A stretch of DNA of 52,942 nucleotides. Origin: Oscillospiraceae bacterium. Its GTDB lineage: Bacteria > Bacillota > Clostridia > Oscillospirales > Acutalibacteraceae. The notes under the pieces are model-generated. The model saw only the letters and a list, made by a program, of their open reading frames with translations, was not told the DNA's origin and searched no databases. A program made the position numbers and the translations under genes. Positions 1 through 52,942 of this stretch are shown here, one piece after another; the stretch's first letter is position 1; each line of letters opens with the position of its first letter. Location of the stretch: assembly GCA_015066005.1 (NCBI GenBank), contig SVPF01000016.1, positions 1 through 52,942 on the forward strand, read 5' to 3'.

Positions 1-259
1 CAATTTTATTTTTTCCCTGATGTAATATGAATGGATATGAAGTTCGGGAAAACAAGTAAAATAAAGGATTTGATGAAATATGAAGATGTGTGAATTGTTG
101 GAGAAACTTTTCCCCACAATGAAGCCGCTTGATTAAGAAAACCCTTTATTTATGCAGGTTTTCAGGGTTTTGAAACTGTCAAAAAAGGCATTTTACCCAC
201 GATTTACCCATAGAACCCGAAGCTTTCCTGAAAAGTTATGAGAACTTAATAAGGTTTTT

Positions 260-296
260 GCAGGTATCAAAGCGATTTGATACCTGCTTTTTTCTT
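260..296 (+). terminator. Strong rho-independent terminator, upstream gene not in window
   Basis: A perfect 12-bp stem (260-271 with 276-287, sequence GCAGGTATCAAA) closes a GCGA tetraloop and is followed on the plus strand by a T-run at 288-293. It would end a plus-strand transcript entering from the left edge. I see no convincing coding sequence in 1-259, so the gene it serves lies mostly or wholly outside the window, or was lost in a rearrangement. The rest of 1-445 holds no supportable gene. Confidence 0.75.
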
Positions 297-404
297 TCCA
301 CCCGCCCATCTTTTTTTTGCATAATTCATAAAGAAGATAATAGATGAATTTAAGAATATTTTGCGGTGCTTTTTATCGCCCATAAAATATTCTGTTTTAA
401 GGGT

Positions 405-440
405 TAAAGAAAAAGGTTGGGTGGACGGAATCGTCCACCC
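405..440 (-). terminator. Terminator of the chimeric recombinase gene
   Basis: A perfect 9-bp stem (GGGTGGACG at 419-427 with 432-440, loop 428-431) lies 5 bp beyond the stop of the minus-strand recombinase-like gene. On the minus strand it is followed by a T-rich stretch (AACCTTTTTCTTT). Confidence 0.7.
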
Positions 441-445
441 GAAAA

Positions 446-1003
446 TCAACCTAAATAGATTTGCCCTGCAAAACGAGACATTGTCTGCTTAACAAACTCC
501 TCGTGGACATCCGTATAGATGTCCAAAGTGGTTTTGGCATCATTGTGCCCCATAAGGTATTGTACAATCTTAACATCAATGCCGCTGTTGGGTTCACAAC
601 ACTTCTCAATCATACGAGTGCAATACGAGTGTCGCAACATATGGTTAGTCTGGTGTGGAAGATATACGGGGTCTCGTTTTTCCAATGAAGCAACCTCTTT
701 TTCGTTAGCATTGTATTTGTTGATGATACTGTCAATGGCATCGTTCGCACTTTTGGGGCTCAATACTAAACCATAGCGATTAAGAAAGACCCAACCACTA
801 TAACCGTCAATAACGATATTTCTGTCAGGAAGTGTCTTTTGCCGTCCGGTAAACAAACCTACGGCACAGGGCACGATGATAAACAATGTCCACCAACCTT
901 CAAAGAAGATGTCAATGTTCGTTATGTTTAATGCGTTCAGTGCAAATAACGCACCTGCTGCAATAAGCACGATTCCCCATAAAAAACTACTTGCCTTTTT
1001 CAT
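446..1003 (-). pseudogene. Chimera: small membrane protein N-terminus joined to tyrosine recombinase C-terminus
   Basis: Start chosen at ATG 1003 because it follows AGAAGGAA at good spacing; 185 codons. Residues 1-53 give two hydrophobic segments (FLWGIVLIAAGALFALNAL and WWTLFIIVPCAVGLF), as in DUF5668/LiaF-like N-terminal membrane modules. From about residue 54 (near base 844) the sequence becomes the C-terminal half of a Tn916/phage-type tyrosine recombinase: an IDGYSG segment, LRHSYC (box II His/Arg) near 124, LMGH, and the catalytic Tyr near 163 in DIYTDV. The box I Arg, the Lys region and the core/arm-binding domains are absent, so strand exchange is unlikely. The frame stays open across the junction. 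Either a real deletion or fusion scar from a mobile element, or a misassembly at a repeated integrase. Confidence 0.7.
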
Positions 1004-1142
1004 TTCCTTCTTTCTTTTTAGATACAAACTTATTCCAAAGAATAATAATTCCTCGTTTCGTTCCGAAAGCAATAGTATATAAAACGAGGTAAATGCCTAA
1101 TTCAAGCCAAAAGCTTTCAGAGAAAAACACTTTTAGCAACAC
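987..1142 (-). CDS. Possible small membrane peptide or gene remnant
   Basis: A short reading frame ends 16 bp inside the start of the recombinase chimera, so the two would be translationally coupled. It encodes one hydrophobic stretch (SFWLELGIYLVLYTIAFG) followed by a basic tail rich in Lys. No ATG is available after the upstream Rrf2 stop; GTG or TTG near 1142-1130 are the only starts, with a weak ribosome binding site. It may be the C-terminal remnant of a membrane protein cut by the same event that made the chimera. I do not recognise a family. Confidence 0.3.
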   Translation of the reverse strand: MLLKVFFSESFWLELGIYLVLYTIAFGTKRGIIILWNKFVSKKKEGNEKGK

Positions 1143-1174
1143 GACATCTTTATTTTCTTGCTTGTTTGTTTTAC

Positions 1175-1576
1175 TTATTTCATTAAATCTGCAAGAGTTA
1201 TACCGTCGAAATAGTTGTTTACCATATTGTAAAACTCTGTCCACATAGGAAGTGTGGGGCATTTATCAGCGCGGTCGCACTTTTCGGCATTGCACTGAAG
1301 ACAGGTGACGGGGGCGAGATCCCCTTCGGCGAGTCTTAAAATATCTCCAACTCTGTACTCTTTTGGCTCTTTCGAAAGACGGTAGCCTCCGCCCTTGCCA
1401 TGAACGCCCTCGACATAATTATTTTTTGAGAGTACCGGCATAATTCTTTCGATATATTTAAGCGATAGTCCTTGGCGCTCAGCTACTTTTTTCATTGCAA
1501 TATACCCGTCGCTTCGATTATCTGCAAGATCGAGCATTACTCGCAAAGCATATCTGCCCCTTGTAGAAATCAACAT
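1175..1576 (-). CDS. Rrf2-family transcriptional regulator (IscR/CymR-like)
   Basis: 133 residues, the usual Rrf2 length. The N-terminal winged helix (MLISTRGRYALRVMLDLA, then a recognition helix around LSLKYIERIM) and the KGGGYRLS wing turn are typical. Cys92, Cys95, Cys100 and Cys106 form a ligand cluster like those binding a [2Fe-2S] or [4Fe-4S] centre in IscR/NsrR/RsrR; CymR-type cysteine regulators usually lack it, so Fe-S or redox sensing is favoured. Its ATG overlaps the metH stop by one base (TAATG), making it the last gene of the methionine operon and suggesting it is co-expressed with, and may control, sulfur or Fe-S metabolism. Target unknown. Confidence 0.85.
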   Translation of the reverse strand: MLISTRGRYALRVMLDLADNRSDGYIAMKKVAERQGLSLKYIERIMPVLSKNNYVEGVHGKGGGYRLSKEPKEYRVGDILRLAEGDLAPVTCLQCNAEKCDRADKCPTLPMWTEFYNMVNNYFDGITLADLMK

Positions 1577-3984
1577 TATACCTTACCCCCCCCAATAATA
1601 TTCTCTGCATAGCGAACGGCTTCCATTGCGTCCTTTGCGTATTTATCTGCACCAATTTTATCAGCGTACTCCTGTGTTAAAACTGCACCGCCGACAACGG
1701 TTTTGCACCAAGGCGCCTTAGCCTTTAGTTGCTTGATGGTTTCTTCCATAGCAGGCACAGTGGTGGTCATAAGAGCACTAAGACCTGCAAGAGGTGCATG
1801 AAGCTCAACGACCTTTTGGACGATTTGCTCGGGCGGCACGTCCTTTCCAAGATCCACCACATTAAAGCCGTAGTTTTCAAGTAAAAGCTTCACGATATTT
1901 TTGCCGATATCGTGAATATCTCCGTAAACTGTGGCAATTACAAAAGTACCTTTATCGGCGGATTTTTCACCGCCTGCCATAAACGATTTTATGACTTCAA
2001 AGGCACTTTTGGCGGCTTCAGCACTCATAAGCAGCTGTGGTAAATATACTGTCTTTTCTTCAAAGCCTTTACCTACGGTATTGAGTGCGGGTATAATTTC
2101 GTTATTAACAATTTCAAGTGGGTCAACACTTAAAAGAATGGATTTTGTAAGTTCTGCCGCCTTTTCCTTAAAACCCTTAATTACCGCTCGCTGAAGCTCG
2201 GAAGAAAATTCTTCAGCACTCTTTTTTGTTTCAGCGGTTGTAGCAGGTGCAGTAACGGTAAACAGGTCTGCTGCACAGATATATTCAGCGCAGTTTTCGT
2301 CCATTCCTTTAAGCGCCTTATAGGTGTAATAGGTCTTCATCATATCGGCAGAATACGGGTTCATAATCGCAGCCGAAAGACCGTTTTCAAGAGCCAAAGC
2401 GAAAAACGTGCCATTTACAGCATCTCTGTTCGGCAGTCCGAAAGAAATGTTTGAAACTCCGAGGGATGTATGGCAACCGAGCTTATTTTTTATGGTTTTA
2501 AGCGAGGACAGAGTGGCAAGAGCCGCTTTGTTGTCAGAGCTTATGGTCATAGCCAGCGTGTCGAAAATGATATCCTTTCTTTCGATGCCGTATTTTGCGG
2601 CGGTATCGAGTATCTTTTCGGCAATTTTCACTCTACCTTCAGCCGTTTCAGGAATACCATCCTCATCTAAAGTAAGGGCAACCACCACGCCGCCGTATTT
2701 TTTAACCATCGGAAATACGGTTTCCATGCTTTCTCGTTTACCGTTTACGGAATTAATCATCGCTTTACCGTTATAACGACGAAGCGCCGCTTCCATTGCA
2801 GTAACATCGGCGGTATCAATCTGTAAAGGTAGGTCGGTAACTGACTGCAATTCACAAACGGCATTTTTTAGCATCTCCACTTCGTCAATATCGGGAAGTC
2901 CTACGTTGACATCAAGTATGTCAACACCCTTTTCCTGCTGATTGACACCCTCAGACAGAATATAATCCATATCGTTATCAAGCAGTGCCTGTTTAAAGCG
3001 CTTTTTACCCGTAGGATTGATACGCTCACCGATAAGGATCGGCTTTTCGCCGAATTCTACGGCGTGGGTATAAGAAGATACCGTTGTTATATTCTTGTTA
3101 TGGGTAGGCACCGGTGCAAAATCACAAGTTTTCTGATATAAAGCCTTGATATATTCCGGTGTCGTACCGCAGCAACCGCCCACAACACGAACCCCTTGTT
3201 TTATAAGTTCGTCTACTTCATCCGAAAACTCATCGGCTGTTACATCAAAAATGGTTTTTCCGTCTACCGATTTAGGAAGTCCTGCATTGGGCTTGAGTAT
3301 AACGGGAACAGATGCATACGTCAGCAGTTCCTCTGCAACCGGGCGAAGCTGTTTGGGGCCGAGCGAACAGTTCGCACCCAAGGCATCAACACCCATACCC
3401 TCAAGAAGCGCAACCATGGCGGCAGGTGTTGCACCCGTCATTAGTTTGCCCTCTTCGCCGTAGGCGTTGGAAACGATTACGGGAAGGTTGCTGTTTTCCT
3501 TGGCGGCAAGGAGAGCGGCTTTGGTTTCGTAGGAATCGTTCATTGTTTCAATGATAATGAGGTCTACGCCGTATTTAACGCCGAGCTTTACGGTTTTTGC
3601 AAATACATTTACCGCATCCTCAAAATCAAGATCACCCAAAGGTTTTAACAGTTTTCCCGAAGGGCCGATATCAAGAGCAATAAATTTTTCGCCTTTCTGT
3701 ACCGAAAGGGCTCTTGCTCTATTTGCATTAGCGACAGCCGCTTTGATTATTTCTTCAAGTTCATCCTCTGAAAATTTAAGTATATTGGCGCCAAAGGTAT
3801 TGGTACAAACAATATTACTGCCCGCATCAAAATAGGATTTGTGAATACTTGTAATCACGTCGGAGTGCGACAAATTCCAGCGTTCAGGATGCTCACCGGG
3901 GCGAAGTCCTTGCGCCTGTAACAGCGTTCCCATACCTCCGTCAAGATAAACTATGTTATTTTTTAAATATTCTCTGAAATTCAT
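1576..3984 (-). CDS. metH: Cobalamin-dependent methionine synthase, short form lacking the reactivation domain
   Basis: 802 residues, against ~1,200 for the full-length enzyme. It transfers a methyl group from methyl-tetrahydrofolate to homocysteine. Domains in order: homocysteine methyltransferase (1-290; Zn ligands Cys206 and Cys271-Cys272 in GGCCGTTP), pterin-binding barrel (~310-570), B12-binding cap (~590-670) and Rossmann B12 domain (~680-800) with the base-off ligand motif DIHDIG. The C-terminal AdoMet reactivation domain is missing but is supplied by the gene immediately upstream, whose stop abuts this ATG. Such split enzymes are known in Thermotoga and Clostridia. The gene ends in a run of eight G residues (1586-1593) just before its stop. 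Confidence 0.93.
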   Translation of the reverse strand: MNFREYLKNNIVYLDGGMGTLLQAQGLRPGEHPERWNLSHSDVITSIHKSYFDAGSNIVCTNTFGANILKFSEDELEEIIKAAVANANRARALSVQKGEKFIALDIGPSGKLLKPLGDLDFEDAVNVFAKTVKLGVKYGVDLIIIETMNDSYETKAALLAAKENSNLPVIVSNAYGEEGKLMTGATPAAMVALLEGMGVDALGANCSLGPKQLRPVAEELLTYASVPVILKPNAGLPKSVDGKTIFDVTADEFSDEVDELIKQGVRVVGGCCGTTPEYIKALYQKTCDFAPVPTHNKNITTVSSYTHAVEFGEKPILIGERINPTGKKRFKQALLDNDMDYILSEGVNQQEKGVDILDVNVGLPDIDEVEMLKNAVCELQSVTDLPLQIDTADVTAMEAALRRYNGKAMINSVNGKRESMETVFPMVKKYGGVVVALTLDEDGIPETAEGRVKIAEKILDTAAKYGIERKDIIFDTLAMTISSDNKAALATLSSLKTIKNKLGCHTSLGVSNISFGLPNRDAVNGTFFALALENGLSAAIMNPYSADMMKTYYTYKALKGMDENCAEYICAADLFTVTAPATTAETKKSAEEFSSELQRAVIKGFKEKAAELTKSILLSVDPLEIVNNEIIPALNTVGKGFEEKTVYLPQLLMSAEAAKSAFEVIKSFMAGGEKSADKGTFVIATVYGDIHDIGKNIVKLLLENYGFNVVDLGKDVPPEQIVQKVVELHAPLAGLSALMTTTVPAMEETIKQLKAKAPWCKTVVGGAVLTQEYADKIGADKYAKDAMEAVRYAENIIGGGKV

Positions 3985-4646
3985 TAGACACCTCTGAATG
4001 TGCAGTCTTTGTTATCGCAAAAAGCACATTTGTTAGTTATTGTGTTTTCTTTTTTACCGCCAAGTCCCACTATTGCCGTAACCGATTTGGACGGTGACAT
4101 AAGCAGACTGTCGGTTAAGGTCAGCCCTATCTGCTTTTCGGGGGAAAGCACGGCAAACATATCCTTTTGAGCCGCAAGCGGTAAATCGCCGTAACCGGGA
4201 CTAAAGCGTGGCTTTGTACCAATGTTATACTCTTTTGAGATATCGGCGCAAAAAGCATCACAAAGCGCCTCAATACGTTCAGCACCGATAGCCTGAAACA
4301 TCAGCGCTTTTGAGGGAGAAATCCGTCCGTATTTGGCAATAAGACGGTCAATTCCGACACCGACGGTTGCGGCAAACAGTATGGCACTTTTGCAGCCGCT
4401 TAAATCAAACGATAAATCCTTTGACCGCAACGTGAATGCACCGAAATCACAAATATCATCACGTATTTTTACATCAAACAGACGGTAGCACACCCTATAG
4501 GTAAGCTCCGTCTTAATTTCATTGATGCAGGATTTTAAAAGCGCAGTTATTTCGCCGTCTGCCTCTTTACAGCCTGCATACCGTAAAATTTCCTTTTCAC
4601 AAAAAGGCGGTTCGGTAAAGGTTTTATTTAAAATCACAGAATTCAT
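3984..4646 (-). CDS. Stand-alone methionine synthase activation-domain protein
   Basis: 220 residues. The segment RFSPGYGDLPLAAQ matches the AdoMet-binding RxSPGY-type motif of the MetH reactivation domain, which reductively remethylates oxidised cobalamin using SAM. Two C-terminal Cys pairs (CAFCDNKDC) are an extra feature that may bind metal. It overlaps metF by 4 bp (ATGA) and is followed directly by metH, so the three are expected to be made together as a two-part methionine synthase plus its methyl-folate supplier. Confidence 0.85.
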   Translation of the reverse strand: MNSVILNKTFTEPPFCEKEILRYAGCKEADGEITALLKSCINEIKTELTYRVCYRLFDVKIRDDICDFGAFTLRSKDLSFDLSGCKSAILFAATVGVGIDRLIAKYGRISPSKALMFQAIGAERIEALCDAFCADISKEYNIGTKPRFSPGYGDLPLAAQKDMFAVLSPEKQIGLTLTDSLLMSPSKSVTAIVGLGGKKENTITNKCAFCDNKDCTFRGV

Positions 4647-5521
4647 TTTCCTAACATATCCGAAAGATTATTTTGAATTTTTGCCGCCACATCGGGCTTG
4701 TTCATCGAGTAAACGTGAACATTGGTAATGCCGTTCGCATATAAATCGATGATCTGATCAGTAGCATAGGCGATCCCTGCTTGTTTCATAGCGGCAGGGT
4801 CGGCACCGAATTTATCCACAAGGCTTTTGAAGCGCTGCGGCATAAACGAGCCCGAAAGCTTAATAGCGCGGGCAACCTGATTTGCGTTTGTGATAGGCAT
4901 AATGCCAGGAATTACAGGCACAGTGATGCCTGCCTCACGAATCTTATAAAGGAAATTATATAAAAGATTGTTATCAAAAAACATCTGCGTGGTCAGAAAG
5001 TCACAGCCTGCATCCACTTTCTCTTTAAGTCTTTTAATATCATCCTTTTGATTTGCGCTTTCGGGATGAATTTCGGGATAGCAAGCGCCGCCGATACAAA
5101 AATCGGGGTTGGTCTCTTTAAGTTCTAAAACAAGGTCAATGGCGTGCTTATAGTCCCAATCGCTTCGGTCGGCATTTTGGAGTTCGGCAGGAATATCTCC
5201 TCTGAGTGCCATAATATTCTCTATTCCTGCCGCTTTTATTTCTTCAATTTTCTTTCTTACGGTGTCCCTTGTCGATGAAACACAGGTAAGATGTTCAAGT
5301 GTTGGAACGCCATAAAGTTTTTTTATGTTTTTTGCAATATCAAGCGTATATTCACTTGTGCCGCCGCCTGCACCGTATGTAACACTCATAAAGGCAGGAC
5401 GAAGCCTTGCAATTTCCTCCGTGGCAGCTTTCACACTTTCAAAGCTTGTCTCACTTTTAGGCGGAAAAACCTCGAAAGAGAGAGATAATTTGTTTTGAGT
5501 AATTATATCAATAATTTTCAT
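4643..5521 (-). CDS. metF: 5,10-methylenetetrahydrofolate reductase
   Basis: 292 residues, standard MetF length. It reduces methylene-THF to methyl-THF, the methyl donor for the MetH encoded downstream. The N-terminal SFEVFPPKS motif, the conserved SVTYGAGG loop, EHLTCV, MALRGDIP and the FLTTQMFFDN segment line an FAD-binding TIM barrel. First gene of the operon metF - activation domain - metH - Rrf2, with a promoter just upstream (5555-5584). Confidence 0.95.
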   Translation of the reverse strand: MKIIDIITQNKLSLSFEVFPPKSETSFESVKAATEEIARLRPAFMSVTYGAGGGTSEYTLDIAKNIKKLYGVPTLEHLTCVSSTRDTVRKKIEEIKAAGIENIMALRGDIPAELQNADRSDWDYKHAIDLVLELKETNPDFCIGGACYPEIHPESANQKDDIKRLKEKVDAGCDFLTTQMFFDNNLLYNFLYKIREAGITVPVIPGIMPITNANQVARAIKLSGSFMPQRFKSLVDKFGADPAAMKQAGIAYATDQIIDLYANGITNVHVYSMNKPDVAAKIQNNLSDMLGK

Positions 5522-5554
5522 AACGGTGTTCCTTTTTACAAAATCTTACAAAGT

Positions 5555-5584
5555 ATTATACACCCAAGCAGGTAGGTAAATCAA
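5555..5584 (-). promoter_or_regulatory. Sigma-A type promoter of the metF operon
   Basis: On the minus strand: TTGATT (-35, 5579-5584), 18-bp spacer, TATAAT (-10, 5555-5560), then AAAAGGA ahead of metF. The ~70 bp leader is too short for a SAM-I or cobalamin riboswitch, and none is visible. Confidence 0.65.
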
Positions 5585-5593
5585 GCCGTTTTT

Positions 5594-5881
5594 TCAAATG
5601 TCGCAGCAATGACCGCAACTTTCGCATTCGGGGAAGGCTTTTTTATCATAATCAATGCCGTTCTTTTCAAAATAATCCTGCAATGCCTTTTTAATTGCTT
5701 CTTCTGCCAGCACAGAGCAGTGGAGCTTATGTGCCGGCAGACCGTCGAGAGCTTCAACAACCGCTTTGTTGGTGAGTGCAAGAGCCTCCGAGACAGGCTT
5801 GCCCTTAATAAGCTCAGTTGCCATTGAACTGGATGCGATAGCCGAGCCACACCCAAAGGTCTCAAATTTAAGTTCTGACAT
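5594..5881 (-). pseudogene. N-terminally truncated NifU/IscU-like Fe-S scaffold
   Basis: 95 residues corresponding to the C-terminal two thirds of clostridial NifU/IscU proteins. FGCGSAIASSSMATELIKG holds the second cluster Cys and LHCSVLAEEAI the third. The ~45-50 N-terminal residues of the family, including the first ligand Cys (NPxCGD), are absent. The tail carries an extra CESCGHCC motif. Despite the truncation the ATG has a fair ribosome binding site (AAAGGAAA) and a promoter-like sequence upstream. It could be a decaying fragment or a re-started short protein; with one of three scaffold cysteines missing it is unlikely to assemble clusters normally. Confidence 0.65.
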
Positions 5882-5929
5882 AATTTTTATTTCCTTTCAT
5901 AATCGAATATTTGATGTGTTTTTGTGATG

Positions 5930-5958
5930 ATTATATACATCGACACATTCGACCAAAA
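5930..5958 (-). promoter_or_regulatory. Possible promoter ahead of the truncated NifU-like gene
   Basis: TATAAT (5930-5935, minus strand) with a weak -35, TTTTGG, 17 bp upstream (5953-5958). Confidence 0.4.
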
Positions 5959-5982
5959 CGGAAATTGGCTCTGACAAGCTTT

Positions 5983-6276
5983 TCAAAATAGTTTTCCATA
6001 GGGGATTACCTGCCTTGTAAAATATAAATCGGAAGACTCCGATAAAGTCTCCCGATCATAAACAACCATATCAAAGTGGCCGGTACCGGTAAGACCAAAC
6101 ACGCTAGTCTTTTCTTCGCCGGTTTCCTTGCATTTAAGTGCCTCATCAATTGCCACACGAATAGCGTGAGAGCTTTCGGGAGCAGGAAGGATGTCTTCGA
6201 CTCTTGCAAAGTATTCCGCCGCCTCAAATACATCGGTCTGTTTTACGCTTACTGCCTCCAAAAGTACTTGATATCC
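5983..6276 (-). pseudogene. C-terminal fragment of a TrpB-like PLP enzyme
   Basis: About 80 residues match the C-terminal end of TrpB2-type tryptophan synthase beta proteins: AVSVKQTDVFEAAEYFARVE, then LPAPESSHAI, the ALKCKETGEEKT helix and FGLTGTGHFDM. Everything N-terminal, including the PLP lysine region, is missing, and after FDM the sequence departs from the family (ending in YFTRQVIPYGKLF). The frame upstream of ~6276 runs into a hairpin (6294-6331) without homology. This is a gene remnant lying beside the NifU-like remnant. Confidence 0.7.
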
Positions 6277-6293
6277 CTCACTACTCCATATAG

Positions 6294-6331
6294 AAAAATG
6301 CAGTACAACCTCTCGGTTATACTGCATTTTT
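6294..6331. terminator. Bidirectional hairpin terminator
   Basis: A 17-bp stem (AAAAATGCAGTACAACC at 6294-6310 with 6315-6331, TCTC loop, one C-A mismatch that is a G-U pair on the minus strand). Its A/T ends supply a T-run in both directions. It would end the minus-strand yfcE-like transcript. A weaker GCGTAA...TTACGC pairing (6351-6378) lies between it and that gene. Confidence 0.6.
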
Positions 6332-6422
6332 CCTTGTTCCCACTCGGTTTGCGTAAAACTTCGCTAACGACATTACGCTTTTCTCCAATGGGTGTTTTTA
6401 AAAAAATTATAAGAATATCGAT

Positions 6423-6968
6423 TTAGATTTTAAATTGCTTATAAACCACACCGGTTTCAAGGTTTTTCCATAAAAATTCGCCCTTTTCATAAATCATATA
6501 GCTGTGGGGGGAATTTTCCTTTGGAATAGATACCGAACCGCAGTTCATATAAATTTTACCGTCAAGGTCTACTATTTCGGGCACGTGGGTGTGACCGCCA
6601 AGCAAAATGTCACCCTTTGCCATTTCGGGCAGGTTATCCTTTCCGTAAATATGGCCGTGGCTTAAATAAAGGGTTCTATTGTCAAGCGGCATGGTTTTAT
6701 AATCAGCCATTATGGGAAACTGAAGCACCATTTGGTCAACCTCGGCATCGCAGTTGCCCCTTACGCACAAAAGCATATCCTCAAGCGGATTAAGCATTGC
6801 AATAACCTCTTTAGGTGCGTAGCCCTTAGGTAAATCGTTTCGGGGACCGTGGTATAAAATATCGCCTAAAATAAGCACCTTTTCGGGCTTTTCGGCTTCA
6901 ATCGCCTTTAAAAGTAAATCACAATAATATGCACTGCCGTGAATATCTGACGCTATTAAAAATTTCAT
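6423..6968 (-). CDS. YfcE/MJ0936-type metallophosphoesterase
   Basis: 181 residues, the family length. Calcineurin-like metal-binding motifs occur in order: ASDIHGS near the start (D-x-H), LGDILYHG (GD), RGNCD (GNxD), then LSHGH and GGHTH. Members hydrolyse phosphodiesters in vitro; the cellular substrate is generally unknown. The ATG overlaps the stop of the flavin-reductase-like gene (ATGA), so the two are co-translated. Confidence 0.88.
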   Translation of the reverse strand: MKFLIASDIHGSAYYCDLLLKAIEAEKPEKVLILGDILYHGPRNDLPKGYAPKEVIAMLNPLEDMLLCVRGNCDAEVDQMVLQFPIMADYKTMPLDNRTLYLSHGHIYGKDNLPEMAKGDILLGGHTHVPEIVDLDGKIYMNCGSVSIPKENSPHSYMIYEKGEFLWKNLETGVVYKQFKI

Positions 6969-7462
6969 TCCTTAACCAACACCTTTTCAATTTTTCCAAA
7001 AATCATTTTGTGGTAATCCTTTTCGCCATACCATTTAAGCGGAGCCTTATCGGTAAAGCATTCCTCTTTCATTTCCTGCACATATTGCTTTTTGCAAATT
7101 ATAACAAGGCGCGCTTCCTTAAAATAAACCGTATTATCGGCAAAAATGGGTGTTAAACCTGTCATTTCGGTTTTGTTAACTTCCCTACCGCTTAATTTGC
7201 CGCAAATTTTGTGAATATCCTTGTTATCACCGTAAAAAGAAAGGGCATAATAATCACAGTCATTAACAAACTGCATAGTGTATCTTTGCGGGCGGATTAC
7301 CGCAACTGCAGTATCAGCCCCCCACATTTCACCTAAAAATCCCCAAGAGGCTGTCATCATATTGTGACCGTTTTCATCCCCTGCAGAAATTAACATCCAT
7401 TCGTTTGAAATTAAATCAATTATATTTTCTTTAATTTCTTTTGCGCTTATTTCTTTAAACAA
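6965..7462 (-). CDS. Flavin-reductase-like / FMN-binding split-barrel protein
   Basis: About 165 residues. The N-terminal MMTASWGFLGEMW and AVAVIRPQRYT segments and the ALSFYG strand match flavin reductase-like FMN-binding folds used by small flavoproteins of unknown partner. No ATG is available; TTG 7462 (or TTG 7465) lies 5-8 nt after AAAGGTG and is preferred to the GTG at 7471 that overlaps the ribosome binding site. Translationally coupled to the downstream phosphoesterase. Confidence 0.78.
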   Translation of the reverse strand: MFKEISAKEIKENIIDLISNEWMLISAGDENGHNMMTASWGFLGEMWGADTAVAVIRPQRYTMQFVNDCDYYALSFYGDNKDIHKICGKLSGREVNKTEMTGLTPIFADNTVYFKEARLVIICKKQYVQEMKEECFTDKAPLKWYGEKDYHKMIFGKIEKVLVKE

Positions 7463-7497
7463 CAATATCACACCTTTAACAGAATAATTTATATTCT

Positions 7498-7581
7498 TGT
7501 TGCGTCAGCAACATATCGAGTGTTGCTACACATATCGAGTCATTTATGACATATCGAGAATCCGTTCAGGATTCATATCGA
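7498..7581. repeat. Left hairpin array (four hairpins, ATATCGA linkers)
   Basis: Hairpins: TGTTGC/GCAACA (7498-7513, GTCA loop); GTGT/ACAC (7520-7531); GTCAT/ATGAC (7539-7550); GAATCC/GGATTC (7558-7574, GTTCA loop). Each is followed by ATATCGA, with repeat-to-repeat steps of 19, 19 and 24 bp. The stems differ in sequence from one another while the linker is constant. Confidence 0.9.
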
Positions 7582-7586
7582 AAAAC

Positions 7587-7940
7587 TTAATGCATATTAT
7601 TTTTCGCGGTCGTTATTGAAGCAATAAGTTTCCTACGAATAATGCCACCATCATTTTTTAAATTTTTATATGTTTTTTCATCAATTTTTTCTTTTCTATA
7701 AAGCAATTCAAGCCAATAATCCGTTTCCGAACTTTCTTTCAAAGAAAGTTCCAATTTATGTATAAAATCAGCTCGGCTTTGTGCATATTTTGCTTCATGA
7801 AGATTTGCGCCAATAGAAGATGACGCCCTCAACAATTGATTAACATATACACTGCAGCCCTTAATTTCTTCGCATGCATCTGAAACAGCAATAGCAAAAG
7901 TAATGGAATCCTCACGCAATTGGTTTTTATTATGTTCCAA
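7587..7940 (-). CDS. Four-helix-bundle protein (S23/IVS / bAvd-like family)
   Basis: 117 residues from TTG 7940, chosen because AAGGGG lies 7 nt upstream; a longer frame would start inside a hairpin. Family hallmarks are QLLRASSSIGANLHEA, followed by SRADFIHKLELSLKESSETDYWLELL, all helical and amphipathic. Relatives are encoded in 23S rRNA intervening sequences and in diversity-generating retroelements (bAvd), and are thought to bind nucleic acid; the biochemical role of stand-alone members is unknown. Here the gene is embedded in a symmetric pair of hairpin arrays, making those hairpins (as DNA or RNA) the obvious candidate ligand. Confidence 0.85.
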   Translation of the reverse strand: MEHNKNQLREDSITFAIAVSDACEEIKGCSVYVNQLLRASSSIGANLHEAKYAQSRADFIHKLELSLKESSETDYWLELLYRKEKIDEKTYKNLKNDGGIIRRKLIASITTAKNNMH

Positions 7941-7956
7941 AATTATTCCCCTTAAG

Positions 7957-8096
7957 TCGATATGCAAGCTATGCTTGCTCGATATTTTTTCTTCGAAAAA
8001 TCGATATGTTTTTTATTATATTAAAAAACTCGATATGATATGAATTCTCTCAAAACATTCTTGATACATCTATAATTTCAAAAGAATTCATATCGA
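7957..8096. repeat. Right hairpin array (four hairpins, TCGATAT linkers)
   Basis: Hairpins: GCAAGC/GCTTGC (7964-7978, TAT loop); TTTTTC/GAAAAA (7986-8000); GTTTTTTA/TAAAAAAC (8008-8029); and an outer 12-bp stem GATATGAATTCT (8037-8048) with 8083-8094 enclosing a 34-nt loop. They are separated by TCGATAT at steps of 22, 22 and 29 bp; the outermost stem ends in ATATCGA (8090-8096). The linker orientation is the reverse complement of that in the left array. Confidence 0.9.
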
Positions 8097-8135
8097 CAAA
8101 ACAATTATACTATATGTTTTTTTAGTTTGCAATAT

Positions 8136-8164
8136 TTGACTTTAATTACATAATGTGTTATTCT
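8136..8164 (+). promoter_or_regulatory. Sigma-A type promoter
   Basis: TTGACT (8136-8141), 17-bp spacer, TATTCT (8159-8164), 28 bp before the start of the membrane protein at 8193. Confidence 0.6.
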
Positions 8165-8192
8165 TAATTTACAAATTTTAGGAGTGGTATAA

Positions 8193-9827
8193 ATGAAAAA
8201 TAATATTTTAAAGGGCATTATTAAGTGGCTTGTTTCACTTGTAATAATTGCTTTGTCCTATTGGTTTATGCTACCGCCGATCAACTGGCGCAGCCGTGAA
8301 TTTTGGACGTTTTTAATCTGGTCGGTAATTGTTTGTGTGGCAATTAACGCCTTTACCCAAATTTTCGATTTTATAAAAGCAAACGTGGGCAAAAAAATTA
8401 AAATTGACAGCAAAACCCACCTTAATTTAAGCGCTTTGGGTGCACCCATTAAGTTTGCGGTAATTACCATTGTGGCAATTATTGTTTTAAGCGGTGTGGC
8501 GTCCATCATTGGTGCTGAAATTTTCAACGCCAAATCTTATAATAACCTTATAAAAATGTCAGACGGTGACTTTACAAAGGACGTTGCCGAAATAAATATG
8601 GACCAAATACCCATTGTTGACCGTGACACCGCGTCCCGCTTGGCACAAAGAAAATTGGGTGAAATGTCAGATTTAGTTTCGCAATTTGAAATTGAGGATA
8701 TTTACACACAAATTAACTACCGTGGCAAGCCCGTTCGTGTAACCCCTTTAATTTACGGTGACATTATTAAATGGCTTAACAACCAAAAGCAAGGTATTCC
8801 CGCTTATATCACAATTGATATGACCACACAGGAAACTTCGCTTGTAAGGCTTGAAAAGGGCATAAAATATTCCGAAAGCGAATACTTTATGCGTGACCTT
8901 AACCGTGCGCTTCGCTTTAAATACCCCACCAAAATTTTTGGTGATATTTCTTTTGAAATTGATGATGACGGAACACCCTACTGGGTGGCATCCACCGTTA
9001 CCTACCGCATCGGCGTGTGGAGCGGACAGGACATTAACGGCGCCGTGCTTTTGAACGCCATAACAGGCGAAAGCAAATATTATGCCCTTAAGGACATTCC
9101 CACTTGGGTTGACCAGGTGTTTGAGTCGGATATGGTTATACAGCAGCTTGTATATAACGGAAAATACCGTTCGGGCTTTTGGAATTCGGTATTCGGTCAG
9201 CGAGGTGTGCTACAGCCAACCGATGGCTACAATTATTTAGCAATTGATGATGATGTTTATTTATATACAGGTATGACTTCGGTTACAAGCGATGAGTCAA
9301 ACGTAGGCTTTGTGCTTACAAACCTACGCACAAAGGAAACCAAGTTTTATGCAATACCCGGTGCTGAAGAATATTCGGCAATGTCATCAGCCGAGGGTCA
9401 GGTACAGCACCTGAATTACACCTCAACCTTCCCCCTGCTTTTAAACGTTTCCAACAGACCGACATACTTTATGTCACTTAAGGATGCGGCAGGACTTGTT
9501 AAAATGTACGCCTTTGTTGATGTTAATCAGTACCAAATTGTTGGTACGGGTAACAGCGTTGAGGCCGCACAAAGCGATTATATATCAAAGCTTAAGGATG
9601 AAAACGTAAGCGAGGATATTAAACCCGAAACCGCAAGCGGCGTGATTGAAAAAATTAACGCTGTGGTAATTGAAGGTAACACGGTTTATTATATTAAGCT
9701 TCAGGATAACGACGCAATTTATACCGCAAAGGTAACTGTGTCGGATATGCTTCCCTTTACCGAAAAGGGTGCAAGCGTAACACTTACCTTAAATGGTAAA
9801 ACAATTACAAAAATTGAATATAAATAA
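8193..9827 (+). CDS. Uncharacterised membrane protein with large extracytoplasmic domain
   Basis: 544 residues; ATG 8193 follows AGGAGTGG. Three hydrophobic segments (about residues 11-28, 37-60 and 86-110) precede ~430 residues rich in beta-strand and aromatic residues with no long hydrophobic stretch, so most of the protein should lie outside the membrane. There are recurring short motifs of the form ITGESKYYAL and LRTKETKFYAIP, roughly 80 residues apart, which may mark two related beta subdomains. The last ~70 residues look like an OB or SH3-like barrel. I do not recognise the family. Monocistronic, with its own promoter and a strong terminator. Confidence 0.8.
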   Translation: MKNNILKGIIKWLVSLVIIALSYWFMLPPINWRSREFWTFLIWSVIVCVAINAFTQIFDFIKANVGKKIKIDSKTHLNLSALGAPIKFAVITIVAIIVLSGVASIIGAEIFNAKSYNNLIKMSDGDFTKDVAEINMDQIPIVDRDTASRLAQRKLGEMSDLVSQFEIEDIYTQINYRGKPVRVTPLIYGDIIKWLNNQKQGIPAYITIDMTTQETSLVRLEKGIKYSESEYFMRDLNRALRFKYPTKIFGDISFEIDDDGTPYWVASTVTYRIGVWSGQDINGAVLLNAITGESKYYALKDIPTWVDQVFESDMVIQQLVYNGKYRSGFWNSVFGQRGVLQPTDGYNYLAIDDDVYLYTGMTSVTSDESNVGFVLTNLRTKETKFYAIPGAEEYSAMSSAEGQVQHLNYTSTFPLLLNVSNRPTYFMSLKDAAGLVKMYAFVDVNQYQIVGTGNSVEAAQSDYISKLKDENVSEDIKPETASGVIEKINAVVIEGNTVYYIKLQDNDAIYTAKVTVSDMLPFTEKGASVTLTLNGKTITKIEYK

Positions 9828-9834
9828 AAAAATT

Positions 9835-9861
9835 AACCGCCCTTTGAAAAGGGCGGTTTTT
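9835..9861 (+). terminator. Terminator of the 8193-9827 gene
   Basis: An 11-bp perfect stem (AACCGCCCTTT at 9835-9845 with 9848-9858) ends in TTTTT, starting 8 bp after the stop. Confidence 0.85.
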
Positions 9862-9888
9862 GTGTGAATTGATTTCAAATTATAGTTT

Positions 9889-10109
9889 ATCGCTGCGCGA
9901 TTAAATAATAAATAAGAAAGAATAAGAACTTGACCCTTTGACAAAATCAGAGATTTTGAAAGGGTGCCCCAAAACCTTGCCACGCATAGCGTGTAAAAGA
10001 ATAAAATCGGTGTCGGCTTTGCCGACGGATTTATATATTGTGCCGTAGGCACACATTTTTTATTATTTATTATTTTTTCTTTATTCTTTTTTCTTTTGGG
10101 CGTTAGCCC
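9889..10109. repeat. Chain of six hairpins in a non-coding gap
   Basis: The 343-bp gap 9828-10170 contains no gene but a series of short hairpins: ATCGC/GCGAT (9889-9901); a 14-bp stem ACCCTTT..CAAAATC with GATTTTG..AAAGGGT (9933-9965, 2-nt bulge); CACGC/GCGTG (9981-9993); GTCGGC/GCCGAC (10012-10026); TGTGCC/GGCACA (10039-10053); GGGC/GCCC (10098-10109). A purine-rich stretch (9903-9928) and a T-rich stretch (10054-10096) flank the middle. The appearance is that of a MITE-like or composite palindromic repeat. Confidence 0.7.
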
Positions 10110-10130
10110 GATAAACCCCAATTTAGCTGA

Positions 10131-10156
10131 CAAAACGGCGCGGATAACCGCGCCGT
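10131..10156 (-). terminator. Terminator of the recG operon
   Basis: A 9-bp GC-rich stem (ACGGCGCGG at 10135-10143 with 10148-10156, ATAA loop) followed on the minus strand by TTTG, 14 bp after the recG stop. Confidence 0.65.
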
Positions 10157-10170
10157 CTACATCATTAATT

Positions 10171-12192
10171 TCAATTCTGATTAAGCCTTTTATAAAGGTC
10201 AATAACCTCTTGTCTTAATTCCTTATTTTCAGGGAATTTAAGCCGCGGATCAAAGTCTAAAATAAGCTCAGCTTCCTTTTTGGCCTTGAATAAAACCTCT
10301 TTATCGGCAAAAATATCGGCGATTTTCATTTGCGGAATTCCGTGCTGACGGTTGCCGAGAAAATCACCCGGACCGCGAAGCTCAAAGTCCTTATCAGCAA
10401 TTTCAAAACCGTCGGACGAGCTTTTGATAACATTAAGTCGGTAAAGGGTTTCTTCACCCTGGCTGTCGCTAATTAAAATACAGTCGCTTTTTTCGCTGCC
10501 ACGGCCAATACGACCCCTTAACTGATGAAGCTGTGAAAGACCGAAGCGGTCGGCATTTTCAATAAGCATTACAACGGCATTTGGCACATCAATGCCAACT
10601 TCAATTACCGTTGTGGCAACAAGCAGTTGAATTTCACCCTCGGCAAAACGGCGCATAACCTTTTCCTTGTCCTTCGCGTTCATTTTACCGTGCAAAAGCC
10701 CAAGCGAATAATCCTTGAATTCGTTTTCGCAAAGGGCACTATAATATTCTTTAGCTGATTTAAGGCCGCTTTCCTCCCCATCTTCAACCAAGGGGCAAAC
10801 AATATAACCCTGCTGACCGTTGTTTAAAAACTTCTTTATGTAATTATAAATACGGGTTCGGTAGCTTGAATCAACACAATAGGTGTCAATTTTTTGCCTT
10901 CCCTTTGGATATTCATCAATAACGCTTATATCAAGGTCACCGTAAAGAATAAGCCCCAAGGTTTGCGGAATAGGTGTTGCCGACATAACAAGCGTGTGGG
11001 GATTTTCACCCTTTTTTGTCAGCTTTTCACGTTGCGCAACACCAAAACGGTGCTGTTCGTCGGTTATAACAAGCCCCAAATTGTTAAACTGAACGTCATC
11101 AACAATTAAAGCATGGGTACCGATAATAACGTCAATTTCGCCATCGGCAAGCTGTTTTTTTACCGCCGCTTTTTGCTTTGCGGTAAGCGAGCCTGTCAAC
11201 AGACCGCATTTTATACCGCTGTATTCATTTATATTTGATAGTGTTTTAAAATGCTGTTCAGCCAAAATTTCGGTAGGGGCCATAAGCGCCGACTGATAAC
11301 CGTTTTCAGCCGCAACAGCACAAAGGGCGGCCGCAACCATTGTTTTACCACTGCCAACGTCCCCTTGAATAAGCCTGGTCATCGGTCTGCCCGACTGCAT
11401 ATCCTTTATACATTCATCAATAACACGGCTTTGGGCGTTTGTCAGCTCAAACGGTAGGCTTTGCTTAAAGGCTTCAACCGAATTATTTTTAATAATGCAA
11501 CCGCTTTTTTGATGACTTTTAAGCTTAATTATTGAAAGCGCCACCTGCAGCACAAAAAGCTCTTCAAAAACAAGGCGTTCCTTCGCCTTTTTAAAGGCTT
11601 CGGGCGACATTGGAAAATGTATATTCTCAACAGCAAATTTTAAACTGCACAAATTATTTCTTTCAAGAATTATTTGCGGCAAAGTTTCCTGAAGCTCAAG
11701 CGAATTTACCGCCGTTTTTACAAGGCGGGAAAGCTGAACGGACGACATATCACGGCTCGCGGGATATATCGGCTCTATTACGTTATAATCAGCAGGCTTT
11801 ATAATGGGTGAGCTCATTTGTCGCGCGCCAAAATTACCGTCAAGCTTGCCGTAAAACAAATATTCGCGGTCCATTTTTAACTTTTCCGCCAAAAAGCGCT
11901 GATTAAACAGGCTTACGAACATTCGGCCGCTTTCATCCTCGGCAATAAATTTATAAATTACAACTGAGCTTTTGGTTTTTAATTCTTCAATTGGGGTAAC
12001 AATTTTTGCCCTAACGCACACATTTTCAAAAAACGGGGCACGGCTTATGGGGTAGGTTTTAGTCCAGTCAAGGTATTTTCTTGGATAAAAACGCAAAAGG
12101 GCACCGACCGTGTCGATGCCCTTTGATTTGAGAATTTCAGCCCTTTTAGCACCGACACCTTTTAAATATTGAATATCAGTGAAAGCTGTCAT
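10171..12192 (-). CDS. recG: ATP-dependent DNA helicase RecG
   Basis: 673 residues, typical RecG length. It remodels stalled replication forks and branched DNA. An N-terminal wedge/OB region (~1-230) is followed by superfamily 2 helicase motifs: GDVGSGKT (Walker A), DEQHR (DExH variant), SATPIPQT (motif III) and the C-terminal QLRGRIGRG (motif VI). Last gene of the asp23-fakA-recG cluster, 10 bp after the fakA stop. Confidence 0.96.
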   Translation of the reverse strand: MTAFTDIQYLKGVGAKRAEILKSKGIDTVGALLRFYPRKYLDWTKTYPISRAPFFENVCVRAKIVTPIEELKTKSSVVIYKFIAEDESGRMFVSLFNQRFLAEKLKMDREYLFYGKLDGNFGARQMSSPIIKPADYNVIEPIYPASRDMSSVQLSRLVKTAVNSLELQETLPQIILERNNLCSLKFAVENIHFPMSPEAFKKAKERLVFEELFVLQVALSIIKLKSHQKSGCIIKNNSVEAFKQSLPFELTNAQSRVIDECIKDMQSGRPMTRLIQGDVGSGKTMVAAALCAVAAENGYQSALMAPTEILAEQHFKTLSNINEYSGIKCGLLTGSLTAKQKAAVKKQLADGEIDVIIGTHALIVDDVQFNNLGLVITDEQHRFGVAQREKLTKKGENPHTLVMSATPIPQTLGLILYGDLDISVIDEYPKGRQKIDTYCVDSSYRTRIYNYIKKFLNNGQQGYIVCPLVEDGEESGLKSAKEYYSALCENEFKDYSLGLLHGKMNAKDKEKVMRRFAEGEIQLLVATTVIEVGIDVPNAVVMLIENADRFGLSQLHQLRGRIGRGSEKSDCILISDSQGEETLYRLNVIKSSSDGFEIADKDFELRGPGDFLGNRQHGIPQMKIADIFADKEVLFKAKKEAELILDFDPRLKFPENKELRQEVIDLYKRLNQN

Positions 12193-12202
12193 AAAATTTC
12201 TC

Positions 12203-13885
12203 CTATTCTACAGAAAGGATATAGTAATAAATCGGTTGTCCGCCGTTTATCATAGTAATTTCGTACTTGGAACCGAATTTAGCCTGAATCTTAGCCTCAA
12301 TTTCGGCTGCCTGACGGCTTGTAACATCACTGCCGTAAATAACGGTAATGAATTCGCTGTCGGGCTTAACCATCTTCTTAATAAGCTTTAAAACGCTCTT
12401 TTCAAGGTCGGTATCAACAAAGTTAATCTTACCGCCAAGCATTGCCATTAATTCGCCCTGCTTAATTTTAAAGCCGTCAAAATCAGCATCCCTTGCGGCA
12501 AAGGTAATCTGACCTGTTGTAATGCGCTGAATTGCATTTTGCATTTCAATTTCGTTTGCATTGTCATCAGCATCGGGGTCAAAAGCAAGCATTGCGCCGA
12601 TACCCTGCGGAATAGTTCTTGTGTGAATAACAATAACCTTGCGGGTGCTTATCGGAATAGCCTGCTCAGCCGCCATAATGATGTTCTTATTGTTAGGCAA
12701 AACGAAAACAGTTTCAGCGGGAGTAGATTCAACCGCCTTCAAAATATCATCGGTACTGGGGTTCATTGTTTGACCGCCTGAAACGATGGTATCAACGCCT
12801 AAATCCTTAAATAATTCAGCCAAGCCGTCACCTGCGCAAACCGAAACAAAACCAACCGGCTTTGTGGGCTTAACGGGGGTGAAGGTTTCGGTGCGGTCAG
12901 CATTCTTAACGGGCTTTTTCTTTGCAATTTCAGCATCGTGCTTTGCCTTTTCGTGCTGGTCGCGCATATTTTCAATCTTAAGATGAACAAGTGAACCGAA
13001 GGTTAAAGCATTTTCAATTGCATTGCCGGGGTGGTCGGTATGAACGTGAACCTTAATAATTTCTTCATCATCAACCACAACAACACAGTCACCTATGGTT
13101 TCAAGATATGCCCTAAGGTCCTGAGGCTCTTTTTCACATTCCTCTGCCCTGTTTACAATAAATTCGGTACAGTAGGTAAAGGTAATTTCGGTTTCAAATT
13201 CGCCTGCGGCATTACGTGATGTTTCTTCCTCTTCCTCATCATCAGCTACGGCAGCCGAAGAATTAGCCTTAATGATAACGCCATCCTTAAATACCGAAAG
13301 CATACCTTCAAGAATAAGCACAAAGCCTTGACCGCCTGCGTCAACAACGCCTGCCTTTTTAAGAGCAGGTAATAATTCAGGTGTTTGGGCAAGTGCTGCC
13401 TTTGCGCCTTCAATTGCATCCTCAAAAACGCTTATCTCGTCCTTACCAGACTTATATGACCTTGCGGCATATTCACTGGCAACACGGGCAACGGTTAAAA
13501 TTGTGCCCTCAGTAGGCTTCATAACAGCCTTATAGGCCGCTTCAACACCCATTGCAAAGGCATCCTTAAAGTTTTCAGCAGAAACGGTTTCGGCTTCTCC
13601 TATACCCTTAGCAAAGCCACGGAATAAAAGAGATGTAATAACACCCGAGTTACCTCTTGCGCCGCGAAGAAGCGCAGAAGCATTAACAGAAGCTACCTTG
13701 CCTGCAGTTGCGCCGCTTAATTTTTCAAGCTCGCGCACAGCGTTGCCGACTGTCATAGACATATTGGTGCCTGTGTCGCCGTCGGGCACGGGGAAAACGT
13801 TTAAATCGTCAACCGCTTTGCGATTGTTACTTAAATTATTCGCTGCCGAAATTATAGCATCACGTAATATATCACCGGTAATCAA
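12203..13885 (-). CDS. fakA: Fatty acid kinase FakA (DAK/DhaL-type, YloV)
   Basis: 560 residues. The N-terminal DhaL-like kinase domain shows DDLNVFPVPDGDTGTNM (Mg/nucleotide binding) and LLRGARGNSGVI. A middle linker contains an acidic EEEEE patch, and the C-terminal half is the FakA-specific domain. With an FakB carrier protein it phosphorylates exogenous fatty acids for PlsX/PlsY-type phospholipid synthesis; plsY is in this window at 25173, while no FakB/DegV gene is. Clusters with asp23 and recG as in many Firmicutes. Confidence 0.92.
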   Translation of the reverse strand: MITGDILRDAIISAANNLSNNRKAVDDLNVFPVPDGDTGTNMSMTVGNAVRELEKLSGATAGKVASVNASALLRGARGNSGVITSLLFRGFAKGIGEAETVSAENFKDAFAMGVEAAYKAVMKPTEGTILTVARVASEYAARSYKSGKDEISVFEDAIEGAKAALAQTPELLPALKKAGVVDAGGQGFVLILEGMLSVFKDGVIIKANSSAAVADDEEEEETSRNAAGEFETEITFTYCTEFIVNRAEECEKEPQDLRAYLETIGDCVVVVDDEEIIKVHVHTDHPGNAIENALTFGSLVHLKIENMRDQHEKAKHDAEIAKKKPVKNADRTETFTPVKPTKPVGFVSVCAGDGLAELFKDLGVDTIVSGGQTMNPSTDDILKAVESTPAETVFVLPNNKNIIMAAEQAIPISTRKVIVIHTRTIPQGIGAMLAFDPDADDNANEIEMQNAIQRITTGQITFAARDADFDGFKIKQGELMAMLGGKINFVDTDLEKSVLKLIKKMVKPDSEFITVIYGSDVTSRQAAEIEAKIQAKFGSKYEITMINGGQPIYYYILSVE

Positions 13886-13919
13886 AATTTAATACACTCC
13901 TTTTAACTAACGGAAAAAA

Positions 13920-14276
13920 TTATTCCTTAATGCCGTCAATCTTAACGGTCACCTTTTCAACCTCAAGTCCGGTATTTTCCATAACAACATGCTTTACCTT
14001 TTCGGTAATGCTTACAGCAATAGCATTGATGTTAATGCCGTAAGTAACAACAATGTGAATTTCAACTGAAAGGTTATCGCCCTTGCCGGTTACAATAACA
14101 CCGGTATCAGCCATATCGGACTTTGAAAAACGGTTATAAATTTTTTGTTTAACCCTGCGAGGAACCATACCAACCACGCCAAAGCAGGATGTAACCTCAT
14201 GGCCGATAAGCTTTTCCAGGTATTCCTCGCTGATTTCAACCTTACCTAATCTTGTTTCGTAAGCAATCATATTCAA
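13920..14276 (-). CDS. Asp23/Gls24 family envelope stress response protein
   Basis: 118 residues, the size of the YloU-like Asp23 proteins. A duplicated beta-alpha pattern includes TRLGKVEISEEYLEKLIGHEV and a VEIHIVVTYGININAIA strand. Asp23 proteins are small, often membrane-tethered cell-envelope factors of poorly known function. Located directly upstream of fakA, the conserved Firmicutes order. Confidence 0.88.
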   Translation of the reverse strand: MNMIAYETRLGKVEISEEYLEKLIGHEVTSCFGVVGMVPRRVKQKIYNRFSKSDMADTGVIVTGKGDNLSVEIHIVVTYGININAIAVSITEKVKHVVMENTGLEVEKVTVKIDGIKE

Positions 14277-14286
14277 TGCCTCCTGT

Positions 14287-15846
14287 TTATTTAAGTTTAT
14301 AGGAATGAATGTTCAAAAATATGTCATTTTGAGAAGCGCCGTTCACATTGGTAATTCCGTCCTCAAAAAACAAAACACCTGTGCGATAACAAACCGGAAT
14401 AATCGGCATTTCGGTTTGCAGAGCCGACACAACGTCAGTAATTTCAGCCTTGCCTTGATAGAAAGAATTAACAATGTCAGCCGCTGTTGCAGACGGCGGT
14501 TCACCCTCCGTCACGGTAGGCACTTTGCTTTTTATACCGTATGCAACCGAGCCGCCCGGAACAACAAGGCTTGAAATATCCATATTTTCAGTAATATTTA
14601 CTTCACCTAAATACAACTGAAATTCACCGCTTTTAAGCCTTTTTTGATACTGCTCAAAGCTAACACTAACCACCGTTAGCTTAATACCCAAGGGCAAAAG
14701 CTGTTCGGCAATAAGCTCAGCCGCGGCAACACGGGAACGGTTTTCCCGATTCACCAAAAGACTAAACCTTAAGGAACGGCCGCCACGATAGCGCACGCCT
14801 TCTCTATCTAGACTATTATAACCTATTTCTTCTAAATTCTCAATAGTTATTTGCGAATTTTGGGAAGTTTGTATATTTTGAACGGATTTTACCACATCCC
14901 ACACGGGAGTAAAAAAGCCTTTTGCCGAAAGTGCATTGTTATAATAAGCGTCGGCACAAATTGCATTTCGGTCAATAGCGCTTGAAATGGCCTGACGTAA
15001 TAACGCTTGGGATAAATCACCCACTGAATGATTAACACCGATATAGACCAAATTATTAAGGTTTATATCAAGCTTTTGACCGCTCATTCTAATGATTTCT
15101 CCGTCAGAAATATCGTTAAAATAAATATCCGCCGCGCCGATTTCGACATAATGCGCAACTGATTCCCTATCGGGCGCGTTTATAAGCCTTATTTTAGTGA
15201 TTTCACCCTGCTTACCGTAATATTTCGGGTTTTGCAGTAATTCGGTTTTATCATCGTTAAAAACATATTTTCCGCAACCGATGGGTACAAGCTTTACGCT
15301 GTCCTCATCAGTAAGCTTGTCACTGCCGGCTTTAAAAATGGGAAAATCTAAAACATTTTTAAAATAAGGGTCAGCCTTTTTTAACGTAAACACAACGGTT
15401 TTACTATCAGCCGCCGCTACCGATTTAACCTCGTAAAGCTTGGAAGCAAAAAGCCCCTTTGCCGCTACCGCCGCCTTGTAGGAATAAACCACATCGTCTG
15501 CCGTAAGCATTGTTCCGTCAGAAAAGCTGACTGTTTTAAGTGTAACCGTGCAGGTCGTGCCTTCGGTTTTAATATCCTGCGCAAGACACATAACGGGATT
15601 AAATTCATTATCGGTCTTAACAAGCGGTTCAAACAACAGCTTCGCAATTTGTCGATTTTGGTCGGTAATGGATTCGTAAGGGTTAAAGGAGTCCGAGGTA
15701 GAATAAAGCAACGTTATTGTGCTGATCCTTTGCGGTTCTGAACTATTTTCACCCTTTTGTGACGAACCGCCACCCTCAGTTTTAGTACAAGCGCCAAGCA
15801 TTAGCACCAAAACAAGCGCCAAAAAAATGGATAGAATTTTTTTCAT
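14287..15846 (-). CDS. Oligopeptide-type ABC transporter substrate-binding lipoprotein
   Basis: 519 residues with a lipoprotein signal: MKKILSIFLALVLVLMLGAC, lipobox Cys at 20. The mature protein follows the SBP family 5 (OppA/DppA) pattern, including NPYESITDQNRQIAKLLFEPLV, FSDGTMLTADDVVYSYKAA and a C-terminal lobe rearrangement. It would bind a peptide or similar ligand at the cell surface. No permease or ATPase gene is adjacent, so it is an orphan that must share a transporter or act as a sensor. It sits between ymdB and asp23 on the same strand with 10-11 bp gaps, an unusual position for this class. Confidence 0.85.
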   Translation of the reverse strand: MKKILSIFLALVLVLMLGACTKTEGGGSSQKGENSSEPQRISTITLLYSTSDSFNPYESITDQNRQIAKLLFEPLVKTDNEFNPVMCLAQDIKTEGTTCTVTLKTVSFSDGTMLTADDVVYSYKAAVAAKGLFASKLYEVKSVAAADSKTVVFTLKKADPYFKNVLDFPIFKAGSDKLTDEDSVKLVPIGCGKYVFNDDKTELLQNPKYYGKQGEITKIRLINAPDRESVAHYVEIGAADIYFNDISDGEIIRMSGQKLDINLNNLVYIGVNHSVGDLSQALLRQAISSAIDRNAICADAYYNNALSAKGFFTPVWDVVKSVQNIQTSQNSQITIENLEEIGYNSLDREGVRYRGGRSLRFSLLVNRENRSRVAAAELIAEQLLPLGIKLTVVSVSFEQYQKRLKSGEFQLYLGEVNITENMDISSLVVPGGSVAYGIKSKVPTVTEGEPPSATAADIVNSFYQGKAEITDVVSALQTEMPIIPVCYRTGVLFFEDGITNVNGASQNDIFLNIHSYKLK

Positions 15847-15857
15847 TTATTTCTCCG

Positions 15858-16637
15858 TTAAATAGAAATTCTTTCAACACTAACGGTCTTACCCGTTTTG
15901 ATATCAATTTCAAAAATACAGCCGTTCAAGCTACACCTGCCGTCAGCTAACTGAAATTTTGACATATCGTTAGATTTTAAGCGGTTTATAATAATTTCCT
16001 TTTTAACACCCAGCACCGAATCAACAGGACCGGTCATACCAAGGTCGGTTATGTAGCCCGTGCCGTTTTGCAAAATTTGTTCGTCAGCGGTTTGCACATG
16101 GGTGTGTGTGCCGAAAAATGCCGAAACCTTACCATCCAAATAAAGCCCCAAGGCACGCTTTTCGCTTGTGGCTTCGGCGTGGAAATCAACCACAATAACC
16201 GCAGCGCCCTCAGCCTTGGCCTTTTCTATAAGCTCATCCGCCGTAGCAAACGGACAGGTGGGTCCGTTTTTTTCAAGGTAAACCTTACCGCTTAGGTTGA
16301 TTACGGCAACACTATAACTGCCACAGTCAATAATGCAAAAGCCCTTGCCAAAGGGCGCTTCGGTTAAATTATGCGGGCGAAGAACATTGTCCTTTTCCTC
16401 CAAATAATCAAGCACCTCTGCCCGCCTGAAAGAATGGTTACCGCCTGTAAGCACATCCGCCCCAACGTTTAAAAGGCTTTCGGCACTTTGAGGTGTAATT
16501 CCGTTGCCATCGGCCGAATTTTCAGCATTTATTATTACAAAATCAATTTTCTTTTCACGCTTAAGGGTGGGCAATACCTTGCGGACGTAGTCACAACCAA
16601 TGCTACCGCAAACATCCCCTACAGCTAAAATTTTCAT
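15858..16637 (-). CDS. YmdB-like metallophosphoesterase
   Basis: 259 residues from ATG 16637; a GTG 18 nt upstream is less likely. The sequence MKILAVGDVCGSIG, then INAENSADGNGI, GGNHSF and the late FGTHTHVQTAD are the metal ligands of the TIGR00282/YmdB family, whose Bacillus member hydrolyses 2',3'-cyclic nucleotides and influences biofilm and motility genes. Here it leads the run ymdB - binding protein - asp23 - fakA - recG. Confidence 0.88.
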   Translation of the reverse strand: MKILAVGDVCGSIGCDYVRKVLPTLKREKKIDFVIINAENSADGNGITPQSAESLLNVGADVLTGGNHSFRRAEVLDYLEEKDNVLRPHNLTEAPFGKGFCIIDCGSYSVAVINLSGKVYLEKNGPTCPFATADELIEKAKAEGAAVIVVDFHAEATSEKRALGLYLDGKVSAFFGTHTHVQTADEQILQNGTGYITDLGMTGPVDSVLGVKKEIIINRLKSNDMSKFQLADGRCSLNGCIFEIDIKTGKTVSVERISI

Positions 16638-16666
16638 AAACTTCACCAAGTGCACATATTTATTTT

Positions 16667-16695
16667 AGTATATCATATTTTAATAAAAATTACAA
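16667..16695 (-). promoter_or_regulatory. Promoter of the ymdB-to-recG run
   Basis: On the minus strand: TTGTAA (16690-16695), 17-bp spacer, TATACT (16667-16672), 30 bp before the ymdB ATG. Confidence 0.6.
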
Positions 16696-16728
16696 CAAAA
16701 AACTCCCGACCCGAAGGTCAGGAGTTTT
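16690..16728 (-). terminator. gap terminator
   Basis: A 13-nt-arm stem (16699-16711 with 16716-16728, CGAA loop) with one internal non-Watson-Crick pair, followed on the minus strand by TTTTTTGTTG. It overlaps the -35 box of the ymdB promoter. Confidence 0.85.
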
Positions 16729-16750
16729 AAAAGCATTTTAAAATCTAAAA

Positions 16751-17782
16751 TTAGATTTCAGCGAAGTACTTAATGGTGCGAACCATCTGGCTGGTGTAGC
16801 TGTTTTCGTTGTCATACCAAGAAACAACCTGTACTTCATAAAGGTCATCAGCAATCTTAGCTACCATTGTCTGAGTAGCATCGAAGAGAGAACCGTAACG
16901 CATACCGATAACGTCAGAAGAAACGATTTGGTCTTCGTTATAGCCAAAGGATTCAGAAGCAGCAGCCTTCATAGCAGCGTTGATGCCTTCCTTAGTTACG
17001 TCTGTACCCTTAACAACAGCGGTAAGGATGGTGGTAGAACCGGTAGCAACAGGAACACGCTGAGCAGAACCGATAAGCTTGCCGTTGAGTTCGGGAATTA
17101 CAAGACCGATAGCCTTAGCAGCGCCGGTGGAGTTCGGAACAATGTTAGCAGCGCCTGCGCGTGCACGGCGAAGGTCACCCTTTCTGTGAGGACCGTCAAG
17201 AATCATCTGGTCGCCGGTGTAAGCGTGAATGGTGCTCATGATACCGCTTTGAATAGCAGCATAGTCGTTAAGAGCCTTAGCCATAGGAGCAAGGCAGTTA
17301 GTTGTGCAGGAAGCAGCAGAAATGATGGTGTCTTCTTTAGTGAGGATGCCTTCATTTACGCTGAATACAACTGTGGGAAGATCGTTGCCTGCGGGAGCAG
17401 AAATAACAACCTTCTTAGCACCTGCATCGATGTGAGCCTGGCTCTTTTCCTTTGAGCAGTAGAAACCGGTGCATTCGAGAACTACGTCAACACCGAGCTC
17501 GCCCCAAGGAAGATCCTTAGCGTCTTTTTCAGCATAGATTTTGAGGGTTTTGCCGTCAACAGTGATGGTGCCTGCTTCGTCATCAGCAGCTACAGTGTGA
17601 AGATTTTCACCGATGTAACCACAGTAACCGCCCTGTGCAGTATCATACTTAAGAAGATTTGCGAGCATTGAGGGCTTTGTAAGGTCGTTGATAGCTACTA
17701 CATCGTAACCTTCAGCGCCAAACATTTGACGAAATGCGAGACGACCGATGCGGCCGAAACCGTTAATTGCAACTTTAACCAT
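16751..17782 (-). CDS. gap: Glyceraldehyde-3-phosphate dehydrogenase, type I
   Basis: 343 residues from ATG 17782, which follows AGGAGG; a longer frame has no support. N-terminal NAD fold [14 protein letters not shown], active-site [12 protein letters not shown], and the WYDNENSY segment near the C-terminus are all intact. Central glycolytic step, NAD-linked by homology. Monocistronic, with a near-consensus promoter, strong terminator and a codon choice suggesting high expression. Confidence 0.97.
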
Positions 17783-17814
17783 TGGAATATACCTCCTAAT
17801 ATTTTTACTCATAT

Positions 17815-17843
17815 ATTTTACAATATTTGCTCAATTATTTCAA
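17815..17843 (-). promoter_or_regulatory. Strong gap promoter
   Basis: On the minus strand: TTGAAA (17838-17843), 17-bp spacer, TAAAAT (17815-17820). Confidence 0.75.
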
Positions 17844-17921
17844 GTGCTTTGTCTATTTTTTAACAATTTTTTTAAATTTTAGATATTTTGGCATAATATA
17901 AAAGTATCAGGGGGCCTTTAT

Positions 17922-18458
17922 TTGATAGTTTTGCCAAATAGTTTTGAAAGTTACCTTAATAATTTGCGTATATATACCTCCCTTTCAATACTAAAGAACG
18001 GGATTTTACCAAAACACTTAGATAATTTGCGAAAAATATACCTTTCCGAAGCATATTTATATAAAAATTTTAAAGAAAGCGTTAACATTGGGCTTTTAAG
18101 CTTTAATTTACTTTGTTGTATTAAAAGCGCAAAAAAGTTTTATTTTTTCATAAATGTTAATAAAAATGCTTTAATAAACCAAAGGCTTTACGCTGCGCTG
18201 ATTTTATTATTGGCAACAGGTTCACCCTTTTTAACAATAATGTTTAAAAACGGAATTATAATTAAGGGTAATGGTGAAATTAAAAAACATTTGAAAATAA
18301 TACACTTTTTAAACGGAAATAGCTTTTTTGATATTAAAACAAAAAATTATTTAATTTATATCCCTTGCAAAGAAACCGATATTACTCCCTCACCTACTAT
18401 CAGCCAATGGGAGCTTATGTTCGATAGGTTTTCAGTATTTAATTTGTTTAAAAAATAA
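17922..18458 (+). CDS. Uncharacterised AT-rich protein
   Basis: 178 residues from TTG 17922, which lies 7 nt after AGGGGG. It has no signal peptide; the central stretch LYAALILLLATGSPFLTIMF is hydrophobic enough to be one membrane segment or a buried core helix. The sequence is rich in Lys, Asn, Ile and Phe and the DNA is clearly more AT-rich than neighbouring genes. I do not recognise a family. It lies alone between gap (divergent) and a secreted protein gene (convergent). Confidence 0.6.
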   Translation: MIVLPNSFESYLNNLRIYTSLSILKNGILPKHLDNLRKIYLSEAYLYKNFKESVNIGLLSFNLLCCIKSAKKFYFFINVNKNALINQRLYAALILLLATGSPFLTIMFKNGIIIKGNGEIKKHLKIIHFLNGNSFFDIKTKNYLIYIPCKETDITPSPTISQWELMFDRFSVFNLFKK

Positions 18459-18480
18459 AACCCGACCAAACGGTCGGGTT
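18449..18480 (-). terminator. Terminator between convergent genes
   Basis: A 9-bp perfect stem (AACCCGACC at 18459-18467 with 18472-18480). The T-rich tail (TTTTATTTTTT) is on the minus strand, so it mainly ends the 18491-19072 gene, 11 bp after its stop. It could also stop the plus-strand transcript. Confidence 0.75.
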
Positions 18481-18490
18481 AAAATTCAAA

Positions 18491-19072
18491 TTAAAGCGCC
18501 ATTGCAAATTCAAGCGGATAGGCCAAATCGCTGTAAAGAATGTTGAAGCCAAAGGGCGATTCCTCATTTTCAATAAAGAAGGTTGTGCTGAAGGCGTTAA
18601 CCTTTTCACCGAAATGGTAATCAATTACAACCTCACTTACAACGGTGTAGCTGCCGTCCTCATTATCAATTACCGAAGCAATTTTATGCTCATACAAATC
18701 ATAACCGCGGGGAATAATGTAAAAAAGACCTTCCTGCTTCGGTGCATCGGGGTTATATTCCGAAAAATCGTCATATATTTTGCCGTACATATTAAAAATG
18801 TAATCCTTAAGATAGACCTCGTCAATAAAGCCGTCATTTACAAGACTTAAAAGCGCTAATGCCGAATCGTTAACAAAGGCTTCATCATTATGAAAGGCTT
18901 CGCCGTAAACAAAGTTATGGTTAAGCATATTCAAAAACCTTGCCTCTAATACCTTGGCCTCATCAACGGTAACAATCGGGTTTTCAGTTTCTACCGATTT
19001 AACAGGTGCAAAGCTGCAAAGTGACAGCAATATGATACTGCAAACCAAAACTGCTGTTATAATTTTTTTCAT
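18491..19072 (-). CDS. Secreted protein of unknown function
   Basis: 193 residues. A signal peptide (MKKIITAVLVCSIILLSLCSFA) with no convincing lipobox precedes a mixed alpha/beta domain of ~165 residues rich in Asp, Glu and aromatic residues. There is no repeat or known motif. The fold pattern, with an N-terminal helix and later strands YTVVSEVVIDYHFG, resembles NTF2-like extracellular domains, but this is a guess. Monocistronic. Confidence 0.65.
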   Translation of the reverse strand: MKKIITAVLVCSIILLSLCSFAPVKSVETENPIVTVDEAKVLEARFLNMLNHNFVYGEAFHNDEAFVNDSALALLSLVNDGFIDEVYLKDYIFNMYGKIYDDFSEYNPDAPKQEGLFYIIPRGYDLYEHKIASVIDNEDGSYTVVSEVVIDYHFGEKVNAFSTTFFIENEESPFGFNILYSDLAYPLEFAMAL

Positions 19073-19322
19073 ATTACCGCCTCCTTTAAATCGACAATAT
19101 AATTATATACAAATAACATTAAAAATACCATAAACAATTCCGTTACAAAAGTGTTTCATTTTTGTAACTGTTTTAGGTAAAATCAGCACATTAAAATTAC
19201 AAATTGTAATCAATAAAAAAGCATTTTATAAATTTGTATAAAACTTTAGTTGTTGTTTACTGCAATATGCCCAAATTTATTAAAATTTAATAAATTTCTT
19301 TCACACTTTTTAAAAAAATTGG

Positions 19323-19351
19323 TTGTATTTGCTAAAAAGATGTGTTATACT
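19323..19351 (+). promoter_or_regulatory. Promoter of the EF-G-like gene
   Basis: TTGTAT (19323-19328), 17-bp spacer, TATACT (19346-19351) preceded by an extended -10 TG. The rest of the 318-bp gap 19073-19390 is AT-rich with nothing else I can support. Confidence 0.65.
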
Positions 19352-19390
19352 TGCATTATTAACATATAAACCCCAAAGGAGTGCATCAAA

Positions 19391-21424
19391 TTGAAACAGT
19401 ATTCTGAAACACAAATTCGCAACATTGCCTTGCTAGGTCACGGCGGTTCGGGTAAAACCACCCTTGCCGACGCTATTCTTTTCTACGGAAAAGCAACCGA
19501 ACGCATAGGCAAGATTAGCGACAGTACTACCGTTATGGACTTTGATGCGGAAGAAAAGAAACGCAAGACTTCAGTTTCCACTGCAGTTTACGCTTTGGAA
19601 ATTGCCGACAGCAAGCTTAACCTTATTGACGCCCCCGGTCTTTTTGACTTTGCCGCAGGTGTTAGCGAGGCTTTGGCAGCTGCTGACAGCGCAATTATTG
19701 CCATTTCGGGTAAATCAGGTCTTACCGTTGGCGCAAAGCAATGCTTTGAAAAGGCCCGCGCACTTAAGAAGAGTGTTGGCTTCTTCGTTGGTAAGCTTGA
19801 TTCTACACATGCTCACTTCTACCGCGTATTGTCCGCACTTGCAGGTCAGTACGGCGCAGTTATTTGCCCTATCATTGTTCCCTATATCGAGGGCGAAGAG
19901 GTTAAATGCTACATAAACCTTATTGAAAACAAGGCTTACGGCTGTAACGGTCTTGAAATTAAAGAAATGCGTATGCCTGTCAGTGAAGAAATTGATAATA
20001 TGCGCAGTATGCTTTTGGAAGCGGTTGCCACTACCGATGAAGCCTTAATGGAAAAATATTTCGGTGGTGAAGAATTCACAACCGAGGAAATTTTGGGTGG
20101 TCTTGCCATTGGCGTTAAGGCAGGCGACATTTGCCCCGTTTACAGCGGTGTTCAGCAAAGCGGTAATGCCGTGCCGTTAATGGTTGATAATATTCTAAAA
20201 ATTATGCCTTCTGTTGCTGACTGCGGCTATGTTAGCGCCGATGGTGATGAGCTTTCGTTTGATGCTAACGGCGAAGCTGCACTTACAGTATTTAAAACAA
20301 TTGCTGACCCGTTCGTTGGTAAGCTTTCATACTTTAAAGTGCTTTCAGGTGCTATTAAGGGCGACATCAAGCTTATTAACAACCGCACAGGTAATGAAGA
20401 ACGTCTTTCAAAGGTTATGTGGCTTAAAGCAGGCAAGCAGGAGGATGCCGCTGTTATTACCGCAGGTGATATTGGCGCAGTTGCAAAGCTTGGCGATGTT
20501 TTAACAGGTGATACCCTTTCCGCTAAGGGCGCTGTAGCTGCTAAAAAGCCCGATTTCCCGAATCCCAACCTTACTGTTGCGGTTTACCCGAAATCAAAGG
20601 GAGATGAAGAAAAAATTGCTTCGGCTTTAGCAAGAATTACTGAAGAAGACCCCACCGTTAAGGTTTATAACGATAAAGAAACCCACGAGCTTATCCTTTG
20701 CGCATTAGGCGAACAGCATATTGACGTTGTTATTTCACGCCTTAAATCAAAGTTTGGCGCTGAGGTTGAGCTTAAAGCTCCTAAGATTGCATACCGCGAA
20801 ACCATTCGCAAGGAGGTTAAGGTTCAGGGTCGCCACAAGAAGCAGTCAGGCGGTCACGGTCAGTTTGGTGACGTTTGGATCAAGTTCGAGCCCTGCGACG
20901 AGGAAGAGCTTGTATTCCAAGAAGAAGTATTCGGCGGCGCTGTTCCCAAGAACTTCTTCCCCGCTGTTGAAAAGGGTCTTAAGGAAGCCGCTATGAAGGG
21001 CGTGCTTGCAGGATACCCAATGGTTGGCATTAAGGCTACCCTTTACGACGGCTCGTACCACCCCGTTGACTCTTCCGAAATGGCATTTAAGATGGCTGCC
21101 GCTATTGCTTATAAGGACGGTATTCCGCAGGCTTCCCCCGTACTTTTAGAGCCTATCGGCACACTTAAGGTTTTAGTTCCCGATGAAATGCTTGGCGATG
21201 TTATTGGTGATATCAATAAGCGTCGCGGCCGCATTATCGGTATGAACCCTGCTGAAAATAAATTACAGGAAATCATTGGTGAAGTTCCCATGGCTGAAAT
21301 GTCTGACTTTGCAACAGCAATGCGTTCTATCACACAGGGTACCGCAACCTTCACACTTGAGCCCACACGCTATGAAGAGGTTCCCACAATGATAACCCAA
21401 AAGATTATTGATGCTAACAAATAA
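19391..21424 (+). CDS. Elongation factor G-like GTPase (FusA paralogue)
   Basis: 677 residues from TTG 19391, 9 nt after AAAGGAG. Domain order follows EF-G: G domain, then domains II-V, the C-terminal half containing GRHKKQSGGHGQFGDVWI and INKRRGRIIGM. The GTPase motifs are altered from true EF-G: the P-loop is GHGGSGKT (not AHIDAGKT), switch II is DAPGLFDF (not DTPGHVDF) and the NKxD motif reads GKLD. These changes are typical of EF-G-like paralogues, whose function is unclear; they are not the housekeeping translocase. Monocistronic with a strong terminator. Confidence 0.9.
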   Translation: MKQYSETQIRNIALLGHGGSGKTTLADAILFYGKATERIGKISDSTTVMDFDAEEKKRKTSVSTAVYALEIADSKLNLIDAPGLFDFAAGVSEALAAADSAIIAISGKSGLTVGAKQCFEKARALKKSVGFFVGKLDSTHAHFYRVLSALAGQYGAVICPIIVPYIEGEEVKCYINLIENKAYGCNGLEIKEMRMPVSEEIDNMRSMLLEAVATTDEALMEKYFGGEEFTTEEILGGLAIGVKAGDICPVYSGVQQSGNAVPLMVDNILKIMPSVADCGYVSADGDELSFDANGEAALTVFKTIADPFVGKLSYFKVLSGAIKGDIKLINNRTGNEERLSKVMWLKAGKQEDAAVITAGDIGAVAKLGDVLTGDTLSAKGAVAAKKPDFPNPNLTVAVYPKSKGDEEKIASALARITEEDPTVKVYNDKETHELILCALGEQHIDVVISRLKSKFGAEVELKAPKIAYRETIRKEVKVQGRHKKQSGGHGQFGDVWIKFEPCDEEELVFQEEVFGGAVPKNFFPAVEKGLKEAAMKGVLAGYPMVGIKATLYDGSYHPVDSSEMAFKMAAAIAYKDGIPQASPVLLEPIGTLKVLVPDEMLGDVIGDINKRRGRIIGMNPAENKLQEIIGEVPMAEMSDFATAMRSITQGTATFTLEPTRYEEVPTMITQKIIDANK

Positions 21425-21435
21425 TTGAATAGCAA

Positions 21436-21473
21436 AACCGCCAAGGTGTAAAACCTTGGCGGTTATTTTTTTA
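21436..21473 (+). terminator. EF-G-like gene terminator
   Basis: An 11-bp perfect stem (AACCGCCAAGG at 21436-21446 with 21454-21464) followed by ATTTTTTT. Confidence 0.9.
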
Positions 21474-21480
21474 TTACTCA

Positions 21481-21960
21481 TTAAAGGTCAAGCACAATTT
21501 TTTTATTGCTTACAGCATAAGGGCGGTAAAGCACACCCGCCGCATCAAACATACGCTTTGAAGCAATAACGCTGTCAGTGTCGGCGTATTTATCCATCAT
21601 ATAAACAACCTCGGTTATGCCCGACTGAATAATTGCTTTTGCACATTCGTTACAAGGAAAAAGAGTAACATAAACCGTACAGCCGCGCAGGTTACCGCGT
21701 TCACAGTTTAAAATTGCATTAAATTCGGCATGGCAAACATATAAATATTTTGAATTTAATGGGTCATCATCCCTGCCCCACGGAAATTCATCATCATTAC
21801 AGTTGCGAGGCATACCGTTATAACCCATTGACATAATGCGCTTGTCCTGATTTACAATACAAGCACCAACCTGAGTTGAAGGGTCCTTACTGCGCATTGC
21901 CGCCAAAGTGGCAATACCCATAAAATATTCATCCCAGCTTAAATAATCTTCTCGTTTCAT
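21481..21960 (-). CDS. dCMP deaminase family protein
   Basis: 159 residues from ATG 21960, which follows AAGGTGAT; the GTG 9 nt upstream overlaps that site. Zinc cytidine-deaminase motifs CHAEFNAI and PCNECAKAI are intact, with a longer insert typical of dCMP deaminases (ComEB-like). It converts dCMP to dUMP for thymidylate synthesis. Start lies 24 bp downstream of the MFS gene stop, so probably co-transcribed. Confidence 0.9.
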   Translation of the reverse strand: MKREDYLSWDEYFMGIATLAAMRSKDPSTQVGACIVNQDKRIMSMGYNGMPRNCNDDEFPWGRDDDPLNSKYLYVCHAEFNAILNCERGNLRGCTVYVTLFPCNECAKAIIQSGITEVVYMMDKYADTDSVIASKRMFDAAGVLYRPYAVSNKKIVLDL

Positions 21961-21984
21961 AATTATCACCTTATGTATATGATA

Positions 21985-23181
21985 CTATGTATTTTTATCT
22001 TTTGCAACCTTATTTTTTAGAATTATAAGCGAGCATATAACCATTACAAACGGGAATATTGCCGCCGCAAGAAAGCCAATGTTCAAATTTGTATATTCAG
22101 CAACAAGGCCGACAAGACCCGGACCCAATGCGCAGCCCGTGTCACCGCACATTGCAAAGGCGCTGAACATTACCGCACCACCATTTTTAAAGGTGCGTGC
22201 CCCTGCCGAATAAATACCCGGCCAGGAAATGCTGACCGAAAGGCCGCACAACGCGCAAAACAGCAAGGATACTGCCGCAATTTTACAAAGCGCAACCGTT
22301 ACATAACATACAAGGCATAAAATGTTAAGCCAAATTAAAAGCCTTGTGAATGACACCTTTTTGGAAAACTTTGCATAAATTACACGACCCAAGGCCATAA
22401 ATAATGCAAATAAACAGGGACCTGTAATATCGCCGATAGCCTTTGAAACACCCAAGGCCTGTTCCACAAAGAGTGAAGCCCACTGCGACATTGCAATTTC
22501 GCTTGCGCCCGCACAAAACATCATAACCATATAAATAATAAACTTCGGTGTTTTTAAAAGCTCAAAAAAGGTGGCCTGCTTTTCTTCCTTGCCGGGCTCG
22601 ACTATTGGCACAAATAAAAATGCAAACATATTTATAAACGGCACAATCGCCCATACAAGCGGTATATACGACCAATTATCACCGCCGAAAACAAAGACCA
22701 TTGCGGTAGTCAAAGGCACAACAACGGTTTGCCCCCAGCAATAAAAAGAGTGAAGCACCGCCATATTGGCCGATTTATTGCCCGTGGGAAGCATTTCTAT
22801 CATAGGGCTTAGAATAACCTCCATAAGCCCGCTGCCCGTAGCATAAACGGTAATAGAGAGTATTATTGCAAGGTATGTGTTTGACATAATATGCGGTAGC
22901 ACCGCCATTAAGCAAAGCCCCAGACACGCCGTAAACTGACACAAAAAAGCCGCACGGCGATAGCCTATTTTATGTATAATTTTAGGGGTTAAAAAATCAA
23001 TTATCATTTGGGTGGCGAAGTTAAAAACAATAAGCCTGCCCAGTTTTTCATAGCCAAGACCGTAAATATCCTGAAAAACTATAAAAAGAATGGGTAAAAA
23101 GTTATTAACTATTGCCTGAACCGTAAAGCCTACATAGCCCGCAAGCTTTGTAGGGAAATATTTTTTCTCAAGCTCAGTCAT
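21985..23181 (-). CDS. MFS transporter, sugar-type
   Basis: 398 residues with about 12 membrane-spanning segments and a basic cytoplasmic loop midway (VEPGKEEKQ), as in the major facilitator superfamily. The pattern is nearest to FucP/hexose-type members, though the substrate cannot be read from sequence. Its start overlaps the end of the HAD phosphatase gene by 8 bp, indicating coupled translation. Confidence 0.85.
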   Translation of the reverse strand: MTELEKKYFPTKLAGYVGFTVQAIVNNFLPILFIVFQDIYGLGYEKLGRLIVFNFATQMIIDFLTPKIIHKIGYRRAAFLCQFTACLGLCLMAVLPHIMSNTYLAIILSITVYATGSGLMEVILSPMIEMLPTGNKSANMAVLHSFYCWGQTVVVPLTTAMVFVFGGDNWSYIPLVWAIVPFINMFAFLFVPIVEPGKEEKQATFFELLKTPKFIIYMVMMFCAGASEIAMSQWASLFVEQALGVSKAIGDITGPCLFALFMALGRVIYAKFSKKVSFTRLLIWLNILCLVCYVTVALCKIAAVSLLFCALCGLSVSISWPGIYSAGARTFKNGGAVMFSAFAMCGDTGCALGPGLVGLVAEYTNLNIGFLAAAIFPFVMVICSLIILKNKVAKDKNT

Positions 23182-23836
23182 TTAAAAGTTCCTTTACAAA
23201 GGGTACAATTTCATTTGGGTTACTTATAAGTGTTTTGGCACCGTTTAAAAGCAATTCATCACTTTTTCTAAAACCCCAAAGCACACCTAAGGGATAACAG
23301 CCGCTGTTTACCGCTGTTGCACAGTCCATACCGCTGTCACCAACAAATACACATTCTTCCGGCAAAACGCCCATTTGTTCAATAATTTCAAGTGTTAATG
23401 TGGGGTCAGGCTTTGTGGGGTAGCCCTCACGCTTGCCTGCAACCTTTGTAAAAATATCACCAAAAATTTCCCTAACTATAACATTTGTCATATCATCAGC
23501 CTTATTAGAAACCACCGCAAGCTTTAATCCCATTGCCTTAAGCCCGTTTACAGCTTCCATAATACCGTCATAAGCCTTTGTGTGAACAAGATAATGGTCA
23601 CGGTAGTAATTCATAAAACAGTCAAAGGTTGATTTGAAAACCTCACCTGACAGCTTATCATCAGGAATTGCCCTTTCAATAAGCTTTACCATACCGTCGC
23701 CTATAAGATATTTATAATCCTCGACGGGATATATGTTAAACCCGTGTTGTTCTAACGAATAATTTGTTGCAACGGCCAAATCGTCAAGTGAATTAACAAG
23801 CGTTCCGTCTAAATCAAAAATTACCGCCTTATACAT
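23174..23836 (-). CDS. HAD-superfamily phosphatase (Gph/PgmB-like)
   Basis: 220 residues. HAD motifs in order: FDLDGTLVNS (nucleophile Asp), VVSNKADD (motif II), KPDPTLTLEI (motif III Lys) and VGDSGMDC (motif IV). The helical cap after motif I fits phosphoglycolate phosphatase or beta-phosphoglucomutase-like enzymes. Coupled to a sugar-type MFS transporter, so a sugar phosphate is a reasonable but unproven substrate. Confidence 0.88.
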   Translation of the reverse strand: MYKAVIFDLDGTLVNSLDDLAVATNYSLEQHGFNIYPVEDYKYLIGDGMVKLIERAIPDDKLSGEVFKSTFDCFMNYYRDHYLVHTKAYDGIMEAVNGLKAMGLKLAVVSNKADDMTNVIVREIFGDIFTKVAGKREGYPTKPDPTLTLEIIEQMGVLPEECVFVGDSGMDCATAVNSGCYPLGVLWGFRKSDELLLNGAKTLISNPNEIVPFVKELLND

Positions 23837-23854
23837 AGGTTAAAACCCTCCAAA

Positions 23855-23889
23855 AACACAAAAAACCCCTGAGTGAAAACCCAGGGTTT
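23855..23889 (-). terminator. rpmB terminator
   Basis: Stem AAACCC(C)TG (23863-23871) with CAGGGTTT (23882-23889), one bulged C, followed on the minus strand by a T-run. Confidence 0.7.
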
Positions 23890-23904
23890 GTTTGTAAGAA
23901 ATTA

Positions 23905-24093
23905 TTAGATAGCTCTGGTAACTTTACCCGAACGTAAGCAGCGGGTGCAAACATTGATACGACGGGGAGAACCGTTAACGATTGCCTTTACCTTCTTAAC
24001 GTTGGGCTTCCAAGTTCTGTTTGAACGTCTGTGTGAGTGAGAAACCTTAATACCGAAAGCAATTTCTTTATTGCAGATATCACATTTAGCCAT
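23905..24093 (-). CDS. rpmB: 50S ribosomal protein L28 (zinc-binding form)
   Basis: 62 residues from ATG 24093, which follows AAGGAGG. Two Cys pairs (CDICNK near the N-terminus, CTRCLRSG near the C-terminus) show the C+ zinc form, which in many bacteria is paralleled by a zinc-free copy under zinc limitation. Monocistronic with own promoter and terminator. Confidence 0.96.
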   Translation of the reverse strand: MAKCDICNKEIAFGIKVSHSHRRSNRTWKPNVKKVKAIVNGSPRRINVCTRCLRSGKVTRAI

Positions 24094-24150
24094 GGTCTGC
24101 ACCTCCTTCTTAAATAGCCGATAACTGTTACCGACCGCATAGCAAATAAT

Positions 24151-24179
24151 ATATTAACACAAAGCGACAAAAAAATCAA
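24151..24179 (-). promoter_or_regulatory. rpmB promoter
   Basis: On the minus strand: TTGATT (24174-24179), 17-bp spacer, TAATAT (24151-24156). Confidence 0.6.
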
Positions 24180-24196
24180 GTATTTTTTTAACGAAT

Positions 24197-25180
24197 TTAA
24201 TGTTCACTTTTTTGAGGCCTGTTCATAAGGCTTTTAACAACATCATTAACAGGCTTACCGTTATATAAAAGCTGATAGCATTCGTTGATAATAGGAAGCT
24301 CAAGCCCGTACTTTTCGGCAAGCTGATATGCCATTTCAGCCGCGTAATAGCCTTCAACCGTGCCAACCTCTTTTAAAGCGGTTGCAATATCAGCCCCGCT
24401 GCCCACCATATAACCAAAACGGTTATTGCGGCTGTGGCGAGAGGTACAGGTAACTACAAGATCCCCAATACCCGTAAGGCCCGAAAATGTAAATTCCTTA
24501 GCGCCCATACAAACACCAAGGCGTGTCATTTCAGAAAGACCGCGGGTTATAAGCGCCGCCTTTGTGTTATCACCAAGACCAAGACCGTCACAGCAGCCTG
24601 CCGCAATGGCAATAACATTCTTAAGCGCGCCACCCAGCTCAACACCAATTATATCGGTAGCGGTGTAAACGCGCAAGCATTCACCCGACATAATGTTCTG
24701 CACTGCCTGTGCGGCCGCAAGGGATGTAGATGTAGCCACAATTGAAGTGGGAATGCCGCGTGCCACCTCTTCCGCATGGGAGGGACCTGAAAGGGCCACA
24801 ACCTTAACATTTGGAAGCTCTTCTGAAATTACCTCAGTTAAAAACTTAAGGCTTCCCCTTTCAAAGCCCTTTGAAACATTAACAACCATACCAATATTCT
24901 TATAGCTTGATAGCTGTCTTGCAATGCTTCTTACCGCAGTTGAAGGAGTTGCAATAATCGTAAGGGTGTCACCCTCAACAACCGAAAGATCATTAGTTAT
25001 TTTAATACCAAGCGGTAAAACAACGCCGCGAAGCAGTTTTTCATTGGTACGCTTTTCTAATAAAAGGTCAACCTCTTCCTTAAAGGGTGACCAAAGGGTA
25101 ACATCATTACGGCAGTTATAAGCCGAAATTGCAAGAGCCATTCCCCAGCCGCCGCTGCCTAAAATTGTAATTTTAGCCAT
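24197..25180 (-). CDS. gpsA: NAD(P)-dependent glycerol-3-phosphate dehydrogenase
   Basis: 327 residues. An N-terminal Rossmann motif (LGSGGWGMALA) is followed by the catalytic Lys region (ALKNVIAIAAG) and the GxxxNTKAALITRGL signature. It makes sn-glycerol-3-phosphate from dihydroxyacetone phosphate for the PlsY acyltransferase encoded just upstream, whose 3' end it overlaps by 8 bp. Confidence 0.95.
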   Translation of the reverse strand: MAKITILGSGGWGMALAISAYNCRNDVTLWSPFKEEVDLLLEKRTNEKLLRGVVLPLGIKITNDLSVVEGDTLTIIATPSTAVRSIARQLSSYKNIGMVVNVSKGFERGSLKFLTEVISEELPNVKVVALSGPSHAEEVARGIPTSIVATSTSLAAAQAVQNIMSGECLRVYTATDIIGVELGGALKNVIAIAAGCCDGLGLGDNTKAALITRGLSEMTRLGVCMGAKEFTFSGLTGIGDLVVTCTSRHSRNNRFGYMVGSGADIATALKEVGTVEGYYAAEMAYQLAEKYGLELPIINECYQLLYNGKPVNDVVKSLMNRPQKSEH

Positions 25181-25829
25181 TTTTCTTACCCCCGATTTTA
25201 ACCTTAGATTCGGTACCGTTTAAAAGGCGCTTAATGTTATCCTTATGCTTACCGATAACCATTGCACCCATTGCGAGCGCCAAAATCATTTGAGGTAATA
25301 TACCTGCTGTGTCACTGTGGAAAATGATTGAAAGAATTACAACTGTCATTGCCGCCAAAACCGACCCGAGTGACACATACCTTGTAATAATTACACAAAC
25401 AGCAAAAACAATTAAGCCAATAATAATTGCTATTGGACAGCACACTGCAAAAATACCAACACTTGTTGCAACGCCCTTACCACCCTTAAATTCAAAGAAC
25501 AAGGGTAAAATGTGGCCGAGCATACAAGCCGCGCCGCAAAGGTAAGCGCCATAAATTGCATAAGACCATTCACTACCTGTTTGGGTGTGGATATATTCAA
25601 AAATAGCCTTACCCATAAAAGCGGCAGCAAAGCCCTTAAGCGCATCAAAAATAAAGGTTAACGCACCGGGAACAAAGCCTGCGTTACGCATAACGTTTGT
25701 TGTGCCTGCGTTACCGCTTCCAAGCTCCCTGACATCCTTTTTCATAAAAGCCTTAGCAAAAATAACTGCAAAGCTTATGCTACCTATTAAATATGCTGCA
25801 ACAACCGTAACCAAAGCGGTAATTACCAT
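25173..25829 (-). CDS. plsY: Acyl-phosphate:glycerol-3-phosphate acyltransferase PlsY
   Basis: 218 residues with five predicted membrane segments and the PlsY motifs SGNAGTTN and GGKGVATSVG. It forms lysophosphatidate at the membrane from acyl phosphate and glycerol-3-phosphate. Its ATG directly follows the der stop (TAAATG) and it overlaps gpsA, so der-plsY-gpsA forms one translational unit. Confidence 0.95.
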   Translation of the reverse strand: MVITALVTVVAAYLIGSISFAVIFAKAFMKKDVRELGSGNAGTTNVMRNAGFVPGALTFIFDALKGFAAAFMGKAIFEYIHTQTGSEWSYAIYGAYLCGAACMLGHILPLFFEFKGGKGVATSVGIFAVCCPIAIIIGLIVFAVCVIITRYVSLGSVLAAMTVVILSIIFHSDTAGILPQMILALAMGAMVIGKHKDNIKRLLNGTESKVKIGGKKNG

Positions 25830-27152
25830 TTACTTGTCGCCCCTTTCGCGAATTACAAACCTGACGGGTGTACCTTCAAGTCCAAAGGTGGAACGGATTT
25901 GATTTTCCAAATAACGCTGATAAGAAAAATGGAACAATTCGGCATTATTACAAAAGCACACAAATGTTGGCGGCTTTGTAGATGCCTGTGTCATATAATA
26001 AATTTTAAGGCGCTTACCCTTATCTGACGGGGGCTGAACACGGGCGGTGGCATCCGCCAAAATGTCGTTAAGCTTACCTGTGGATATGCGCATTGTATTT
26101 TGTTCATTTACATATTTTATAAGATCAAAAAGGCGGTCAACCCTCTGCCCCGTTTTAGCCGAAATGAAGATAATAGGTGCATATGGCATAAACGAAAAGT
26201 CCTTCATAAGCTGCTTGCGGAAGGAATCCATCGTTTTGCCGTCCTTTTCAACGGCATCCCACTTATTAACGGCAATTATACAAGCCTTGCCCTGCTCCAT
26301 TGCGAGACCTGCAACCTTCGAATCCTGCTCGGTAAAGCCGTCTACGCCGTCTATCATAATAACGCAAACATCGGCGCGTTCAATTGCCATTTTTGCCCTT
26401 AGAACACTGTATTTTTCAATTTTGTCCTCAACCTTACTCTTGCGGCGAAGACCTGCAGTATCAATAAAATTATATTTAGTGCCTTCAATATCAATTCTAA
26501 GGTCAATGGCATCACGGGTAGTGCCCGCAACGTTTGAAACAATTGACCTTTCTTCACCTGCAATTTGGTTTATCAGTGACGATTTACCTGCATTCGGCTT
26601 TCCGATAACCGCAACATTTATAATTTCGTCATCCTCATCCTCAAATTCCTCAGGTGCAATATGCGAAATTACCGCATCTAACAGGTCGCCCGTGCCGTGA
26701 CCGTGTACCGAAGAAACGGCAATAGGGTCACCAAGGCCCAAATTATAAAATTCGTAAAATTCCATTGGTGTATCACCAATGTTATCACACTTATTAACGC
26801 AAAGCACTATCGGCTTGCCGCTTTTTTGAAGCATTGCGGCAACGTCCATATCGGCAGCGGTAACGCCAGATTTTAAATCGGTTACAAAAATGATTACCGC
26901 GGCAGTTTCAATTGCCAAATTTGCCTGAGCACGCATACTTGACAAAATAATATCGTCAGTCTTAGGCTCAATACCGCCTGTGTCAACAAACATCATTTTT
27001 CTGCCAAGCCATTCACCGTCGCCGTAAATGCGGTCACGGGTAACGCCCGGGGTATCATCCACAATAGAAAGGCGCTTGCCTATAATTTTATTAAATAATG
27101 TGGATTTTCCGACATTCGGACGGCCCACAACCGCAACTATAGGTTTTGCCAT
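25830..27152 (-). CDS. der: Ribosome assembly GTPase Der (EngA)
   Basis: 440 residues. Two tandem GTPase domains: GRPNVGKS near residue 10 with DTPG and NKCD, and GKPNAGKS near 185 with DTAG and NKWD, then a C-terminal KH-like domain. Required for 50S assembly. It starts 16 bp inside the end of the DUF512 gene. Confidence 0.97.
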   Translation of the reverse strand: MAKPIVAVVGRPNVGKSTLFNKIIGKRLSIVDDTPGVTRDRIYGDGEWLGRKMMFVDTGGIEPKTDDIILSSMRAQANLAIETAAVIIFVTDLKSGVTAADMDVAAMLQKSGKPIVLCVNKCDNIGDTPMEFYEFYNLGLGDPIAVSSVHGHGTGDLLDAVISHIAPEEFEDEDDEIINVAVIGKPNAGKSSLINQIAGEERSIVSNVAGTTRDAIDLRIDIEGTKYNFIDTAGLRRKSKVEDKIEKYSVLRAKMAIERADVCVIMIDGVDGFTEQDSKVAGLAMEQGKACIIAVNKWDAVEKDGKTMDSFRKQLMKDFSFMPYAPIIFISAKTGQRVDRLFDLIKYVNEQNTMRISTGKLNDILADATARVQPPSDKGKRLKIYYMTQASTKPPTFVCFCNNAELFHFSYQRYLENQIRSTFGLEGTPVRFVIRERGDK

Positions 27153-28459
27153 ACTGCACCTCCTAAAACATTTTCTACCATATCATAACCGTCCACCGCC
27201 GTAACGGTAATTTTTACACCAAGCTTCTCTGATAGCTCACTAACGGTTATGCTGTCCAAAAACATATCCTTTTCAGCCCTTAGCATAACGTCGGGAATAA
27301 TGAGCTCTTCACCCAAATCCATCCCCTTAAGCTGACTTAAAATATCGGTTGCGGTAACGAGTCCCGCAACAGTTATTAAGGGGCCGAAAAAGTCGTTTTT
27401 AATTTTATATACCTTACAATTTAAATTATCCCATTTTTTACCCATTTTGTCAACAATTTGTGTAATTAATGGATATGCCGCTTCACCCGTGATTAAAGAC
27501 ACACTGCGCGGTGCTTCAAGCTTATAATCACAGTCTTCTATTGCATCATCAGCTTCCTTTTCTAAAAGGGACCACATACCAACGCCGTTATCAAGCTGTA
27601 AAAAGTCGCCGTAATAATCGGCCTTGGGCATTTCCCTTTCGGCAAGCAAATAAAATTCATCACTTGCATAAACCCTGCGGCTTCCGTACTTTTCCATACA
27701 TTTATCGCCAAAACGGTTAATAATATCAATGGTTTCGCCTGCAGTTTGCTTGTTAAAGGGCTCTAACCTTGCAAGGCCGTCACGGTACTTTGTAAGGCCA
27801 ACGGGCACCGCCGCAATACATTCGGCATTTTGTAAATTTGTTAAATCCTCAAGAGTTTTTTCAAGCTCTTTTCCATCGTTATAACCCGGGCAAAGCACCA
27901 TTTGGCAGTTAATTTTAATACCCGCATCGTTAAAACGGTTTATAATCTCCAAAACATTACCCGCATTTTTATTGGTCATCATTTTAACGCGCAAATCAGG
28001 ATTGGTTGTGTGTACCGAAATATTTATGGGGCTTATGTGCATTTTAATAATGCGCTCAACCTCGTGCTCGGTAATGTTGGTTAATGTAATGTAATTGCCA
28101 AACAAGAAGGAAAGGCGCGAATCATCATCCTTAAAATAAAGGCTGTCACGCAGGCCCTTTGGCAACTGGTCAATAAAGCAAAAAACACATTTATTAAGGC
28201 AGGAATGCTTATTGTCCATTAAATAGGTAGCAAAATTAAGGCCCAATTCATCATATTCGCCCTTTTTAATGCGCACCGTTTTAATTTTGCCCTTTTCGTT
28301 TATAAATGAAACATTTAGCTTTGGATTATTTTGATAAAAACGGTAGTCCAAAACATCCATAATTTCGTTACCGTTAATGCTTAATAATGTACATCCGCCC
28401 TTTATACCCGCTTTATCGGCAGGGCTACGCTTTTCAACCGCTTCAATTATAACAGACAT
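27137..28459 (-). CDS. DUF512 PDZ/radical SAM protein
   Basis: 440 residues. A short N-terminal PDZ-like domain (RSPADKAGIKGGCTLLSINGNE) is followed by an unusual radical SAM cluster motif, CLNKCVFC (C-x3-C-x2-C), then a DUF512 C-terminal domain (~230-440). The family is consistently found beside der in Firmicutes; its reaction is not known to me. Overlap with der (16 bp) supports a shared role in ribosome or GTPase biology, by inference. Confidence 0.88.
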   Translation of the reverse strand: MSVIIEAVEKRSPADKAGIKGGCTLLSINGNEIMDVLDYRFYQNNPKLNVSFINEKGKIKTVRIKKGEYDELGLNFATYLMDNKHSCLNKCVFCFIDQLPKGLRDSLYFKDDDSRLSFLFGNYITLTNITEHEVERIIKMHISPINISVHTTNPDLRVKMMTNKNAGNVLEIINRFNDAGIKINCQMVLCPGYNDGKELEKTLEDLTNLQNAECIAAVPVGLTKYRDGLARLEPFNKQTAGETIDIINRFGDKCMEKYGSRRVYASDEFYLLAEREMPKADYYGDFLQLDNGVGMWSLLEKEADDAIEDCDYKLEAPRSVSLITGEAAYPLITQIVDKMGKKWDNLNCKVYKIKNDFFGPLITVAGLVTATDILSQLKGMDLGEELIIPDVMLRAEKDMFLDSITVSELSEKLGVKITVTAVDGYDMVENVLGGAVWQNL

Positions 28460-28480
28460 TTTCTTACATTCCCTCCTTCA

Positions 28481-28518
28481 CAAAAAAACAGCGAGAGAAA
28501 TTCCTTTTCCCCCGCTGT
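28481..28518 (-). terminator. rpmF terminator
   Basis: ACAGCG (28488-28493) pairs with CGCTGT (28513-28518); an inner GGGAAA/TTTCTC pairing extends the stem. It is followed on the minus strand by TTTTTTTG. Confidence 0.7.
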
Positions 28519-28527
28519 CAATTTGAA

Positions 28528-28716
28528 TTATTCGCCAACCTTAACAACTTCACGGCCGTCATACTGACCGCAAGCAGCGCAAAGTCTGTGAGGACGCTTA
28601 TAAGCGCCGCATGAGCACTTTACTAAAGTGGGAGCGCTTAACTTCCAAACGTTATTTCTTCTTTTATCTCTTCTAGCTTTTGAATGCTTTCTCTTTGGTA
28701 CTGCCATTTTCAGCAC
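28528..28716 (-). CDS. rpmF: 50S ribosomal protein L32 (zinc-binding form)
   Basis: 62 residues. The N-terminal MAVPKRKHSKARRDKRRN and two Cys pairs (CSCGAY and CAACGQY) identify the zinc form of L32; the few residues before MAVPK suggest the true start is the next ATG at about 28707. Downstream of yceD, the conserved pair. Confidence 0.95.
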   Translation of the reverse strand: MLKMAVPKRKHSKARRDKRRNNVWKLSAPTLVKCSCGAYKRPHRLCAACGQYDGREVVKVGE

Positions 28717-28738
28717 CTCCTTAAATTGATTAAAAAGT

Positions 28739-29236
28739 TTAATTATTTAACAGTTCAGCCAGCTTTGCAAGACGTGGGTCAATTTCCCGTGTGTCGCAAG
28801 AGCAGGCGCCTTCATTAAGGTTTTTACCACATTTGTAGCAAATGCCCTTACAGTCCTCACTGCAAAGGTGCTTAAGCGGAAGATTTACGATTACTTCGGT
28901 ATAAAGAAAATCGTCCACATCAAGCTTCATATCGGGTACTAAAAGGATTGTGTCACTGTCGTCCCCTTCAATTGAAGTGGCCAGCGATTTTGAAACCTCT
29001 ACCTTATATGTTTTTGATGTATCCTTGCCGCAGCGGTCACACAAAGCGTCAAACTGAAAGCTTATTTCAGCCTGAAACCTTATAAGGCTGGATGTGTTGG
29101 AAATACTGCCGATTAAAGTAACGGGCTTTTTGAGTGGAAAAACACCGCCGTGTTCAACCTGACTTAAATCCAACGAATACTCAATAGGTAAAGAAGAATT
29201 TTCATTGACAAAAATGTGTTTTAAATCAATAACCAT
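28739..29236 (-). CDS. YceD/DUF177 protein
   Basis: 165 residues. Cys pairs CDRCG near 70 and a C-terminal CSEDCKGICYKCG segment match the YceD family, which is encoded before rpmF in most bacteria and affects 23S rRNA accumulation. Preceded by a consensus promoter, so yceD-rpmF is a two-gene operon. Confidence 0.92.
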   Translation of the reverse strand: MVIDLKHIFVNENSSLPIEYSLDLSQVEHGGVFPLKKPVTLIGSISNTSSLIRFQAEISFQFDALCDRCGKDTSKTYKVEVSKSLATSIEGDDSDTILLVPDMKLDVDDFLYTEVIVNLPLKHLCSEDCKGICYKCGKNLNEGACSCDTREIDPRLAKLAELLNN

Positions 29237-29263
29237 ACTTCCACCTCTATCGTCGCAAAGACT

Positions 29264-29292
29264 ATTATATATATTTATAGCGATTTTGTCAA
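29264..29292 (-). promoter_or_regulatory. Consensus yceD-rpmF promoter
   Basis: On the minus strand: TTGACA (29287-29292), 17-bp spacer, TATAAT (29264-29269), both boxes perfect. Confidence 0.85.
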
Positions 29293-29315
29293 GGTTTTAT
29301 TTGCAAAAAAATTGC

Positions 29316-29371
29316 CAAAAAACGATTAAAACGCACCTTGAATTTAGGCAATTTAAACCCAAGGCGCGTTT
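29316..29371 (-). terminator. Probable terminator of the P-loop gene
   Basis: A 12-bp stem with one G-U pair (29329-29340 with 29360-29371) lies 17 bp beyond the stop of the P-loop ATPase gene. The T-run on the minus strand is delayed (TTAATCGTTTTTT), so strength is uncertain. Confidence 0.5.
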
Positions 29372-29388
29372 ATTAACTTAACTTTATT

Positions 29389-29799
29389 TTAGTTTAAAAC
29401 TTCTGCAATATCAAAAATCTTCTTAGGTAATTCTTCCTTGTCAGCAGAAATAGTGAAAATAAATTCAACATCGCTGATTTTAGAAAGTCTTTCAAAGAAG
29501 GCAGCAAGCTGTTCAAAATCCCTTCCGCCGATGCGAAGTGTTGCATCACCGAAAATGTGTGTAATGTCATGATTTCCTGCCTTAATGCCTGCGATCATGC
29601 CGTAATATTCGTCATAGCCGCTAATTGCATAGGTATCAGTATCAATAAGTCTTGCCTTATATTTGATGGAATAGATAAGGGCGTCACTCTTTTCAATGCA
29701 TACTACATTACCAAGACTTGTATCGGCAGCGGCGTTAACCATTTCAGCCAATAACTTAGTTTTGCCCGAACCTTTTTTTCCTATAATGATTTTAATCAT
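29389..29799 (-). CDS. Small P-loop ATP-binding protein, function unknown
   Basis: 136 residues. The Walker A motif GKKGSGKTK is at the very N-terminus, and a hydrophobic strand ending in THIFGD is a possible Walker B. No other domain is present. Short P-loop proteins of this kind are common in Clostridia but I know of no assigned function. It lies 50 bp downstream of pgi on the same strand. Confidence 0.72.
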   Translation of the reverse strand: MIKIIIGKKGSGKTKLLAEMVNAAADTSLGNVVCIEKSDALIYSIKYKARLIDTDTYAISGYDEYYGMIAGIKAGNHDITHIFGDATLRIGGRDFEQLAAFFERLSKISDVEFIFTISADKEELPKKIFDIAEVLN

Positions 29800-29848
29800 T
29801 TATAACAACTCCTTTTTTATAACACTGCAAAAAGCAGTAATATCTAAA

Positions 29849-31189
29849 TTATTTTGAAAGGCGTGCTTCAAGCTCGGCCCTTTGTGATTCATAACCGGGC
29901 TTGCCGAGAAGCGCAAACATATTCTTTTTATAGCTTTCAACACCGGGTTGGTCAAACGGGTTAACACCTAACATATAACCCGAAATTGCACAAGCCTTTT
30001 CAAAGAAATAAATAAGCTCGCCAAGGTTTTCTTCATCGGGTCTTGCTACATTTATTTCAAGATTAGGAACACCGCCGTCGGTATGAGCCAGCACTGTACC
30101 CTCAAATGCCTTTTGGTTTACGAACGACATTGTCTTACCTGTAAGGAAGTTAAGACCGTCACCGTCATCCTCTTCCCTTTCAATTACAACATCGGCCGTG
30201 CTTTCTGAGAAGGTAACAACCGTTTCAAACATAATACGGGCACCGTCTTGTACATATTGGCCCATTGAGTGAAGGTCGGTTGAGAAAATAAGCGATGAGG
30301 GGAAAAGACCCTTATTGTCCTTACCGTGACTTTCGCCGAATAATTGCTTAAACCATTCAGCCATCATTGCAAAGCGTGGCTCGTAGCTTACAAGCAGTTC
30401 AAGAGACTTGCCCTTACGATAGAAAATGTTATGAAGAGCAGCATAAAGATAACAGTCATTTTCGTAAAGATTTTCGTTGCTGTATTTTTTTGCAGCCTTG
30501 GCAGCACCCGCCATTAAAGCATCAATATCAGCACCTGCGGCAGCGATGGGTAAAAGACCTACTGCGGTTAAAACCGAGAAACGACCGCCAACATCATCAG
30601 GCACTACAAAGCATTCATAGCCCTTTTCATCGGCAAGCTTTTTAAGTGTGCCGCGAGCCTTGTCGGTTGTGCAGTAGATGCGCTTGGCGGCTTCCTCTTC
30701 ACCGTAACGTTCCTCCAAAAGCTTTCTGAATACACGGAAAGCAATTGCAGGCTCGGTTGTGGTGCCTGATTTAGAAATTATGTTTACCGAAACACGCTTG
30801 CCTTCGCAAAGCTTAAGTATATCATTAAGATAAGCGCCGCTTATATTGTTACCTGCAAAATAAATTTCGGGCGCGTCACCGCGAAGATTGTTATAATACG
30901 GGCCCTTTAAAAATTCAATTGCGGCACGCGCGCCGAGATAAGAGCCACCGATGCCGATAACAATTAAAACATCAGTATCCTTCTTAATTTTTTCAGCAGC
31001 AAGCTTAATGCGTGCAAATTCTTCTTTATCATAATCTTCAGGAAGGGTTACCCACCCGAGAAAATCGCTACCTAAGCCACTCTTTTCGTGTATCATTTTA
31101 TGAGCAAGAGCGATATGAGTTTCAAGACCCTTAAGGTCGTTTTCACGCAAAAATTCATTTGCGTAAGACATATTAAATTTTATGGACAT
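29849..31189 (-). CDS. pgi: Glucose-6-phosphate isomerase
   Basis: 446 residues, the short form typical of Firmicutes. Signature segments [34 protein letters not shown] and the C-terminal [11 protein letters not shown] are present. Interconverts glucose-6-P and fructose-6-P, feeding the PfkA encoded at 33640. It has its own promoter. Confidence 0.97.
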
Positions 31190-31224
31190 TGCTTTTTCAC
31201 CTGGATATAATATTCTTTTTTATT

Positions 31225-31276
31225 ATTTTACTATATCCGCAACATATTTTCAAGTGTAAATAGTTAATTATTTACA
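31225..31276 (-). promoter_or_regulatory. pgi promoter with adjacent inverted repeat
   Basis: On the minus strand: TTGAAA (31248-31253), 17-bp spacer, TAAAAT (31225-31230). Immediately upstream of the -35 box lies an 8-bp inverted repeat, TGTAAATA/TATTTACA (31255-31262 and 31269-31276). This could be an operator or a weak terminator hairpin for the carboxypeptidase gene. Confidence 0.55.
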
Positions 31277-31282
31277 AAAAAA

Positions 31283-32497
31283 TCACAAAATTAACAGTCC
31301 GTACAATATCCATTTAAATGTTATCCACAAATTTAGACGGTTTACTTGGTCATTAGACACAATTTTTATACTACCAACAGATTTATCACCGACATAAACG
31401 TCAGCATTGCCCACAACCTGCCCCTTTTTGACTGGCGCAGTCAGACCGCTTTTAATATTAACTTTTTGTGTAATTTCCTTGGCTTCGCTTTTAGGCAGAA
31501 GCAAATTAAGCTTTCCGTCGGCTGAAACCTTTATTTCTTTAGCAACACCTTTTTTTATAGGTACAGCTTTAACATCTTTTAAATCGGCCTCAATTTCAAA
31601 AAAGCTGTAATTCGCAAAACCGTAATCCAAAAGCTTTTTAGCACCGTTAAAGCGGTCGTTACTCGTTTCCCCCGACATCACTACCGCTACAAGCTCCATT
31701 CCGTCACGCTGTGCCGTTGCCGAAAGGCAATAGCCTGCTGTGCTTGTTGTACCCGTTTTTAGTCCTGTTGTGCCCTTATAAAACCGTACAAGCTTATTGG
31801 TGTTTACAAGCTCGCTTTCGCCGTTTCTAAGAGTATCCATCCAAACGGTTGAATAATCCTTAATAAGCTCATGCTTAATAAGCTCACTCGACATTATTGC
31901 GACATCGTAGGCGGTGGTTAAATGCCCCTCGGCATCAAGCCCTGTGCAGTTTTTAAAGGTTGTGTTATTCATTCCAAGCTCTTTCGCGCGGGAATTCATT
32001 AAAGCCACAAAGCCTTCCTCACTACCTGAAATAAGCTCACCCAAAGCCACACAGGCATCATTTGCAGAGGCAATAACCGTTGCCTTTAATAGCTCGTGTA
32101 CGGTCATCGCCTCATTCGGCTCAAGCCAAATTTGCGACCCACCCATACTGCAGGCGTGTTCACTTGCATTAACCACAGTTTCAAGTGTGAAATCGCCCCT
32201 GTCAAGCGCTTCCATAACCAGTAAAAGTGACATTATTTTTGTAATTGATGCCGGAGATAATTTTTCATCCGCATTATTTTCATAAAGCACGGTTTGGGTT
32301 TTGGGTTCCATTAAAATTACCGATTTTGCCTTAATGTCAAGCGTTTGACCGATTGCCGCATTATTCGTTGCGGTTTCAATTGGTAGGTTTATATCACTTA
32401 AATCACATTCGCTTGAAACCGTAGCGGCAAAAATATTTGTTATAAGCAAAACCGATAAAAGCGCCAAGGATAAGAATTTCTTAAAAAAATCAGCCAA
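31283..32497 (-). CDS. D-alanyl-D-alanine carboxypeptidase (DacF-like, penicillin-binding protein 5/6 family)
   Basis: 404 residues from TTG 32497, 8 nt after AAGGGTG. A signal peptide (FLSLALLSVLLITNIFAA) precedes a serine peptidase domain with SITK (SxxK), SAN (SxN) and KTGTT (KTG). A PBP5-like C-terminal beta domain and a final hydrophobic segment (WITFKWILYGLLIL) anchor it outside the membrane. It trims the terminal D-Ala of peptidoglycan stem peptides. A hairpin overlaps its ribosome binding site. Confidence 0.92.
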   Translation of the reverse strand: MADFFKKFLSLALLSVLLITNIFAATVSSECDLSDINLPIETATNNAAIGQTLDIKAKSVILMEPKTQTVLYENNADEKLSPASITKIMSLLLVMEALDRGDFTLETVVNASEHACSMGGSQIWLEPNEAMTVHELLKATVIASANDACVALGELISGSEEGFVALMNSRAKELGMNNTTFKNCTGLDAEGHLTTAYDVAIMSSELIKHELIKDYSTVWMDTLRNGESELVNTNKLVRFYKGTTGLKTGTTSTAGYCLSATAQRDGMELVAVVMSGETSNDRFNGAKKLLDYGFANYSFFEIEADLKDVKAVPIKKGVAKEIKVSADGKLNLLLPKSEAKEITQKVNIKSGLTAPVKKGQVVGNADVYVGDKSVGSIKIVSNDQVNRLNLWITFKWILYGLLIL

Positions 32498-32508
32498 AAA
32501 AAGCACAC

Positions 32509-32531
32509 CCTTTTATATGTTCTATAAAAGG
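32509..32531 (-). promoter_or_regulatory. Hairpin overlapping the carboxypeptidase ribosome binding site
   Basis: A 9-bp stem CCTTTTATA/TATAAAAGG (32509-32517 with 32523-32531) between mnmA and the carboxypeptidase gene. On the minus-strand RNA its 3' arm contains part of the AAAAGGGTG ribosome binding site, and it is followed by GTGTGCTTTTTTT, so it could also act as a partial terminator. Confidence 0.45.
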
Positions 32532-32546
32532 ATATGCCTTTAAAAT

Positions 32547-33587
32547 TTATTCTATTCCGCAAACAATAGTGCCACCGCCAACAACAATATCGCCATCGTA
32601 AAAAACCGCCGCCTGTCCGGGACTTGGTGCTCGCTGGGGGTCGTTGAATTCCACTAACACACCGTTTTTATAAGGCTTAATAACTGCAGGCTGTTCGGAA
32701 TGGCGATAACGCAGCTTACAGTGTACCTTCATTTCACCCTTCAGTTCATCAAAGGGTATGAAATTGAGATTTTCAACATACACCCTTTTATAAAAAAGAT
32801 GCTCCTCATCCCCTATTATAACTTCATTAGTAACAGGATTTTTATCAATTACAAAGGCGGGCTTACCAAGGGCTATACCAAGCCCCTTTCTTTGCCCTAT
32901 TGTGTAGCGAATAACACCCTTGTGCTGACCCAGAACCTTGCCGTTTATATCAAGATAATTACCGCCTTCAGATACAAAATTTGCTGTTCTTTCAATGAAT
33001 GCGGCATAGTCACCATCAGGAACGAAGCAAATATCCTGACTATCCTTTTTATCGGCATTTACGAGGGAATATTCTTCAGCCGTTTTGCGCACGGCATCCT
33101 TAGAATGACTGCTAAGCGGCAAAACCGTGCGGGAAAGCTGTTCCTGATTTAAGCAGTAAAGCACATAGCTTTGGTCCTTTGCCCTATCTTCAGCGCGGCA
33201 AAGCAGAAAGCGACCGTCTTTTTCAATTATCTTTGCATAATGCCCCGTTGCAATTTTTTGGCAACCGAGCTTGTCGGCAATTTTAAGCATTTCGCCAAAC
33301 TTAATTTTGCGATTACAAACAAGGCAGGGGTTAGGTGTACGGCCTGCAATATATTCGTTTATAAAATCATCAATAACAAACTGCTTAAATTCGTTTTGCA
33401 AATCAAAAACGGCGTGCTGAATACCAAGCGTGTCGCACACGGCCTTAGCATCACCTTGTGCCTTTTCAGTGTCACCAAACAAATTAAGTGTTACACCTAC
33501 AACCTCAAACCCGTCGTTTTGTAAAAGTGCGGCACAAACGGAAGAATCTACTCCCCCACTCATACCGACTAAAACCTTTGGCTTCAA
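32547..33587 (-). CDS. mnmA: tRNA-specific 2-thiouridylase MnmA
   Basis: 346 residues from TTG 33587. The ATP pyrophosphatase loop GMSGGVDSS, the catalytic Cys pair (NPCLVCN and DICFV) and the C-terminal beta-barrel are present. It inserts sulfur at wobble U34 of Lys, Glu and Gln tRNAs, using sulfur from a cysteine desulfurase not encoded here. Located between pfkA and the carboxypeptidase gene. Confidence 0.95.
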   Translation of the reverse strand: MKPKVLVGMSGGVDSSVCAALLQNDGFEVVGVTLNLFGDTEKAQGDAKAVCDTLGIQHAVFDLQNEFKQFVIDDFINEYIAGRTPNPCLVCNRKIKFGEMLKIADKLGCQKIATGHYAKIIEKDGRFLLCRAEDRAKDQSYVLYCLNQEQLSRTVLPLSSHSKDAVRKTAEEYSLVNADKKDSQDICFVPDGDYAAFIERTANFVSEGGNYLDINGKVLGQHKGVIRYTIGQRKGLGIALGKPAFVIDKNPVTNEVIIGDEEHLFYKRVYVENLNFIPFDELKGEMKVHCKLRYRHSEQPAVIKPYKNGVLVEFNDPQRAPSPGQAAVFYDGDIVVGGGTIVCGIE

Positions 33588-33606
33588 ATAAATTCCTCAC
33601 TTACTG

Positions 33607-33635
33607 AAAAAGGGCCGAATTAAACGGCCCTTTTT
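33607..33635. terminator. pfkA terminator
   Basis: An 11-bp perfect stem (AAAAAGGGCCG at 33607-33617 with 33625-33635, 7-nt loop) whose A/T ends provide a T-run in either direction, located between pfkA and mnmA. Confidence 0.85.
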
Positions 33636-33639
33636 AATA

Positions 33640-34599
33640 TTAAATGGATGTAGTATCAGCAACAAGATACATATACTCATCAAACGGTTTACTCATATTA
33701 AGTGCTTCATAAATATCGTAATTAACAATTTTACCAAGCTTGTAAGCAACAACACGGTTACCTATACCCTCTTTAAGAAGGTTAACAGCTTCAAAGCCCA
33801 TTTGAGAAGCAATTACACGGTCACGAACTGTGGGTGAACCGCCACGCTGAACGTGGCCAAGAACAGTGCCGCGGGCTTCAATGCCTGTAACGGCTTGAAT
33901 CTTTTTAGCCATTTCATCAACACCGCCGACACCTTCGGCAACCATAACGATAAAGTGCTTTTTGCCAAGGGCACGGGTGCGTTCAATTTTTTCGATAACC
34001 TCATCAACAGCTGTATCGCGTTCAGGCACTATAATTGCAACAGCGCCAACCGCAAGACCTGTACGAAGCGCAATATGACCTGCTCTTCTACCCATAACCT
34101 CAACAACACTGCAGCGAGCGTGTGAGTCGCAGGTGTCACGCAAACGGTCAACCATTTCTATAACGGTATTCATTGCGGTATCAAAGCCAATTGTATATTC
34201 AGTTGAAGCAATATCATTATCAATTGTGGCAGGAATACCAACACAGGGAATGCCGCGAAGAGATAAGTCACGCGCACCACGGAAAGAACCGTCACCGCCG
34301 ATAACAACAATGCCTTCAATACCGTGCTTTTTGCAGGTTGCTATTGCTTCTGCAATACCCTCTTCGGTCTTGAAACGGCTGCTGCGGGCACTGTAAAGCA
34401 TTGTACCGCCAAGCTGAATAATGTCAGAAACGTCACGTGCACCAAGGTCAACAACGTCGTCTTCCATAAGACCGTTATAACCACGGCGAATACCCTTAAC
34501 GGTCATGCCGTTAGCAATTGCAGTGCGAACAACGGCACGAACAGCCGCATTCATACCGGGAGCGTCACCGCCACTGGTAAGTACACCGATAGTTTTCAT
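33640..34599 (-). CDS. pfkA: ATP-dependent 6-phosphofructokinase
   Basis: 319 residues, the bacterial allosteric form. GVLTSGGDAPGMNAA, GGDGSFRGA, catalytic TIDNDI, and GHVQRGG are all present. The GDGS motif favours ATP rather than PPi as the phosphoryl donor. Own promoter upstream; located after dnaE as in many Firmicutes (dnaE-pfkA). Confidence 0.97.
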   Translation of the reverse strand: MKTIGVLTSGGDAPGMNAAVRAVVRTAIANGMTVKGIRRGYNGLMEDDVVDLGARDVSDIIQLGGTMLYSARSSRFKTEEGIAEAIATCKKHGIEGIVVIGGDGSFRGARDLSLRGIPCVGIPATIDNDIASTEYTIGFDTAMNTVIEMVDRLRDTCDSHARCSVVEVMGRRAGHIALRTGLAVGAVAIIVPERDTAVDEVIEKIERTRALGKKHFIVMVAEGVGGVDEMAKKIQAVTGIEARGTVLGHVQRGGSPTVRDRVIASQMGFEAVNLLKEGIGNRVVAYKLGKIVNYDIYEALNMSKPFDEYMYLVADTTSI

Positions 34600-34646
34600 T
34601 ATAAATCATCTCCATAGAAATTAACTTTTTAAAATATGCATTATAT

Positions 34647-34675
34647 AGTATATACCATAAAAATGTTTTTTTCAA
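34647..34675 (-). promoter_or_regulatory. pfkA promoter
   Basis: On the minus strand: TTGAAA (34670-34675), 17-bp spacer, TATACT (34647-34652). Confidence 0.7.
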
Positions 34676-34683
34676 CAAAAATT

Positions 34684-37600
34684 TTAAGGCACAAATTTTA
34701 CATTGTCGCTTCCCAAAATTTCACACAATTTTTGGTTTAATTCATCACTTTTTTTAACATAAAGGCTTTGGGGCGCTAAAAGCCTTTTGCCGCTGTCCAT
34801 ACAAACAATGTAAACAGGGGTATCACCCTTATAAAAGCCCAAAATTTCACGAACCTTTGAAAATTCAGGGCTTTGCTGACTTTTAACCCTTAAGTAAAGG
34901 CCGTTCCTAACATTTGGCTTGCTTTCAACCGCAGTGCCTTTAAGGTTTTCGGGTATTATTTCAAGCTTTTCAAGTATCAGTTCCACATCCCTGTCCTCCC
35001 TTTCAGACACACGCCCCGTTAAAATAACAGGCTTTGCATCAGTTAAAAGAGGCTTGTAGCTGGCATAAGCGTTTGCAAACACCGTAACGCTGACAGATGC
35101 CGAAACATCTTCAATTAAAGCGGTACACAAAAGGTTGTTATTTTTAAGCTGGCGCACCTTTACACCGCTTATAATACCCGCAACCGTAACACGCTTGCCG
35201 TCGGGATATTTACCCGTTGCAATATCGGCAAGGGCTTCATATTTTGCATTTTTAAGGAAGGCAGCATAATCATCCATTGGGTGACCCGATAAATAAAGTC
35301 CCGTTGCCTCCTTTTCAAGTGACAACAGCATATCGCGTGACATTTCGGGCACCTTTATAGGCTCAAACACATTAGGCGAGCCCATTTCCTCAAACAAATT
35401 TAGCTGACCTTGTCCTGAAAAACGGCGCTCGTTTTCAACTGCTGAAAGCACCGCATCGATGTTGTAAAGCATTTCGCGGCGGTTATTGCATACACAGTCC
35501 AGAGCTCCGCTTTTTATGAGGCCTTCAAGAGCCTTACGGTTGAATTCGCGGGAATAATTGCGAAGGCAAAAATCGTAAAACGATTCATACTTACCGTTTT
35601 GCTCGCGTTCGTTTATAAGTCTTTCAATAAGGCCAAGGCCTAAATTTTTAATTGCCAACAGACCAAAACGAATGTTTTCCCCTTCGGGTGAAAAATGAGG
35701 ATAACTGTGGTTTACCGATGGGGGCAGAATTTTAATGGCTGACTTTAAGCATTCGGCAGTATACTGCGAAATTTTTAGGGGGCTATCCATCATACTGGTC
35801 ATTAAAGCCGCAAAATATTTTGACGGGTAATGACATTTAAGATAGGCTGTGCGGTAAGCCACAAAGGAATATGCACAGGCGTGCGCCTTGTTAAAGGCAT
35901 AAGAAGAAAAGCTTGACATTTGGTCAAAAATTTTGTTGGCCGCTTCTTCACTTATGCCAAAGGCTAAAGCACCATGGCTTATAACGTTACCGTTTTGGTC
36001 CTTTTCGCCATTTAGGAAAAATTCCTTTTCGCGCTTCATAACCTCGTGCTTCTTTTTAGCCATCGCACGACGGACGATATCTGCTCTTCCCAAAGAATAC
36101 CCCGCCAAAGTTCTGAACACCTGCATTACCTGTTCCTGATAAACAATACAGCCGTAGGTTACACCCAAAATCGACTCAAGCGCGGGTATATCATATTTAA
36201 TTTTATCGGGGTTGTGGCGGTTTTCTATATAACGTGGAATAGAATCCATAGGTCCCGGACGGTAAAGCGATAAAACCGCCGTTAAATCCTCAATACTTTC
36301 GGGGTTTAACTGCCTAAGCACGTTTTTCATTCCATCTGATTCAAACTGAAATACACCAAGGGTTTTACCCTTAGCCATCATATTATATGTGGCTTTATCA
36401 TCAAGGGGTATTTTTTCAATGTCGAAATCGGGCTCTTCAAGGCGGATATACTTTTGGGTATCATCAATAATAGTTAAATTTCGAAGCCCCAAAAAGTCCA
36501 TTTTCAAAAGACCAAGCTCTTCAAGCGAGGTCATTGTGAACTGTGTAACGGTGGCTTCATCGTTAACCGCTAACGGTACATATTCAGCAACAGGCTTATC
36601 CGAAATAACAACGCCTGCAGCGTGGGTAGATGCATGGCGGGGCATTCCCTCAAGCTTCATTGCCATATCAATAAGCTCTTTAACTGCCGCGTCATTTTCG
36701 TAAAGCTCGCGAAGCTCACGCCCGCCCTCAAGCGCGCGGGCAATTGTCATACCAACCGCTTGCGGAATAAGCTTTGCAACCTTGTCACAAAGGGCATACG
36801 GCACATCCATTGCTCTGCCGACATCCCTCACTGCCGCGCGGGCAGCAAGCGTACCAAAGGTTACAATTTGGGAAACGTGGTCCTCACCGTATTTTTCGAT
36901 TACATAATCAATAACCTTTTGCCGATTAACATAACAAAAATCAATATCAAAGTCAGGCATTGAAACACGTTCGGGGTTTAAAAATCGTTCAAAGTAAAGG
37001 TCATATTTAATGGGGTCAATGCCTGTAATGCCAATGCATTGCGCCGCAAGGGATGCTGCACCCGAGCCACGACCGGGGCCAACGGGAATGTCGTGTGTTT
37101 TAGCATAGTTTACAAAGTCGGCTACTATCAAAAAATAGTCAACGTAACCCATTTTATTTATAACCGAAAGCTCATAATTCAAGCGGTCAATATATTCCCG
37201 CGCAGGCTTTTCACCGTAAATTTTATAAAGCCCGTCAAAGCATTTTTCTTTAAAATACTCAAAATGGTCACGGTCGCCTATATCAAAGCGTGGCAACTTA
37301 ATTTTGCCAAATTCAAAGGTAACATTACACTTTTGGGCAATTTTGTTTGTATTTTCAAGCGCTTCGGGTGTGCTGCCGAAAAGAGCCGCCATTTGCTCAT
37401 AGCTTTTAAGATAAAATTCGTTAGTTTTAAATTCCAAAATGTTATCATCGGTAATTTTGGTTGCAGTTTGAATGCAAACCAAAACCTTGTGCATTTTATA
37501 ATCGGTATCGTTTATATAATGCACATCATTCGTGGCAACAAGAGATATGTCACATTCGTTTGCAATTCGTATAATTTGTGGGTTTACAAGCTTTTGCTCG

Positions 37601-38133
37601 GCTATACCGTGGTCCTGAATTTCAAGGTAAAAATCCTCCCCAAAGACCGATTTATACCAAAGTGCAGTTTGCTTTGCCTTTTCATAATCCCCATCCATTA
37701 AAGCACGGGGAATTTCACCCGCCAGGCAAGCAGAAAGACACACTAATCCCTTGGAATACTTCTTAATAAGCTCACGGTCAACACGGGGCTTTGAATAAAA
37801 GCCTTCGGTAAAGCCTGCCGAAACAAGCTTAATAAGGTTTTGATACCCCTCATTATCCTTGCACAAAAGCACCAAATGGGTGTAACCGTCAAGACCCTTT
37901 TGCTTATCAAAGCGGCTACGGGTTGAAACGTAAACCTCACACCCGATAATCGGCTTTACACCCTTTTTTATTGCATATTTGTAAAAATCTATCACGCCGT
38001 ACATAACGCCGTGGTCAGTGATGGCAATGCTTTTTTGACCCATTTCAGCCGCACGGTCAATAAGCTGCTTTATACGGGCACAGCCGTCAAGTAAGCTATA
38101 CTCGGTATGCACGTGCAAATGTGTAAAATTCAT
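34684..38133 (-). CDS. dnaE: DNA polymerase III alpha subunit DnaE
   Basis: 1,149 residues from ATG 38133, which follows AAAGGAG at better spacing than the ATG 9 nt upstream. The N-terminal PHP domain starts FTHLHVHTEYSLLDG. The polymerase core carries GPGRGSGAAS and the catalytic PDFDIDF, then a helix-hairpin-helix region and a C-terminal OB fold (KRVTVAGIISG). This is the DnaE-type polymerase, which in Firmicutes usually works beside a PolC not seen here. Follows whiA and a small membrane protein. Confidence 0.97.
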   Translation of the reverse strand: MNFTHLHVHTEYSLLDGCARIKQLIDRAAEMGQKSIAITDHGVMYGVIDFYKYAIKKGVKPIIGCEVYVSTRSRFDKQKGLDGYTHLVLLCKDNEGYQNLIKLVSAGFTEGFYSKPRVDRELIKKYSKGLVCLSACLAGEIPRALMDGDYEKAKQTALWYKSVFGEDFYLEIQDHGIAEQKLVNPQIIRIANECDISLVATNDVHYINDTDYKMHKVLVCIQTATKITDDNILEFKTNEFYLKSYEQMAALFGSTPEALENTNKIAQKCNVTFEFGKIKLPRFDIGDRDHFEYFKEKCFDGLYKIYGEKPAREYIDRLNYELSVINKMGYVDYFLIVADFVNYAKTHDIPVGPGRGSGAASLAAQCIGITGIDPIKYDLYFERFLNPERVSMPDFDIDFCYVNRQKVIDYVIEKYGEDHVSQIVTFGTLAARAAVRDVGRAMDVPYALCDKVAKLIPQAVGMTIARALEGGRELRELYENDAAVKELIDMAMKLEGMPRHASTHAAGVVISDKPVAEYVPLAVNDEATVTQFTMTSLEELGLLKMDFLGLRNLTIIDDTQKYIRLEEPDFDIEKIPLDDKATYNMMAKGKTLGVFQFESDGMKNVLRQLNPESIEDLTAVLSLYRPGPMDSIPRYIENRHNPDKIKYDIPALESILGVTYGCIVYQEQVMQVFRTLAGYSLGRADIVRRAMAKKKHEVMKREKEFFLNGEKDQNGNVISHGALAFGISEEAANKIFDQMSSFSSYAFNKAHACAYSFVAYRTAYLKCHYPSKYFAALMTSMMDSPLKISQYTAECLKSAIKILPPSVNHSYPHFSPEGENIRFGLLAIKNLGLGLIERLINEREQNGKYESFYDFCLRNYSREFNRKALEGLIKSGALDCVCNNRREMLYNIDAVLSAVENERRFSGQGQLNLFEEMGSPNVFEPIKVPEMSRDMLLSLEKEATGLYLSGHPMDDYAAFLKNAKYEALADIATGKYPDGKRVTVAGIISGVKVRQLKNNNLLCTALIEDVSASVSVTVFANAYASYKPLLTDAKPVILTGRVSEREDRDVELILEKLEIIPENLKGTAVESKPNVRNGLYLRVKSQQSPEFSKVREILGFYKGDTPVYIVCMDSGKRLLAPQSLYVKKSDELNQKLCEILGSDNVKFVP

Positions 38134-38155
38134 AATTGCCATCTCCTTTCAATAA

Positions 38156-38683
38156 TCAATCATTCCATTTGATTACGCCGTTTATTCTTCGTTCAATTTC
38201 ATTTAGCATTATTTTTTCATCAACAGGAATTGAGGCTTTTTCTTTAAATGACATACCTATCAATATGCCACAAACTACTAATGCCAAACCATACTTTGAT
38301 AATAAAAGCGCATCAAAATTCGGTTCAAAAACCAATATATGAACCACACCCGCAAGAACAACTACTCCAAGAAATACATAACCGAAAACTCTAAAAGCAA
38401 AAGCACTTTTGTCATTAACTGAATCCACTTTAATTTTCGTTTTGCCGTTTTCGCTCAGTACTTCACCCTGTAACAAAAACTGTCGGTCACGCTTTCTGTT
38501 TGTATCATTAACCCAAAAAGTGCCATCTTTAAAACAACGAAACTCAATAGGTAAACCGTTACTGTCTTCATCACGGCAGACACCGCTTTGCTCCATTAGG
38601 CGTTCTAATACTATATCCCTTTCAATATTAAGTTCATATTCTTTGATGGGCTTTACTTTGAAAAAAAGACCGTTTTTAAACAT
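38156..38683 (-). CDS. Uncharacterised protein with two C-terminal membrane segments
   Basis: 175 residues from ATG 38683, after AGAGGAAA; a longer frame overlaps whiA without a ribosome binding site. The N-terminal ~100 residues are soluble and beta-rich. Two hydrophobic segments follow (FGYVFLGVVVLAGVVHILVF and YGLALVVCGILIGMSF), then a short charged tail. No family recognised. It starts 17 bp after the whiA stop and precedes dnaE, so it is part of the hprK-to-dnaE run. Confidence 0.7.
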   Translation of the reverse strand: MFKNGLFFKVKPIKEYELNIERDIVLERLMEQSGVCRDEDSNGLPIEFRCFKDGTFWVNDTNRKRDRQFLLQGEVLSENGKTKIKVDSVNDKSAFAFRVFGYVFLGVVVLAGVVHILVFEPNFDALLLSKYGLALVVCGILIGMSFKEKASIPVDEKIMLNEIERRINGVIKWND

Positions 38684-38699
38684 CAGTGCATTTCCTCTT

Positions 38700-39608
38700 T
38701 TAAGCCTTCCCCTCAAGGTGAAGGCATTGTTCATAAATCTCAATAATTTTATTAAGCCTATGATTAAGTCCCGAAACCGTAATGGGTGTAGGTGAAATTT
38801 TACAAAGCTCTTTCAGTGTTGCTTCAGGGTTATTTTTGCGAAGTAAAGCTGCATCTAAAAGCTCTTGCGGTAAACTTAAAAGCCTGTCCGCCCGTTCTAA
38901 ATATTCAATGGCCTTGCGCTGTTTTATGGATGCCTCAACCGTTTTTGTAATATTTGCATTGTCACAATTACGCTGGCGATTAATATTATTTTTAACGCTT
39001 TTCATAATTTTAGCGTCCATAATTTGAAGGGTGCGGTGGGTGTCGCCCATAAGGGTTAAAAGGTCCTCAATCATACTGCTGTCTTTGGTGTAAAGTATGG
39101 TTGCCGTTCCCCTTTGGGTTTTCTTCATAAAAATATCATATTGCTGTAAAAGCTCGTCCAAATCATTAGCAAGTGCTTCATTTTTAACCGAAAATTCGGC
39201 GCGGTATTCTTTTTCAGGGTCGTTAATATTACCGCAAGCCAAAAAAGCCCCGCGGATAAAGGAAAGCGGGCAACAATCACGCTGGAATAAGCTACGGTCA
39301 ATAACAGTTTCATTTATGCCAAAATCAATTAAAGCCAATATTTTAAGGCGGTCGGAAGCCGATTCTACTTCTGCTTTATATGTAGGCCTTTTACTGCCGC
39401 CACAGGTAATTTTAACATCGGCACCGTAGTTAAATTTAATTAAATCGGCATAGGCCTTGGCAACATTTTCGTTACCTGTTTGAAGTGAAATTTTCTTTAT
39501 AGAAAAAGACCTTCCGAAAAGCATAAACCCATATATATATGACGGCTTACAGCAAGCGGACGGCCTTATGTTTATAAGTTCATTTTTAACATCACTGCAA
39601 AAAGACAT
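38700..39608 (-). CDS. whiA: WhiA-family DNA-binding regulator
   Basis: 302 residues from ATG 39608, after AGAGGA; 51 further codons upstream overlap the previous gene and are not used. An N-terminal LAGLIDADG-like fold (SFCSDVKNELI...CCKPSYIYGFMLFG, later FIRGAFLACG) joins a C-terminal helix-turn-helix (LKELCKISPTPITVSGLNHRL). WhiA affects cell division and chromosome segregation in Firmicutes. The usual neighbours rapZ and yvcK are not next to it here. Confidence 0.93.
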   Translation of the reverse strand: MSFCSDVKNELINIRPSACCKPSYIYGFMLFGRSFSIKKISLQTGNENVAKAYADLIKFNYGADVKITCGGSKRPTYKAEVESASDRLKILALIDFGINETVIDRSLFQRDCCPLSFIRGAFLACGNINDPEKEYRAEFSVKNEALANDLDELLQQYDIFMKKTQRGTATILYTKDSSMIEDLLTLMGDTHRTLQIMDAKIMKSVKNNINRQRNCDNANITKTVEASIKQRKAIEYLERADRLLSLPQELLDAALLRKNNPEATLKELCKISPTPITVSGLNHRLNKIIEIYEQCLHLEGKA

Positions 39609-39612
39609 TATT

Positions 39613-39897
39613 TTATATCCTCTTCCAAATAACAAGCTCGGTATCCTTGCCGCCTTCACCGTATTCAAACACCACAAGCTGCTTTTTATCAGTAACAAGA
39701 CCAAAGCAGCGGTCGCTGTTTTCTTTAGGTAACTCGGCAATATAATACATTTTGTTATCATCTAAAATTTTTGCAATTTTGCCGTTTGGCAGCTTACATT
39801 CATTATTAACAAAATCGCCCTTATGGCCGTAAAGCTTTTTAAGCTCCGGCATACCTTCAATATTAAGCTCGTTAAATTTTTTAATAAGATTCTGCAT
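39613..39897 (-). CDS. Small protein of unknown function between murB and whiA
   Basis: 94 residues. Its ATG overlaps the murB stop by one base (TAATG) and it ends 4 bp before the whiA ATG, so it is surely co-translated. It has no signal peptide or membrane segment, one Cys pair spaced widely, and a compact alpha-then-beta pattern ending ELVIWKRI. It occupies the place where rapZ and yvcK normally sit but is far too short to be either. Confidence 0.7.
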   Translation of the reverse strand: MQNLIKKFNELNIEGMPELKKLYGHKGDFVNNECKLPNGKIAKILDDNKMYYIAELPKENSDRCFGLVTDKKQLVVFEYGEGGKDTELVIWKRI

Positions 39898-40796
39898 TAC
39901 TTTCTACCTACAAAAATTACTTCGGGCTCTAATTCTACCCCGTTATTTTCTTTTACAGTCTTTTGTATTTTCACCATTAGGGCTTTAACATCGTTTGCGG
40001 TGGCATTATTATAATTTATAACAAAGCCCGCGTGCTTTTCGCTGACCTTTGCCCCACCGACCGACGCACCTTTAAGATTGTTTTGTTCAATAAGCGCACC
40101 CGCAAAATAACCCGTTGGGCGCTTAAAGGTACTGCCGGAGCTTGGGTATTCAAGCGGCTGCTTGGTTTTACGGCGGTTTAAAAAATCATCCATTTTGGCC
40201 TTGATTTCCGCCTTTTCGCCTTTCTCAAGCCTAAAGGTCGCCGACAAAATTACACCGCCGTTTGTTTTAAACACACTTGTGCGGTAGCCAAGCGCCATAT
40301 CTTTTATGCCAATTTCTTTAATTTGGCCGTCTTTAGTTAAATATTCAGCCCTTATAACCGTGTCGCAAAATTCTCCGCCATAGGCGCCTGCATTCATATA
40401 AAGTCCGCCGCCCACACTGCCCGGAATACCGTAAGCAAATTCAAGCCCTGAAAGACCGTTTTCTAAAGCGGTGGTACAAAGGGAAGCCACACTTACCCCT
40501 GCCGATGCAGTGATTTCTTGACCGTTTACGGTAATATTATCAAGCCCGCAAAGTGAAATTACAACACCTTCAATGCCTTGGTCAGACACCAAAAGGTTTG
40601 AACCCTTACCCAAAATAAAATAAGGCATTTCAAGCTGGCTTGCTTTTTGAATTACCGCTTTAAGCTGTTCGGCATTTTCAGGCACAACAAAGTAATCACA
40701 TTCGCCGCCAATTTTAAAGCTGGTGTGATTTTTCATACATTCGTTTTGCTTAACTGTTATGCATTTTTCCTTACAAAAAGATAAAAAGGGCATCAT
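39897..40796 (-). CDS. murB: UDP-N-acetylmuramate dehydrogenase
   Basis: 299 residues. FAD-binding VAO-type motifs GKGSNLLVSDQG and GIPGSVGGGLYMNAGAYGG, the catalytic Ser in YPSSGSTFKRP, and a C-terminal HAGFVINYNNATANDV segment are present. It reduces UDP-GlcNAc-enolpyruvate in peptidoglycan synthesis. Starts 18 bp after hprK. Confidence 0.96.
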   Translation of the reverse strand: MMPFLSFCKEKCITVKQNECMKNHTSFKIGGECDYFVVPENAEQLKAVIQKASQLEMPYFILGKGSNLLVSDQGIEGVVISLCGLDNITVNGQEITASAGVSVASLCTTALENGLSGLEFAYGIPGSVGGGLYMNAGAYGGEFCDTVIRAEYLTKDGQIKEIGIKDMALGYRTSVFKTNGGVILSATFRLEKGEKAEIKAKMDDFLNRRKTKQPLEYPSSGSTFKRPTGYFAGALIEQNNLKGASVGGAKVSEKHAGFVINYNNATANDVKALMVKIQKTVKENNGVELEPEVIFVGRK

Positions 40797-40814
40797 TACG
40801 GCTCCTAAATTATA

Positions 40815-41771
40815 TTAAAAGGGGTTTACCTCGGTATCGGTAGGCTCATCATCGGTCATACCAAGCTTTTTAAGAAGGTCCTCAGCAGCGTTATAACCAA
40901 GCTTCTTCTGGCGGTTGTTCATAGCGGCAACCTCAATTATAACCGCAAGGTTACGCCCCGGCTTTACGGGAATTGTAAGTGATGGGATTTTAAGCCCCAA
41001 AAGCTCGGTTGTTTGCTGTTCAAGGCCGATTCGGTCATACTGCTTTGTTATATCCCATTGTTCAATGTTAATAACAAGGTCAATTTTTTCGGTAAGCTTT
41101 ACTGCGCCCGCACCGAAAATACGGCTTGCGTTAATAATGCCTATGCCGCGAAGCTCAATAAAATGACGGATATTATCGGGTGCTGTGCCCACCAGCGATT
41201 TATCGGATACACGGCGAATTTCTACCGCATCGTCGGCAATAAGACGATGGCCGCGCTTTACAAGCTCAATTGCGGTTTCACTTTTACCTACACCGCTGTC
41301 ACCCATAAGCAAAATACCTTCGCCGTAAACCTCAACCAAAACGCCGTGCTGTGTCATACGGGGTGCTAAATTTAGGTTTAAAAAGGCAATAAGCGCTGCC
41401 GAAAATGCAGAGGTAGACTCGCCCGTTTGTAAAAGCGGAATGCCGCATTCCTTAGCGATTTCAATATATTTATCACCAAATTCTAAATCACGGCAAACAA
41501 CCACAGCCGACGGCTTTTTTGAGAAAAAATCGCGAATACGCTGTTCAGCCTTTTCATTAGTAAAATGCCCAATAAAGCTTTCCTCTGATTTACCAATAAT
41601 TTGAATACGGCGTTCATCAAAAAATTCGTAATACCCCGCCATTTGAAGACCTGGGCGGTTAATTTCGTTAGATGAAATCAAAATCTCCGCAAGAGGAGCG
41701 GGTGCATTTAACACTTTAAGTGAAAATTCCTTAACAATTTTTTCAAGGGATACGGTGTAATTTGTAGCCAT
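40815..41771 (-). CDS. hprK: HPr kinase/phosphorylase
   Basis: 318 residues. An N-terminal regulatory domain (~1-130) is followed by the kinase domain with a P-loop GDSGVGKS and the HprK signature ELRGIGIINASRIFGAGAV. It phosphorylates HPr on Ser46 in response to glycolytic intermediates, driving carbon catabolite repression through CcpA. First gene of the hprK-murB-X-whiA-Y-dnaE run. Confidence 0.96.
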   Translation of the reverse strand: MATNYTVSLEKIVKEFSLKVLNAPAPLAEILISSNEINRPGLQMAGYYEFFDERRIQIIGKSEESFIGHFTNEKAEQRIRDFFSKKPSAVVVCRDLEFGDKYIEIAKECGIPLLQTGESTSAFSAALIAFLNLNLAPRMTQHGVLVEVYGEGILLMGDSGVGKSETAIELVKRGHRLIADDAVEIRRVSDKSLVGTAPDNIRHFIELRGIGIINASRIFGAGAVKLTEKIDLVINIEQWDITKQYDRIGLEQQTTELLGLKIPSLTIPVKPGRNLAVIIEVAAMNNRQKKLGYNAAEDLLKKLGMTDDEPTDTEVNPF

Positions 41772-41803
41772 AACTTACCACCTCATACATTTATTCATAA
41801 TAC

Positions 41804-41832
41804 ATTATAATATATCTTTAACAAAAAGGCAA
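41804..41832 (-). promoter_or_regulatory. hprK operon promoter
   Basis: On the minus strand: TTGCCT (41827-41832), 17-bp spacer, TATAAT (41804-41809). Confidence 0.65.
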
Positions 41833-41996
41833 AACATTTTATAAAAAAATTAAATTCCTATTTTTAAACTTAGTATTTACCTTTGCATTATTACTTTCAT
41901 AAAATTTTTGCACTCCTTTTGTATTCATTAAAAGTATGGTGCCACGTAATCGCAGGTTTTGTATCGTTTTTTACAAAAATAATCACATATTTGACA

Positions 41997-42025
41997 TTTC
42001 AAATTGATTTGTGGAATGTTAAAAT
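41997..42025 (+). promoter_or_regulatory. Possible promoter of the catabolic operon
   Basis: Weak match: TTTCAA (41997-42002), 17 bp, TAAAAT (42020-42025). A better -35, TTGACA at 41991-41996, is 23 bp from that -10, which is too far. The remaining ~330 bp leader between hprK and the operon shows no clear riboswitch or operator; the operon is likely regulated but I cannot name the site. Confidence 0.35.
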
Positions 42026-42123
42026 ATAGGCGTACACAAAATTGAGGAACTTTCCAAAAACAAATTTTGTAAGTACTTCCCAAATCTTAAGGCAGATAAA
42101 AATACTTAAAAGGAGATATGAAA

Positions 42124-43560
42124 ATGCAAATCCAAATGAATGAATTTTTATTCGCAATGATTTTAACCGAGCTTGAAGATGCAGTAGGCGTTGAAAACTG
42201 TTCTACTCGCGCTATCGACAAGGTTACACACAGCGTTGACTATTACTGGCTTTCACGCATGTGGGCTGACCGTGGCTGTCGTATGCCTGAAGCACAGTAT
42301 GTTGTATGCCCTAAGGATGCTACCGAGGTATCAAAGGTTTTGAAAATTGCTAACTACTACAAGCTTCCCGTTACCACTTGGGGCGCAGGTGGCGGTACTC
42401 AAGGTGGTGCTATTCCCGTTTGTGGCGGTATTATTCTTGATACTAAAAGAATGAACAAAATTTACGAGGTTAACACCGAAGGTATGTACATAGAATGTGG
42501 CACAGGTGCTATTTATAAGCACATCGAATGGGCTGCAAACGAAGTTGGTAAGGCAACAATGCACTATCCCTCTTCACTTACTTGTTCAACTGTTGGTGGC
42601 TTCCTTGCTCACCGCGGTATCGGTGTTGTTTCTACCAAATATGGTAAGATCGATGATATGGTACTTAAAATGGAGGTTGTTCTTCCTAACGGTGATATTA
42701 TTGAAACCTGTTCTGCTCCTAAGCATGCGGCAGGTCCCGACCTTAACCAAATTTTCATTGGCTCTGAAGGTACATTGGGTATCATCACAAAGGCACAAAT
42801 CCGTATCTTTGACCAACCCGAAGAACGCCGCTTCCGTGGCTTCTTATTCCAGGATATGAACGGCGCATTTAAGGCAAGCCGCGAGCTTTTACAAAAATTC
42901 AAGCCCTCTGTTATGCGTCTTTATGATGAAGCTGAAACTGCTTCACTCATTAAGAAAATCGTTGGTGTTGAACGCAAGGGTGCATTTATGAACGTTGCGT
43001 ACGAAGGCGTTAAAGAAATGGTAGAGGTTGAAGAAAAGATTCTTCTTGAAACCTTTGCAAAATACGGCGCAGAAGACCTCGGCAGTGAATACGGCGAAAA
43101 ATGGTGGAAGGAAAAGATTACCTTCTTCTACCCCGGTCATATGATGGACATTCCTCAGTGCTTCGGTACAATGGATACTATCGCACCCTACGGCAAGATT
43201 GAAGAAATTTACTGGGCAATGAAGGAAGCAATTGAAACCAACTTCCCACAAGCTAAATTTATCGCTCACTTCTCACACTGGTATGAATGGGGCGCAATGG
43301 TTTACGACCGCTTTATCGTTGACGGTAAGGATGTTCCTGAGGATCCCGTTGAAGCACTTCGTTTACACCAAGCAATTTGGACCTGCGGTGTTCGTACCGC
43401 TTTAGCTCACGGCGGTGTTGTTAATGACCATCACGGCGTTGGTATTAAGCTTGGCCGTCTTATGAAAGAACAATATGGCCCTGCAATGCAGGTATTTGAA
43501 GGTATTAAGAAGCAGTTAGACCCCAACGGTATTATGAATCCGTTCAAGCTCGGTCTTTAA
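42124..43560 (+). CDS. GlcD-like FAD-linked dehydrogenase (VAO/PCMH family)
   Basis: 478 residues from ATG 42124, 8 nt after AAAGGAG. The FAD-binding PCMH domain includes TTWGAGGGTQGGAIPV, TVGGFLAHRG and the FIGSEGTLGIIT segment; the substrate domain ends DHHGVGIKLGRL with a His pair and NGIMNPFK. Relatives oxidise 2-hydroxy acids (glycolate, lactate), and the late DHHGVG motif also resembles alkylglycerone-phosphate synthases. Next to it are a two-cluster Fe-S protein and, later in the operon, an EtfBA fusion, so it probably oxidises a hydroxy acid or sugar-derived alcohol and passes electrons through ETF. Confidence 0.85.
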   Translation: MQIQMNEFLFAMILTELEDAVGVENCSTRAIDKVTHSVDYYWLSRMWADRGCRMPEAQYVVCPKDATEVSKVLKIANYYKLPVTTWGAGGGTQGGAIPVCGGIILDTKRMNKIYEVNTEGMYIECGTGAIYKHIEWAANEVGKATMHYPSSLTCSTVGGFLAHRGIGVVSTKYGKIDDMVLKMEVVLPNGDIIETCSAPKHAAGPDLNQIFIGSEGTLGIITKAQIRIFDQPEERRFRGFLFQDMNGAFKASRELLQKFKPSVMRLYDEAETASLIKKIVGVERKGAFMNVAYEGVKEMVEVEEKILLETFAKYGAEDLGSEYGEKWWKEKITFFYPGHMMDIPQCFGTMDTIAPYGKIEEIYWAMKEAIETNFPQAKFIAHFSHWYEWGAMVYDRFIVDGKDVPEDPVEALRLHQAIWTCGVRTALAHGGVVNDHHGVGIKLGRLMKEQYGPAMQVFEGIKKQLDPNGIMNPFKLGL

Positions 43561-43581
43561 TATATAGGGAGGTATAGAACT

Positions 43582-44667
43582 ATGATAATGTCAGAAAAAT
43601 GCAAACAACACGTTGATTCCTGCCGTTTTTGCTGGATGTGTCACCATATTTGCCCTATCGGTAACGCTACCGGTCAGGAAAGAAATACAGCCCGTGCCCG
43701 CGCACTTGGTATCTCACTTGTAAACCGCGAAGCAATTGAACTTGAAGAAATTATGGATAATATTTATGAATGCTGCACCTGCGGCGCTTGCGTTCACGAT
43801 TGCATCACCGGTTGGGACCCTGTAATGTTTACAAAGGAAACTCGTTTACAGGCAGCTTTGGAAGGTAAAACCCCCGATTATATCAATGCTTTAATTGATA
43901 ACTGCTTAGAAACCGGCAACGCTTACGGCAAGACCGAAGTTTGCCCCACATTAGCTGAAGCTGTTAAAGCACACGCTGACAAAAAGGATACCCTTTTACT
44001 TTTGGGTGTTGATGCTAAGTTTATGGCTTGCAAACAGGCTCTTAAGGCAATTCAGGTGCTTGAAAAAGCAGGTGTTGATTTCAGCGTTTTAGAAAATGAA
44101 GCACCCACAGGCGCTCAGCTCGATTTCCTTATCGGTGCTGCAAACGAGACAAAAGACCAAATGACAGCTTGCGCTAAAGTGCTTGATAACTACAACACCG
44201 TTGTTGTTTATGACCCCAATGATGCAAAGGCTATTAAGCAGCTTTATAAGGAATATGGCATTGAAACCAAGGCAAACGTTGTTACATACACTTCTTTCGT
44301 TGCTTCTCTTTTGCGTGACGGCAAGCTTGAGGCTAAAAACAGCGGTAAGGCTGTTGTTTTCCAAGATCCATATCAGCTTTCACGTGACTTGGAGGAAACC
44401 GAAGAAGCCCGCGAAATTATTATGTCCTACGCAGTTCTTGGTGAAATGCTTTTAAACCGCGCTGAAACTGTTTGGGCAGGTAATATTCTTATGGCCCAGT
44501 ACATGCCTGAGGTTATGAAGCTTGTTGCCGAAAGAAGAATTTTCAATGCAACCTCTATCGGTGCGGATACTATAGTTACCGCCTGTGTTGGTGAATATGT
44601 ATCACTTAACAATGTAGAGCAGGATAAGGTTAAAATTCTTTCTATTGAAGATTTAATTCTAGGCTAA
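43582..44667 (+). CDS. (Fe-S)-binding subunit, GlcF/HdrD-like N-terminus
   Basis: 361 residues. Two ferredoxin-type motifs near the N-terminus: Cys14-17-20-24 (CRFCWMCHHICP) and Cys64-67-70-74 (CCTCGACVHDC), each suited to a [4Fe-4S] cluster. The remaining ~280 residues lack the usual CCG domains of GlcF/HdrB, so this is a shortened or divergent member. Placed 21 bp after the GlcD-like gene, it is the likely electron carrier of that dehydrogenase. Confidence 0.82.
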   Translation: MIMSEKCKQHVDSCRFCWMCHHICPIGNATGQERNTARARALGISLVNREAIELEEIMDNIYECCTCGACVHDCITGWDPVMFTKETRLQAALEGKTPDYINALIDNCLETGNAYGKTEVCPTLAEAVKAHADKKDTLLLLGVDAKFMACKQALKAIQVLEKAGVDFSVLENEAPTGAQLDFLIGAANETKDQMTACAKVLDNYNTVVVYDPNDAKAIKQLYKEYGIETKANVVTYTSFVASLLRDGKLEAKNSGKAVVFQDPYQLSRDLEETEEAREIIMSYAVLGEMLLNRAETVWAGNILMAQYMPEVMKLVAERRIFNATSIGADTIVTACVGEYVSLNNVEQDKVKILSIEDLILG

Positions 44668-44679
44668 GGGGTATTAAAA

Positions 44680-45519
44680 ATGTTAGTTAATTTAAAACAA
44701 ATTATTGATATGGCAGAAAAAGGTGAATTCTGCGTTCCTGCCTTTAACGTATACAATGTTGAAACCGTTATGGGTGTTATCAAGGCTGCTGAAGAAGAAA
44801 AAGCACCTGTTATAATTCAAATGTATCCCCGTCTTATTAATGAAGAGGTTGGTTATTATGTGGCACCTGTAATTCTTGCAGCTGCTAAAAAAGCCAGCGT
44901 TCCTGTTTGCTTCCACCTTGACCATGGCCCCTCTGAATTAGAAGCGCAAAAAATTCTTTATTGGGGTGCTACCGGTATTATGTACGACGGTTCAGTTCAT
45001 CCTTATGAAGAAAATGTAGCTAATACAAAGCATATTGTTGATATTTGCAATGCTATTGATGTTGGTGTTGAAGGCGAATTAGGTCACGTTGGTACAGTTA
45101 ACGATGAAGCTATGGAAGAATACACCGACCCTGCCGAAGCTGCTGACTTTGTTAAGAAAACAGGTGTTTGCTGCCTTGCAGTTTTAATTGGTAATGCACA
45201 CGGTCATTACAAAAAGACACCTTGTCTTGACATTGAAAGGGTAAAGGCTATCCGTGAAGCTACAGGCGGAACTCCTCTTGTTTTACACGGCGGCTCAGGT
45301 ATCCCCGACGACCAGGTTAAAGCTGCAATTAAAGCAGGCATCCGTAAAATGAACATCGGTACTGACGTATGCTGTACCTTTGCAGATGCTACACTTGAAA
45401 CTCTTCAGGACCCAAACCGCAGTCTTGCAATTGACATATTTATGAAAAAGCCTATTGATGCTGTTAAAGCATTGGCAATTGACAAGATTCGTCTTGTTGG
45501 TGCAAACGGTAAAGCTTAA
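44680..45519 (+). CDS. Class II fructose-bisphosphate-type aldolase (GatY/KbaY/IolJ-like)
   Basis: 279 residues. Zinc ligands are in HLDHG (His79, His82 region), with the GELGHVG, NAHGHY and VLHGGSG segments of class II aldolases. Such enzymes cleave phosphorylated ketoses or 6-phospho-5-dehydro-2-deoxygluconate to dihydroxyacetone phosphate plus an aldehyde; which one cannot be read here. The presence of PfkB and IolB-like genes next door fits an IolJ-like or tagatose-type role. Confidence 0.88.
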   Translation: MLVNLKQIIDMAEKGEFCVPAFNVYNVETVMGVIKAAEEEKAPVIIQMYPRLINEEVGYYVAPVILAAAKKASVPVCFHLDHGPSELEAQKILYWGATGIMYDGSVHPYEENVANTKHIVDICNAIDVGVEGELGHVGTVNDEAMEEYTDPAEAADFVKKTGVCCLAVLIGNAHGHYKKTPCLDIERVKAIREATGGTPLVLHGGSGIPDDQVKAAIKAGIRKMNIGTDVCCTFADATLETLQDPNRSLAIDIFMKKPIDAVKALAIDKIRLVGANGKA

Positions 45520-45528
45520 TTGAATTAT

Positions 45529-45557
45529 ACAACACCGTCTTTTTTAGGCGGTGTTGT
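45529..45557 (+). promoter_or_regulatory. Intra-operon hairpin
   Basis: A 9-11 bp stem ACAACACCG(TC)/(GG)CGGTGTTGT (45529-45539 with 45547-45557) around a TTTTTTA loop, in the 63-bp gap between the aldolase and PfkB genes. No T-run follows, so it is more likely an mRNA processing or stability element than a terminator. Confidence 0.6.
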
Positions 45558-45582
45558 AATCGCATATGAAAGGACAGTTGTT

Positions 45583-46494
45583 ATGTCTAAAATTGTTGGT
45601 ATCGGTGCAAATGTATTTGATACTCTTTATAATATTCCTACATACCCAACCGAAGATACTAAAATGCGTGCTACTGCCAGCAAAACTGCAGGTGGCGGCC
45701 CTGTTGCAACGGGTCTTGTTGCGGCACAAAAGTTGGGTGAAGACACCGCATACATCGGTGTTTTATCGGATGATAACGGCGGTAAATTTTTAAAGGAAGA
45801 CTTTATAAAATACGGCGTTAATACCGATTATATTGAAGTTAAATCGGGTTACCGTTCTTTTGCATCGGTTTTATGGCTTTGTGCTGATACAGCCACCCGC
45901 ACCTGTGTTTTCGACAAGGGTAATTTACCACCTTTGGCATTGAATAATGAACAAAAAAAGGCTATAATAGAAGCGGAAATTTTAATGGTTGACGGTAACG
46001 AAATGTCAGCAGCGGTTGAAGCCGCGAAAATTGCAAGGGATAACGGCACAAAGGTGCTTTATGACTGCGGCGGGTTATATGACGGGGTTGAAAAGCTTTT
46101 AGCTTTAACCGATATTATGATTCCGTCTGAAGAATTTTCGCTTGGTCATACAGGCTGTGCTACTGCCGAAGAAGCTGCTAAAAAATTATTTGATACCTAT
46201 TCACCCGAAGTTGTAGTTATTACACAAGGTAAAAAGGGCGGTATAATTTACGATGGTGAAAGCATTACCGCTTATCCAATTTATCCCGCAAAGGTTGTTG
46301 ATTCTAACGGCTCAGGTGACGTATTTCACGGCGCTTTTGCGGCGGCAGTTTGCAAGGGTTATGATTATCTTAAATGCTGTCATTTCAGTAGCGCTGTTTC
46401 GGGTCTTAAATGCACGGGTGTTGGCGCTCGTGAAAGTGTGCCCAACTTTGAAACTACTAAAGCTTATTTAAAGGAGAATGGTTATGAGTTATAA
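45583..46494 (+). CDS. PfkB-family carbohydrate kinase
   Basis: 303 residues from ATG 45583, after AAAGGAC; 21 extra codons upstream would run through a hairpin. Ribokinase-fold motifs: an N-terminal AGGGPVATGLVAAQKLG segment and the C-terminal active site with NGSGDVFHGAF (Asp base in GSGD). Substrates of relatives include fructose-6-P, tagatose-6-P, KDG and 5-dehydro-2-deoxygluconate (IolC); with an IolB-like isomerase following directly, an IolC-like function is possible. Its stop overlaps the next gene by 11 bp. Confidence 0.88.
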   Translation: MSKIVGIGANVFDTLYNIPTYPTEDTKMRATASKTAGGGPVATGLVAAQKLGEDTAYIGVLSDDNGGKFLKEDFIKYGVNTDYIEVKSGYRSFASVLWLCADTATRTCVFDKGNLPPLALNNEQKKAIIEAEILMVDGNEMSAAVEAAKIARDNGTKVLYDCGGLYDGVEKLLALTDIMIPSEEFSLGHTGCATAEEAAKKLFDTYSPEVVVITQGKKGGIIYDGESITAYPIYPAKVVDSNGSGDVFHGAFAAAVCKGYDYLKCCHFSSAVSGLKCTGVGARESVPNFETTKAYLKENGYEL

Positions 46495-47284
46495 TTATAA
46501 AAAGGCTTACGTTTCCACAAAGGGATATACACCTATTTGTAAAATTGGCGAATGTTCGCTTAAAAAACTTGAATTTGGTATTATTGAATTATCCAAAGGC
46601 GAAAGCCTTTCTTTTGACACCAAGGATAAGGAAACTGCATTTATTATGCTTCAGGGTCACTGTGATGTTAAAGCAGGTGATTTAACATGGGAAAATGTTG
46701 GTAATCGTATGACTGTTTTCGAAAACCGCAAGGCTGAAAGCTTTTATATGCCGATAGAAACTGTTTGCGAAATTACCGCTCTTGATGATATTAAAATCGC
46801 TGTTTGTGCAACACCTGTAAAGGAAAAAACCGAGCCCCAAGTTTTACGTGAGGACCACGTTGTATTAAAGCTTTTGGGTGAAGTACCCTTCCAGCGTGAA
46901 ACCAGCTTTATTATTGACGGCAACTCTAATGCAAAAATTCTCACCATTGGTGAATGCTATTGCACCGAAGGTAACTGGGCAGGCTTCCCGCCCCATAAGC
47001 ACGATGAGGACAATATGCCTACAGAATGTATTGCTGAAGAAATTTATTACTTCCTTTTCGACCCCAAGAAAGGCTTTGCCGTTCAGTGCCTTTACACCGC
47101 AGACGGTGAAATTGATGAAGCATATCGTGTTAAAAACGATGAATTGGTTGAATTCCCTTACGGTTATCACACCACCGTTGCTACCCCCGGCTATCAGACC
47201 TATTTCTTGTGGCTTATGGCAGGCGATTATCAGGGCTTTAACCGTAGCAATGACCCCGAACACGACTGGATAGCACATAGATAA
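46484..47284 (+). CDS. IolB/KduI-like cupin isomerase
   Basis: 266 residues from ATG 46484, after AAGGAG. It has the double-cupin pattern of 5-deoxyglucuronate isomerase: metal-ligand cluster FPPHKHDEDNMPTECIAEE, and YGYHTTVATPGYQTYFLWLM. IolB converts 5-deoxyglucuronate to 5-dehydro-2-deoxygluconate in inositol breakdown. The upper inositol genes (iolG, iolE, iolD) are not here, so it may act on another uronate-like or aldose substrate. Confidence 0.88.
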   Translation: MSYNYKKAYVSTKGYTPICKIGECSLKKLEFGIIELSKGESLSFDTKDKETAFIMLQGHCDVKAGDLTWENVGNRMTVFENRKAESFYMPIETVCEITALDDIKIAVCATPVKEKTEPQVLREDHVVLKLLGEVPFQRETSFIIDGNSNAKILTIGECYCTEGNWAGFPPHKHDEDNMPTECIAEEIYYFLFDPKKGFAVQCLYTADGEIDEAYRVKNDELVEFPYGYHTTVATPGYQTYFLWLMAGDYQGFNRSNDPEHDWIAHR

Positions 47285-47300
47285 TAAAGGAAAGAATGCT

Positions 47301-48770
47301 ATGAAATATCTTTTAGGTATAGACTTTGGCGGCGGGGCTTCCAAAGCCACCTTAATTGATGAAGTAGGCAATATAATTGCTGAAAATACGGTTGAATATC
47401 CAACCCTTTATCCCGAAAATGGGGCCTCGGAGCAAAACCCACAGGATTGGATAAACGCGCTGTGTGAAAACAGCAGGGCGTTACTTTCAAAAAGTGGCAT
47501 AAATGCCTGTGATATTCTTGCGGTTGCGCTTGATTCGGCAACACATACATCCCTTGTGTGTGATAAGGATTTTAAGCCCTTATATAACGCAATTCATTGG
47601 ACTGATACCCGTTCACGCAAGGAGGCCGACGCCTTAAGGGAACAGGAAGGCGATGCGATTTTTGCTAAAACCTTCCATAAGCCTGACACTATTTGGACAT
47701 TACCTCAGCTTATTTGGCTTAAAACCAACAAGCCCGAAATTTTTGAAAAAACGGCATATATTTTCTTTGAAAAGGACTATGTTCGTTATTTTCTTACAAA
47801 TACTTACTGCACCGACCATATTGAAGCGCAGGGAAGTATGCTTTATGACTGTGTTAAGGGCTGCTGGGACAAAGAACTTTGTGAAATGGCAGGTATAACG
47901 GTTGATATGCTGCCGCCACTTAAAAACCCGACCGATATTATAGGAAAGGTTACCGAAAAGGCAGCAAAGGAAACAGGCTTAGCAGTTGAAACGCCCGTTA
48001 TTTGCGGCACGACCGACACGGTAATGGAGGTTTTCGCTTCGGGTGCGGTTAAAAAGGGCGACGTTACGGTTAAGCTTGCAACTGCAGGGCGTATTTGTGT
48101 TATAACCGACAAGCCCTATCCCGACAGGCATTTGGTTAATTATTCACACATTTCAAACGGACTTTGGTATCCGGGTACAGCTACAAAATCCTGCGCGGCG
48201 TCTTATAGATGGTATCGCGACACCTTTGGCGGTGAGTATAAAGAGCTTGATGATGGCGCAAAGGAAATTCCAATTGGCTGTGACGGGCTTATTTTCCACC
48301 CATATTTAAACGGTGAATTAACCCCTTACGCTGACCCTATGCTTTGCGGTAGCTTTACGGGGGTACGCGCAACACATACTAAGGCGCACTTTACCCGTGC
48401 CGTTTTGGAGGGTGTTGCATATTCACTTCTTGAAAGCAAGGCCTATCTCGATTCGCTTAATATTCCATATAACACCGTTGCAACTGCAATTGGCGGCGGA
48501 ACAAAGGGTGCGCTTTGGCGCCAAATGATTGCTGACGCTTTAGGTATAGCTTTAAAAACCGTTAAAAGCAGTGATTCGTCATTCGGCTCGGCAATGCTTG
48601 CGGGTATTGCTGTCGGCGTGTTTAAAAATGCCGAGGATGCTGTCCGGAAATGTGTAAAGGAAGTGGATATAACCTATCCCAATCCTGATAATACAGCAAA
48701 ATATTGCAAGGTGTTTGGTGATTATAAAAAAATACATGATGCACTTGCACCAATATATCAGGCAAGATAA
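47301..48770 (+). CDS. FGGY-family carbohydrate kinase (xylulokinase-like)
   Basis: 489 residues. The N-terminal phosphate loop LGIDFGGGASKATLID, middle GTTDTVMEVFASGAV and C-terminal IGGGTKGALWRQMIADALG show the ASKHA sugar-kinase fold. Nearest in pattern to xylulokinases; substrates in the family range over pentuloses, hexuloses, polyols and quinones. A second kinase in the same operon suggests either a bis-phosphorylated intermediate or two entry routes. Confidence 0.9.
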   Translation: MKYLLGIDFGGGASKATLIDEVGNIIAENTVEYPTLYPENGASEQNPQDWINALCENSRALLSKSGINACDILAVALDSATHTSLVCDKDFKPLYNAIHWTDTRSRKEADALREQEGDAIFAKTFHKPDTIWTLPQLIWLKTNKPEIFEKTAYIFFEKDYVRYFLTNTYCTDHIEAQGSMLYDCVKGCWDKELCEMAGITVDMLPPLKNPTDIIGKVTEKAAKETGLAVETPVICGTTDTVMEVFASGAVKKGDVTVKLATAGRICVITDKPYPDRHLVNYSHISNGLWYPGTATKSCAASYRWYRDTFGGEYKELDDGAKEIPIGCDGLIFHPYLNGELTPYADPMLCGSFTGVRATHTKAHFTRAVLEGVAYSLLESKAYLDSLNIPYNTVATAIGGGTKGALWRQMIADALGIALKTVKSSDSSFGSAMLAGIAVGVFKNAEDAVRKCVKEVDITYPNPDNTAKYCKVFGDYKKIHDALAPIYQAR

Positions 48771-48790
48771 TTTTTGGAGAAAACTAAGGT

Positions 48791-50197
48791 ATGAAAATTG
48801 TTGTTTGCATTCGCCAAGGTCTAGACGGTGAAATTAATCCATTTGATGCTTGCGCTTACGAGGAAGCGCTTAAAATCGGCGGCGAAATTACCCTTTTAAG
48901 TATGGGGCCTTTAACCGCAAGGGACTTTTTGTTAAGACTTACCCGTTTGGGTGCAAAAAAGGCAATACTTTTGTCTGACAAGGCTTTCGCCGGCGCGGAC
49001 ACCCTTGCAACCGCTTATACCTTGGCGCTTGCAATAAAAAAGATAAAACCCGATTATATTTTTTGCGGTCGTCAAACCCTAGTTGGTGATACGGCCCAAA
49101 CAGGACCAATGCTTTCAGTTTATGCTAAGGCAAATATCATTACCAATGTAATGGATATTGTGGCAATAAGCGAAAATGAAATCACCTGCAAAACACGTGA
49201 TTTCGGCGAAATAACTACAAAATCACCCACACTCTTAACGGTTGAACGTATTAATAATTTACGGTTGCCTTCGATTCGTTCAAAAATGGGTGAGGTAGAG
49301 GTTTGGACAGCAAATGACTTAAAAGCTGATTTAAACCGCATAGGTCTTACGGGTTCGCCCACCCGTGTGCTTGAAACCAAGGAAAATTCATCAGGCAGGC
49401 GTAGATGCAAATATATAACCGCCGATGAATTGCCCGCCGTTATTAGTGAAGCCCTTAAGAGAAATGCCGAAAAAACAGAACAAACCATAACGAGCGATAA
49501 AAAGCTTTCAAAGGTATTTTGTGTGGGTGAAGCACCCATCGAATATGCTAAAGCTGTGTGCGATAATCCCACCGTTATACCGCTTGACAACAGCGACAAA
49601 ATGGCTGAATATATTAAAACGGAAAAGCCCGACGCTGTAATTTGGGGGTCGGACGGTCTTTCAAAGCAAACCTCTGCACAGGTAGCGGCAATGCTTAATC
49701 TGGGTCTTTGTGCTGACTGTACCTCCCTTCAAACCGATGGTGAAATTCTATATATGGTGCGCCCTGCGCTTGCAGGCAGTGTGGTTGCAAAAATTAAAAG
49801 TGTTACCATACCCGCAATGGCGACTGTACGCACTACACAAAAGGATACGGCAGATGTTTTGGTTGGTATAGGCTTTGGCGCCAGAGAAAAGATTGAAAAG
49901 ATAAAAGCCTTTGCTGAAAAAATGGGTGGCGATATAACAGCCACTCGTAAAATGGTAGATAATGATTATCTTCCTTATAATTTACAGGTCGGTCTTACGG
50001 GCAAAACGATTGCTCCGGCGGTTTACATTGCGGTTGGCATTTCAGGTGCTGTGCACCATATTGTCGGTATGCAGCGTGCAGGTACGGTTATTGCTGTTAA
50101 TCCCGATAAAGATGCCCCTATTTTCGATTATGCCGATTATGGTATAGTTGCAAGCATAGAAGATGTTTTAAACCATGTCTACCGGCTTAGCCGGTAG
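48791..50197 (+). CDS. Compact EtfB-EtfA fusion electron transfer flavoprotein
   Basis: 468 residues, against ~580 for EtfB plus EtfA. Residues ~1-205 are EtfB-like (INPFDACAYEEAL, ILLSDKAFAGADTLATAYTL, GDTAQTGP, WTANDLKADLNRIGL); the usual ~20 N-terminal residues between the first strand and INPFD are missing. Residues ~235-468 are EtfA-like, ending with the FAD domain signature VGLTGKTIAPAVYIAVGISG and DAPIFDYADYGIV, with a shortened N-terminal alpha domain. It should accept electrons from the GlcD-like enzyme, as EtfBC-LctD does in bifurcating lactate dehydrogenase. The last five residues and stop codon are written in a perfect palindrome (50179-50197). Confidence 0.87.
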   Translation: MKIVVCIRQGLDGEINPFDACAYEEALKIGGEITLLSMGPLTARDFLLRLTRLGAKKAILLSDKAFAGADTLATAYTLALAIKKIKPDYIFCGRQTLVGDTAQTGPMLSVYAKANIITNVMDIVAISENEITCKTRDFGEITTKSPTLLTVERINNLRLPSIRSKMGEVEVWTANDLKADLNRIGLTGSPTRVLETKENSSGRRRCKYITADELPAVISEALKRNAEKTEQTITSDKKLSKVFCVGEAPIEYAKAVCDNPTVIPLDNSDKMAEYIKTEKPDAVIWGSDGLSKQTSAQVAAMLNLGLCADCTSLQTDGEILYMVRPALAGSVVAKIKSVTIPAMATVRTTQKDTADVLVGIGFGAREKIEKIKAFAEKMGGDITATRKMVDNDYLPYNLQVGLTGKTIAPAVYIAVGISGAVHHIVGMQRAGTVIAVNPDKDAPIFDYADYGIVASIEDVLNHVYRLSR

Positions 50198-50296
50198 TTT
50201 GCTCTACGGCTATAAGCCGCTGTTACTGGCGGGACTGAAAGTCCATCGAATAATCTACCTTTTGCAAAGATGCCCTACTGCCGTATATACGGCAGT
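50179..50296. repeat. Chain of four palindromes starting inside the etfBA stop
   Basis: CTACCGGC/GCCGGTAG (50179-50197) contains the stop codon of the ETF gene; then CGGCT/AGCCG (50207-50219), GGACT/AGTCC (50232-50244) and the 20-bp perfect palindrome ACTGCCGTAT/ATACGGCAGT (50277-50296). No gene lies in 50198-50587. Confidence 0.8.
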
Positions 50297-50298
50297 CA

Positions 50299-50418
50299 GC
50301 CTCCATCTGATGAGGGAGGTGGATTTTTGCCATAAGGCAAAAAGACGGAGGGAGAGAAAAATACTCTCAAACTACCCCTCAGTCAACATCGTTGACAGCT
50401 CCCCTGACAAGTGGAGCC
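50299..50418. mobile_element. MITE-like palindromic repeat (~120 bp)
   Basis: Begins GCCTCCATCTGATGAGGGAG and ends with GGAGCC (imperfect terminal inverted repeats: outer GGCTCC versus GCCTCC). Inner hairpins: TTTTTGCC/GGCAAAAA (50324-50343), GAGAG/CTCTC (50352-50368), GTCAAC/GTTGAC (50382-50396). It closely resembles short non-coding repeats with CCTCC-type ends and CTGACAGCTCCCC-like interiors that are abundant in gut Oscillospirales genomes; this match is from memory, not a search. A further ACCGC/GCGGT hairpin follows (50420-50433). Confidence 0.65.
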
Positions 50419-50459
50419 GACCGCTGCGGCGGTATCACTCATCGGCAGAGCCTCTTTAG

Positions 50460-50486
50460 AACCACACGCTTAGCGTGTGGTTTTCG
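50460..50486 (+). terminator. Terminator downstream of the ETF operon
   Basis: A 10-bp perfect stem (AACCACACGC at 50460-50469 with 50473-50482, TTA loop) followed by TTC; the T-run is short. Confidence 0.6.
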
Positions 50487-50492
50487 TTATAC

Positions 50493-50534
50493 AATAAAAG
50501 CTCCGCAAGGTATTAGCCTTGCGGAGCTTTTATT
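50493..50534. terminator. Strong bidirectional terminator between convergent operons
   Basis: An 18-bp perfect stem (AATAAAAGCTCCGCAAGG at 50493-50510 with 50517-50534, 6-nt loop) with A/T-rich ends gives T-runs both ways, separating the ETF operon from the fucose-isomerase-like gene. Confidence 0.9.
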
Positions 50535-50587
50535 ATTTATATTTAATTTTTGAAAATCCCTTCACCTTAACTTAATAACTGCAAGAA

Positions 50588-51991
50588 TTATTTTATTGTT
50601 TTATCTATACTAAGACCGGGAATATATTTGCAAAATTCTTCCAATTCGTTTAAATAATTCCCTTCAATTTCGATGAAGTGATGAATGTACGGGCCCTGCA
50701 TTAAGCGATTTTCAATTTTTGGCAAATCTTCAAACTCACCCCAGATGTATGTACCGCTGGTTTTTGGACCTTCAGTGGTATTGCACATAACAGGCAATAA
50801 CATATAATTGCCGCTTTCCTGGTCGATACGCGCAACTGTATATGTACCATCCTTGGCTCTAAACCATTCACGCTGGTTAACCAAGCAAGCTTCGCAATCA
50901 TCCGCTTTTTGAGAAAGTGGGAACTGTCCACAATGCCACAAAAGCTCAGCATTCTTTTTCTCGGGGTGTCTTACTGTAAATTCACCAAAAAGTGGCTTGC
51001 CTTTACCTAGTGTAGCAGCTTTTAAAAGTGCCATTGTCATTGCGGAATGTATATCGCTTTCACAAGCAATCATATAACCCAAATCATTCAAAGCGCCAAA
51101 TACTGCACAGGGGGCTAAACCGTTAAACATTATGGGGGTTGCTGTCCAACATTCAGCCGCCATAATATCCAATTCAAATTCATGGAACAAATTTTTATAC
51201 ATTACCGCCATGGTTGCCATGCCTTCAACATACTGGGGTGTTTGTTCATCCATTTTATAATTCGAATTAAAATATTCTATAAACTGTGCAATTTCTTCCT
51301 TACAGTTTTCGGCTGTTTGCTTCATTCTTTGCTCTACAACAGCAAAGTTAATTGTTACAATTCTAATACCGAATTTTTCCAAAAGCTCGCTTTCGTTATA
51401 TATAACCGAATAAAACGGCGCCGGGCGGGTGCCAACCTGACCAATACGCATACCCTTAAAGTTTTTCACCATGCAGGCTACACGGATAAACTGTGTAAAG
51501 CCTGTTTTAAAATCTTCAGAATCTACCCTGCAGCTAGGAATATTAGAAAAAGGCACTCGTAAGCGCTGTAGCTGACGGGAAACGCCAAATATACCGCACT
51601 GCGAGTCGGTTGTTCGGGTACCGTCTTCACTGTATTCTTCATCAAGCGGTGCCCACAAAAGCACGGGCTTACCTAAAGCCAATGCAATATCTCCTGCTGC
51701 TTCCTCGTTACCAAAGTTGCAGTTGATAATAACAACAGCATCAACATTTTCGTTTTTCATACGCTCAATTGCCTGTTTAGCAGATACGTTATCAAAAATA
51801 AGATTTCCAATACCCAAGCCCTTGGTATTAACAAATTCTACATTTTCGCTTTTAAAATTGTTTTCTATGTATGCAACAATTTCCTTTTCCCTTTCTTGCG
51901 GAGAATGCCAGTTCCAGCTAGCACCTCTTGGACGGTCGGTAGTATTGCGGCGCATAGCCACAAGACCGATTTTTACTTTATAATCAAACAT
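50588..51991 (-). CDS. L-fucose/L-arabinose isomerase-like protein
   Basis: 467 residues. The N-terminal half has the alternating Rossmann-like pattern of L-fucose isomerases (VDAVVIINCNFGNEEAAGDIALAL, RIGQVGTRPAPFYSV, FGIRIVTINFA) and the C-terminal half a metal-site domain (AECWTATPIMFNG, FGEFTVRHP, LLWHCGQFPLS). True FucI is ~590 residues, so this is the shorter subfamily found in several gut sugar operons. It may interconvert an aldose and a ketose feeding the kinases and aldolase of the facing operon. Preceded by an EamA transporter gene 4 bp upstream. Confidence 0.82.
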   Translation of the reverse strand: MFDYKVKIGLVAMRRNTTDRPRGASWNWHSPQEREKEIVAYIENNFKSENVEFVNTKGLGIGNLIFDNVSAKQAIERMKNENVDAVVIINCNFGNEEAAGDIALALGKPVLLWAPLDEEYSEDGTRTTDSQCGIFGVSRQLQRLRVPFSNIPSCRVDSEDFKTGFTQFIRVACMVKNFKGMRIGQVGTRPAPFYSVIYNESELLEKFGIRIVTINFAVVEQRMKQTAENCKEEIAQFIEYFNSNYKMDEQTPQYVEGMATMAVMYKNLFHEFELDIMAAECWTATPIMFNGLAPCAVFGALNDLGYMIACESDIHSAMTMALLKAATLGKGKPLFGEFTVRHPEKKNAELLWHCGQFPLSQKADDCEACLVNQREWFRAKDGTYTVARIDQESGNYMLLPVMCNTTEGPKTSGTYIWGEFEDLPKIENRLMQGPYIHHFIEIEGNYLNELEEFCKYIPGLSIDKTIK

Positions 51992-51995
51992 AACA

Positions 51996-52919
51996 TCATT
52001 CCTTTCTAAGTCTTTGGCCTATATTAGTCTTGTCACTTTTATTACCCAAAACAATGCCAAAGGATATAAGCAAAAATGCTATAAAGTACTGCCATTTAAG
52101 TATATTTTCACCCAAAATAAGTGCGCCGAAAAGGCATGCAAAAAGTGGTTCAGCAAACTTAATTATAAACATTTTTGAAAGACTGTTATTTTTAAGCACA
52201 TAGTACCAAAGTGTATATGAGCAAATAGAAGCAATACATATATAGGTAAAAATTAATGCTGCGGTCAGATTAAATTTAAGGAAGTCAGCGCCCATAATAA
52301 CCGCCGCAATAAACAACACTATACCACCGAATAGCTGAGATATACCCGTTATCCAGTAGGGTGAGCTTCCCTGCACCGATTTTTTGCTAATAACATTTGC
52401 GACAACTGTGCAAATAGAAGCACCGATTATTAAAATATCACCCATAGCAAAGCTTAAGCCGTCCGGGTTATAGTTTATTGCTATTATTCCGCCAAAGCCA
52501 ACGATTGCACCAATAATTTTAAATATGCTGAACTTTTCGTTTTTAAAGAATAAAAACGCAAAGCAAACATAAATAAGTACACCAAGTTGCTTTATAAGTG
52601 CAGTTTTTGAACTATCTGTAGTGCTAAGGCCTATGTAGGTACAAGCATAATGAAGCACTATGGAAAAAAGGCCCATAATTACAATACTTAATATGCTTTT
52701 AGCCTTTGGAGTGGCAATTTTTTCTTTTTTAAAAAGGCAAAATACCGAAACCACAAGACCGCTTATAATAAATCGATAGCTTGCAAACATTAAAATATCG
52801 GGCACAGACTTTGCGCTTATATCGAAAGCGCCATAGCCAAGCTTTACCATTGGGAAAAGTGAGCCCCAAAGCGCCATTACAAGCAATGACAGTAAAATTG
52901 TTTTTAAACTCTTTTTCAT
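51996..52919 (-). CDS. EamA/DMT-family transporter
   Basis: 307 residues with about ten membrane segments in two EamA repeats; the first begins LLSLLVMALWGSLFPMVKLG and the second around IIGASICTVVANVISKKS. DMT members move metabolites such as amino acids, sugars or nucleotide sugars in either direction. It abuts the fucose-isomerase-like gene, so substrate import or product export for that pathway is plausible. The final 23 bases of the window beyond it show only the start of an upstream region. Confidence 0.85.
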   Translation of the reverse strand: MKKSLKTILLSLLVMALWGSLFPMVKLGYGAFDISAKSVPDILMFASYRFIISGLVVSVFCLFKKEKIATPKAKSILSIVIMGLFSIVLHYACTYIGLSTTDSSKTALIKQLGVLIYVCFAFLFFKNEKFSIFKIIGAIVGFGGIIAINYNPDGLSFAMGDILIIGASICTVVANVISKKSVQGSSPYWITGISQLFGGIVLFIAAVIMGADFLKFNLTAALIFTYICIASICSYTLWYYVLKNNSLSKMFIIKFAEPLFACLFGALILGENILKWQYFIAFLLISFGIVLGNKSDKTNIGQRLRKE

Positions 52920-52942
52920 TATATAACCTTCAGTACAACCTT

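Follow-up and report, generated by a model that had tools for sequence, protein, structure and literature searches.

The stretch of DNA analysed here (the window, 52,942 nt) is the forward strand of contig SVPF01000016.1 from Oscillospiraceae bacterium GCA_015066005.1, a genome that we refer to as G000. In this window, four copies of the heptamer ATATCGA and four copies of TCGATAT form complementary arms that enclose a gene for an S23p-type protein (Table 1). The neighbouring frames, at 6965-7471 on the minus strand and from 8193 onward on the plus strand, diverge from this element and, since one frame points away on either side, the element is intergenic.

An earlier note on this sequence had described the heptamer as a constant 7-bp linker, present as ATATCGA four times on the left and as TCGATAT four times on the right, and this was confirmed copy by copy. 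It had also claimed four hairpins with perfect stems per side. The four left hairpins (two of them with stems of only 4 bp) and three small right ones are indeed present. The fourth right hairpin, in contrast, pairs imperfectly around a long loop, and an additional, oppositely oriented ATATCGA (8090-8096) closes it. For the fold of the whole element, a z-score of -4.46 against 20 shuffles was obtained, and an Rfam scan of 6900-8700 returned no match up to an E-value of 1 and thus no family for the locus.

Table 1. Features of the inserted element in the window
Feature	Position	Strand	Remarks
Complete inserted element	7490..8100	.	Ends approximate; absent from G052 and G027
Left hairpin 1	7499..7512	+	Counterpart of half the centre of gene-less arrays
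Heptamer ATATCGA 1	7513..7519	+	
Left hairpin 2	7520..7531	+	
Heptamer ATATCGA 2	7532..7538	+	
Left hairpin 3	7539..7550	+	
Heptamer ATATCGA 3	7551..7557	+	
Left hairpin 4	7558..7574	+	
Heptamer ATATCGA 4	7575..7581	+	
S23/IVP four-helix-bundle gene	7587..7967	-	PF05635, TIGR02436, AlphaFold model, Foldseek
Heptamer TCGATAT 1	7957..7963	-	
Right hairpin 1	7964..7978	-	
Heptamer TCGATAT 2	7979..7985	-	
Right hairpin 2	7986..8000	-	
Heptamer TCGATAT 3	8001..8007	-	
Right hairpin 3	8008..8029	-	
Heptamer TCGATAT 4	8030..8036	-	
Big imperfect outer hairpin with long loop	8037..8096	.	Hairpin 8037-8094, closed by ATATCGA in opposite orientation (8090-8096)

The window element is an insertion that is absent from two relatives. 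In a genome of the same genus (G052), whose flanks are 93% identical, 28 bp are found in place of 640 bp of the window (7462-8101), and in a second one (G027, flanks 80-83% identical) 19 bp stand against 630 bp. The alignments break at 7461-7495 on the left and at 8102-8126 on the right, and the window locus shows no evident target-site duplication. The idea of a self-contained element, which had been put forward before, is borne out by these two empty sites, and of the unit proposed at the time (7498..8096) the arrays are present, but the inserted segment starts slightly left of 7498.

The affiliation of the encoded protein (in the following IVP) to the S23/IVS/bAvd-type proteins, already suspected in the earlier note, is well supported. 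It matches PF05635 (E-value 1.6e-18, 67.3 bits at a curated cut-off of 33.8) and TIGR02436 (E-value 2.7e-21, 75.8 bits at a cut-off of 24). Judged by eye, the likelier start codon is a TTG near 7940, which is preceded by AAGGGG. The AlphaFold model (pLDDT 91) consists of four helices and is matched by Foldseek to 2rld (E-value 3e-7) and 2gsc (E-value 1e-4), two crystal entries that each list five chains (A-E); these two structures (2gsc, 2rld) were released in 2006 and 2007 under titles that name no function. Across 98 IVP sequences from the genus, the positions that never vary are one Q, one S, one N and two E, and one D, two K, one E and one W hardly vary; in the model, these residues lie on helices 2 and 3. 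To our knowledge, the window IVP possesses no recognised catalytic motif.

Heptamers, hairpins and IVP genes

The occurrence of hairpin arrays next to other four-helix-bundle genes, which had been suggested as a check, could be demonstrated. IVP matches are present in 49 of 61 genomes of the genus, and a subset of these matches was examined as 101 stretches that represent 100 genes (the broken L011 is counted twice). Chains of two or more hairpins with linkers between them were found next to 44 of the 101 stretches, whereas they occurred in none of 99 Markov-shuffled flanks and at none of 400 random places of the window. A mirror-array score of at least 8, which corresponds to eight or more copies of a short word, was reached by 55 of the 96 upstream stretches that remained after short flanks had been dropped, while only 10 of 600 random segments and 5 of 192 shuffles scored as high. 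Not all arrays of the genus contain hairpins, as 22 of the 99 called arrays are hairpin-free tandem repeats. G000 itself possesses four further IVP genes, all of them with arrays that, by eye, use other words, i.e. other constant linkers.

To follow the word ATATCGA, 53 loci of named relatives were collected, mostly from assemblies of ruminant-gut Clostridia and Oscillospiraceae, some of which are the same genomes as those in the genus set (e.g. L259 and G005). In 31 of the 32 loci with at least 64% protein identity to the window IVP, at least three exact copies of ATATCGA lie near the gene, and the remaining locus starts at a contig edge. At 62% identity the word is kept in one locus (L274) but not in another (L275), and below this value it shifts, for instance to ATATCGC or ATATCAC. 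Word similarity and protein identity are correlated throughout the genus (Mantel r=0.70, with 0 of 5000 permutations as high) in a set of 71 non-redundant hairpin-type genes, in which some automatic word calls look wrong (e.g. L273); this set remained of 77 hairpin-type genes after removal of redundancy at 95%, drawn from 99 scoring at least 7, and genes with stops or fewer than 85 residues were left out. Arrays of a different word, CATCATT, were found in 3 of 15 genomes, and these are the ones in which a CATCATT-type IVP had been found (L067, L090 and, judged by eye, the broken L011); places with CATCATT that lack an IVP match exist in G009 and G013. Going by the sequences, each IVP clade keeps its own word. 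Physical linkage could account for part of the correlation between word and protein. However, the word is constant among the copies within an element while the stems change, which argues for selection on the word.

The stems of the ATATCGA elements change and nevertheless stay paired, as had been proposed from the window alone. In 24 complete elements with four heptamers on each side, 485 of 514 outer stem cells are paired, whereas with partners shuffled between elements the mean pairing of the individual hairpins falls to 52-84%. Least convincing is hairpin A2, for which the shuffled maximum equals the observed value of 0.95. When single strands of these elements are folded, the mirror heptamers pair with each other, with all four rungs formed in 9 of the 24 elements and a shifted register in many others. 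Within the array centre lies a copy that is complementary to the outermost heptamer together with the 5' arm of A2. It agrees at 10-12 of 12 positions in 23 of the 24 elements and at 6 of 12 in L250, which makes an alternative long-range pairing possible.

Two layouts exist. In 25 of the 53 named loci, read by eye, two arrays facing away from a common centre (<<<< centre >>>>, complete or partial) precede the gene, and in four (L254, L271, L272 and L273) the gene lies between two arrays as in the window (>>>> gene <<<<). This apparent circular permutation was considered as a proof of a circular intermediate, but such an intermediate is not needed, since a deletion from a gene between two arrays, as suggested by L024, can explain the order as well; the idea was therefore dropped.

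Outside the genus, the picture is a different one with regard to the hairpins. We analysed 37 IVP genes of other genera, taken from distant named loci and from a phylum-wide sample with one locus from each of 30 genomes, out of 42 that gave a match; L289, which lies at a contig end, was dropped and L232 gave no usable frame. A run with a period of 7 nt was detected beside 27 of these 37 genes and was undetected in the other 10. The same test with lags of 5, 6, 8, 9 and 10 gave 0, 0, 1, 0 and 0 of 37, only 2 of 400 random window segments and 5 of 73 stretches approximately 1 kb off at the same loci contained a 7-nt run, and in the pooled lag profile only 7, 14, 21 and 28 stand out as clear peaks. 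The two flanks are complementary to each other in 28 of the 37 cases, in comparison to 1 of 300 controls. If each side is scored alone, the upstream side reaches a score of at least 8 in only 5 of 29 genes, as the enclosing form escapes this kind of scoring. The inverted tandem heptamers of the other genera are mostly devoid of hairpins. Hairpins as the conserved feature therefore had to be given up, and the heptamer is the more general one.

Some of these genes reside in stable RNA genes. An Rfam scan of 38 loci placed L225, L231 and L232 inside LSU rRNA and L237 and L240, which belong to one genus, inside RNase P RNA; at L242, a tRNA lies just upstream of the IVP locus. Inside LSU rRNA, 7-nt runs occur upstream and downstream of the gene at L225 and downstream of it at L231, so that the classical intervening sequence is built in the same way. 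In the RNase P RNA genes of the two genomes with L237 and L240, the IVP genes are enclosed by heptamer-like arms. RNase P RNA intervening sequences would be a further target among the stable RNAs.

Probable movement of the elements and their relation to known systems

The linker-plus-hairpin arrays recur at other places and, as described above, their stems stay paired while changing, so that neither of the refuting observations named in the earlier note was made. A pattern of three spaced ATATCGA copies gave 18 partly overlapping matches on seven contigs of G000, four of them in the window locus, and occurred in 12 of 61 genomes of the genus, while the reversed pattern as a control was matched neither in G000 nor in any of the 61 genomes. 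The arrays on the other six contigs (C2, C8, C27, C50, C52 and C53) are gene-less, with no IVP match on any of these contigs. In G009, which together with G000 has the most ATATCGA matches among the 61 genomes, arrays are found at eleven places and the gene at one of them (C75). Complete gene-less arrays have a size of about 175-200 bp. The six from G000 share 95.5-99.5% identity among themselves and 97.2-99.4% with three arrays of G027, although the flanks of the window locus reach only 80-83% between the two genomes. They sit within a larger repeated stretch and were therefore perhaps carried by larger repeats within their own genome. In seven of the 12 array-bearing genomes (G002, G013, G027, G037, G038, G050 and G056), no ATATCGA-type IVP was found among the IVP genes examined, which are a subset of the IVP matches from genomes of which several are incomplete. 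A further dispersed sequence in G000 is the 77-bp segment at 9999-10075 of the window, of which complete copies with 100% identity exist at ten places, several of them near contig ends, in addition to partial copies; in G052 it is 91-95% identical.

We regard it as fairly probable that the window locus harbours a complete small mobile element akin to the intervening sequences of 23S rRNA, whose IVP recognises its own heptamer and thereby enables movement. The IVP might bind the clade-specific heptamer on the folded array, either as RNA or as extruded DNA, and this recognition would allow the element as well as its gene-less derivatives to move. In the clade of the window, each heptamer is followed by a hairpin, and the strand can therefore form a ladder in which the rungs are 7 bp long and every junction bears two hairpins. 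Binding of the IVP to its own heptamer on a folded array, in the service of movement, is the most likely interpretation that we infer from these data.

An array that acts in cis, as an RNA element or operator, would need no movement of its own. The IVP would then bind its own leader and control expression or processing by RNase III, the elements would have spread by ordinary recombination and the gene-less arrays would be remnants of gene loss. It fits this explanation that the array of the ATATCGA clade abuts the ribosome binding site, that a promoter-like sequence can be seen by eye between array and gene in some tRNA-type loci (L013 and L149), and that the RNase III site of the Coxiella IVS is located at the start of the first heptamer according to its published description (PMC4990558). 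We nevertheless consider it unlikely, since gene-less places outnumber the gene by six to one in G000 and by ten to one in G009, and since complementary arrays occupy both sides of the gene in the 28 cases from other genera and in the window.

The window element has its closest counterpart in the 23S rRNA intervening sequences of Coxiella, Leptospira and others, in which an S23/IVP gene is enclosed by inverted repeats, as in the window. For the Coxiella IVS, GACAGAT heptamers ahead of S23p and a terminal stem of 28 bp are described (PMC4990558). By our reckoning, four heptamers would fill these 28 bp. The window copy differs from these sequences by its location outside any 23S rRNA gene, by the hairpin that follows each heptamer and by its dispersed gene-less copies. 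We regard the window element as a probable relative of the 23S rRNA intervening sequence that is intergenic and expanded by hairpins, and the heptamer as the putative binding site of its protein.

The fold of the window protein, as modelled, also resembles Avd of the ribonucleoprotein of diversity-generating retroelements (4dwl and 8ub7, TM-scores of 0.74-0.78), but with E-values of 0.11 or worse and an identity of about 12%; the match to 4dwl has a TM-score of 0.78 at an E-value of 0.11. Together with the location of IVP elements in or beside stable RNA genes, this resemblance would agree with a movement via RNA, in which the IVP acts like Avd and a reverse transcriptase is provided in trans. 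Such a route appears very unlikely, as RVT_1 is matched neither in G000 (88% complete) nor in G009 (94% complete); G052, G027 and G001 contain one RVT_1 match each.

In other respects the elements are reminiscent of REP/REPIN sequences with their RAYT partners, for which dispersed palindromes, a short constant tag and an excess of gene-less copies over the gene are described (PMC3733652). The window-type elements share all of these properties. However, the partner protein is a four-helix bundle and not a Y1 transposase, and the words have approximately 7 nt, are clade-specific and occur in mirror arrays of four plus four. From CRISPR arrays the window-type elements are distinguished by the segments between the repeats, which are palindromic and not unique non-palindromic spacers.

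Intergenic tandem heptamers have been reported from Beggiatoaceae (TAACTGA; PMC4679880) and, of the GGGAATC type, from Xanthomonas and Nostoc (PMC4692102). In the former paper, a mechanism for their horizontal spread is described as not evident, and the term S23 is absent from the main text of both, whereas in the present study such heptamers are tied to IVP genes. The window element belongs to the known S23/IVP intervening-sequence elements, but the general tie between IVP genes and heptamer arrays is apparently new, as our literature searches yielded no report of it. Two unexplained subjects, the S23/IVP proteins and the tandem heptamers, are hereby joined, since IVP genes carry their own heptamers, and the old puzzle of gene and repeats becomes testable. 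The rRNA intervening sequence likewise becomes one member of a broader group of insertions, which are also located in RNase P RNA and behind tRNA genes.

tRNA genes and cargo of other IVP elements

The 3' end of a co-directional tRNA gene lies at most 450 bp upstream of 45 of the 101 IVP stretches of the genus (44 of 100 genes), in comparison to 27 of 5000 random positions. This location recalls the integrase islands at tRNA genes, and Y1_Tnp matches are present in G000 (five) and G009 (two), so that a host integrase or, as in the REP/RAYT systems, an HUH transposase might do the chemistry with the IVP as a passenger or accessory. We think this quite improbable, because no integrase was noticed by eye among the listed open reading frames of the inserts that were read, G042 (91% complete) contains ATATCGA arrays and the gene but no Y1_Tnp match, and the 53 named loci, which are mostly of the ATATCGA type, all lack a tRNA ahead of the gene. 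Since tRNA 3' ends precede IVP stretches of the genus but no named locus, the choice of the target differs by clade.

One tRNA-Gly gene is followed in four genomes by four different sequences, three of which contain an IVP gene (one of them broken), and pairwise homology at this site stops 4-14 nt past the tRNA. In a methyltransferase-like gene of G000, the insert starts within the 3' end of the gene and, as judged by eye, still encodes its C-terminus.

The IVP gene is frequently followed by a further gene, and in 19 of the 101 cases the frames of the two share exactly 4 nt. We scanned 20 next-gene proteins, namely 19 of the 46 whose genes lie no more than 60 bp away and one encoded behind an IVP-less array (L205), and 14 of these 20 passed a Pfam cut-off. 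The families comprise NUDIX, GNAT, SUKH, VanZ, DUF218, ASCH, AAA_18, peptidase S51, methyltransferase, ion channel and pyrophosphatase. A given array with its IVP was found together with different tRNAs and next genes, and a given next gene together with different IVPs. Some IVP genes precede housekeeping genes, for instance a parC-like one (names assigned by eye).

These members carry a cassette-like cargo, and they suggest a source for the exchange of such cargo at the tRNA genes of gut Clostridia. It is conceivable, although we rate it as rather unlikely, that the IVP and its heptamer arrays constitute a new type of integration system, which acts in stable RNA genes and at the 3' ends of genes for tRNA and others by recognition of its own heptamer and carries interchangeable cargo. 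If this were true, the IVP would take the place of the integrase gene, with the cargo often coupled to it by the 4-nt overlap, and many unexplained tandem heptamers in bacteria would be attachment or landing sites of this system.

Duplications of tRNA 3' ends were considered as attachment repeats of the IVP elements. This idea was weakened, since the repeat belongs mostly to a separate unit of approximately 170 bp with ends tailored to the tRNA. An exception is L141 (G038:C13), where an exact repeat of 20 nt from the tRNA-Gly 3' end stands between two tandem IVP genes. A second tandem pair exists at L117 (G044:C2), and its two members have different next genes.

The units of approximately 170 bp are located directly 3' of tRNA genes (L201, L202, L203, L204, L068, L090, L148 and L149). 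At their start the T-loop region is copied in inverted form, and at their end the last 18-20 nt of the same tRNA are repeated; because of these tailored ends they are not ordinary repeats of fixed sequence. Their hairpin core is similar, and in several of them it includes AACAGTCC..GGACTGTT and GGCAACGAGC... IVP elements frequently come after the duplicated tRNA end of such units. A comparison of L203 and L209 revealed that the 1.4 kb upstream of the tRNA-Gly are 99% identical between G001 and G000 and that this identity ends 8 nt past the tRNA; the flank of the window element is only 74% identical to G001.
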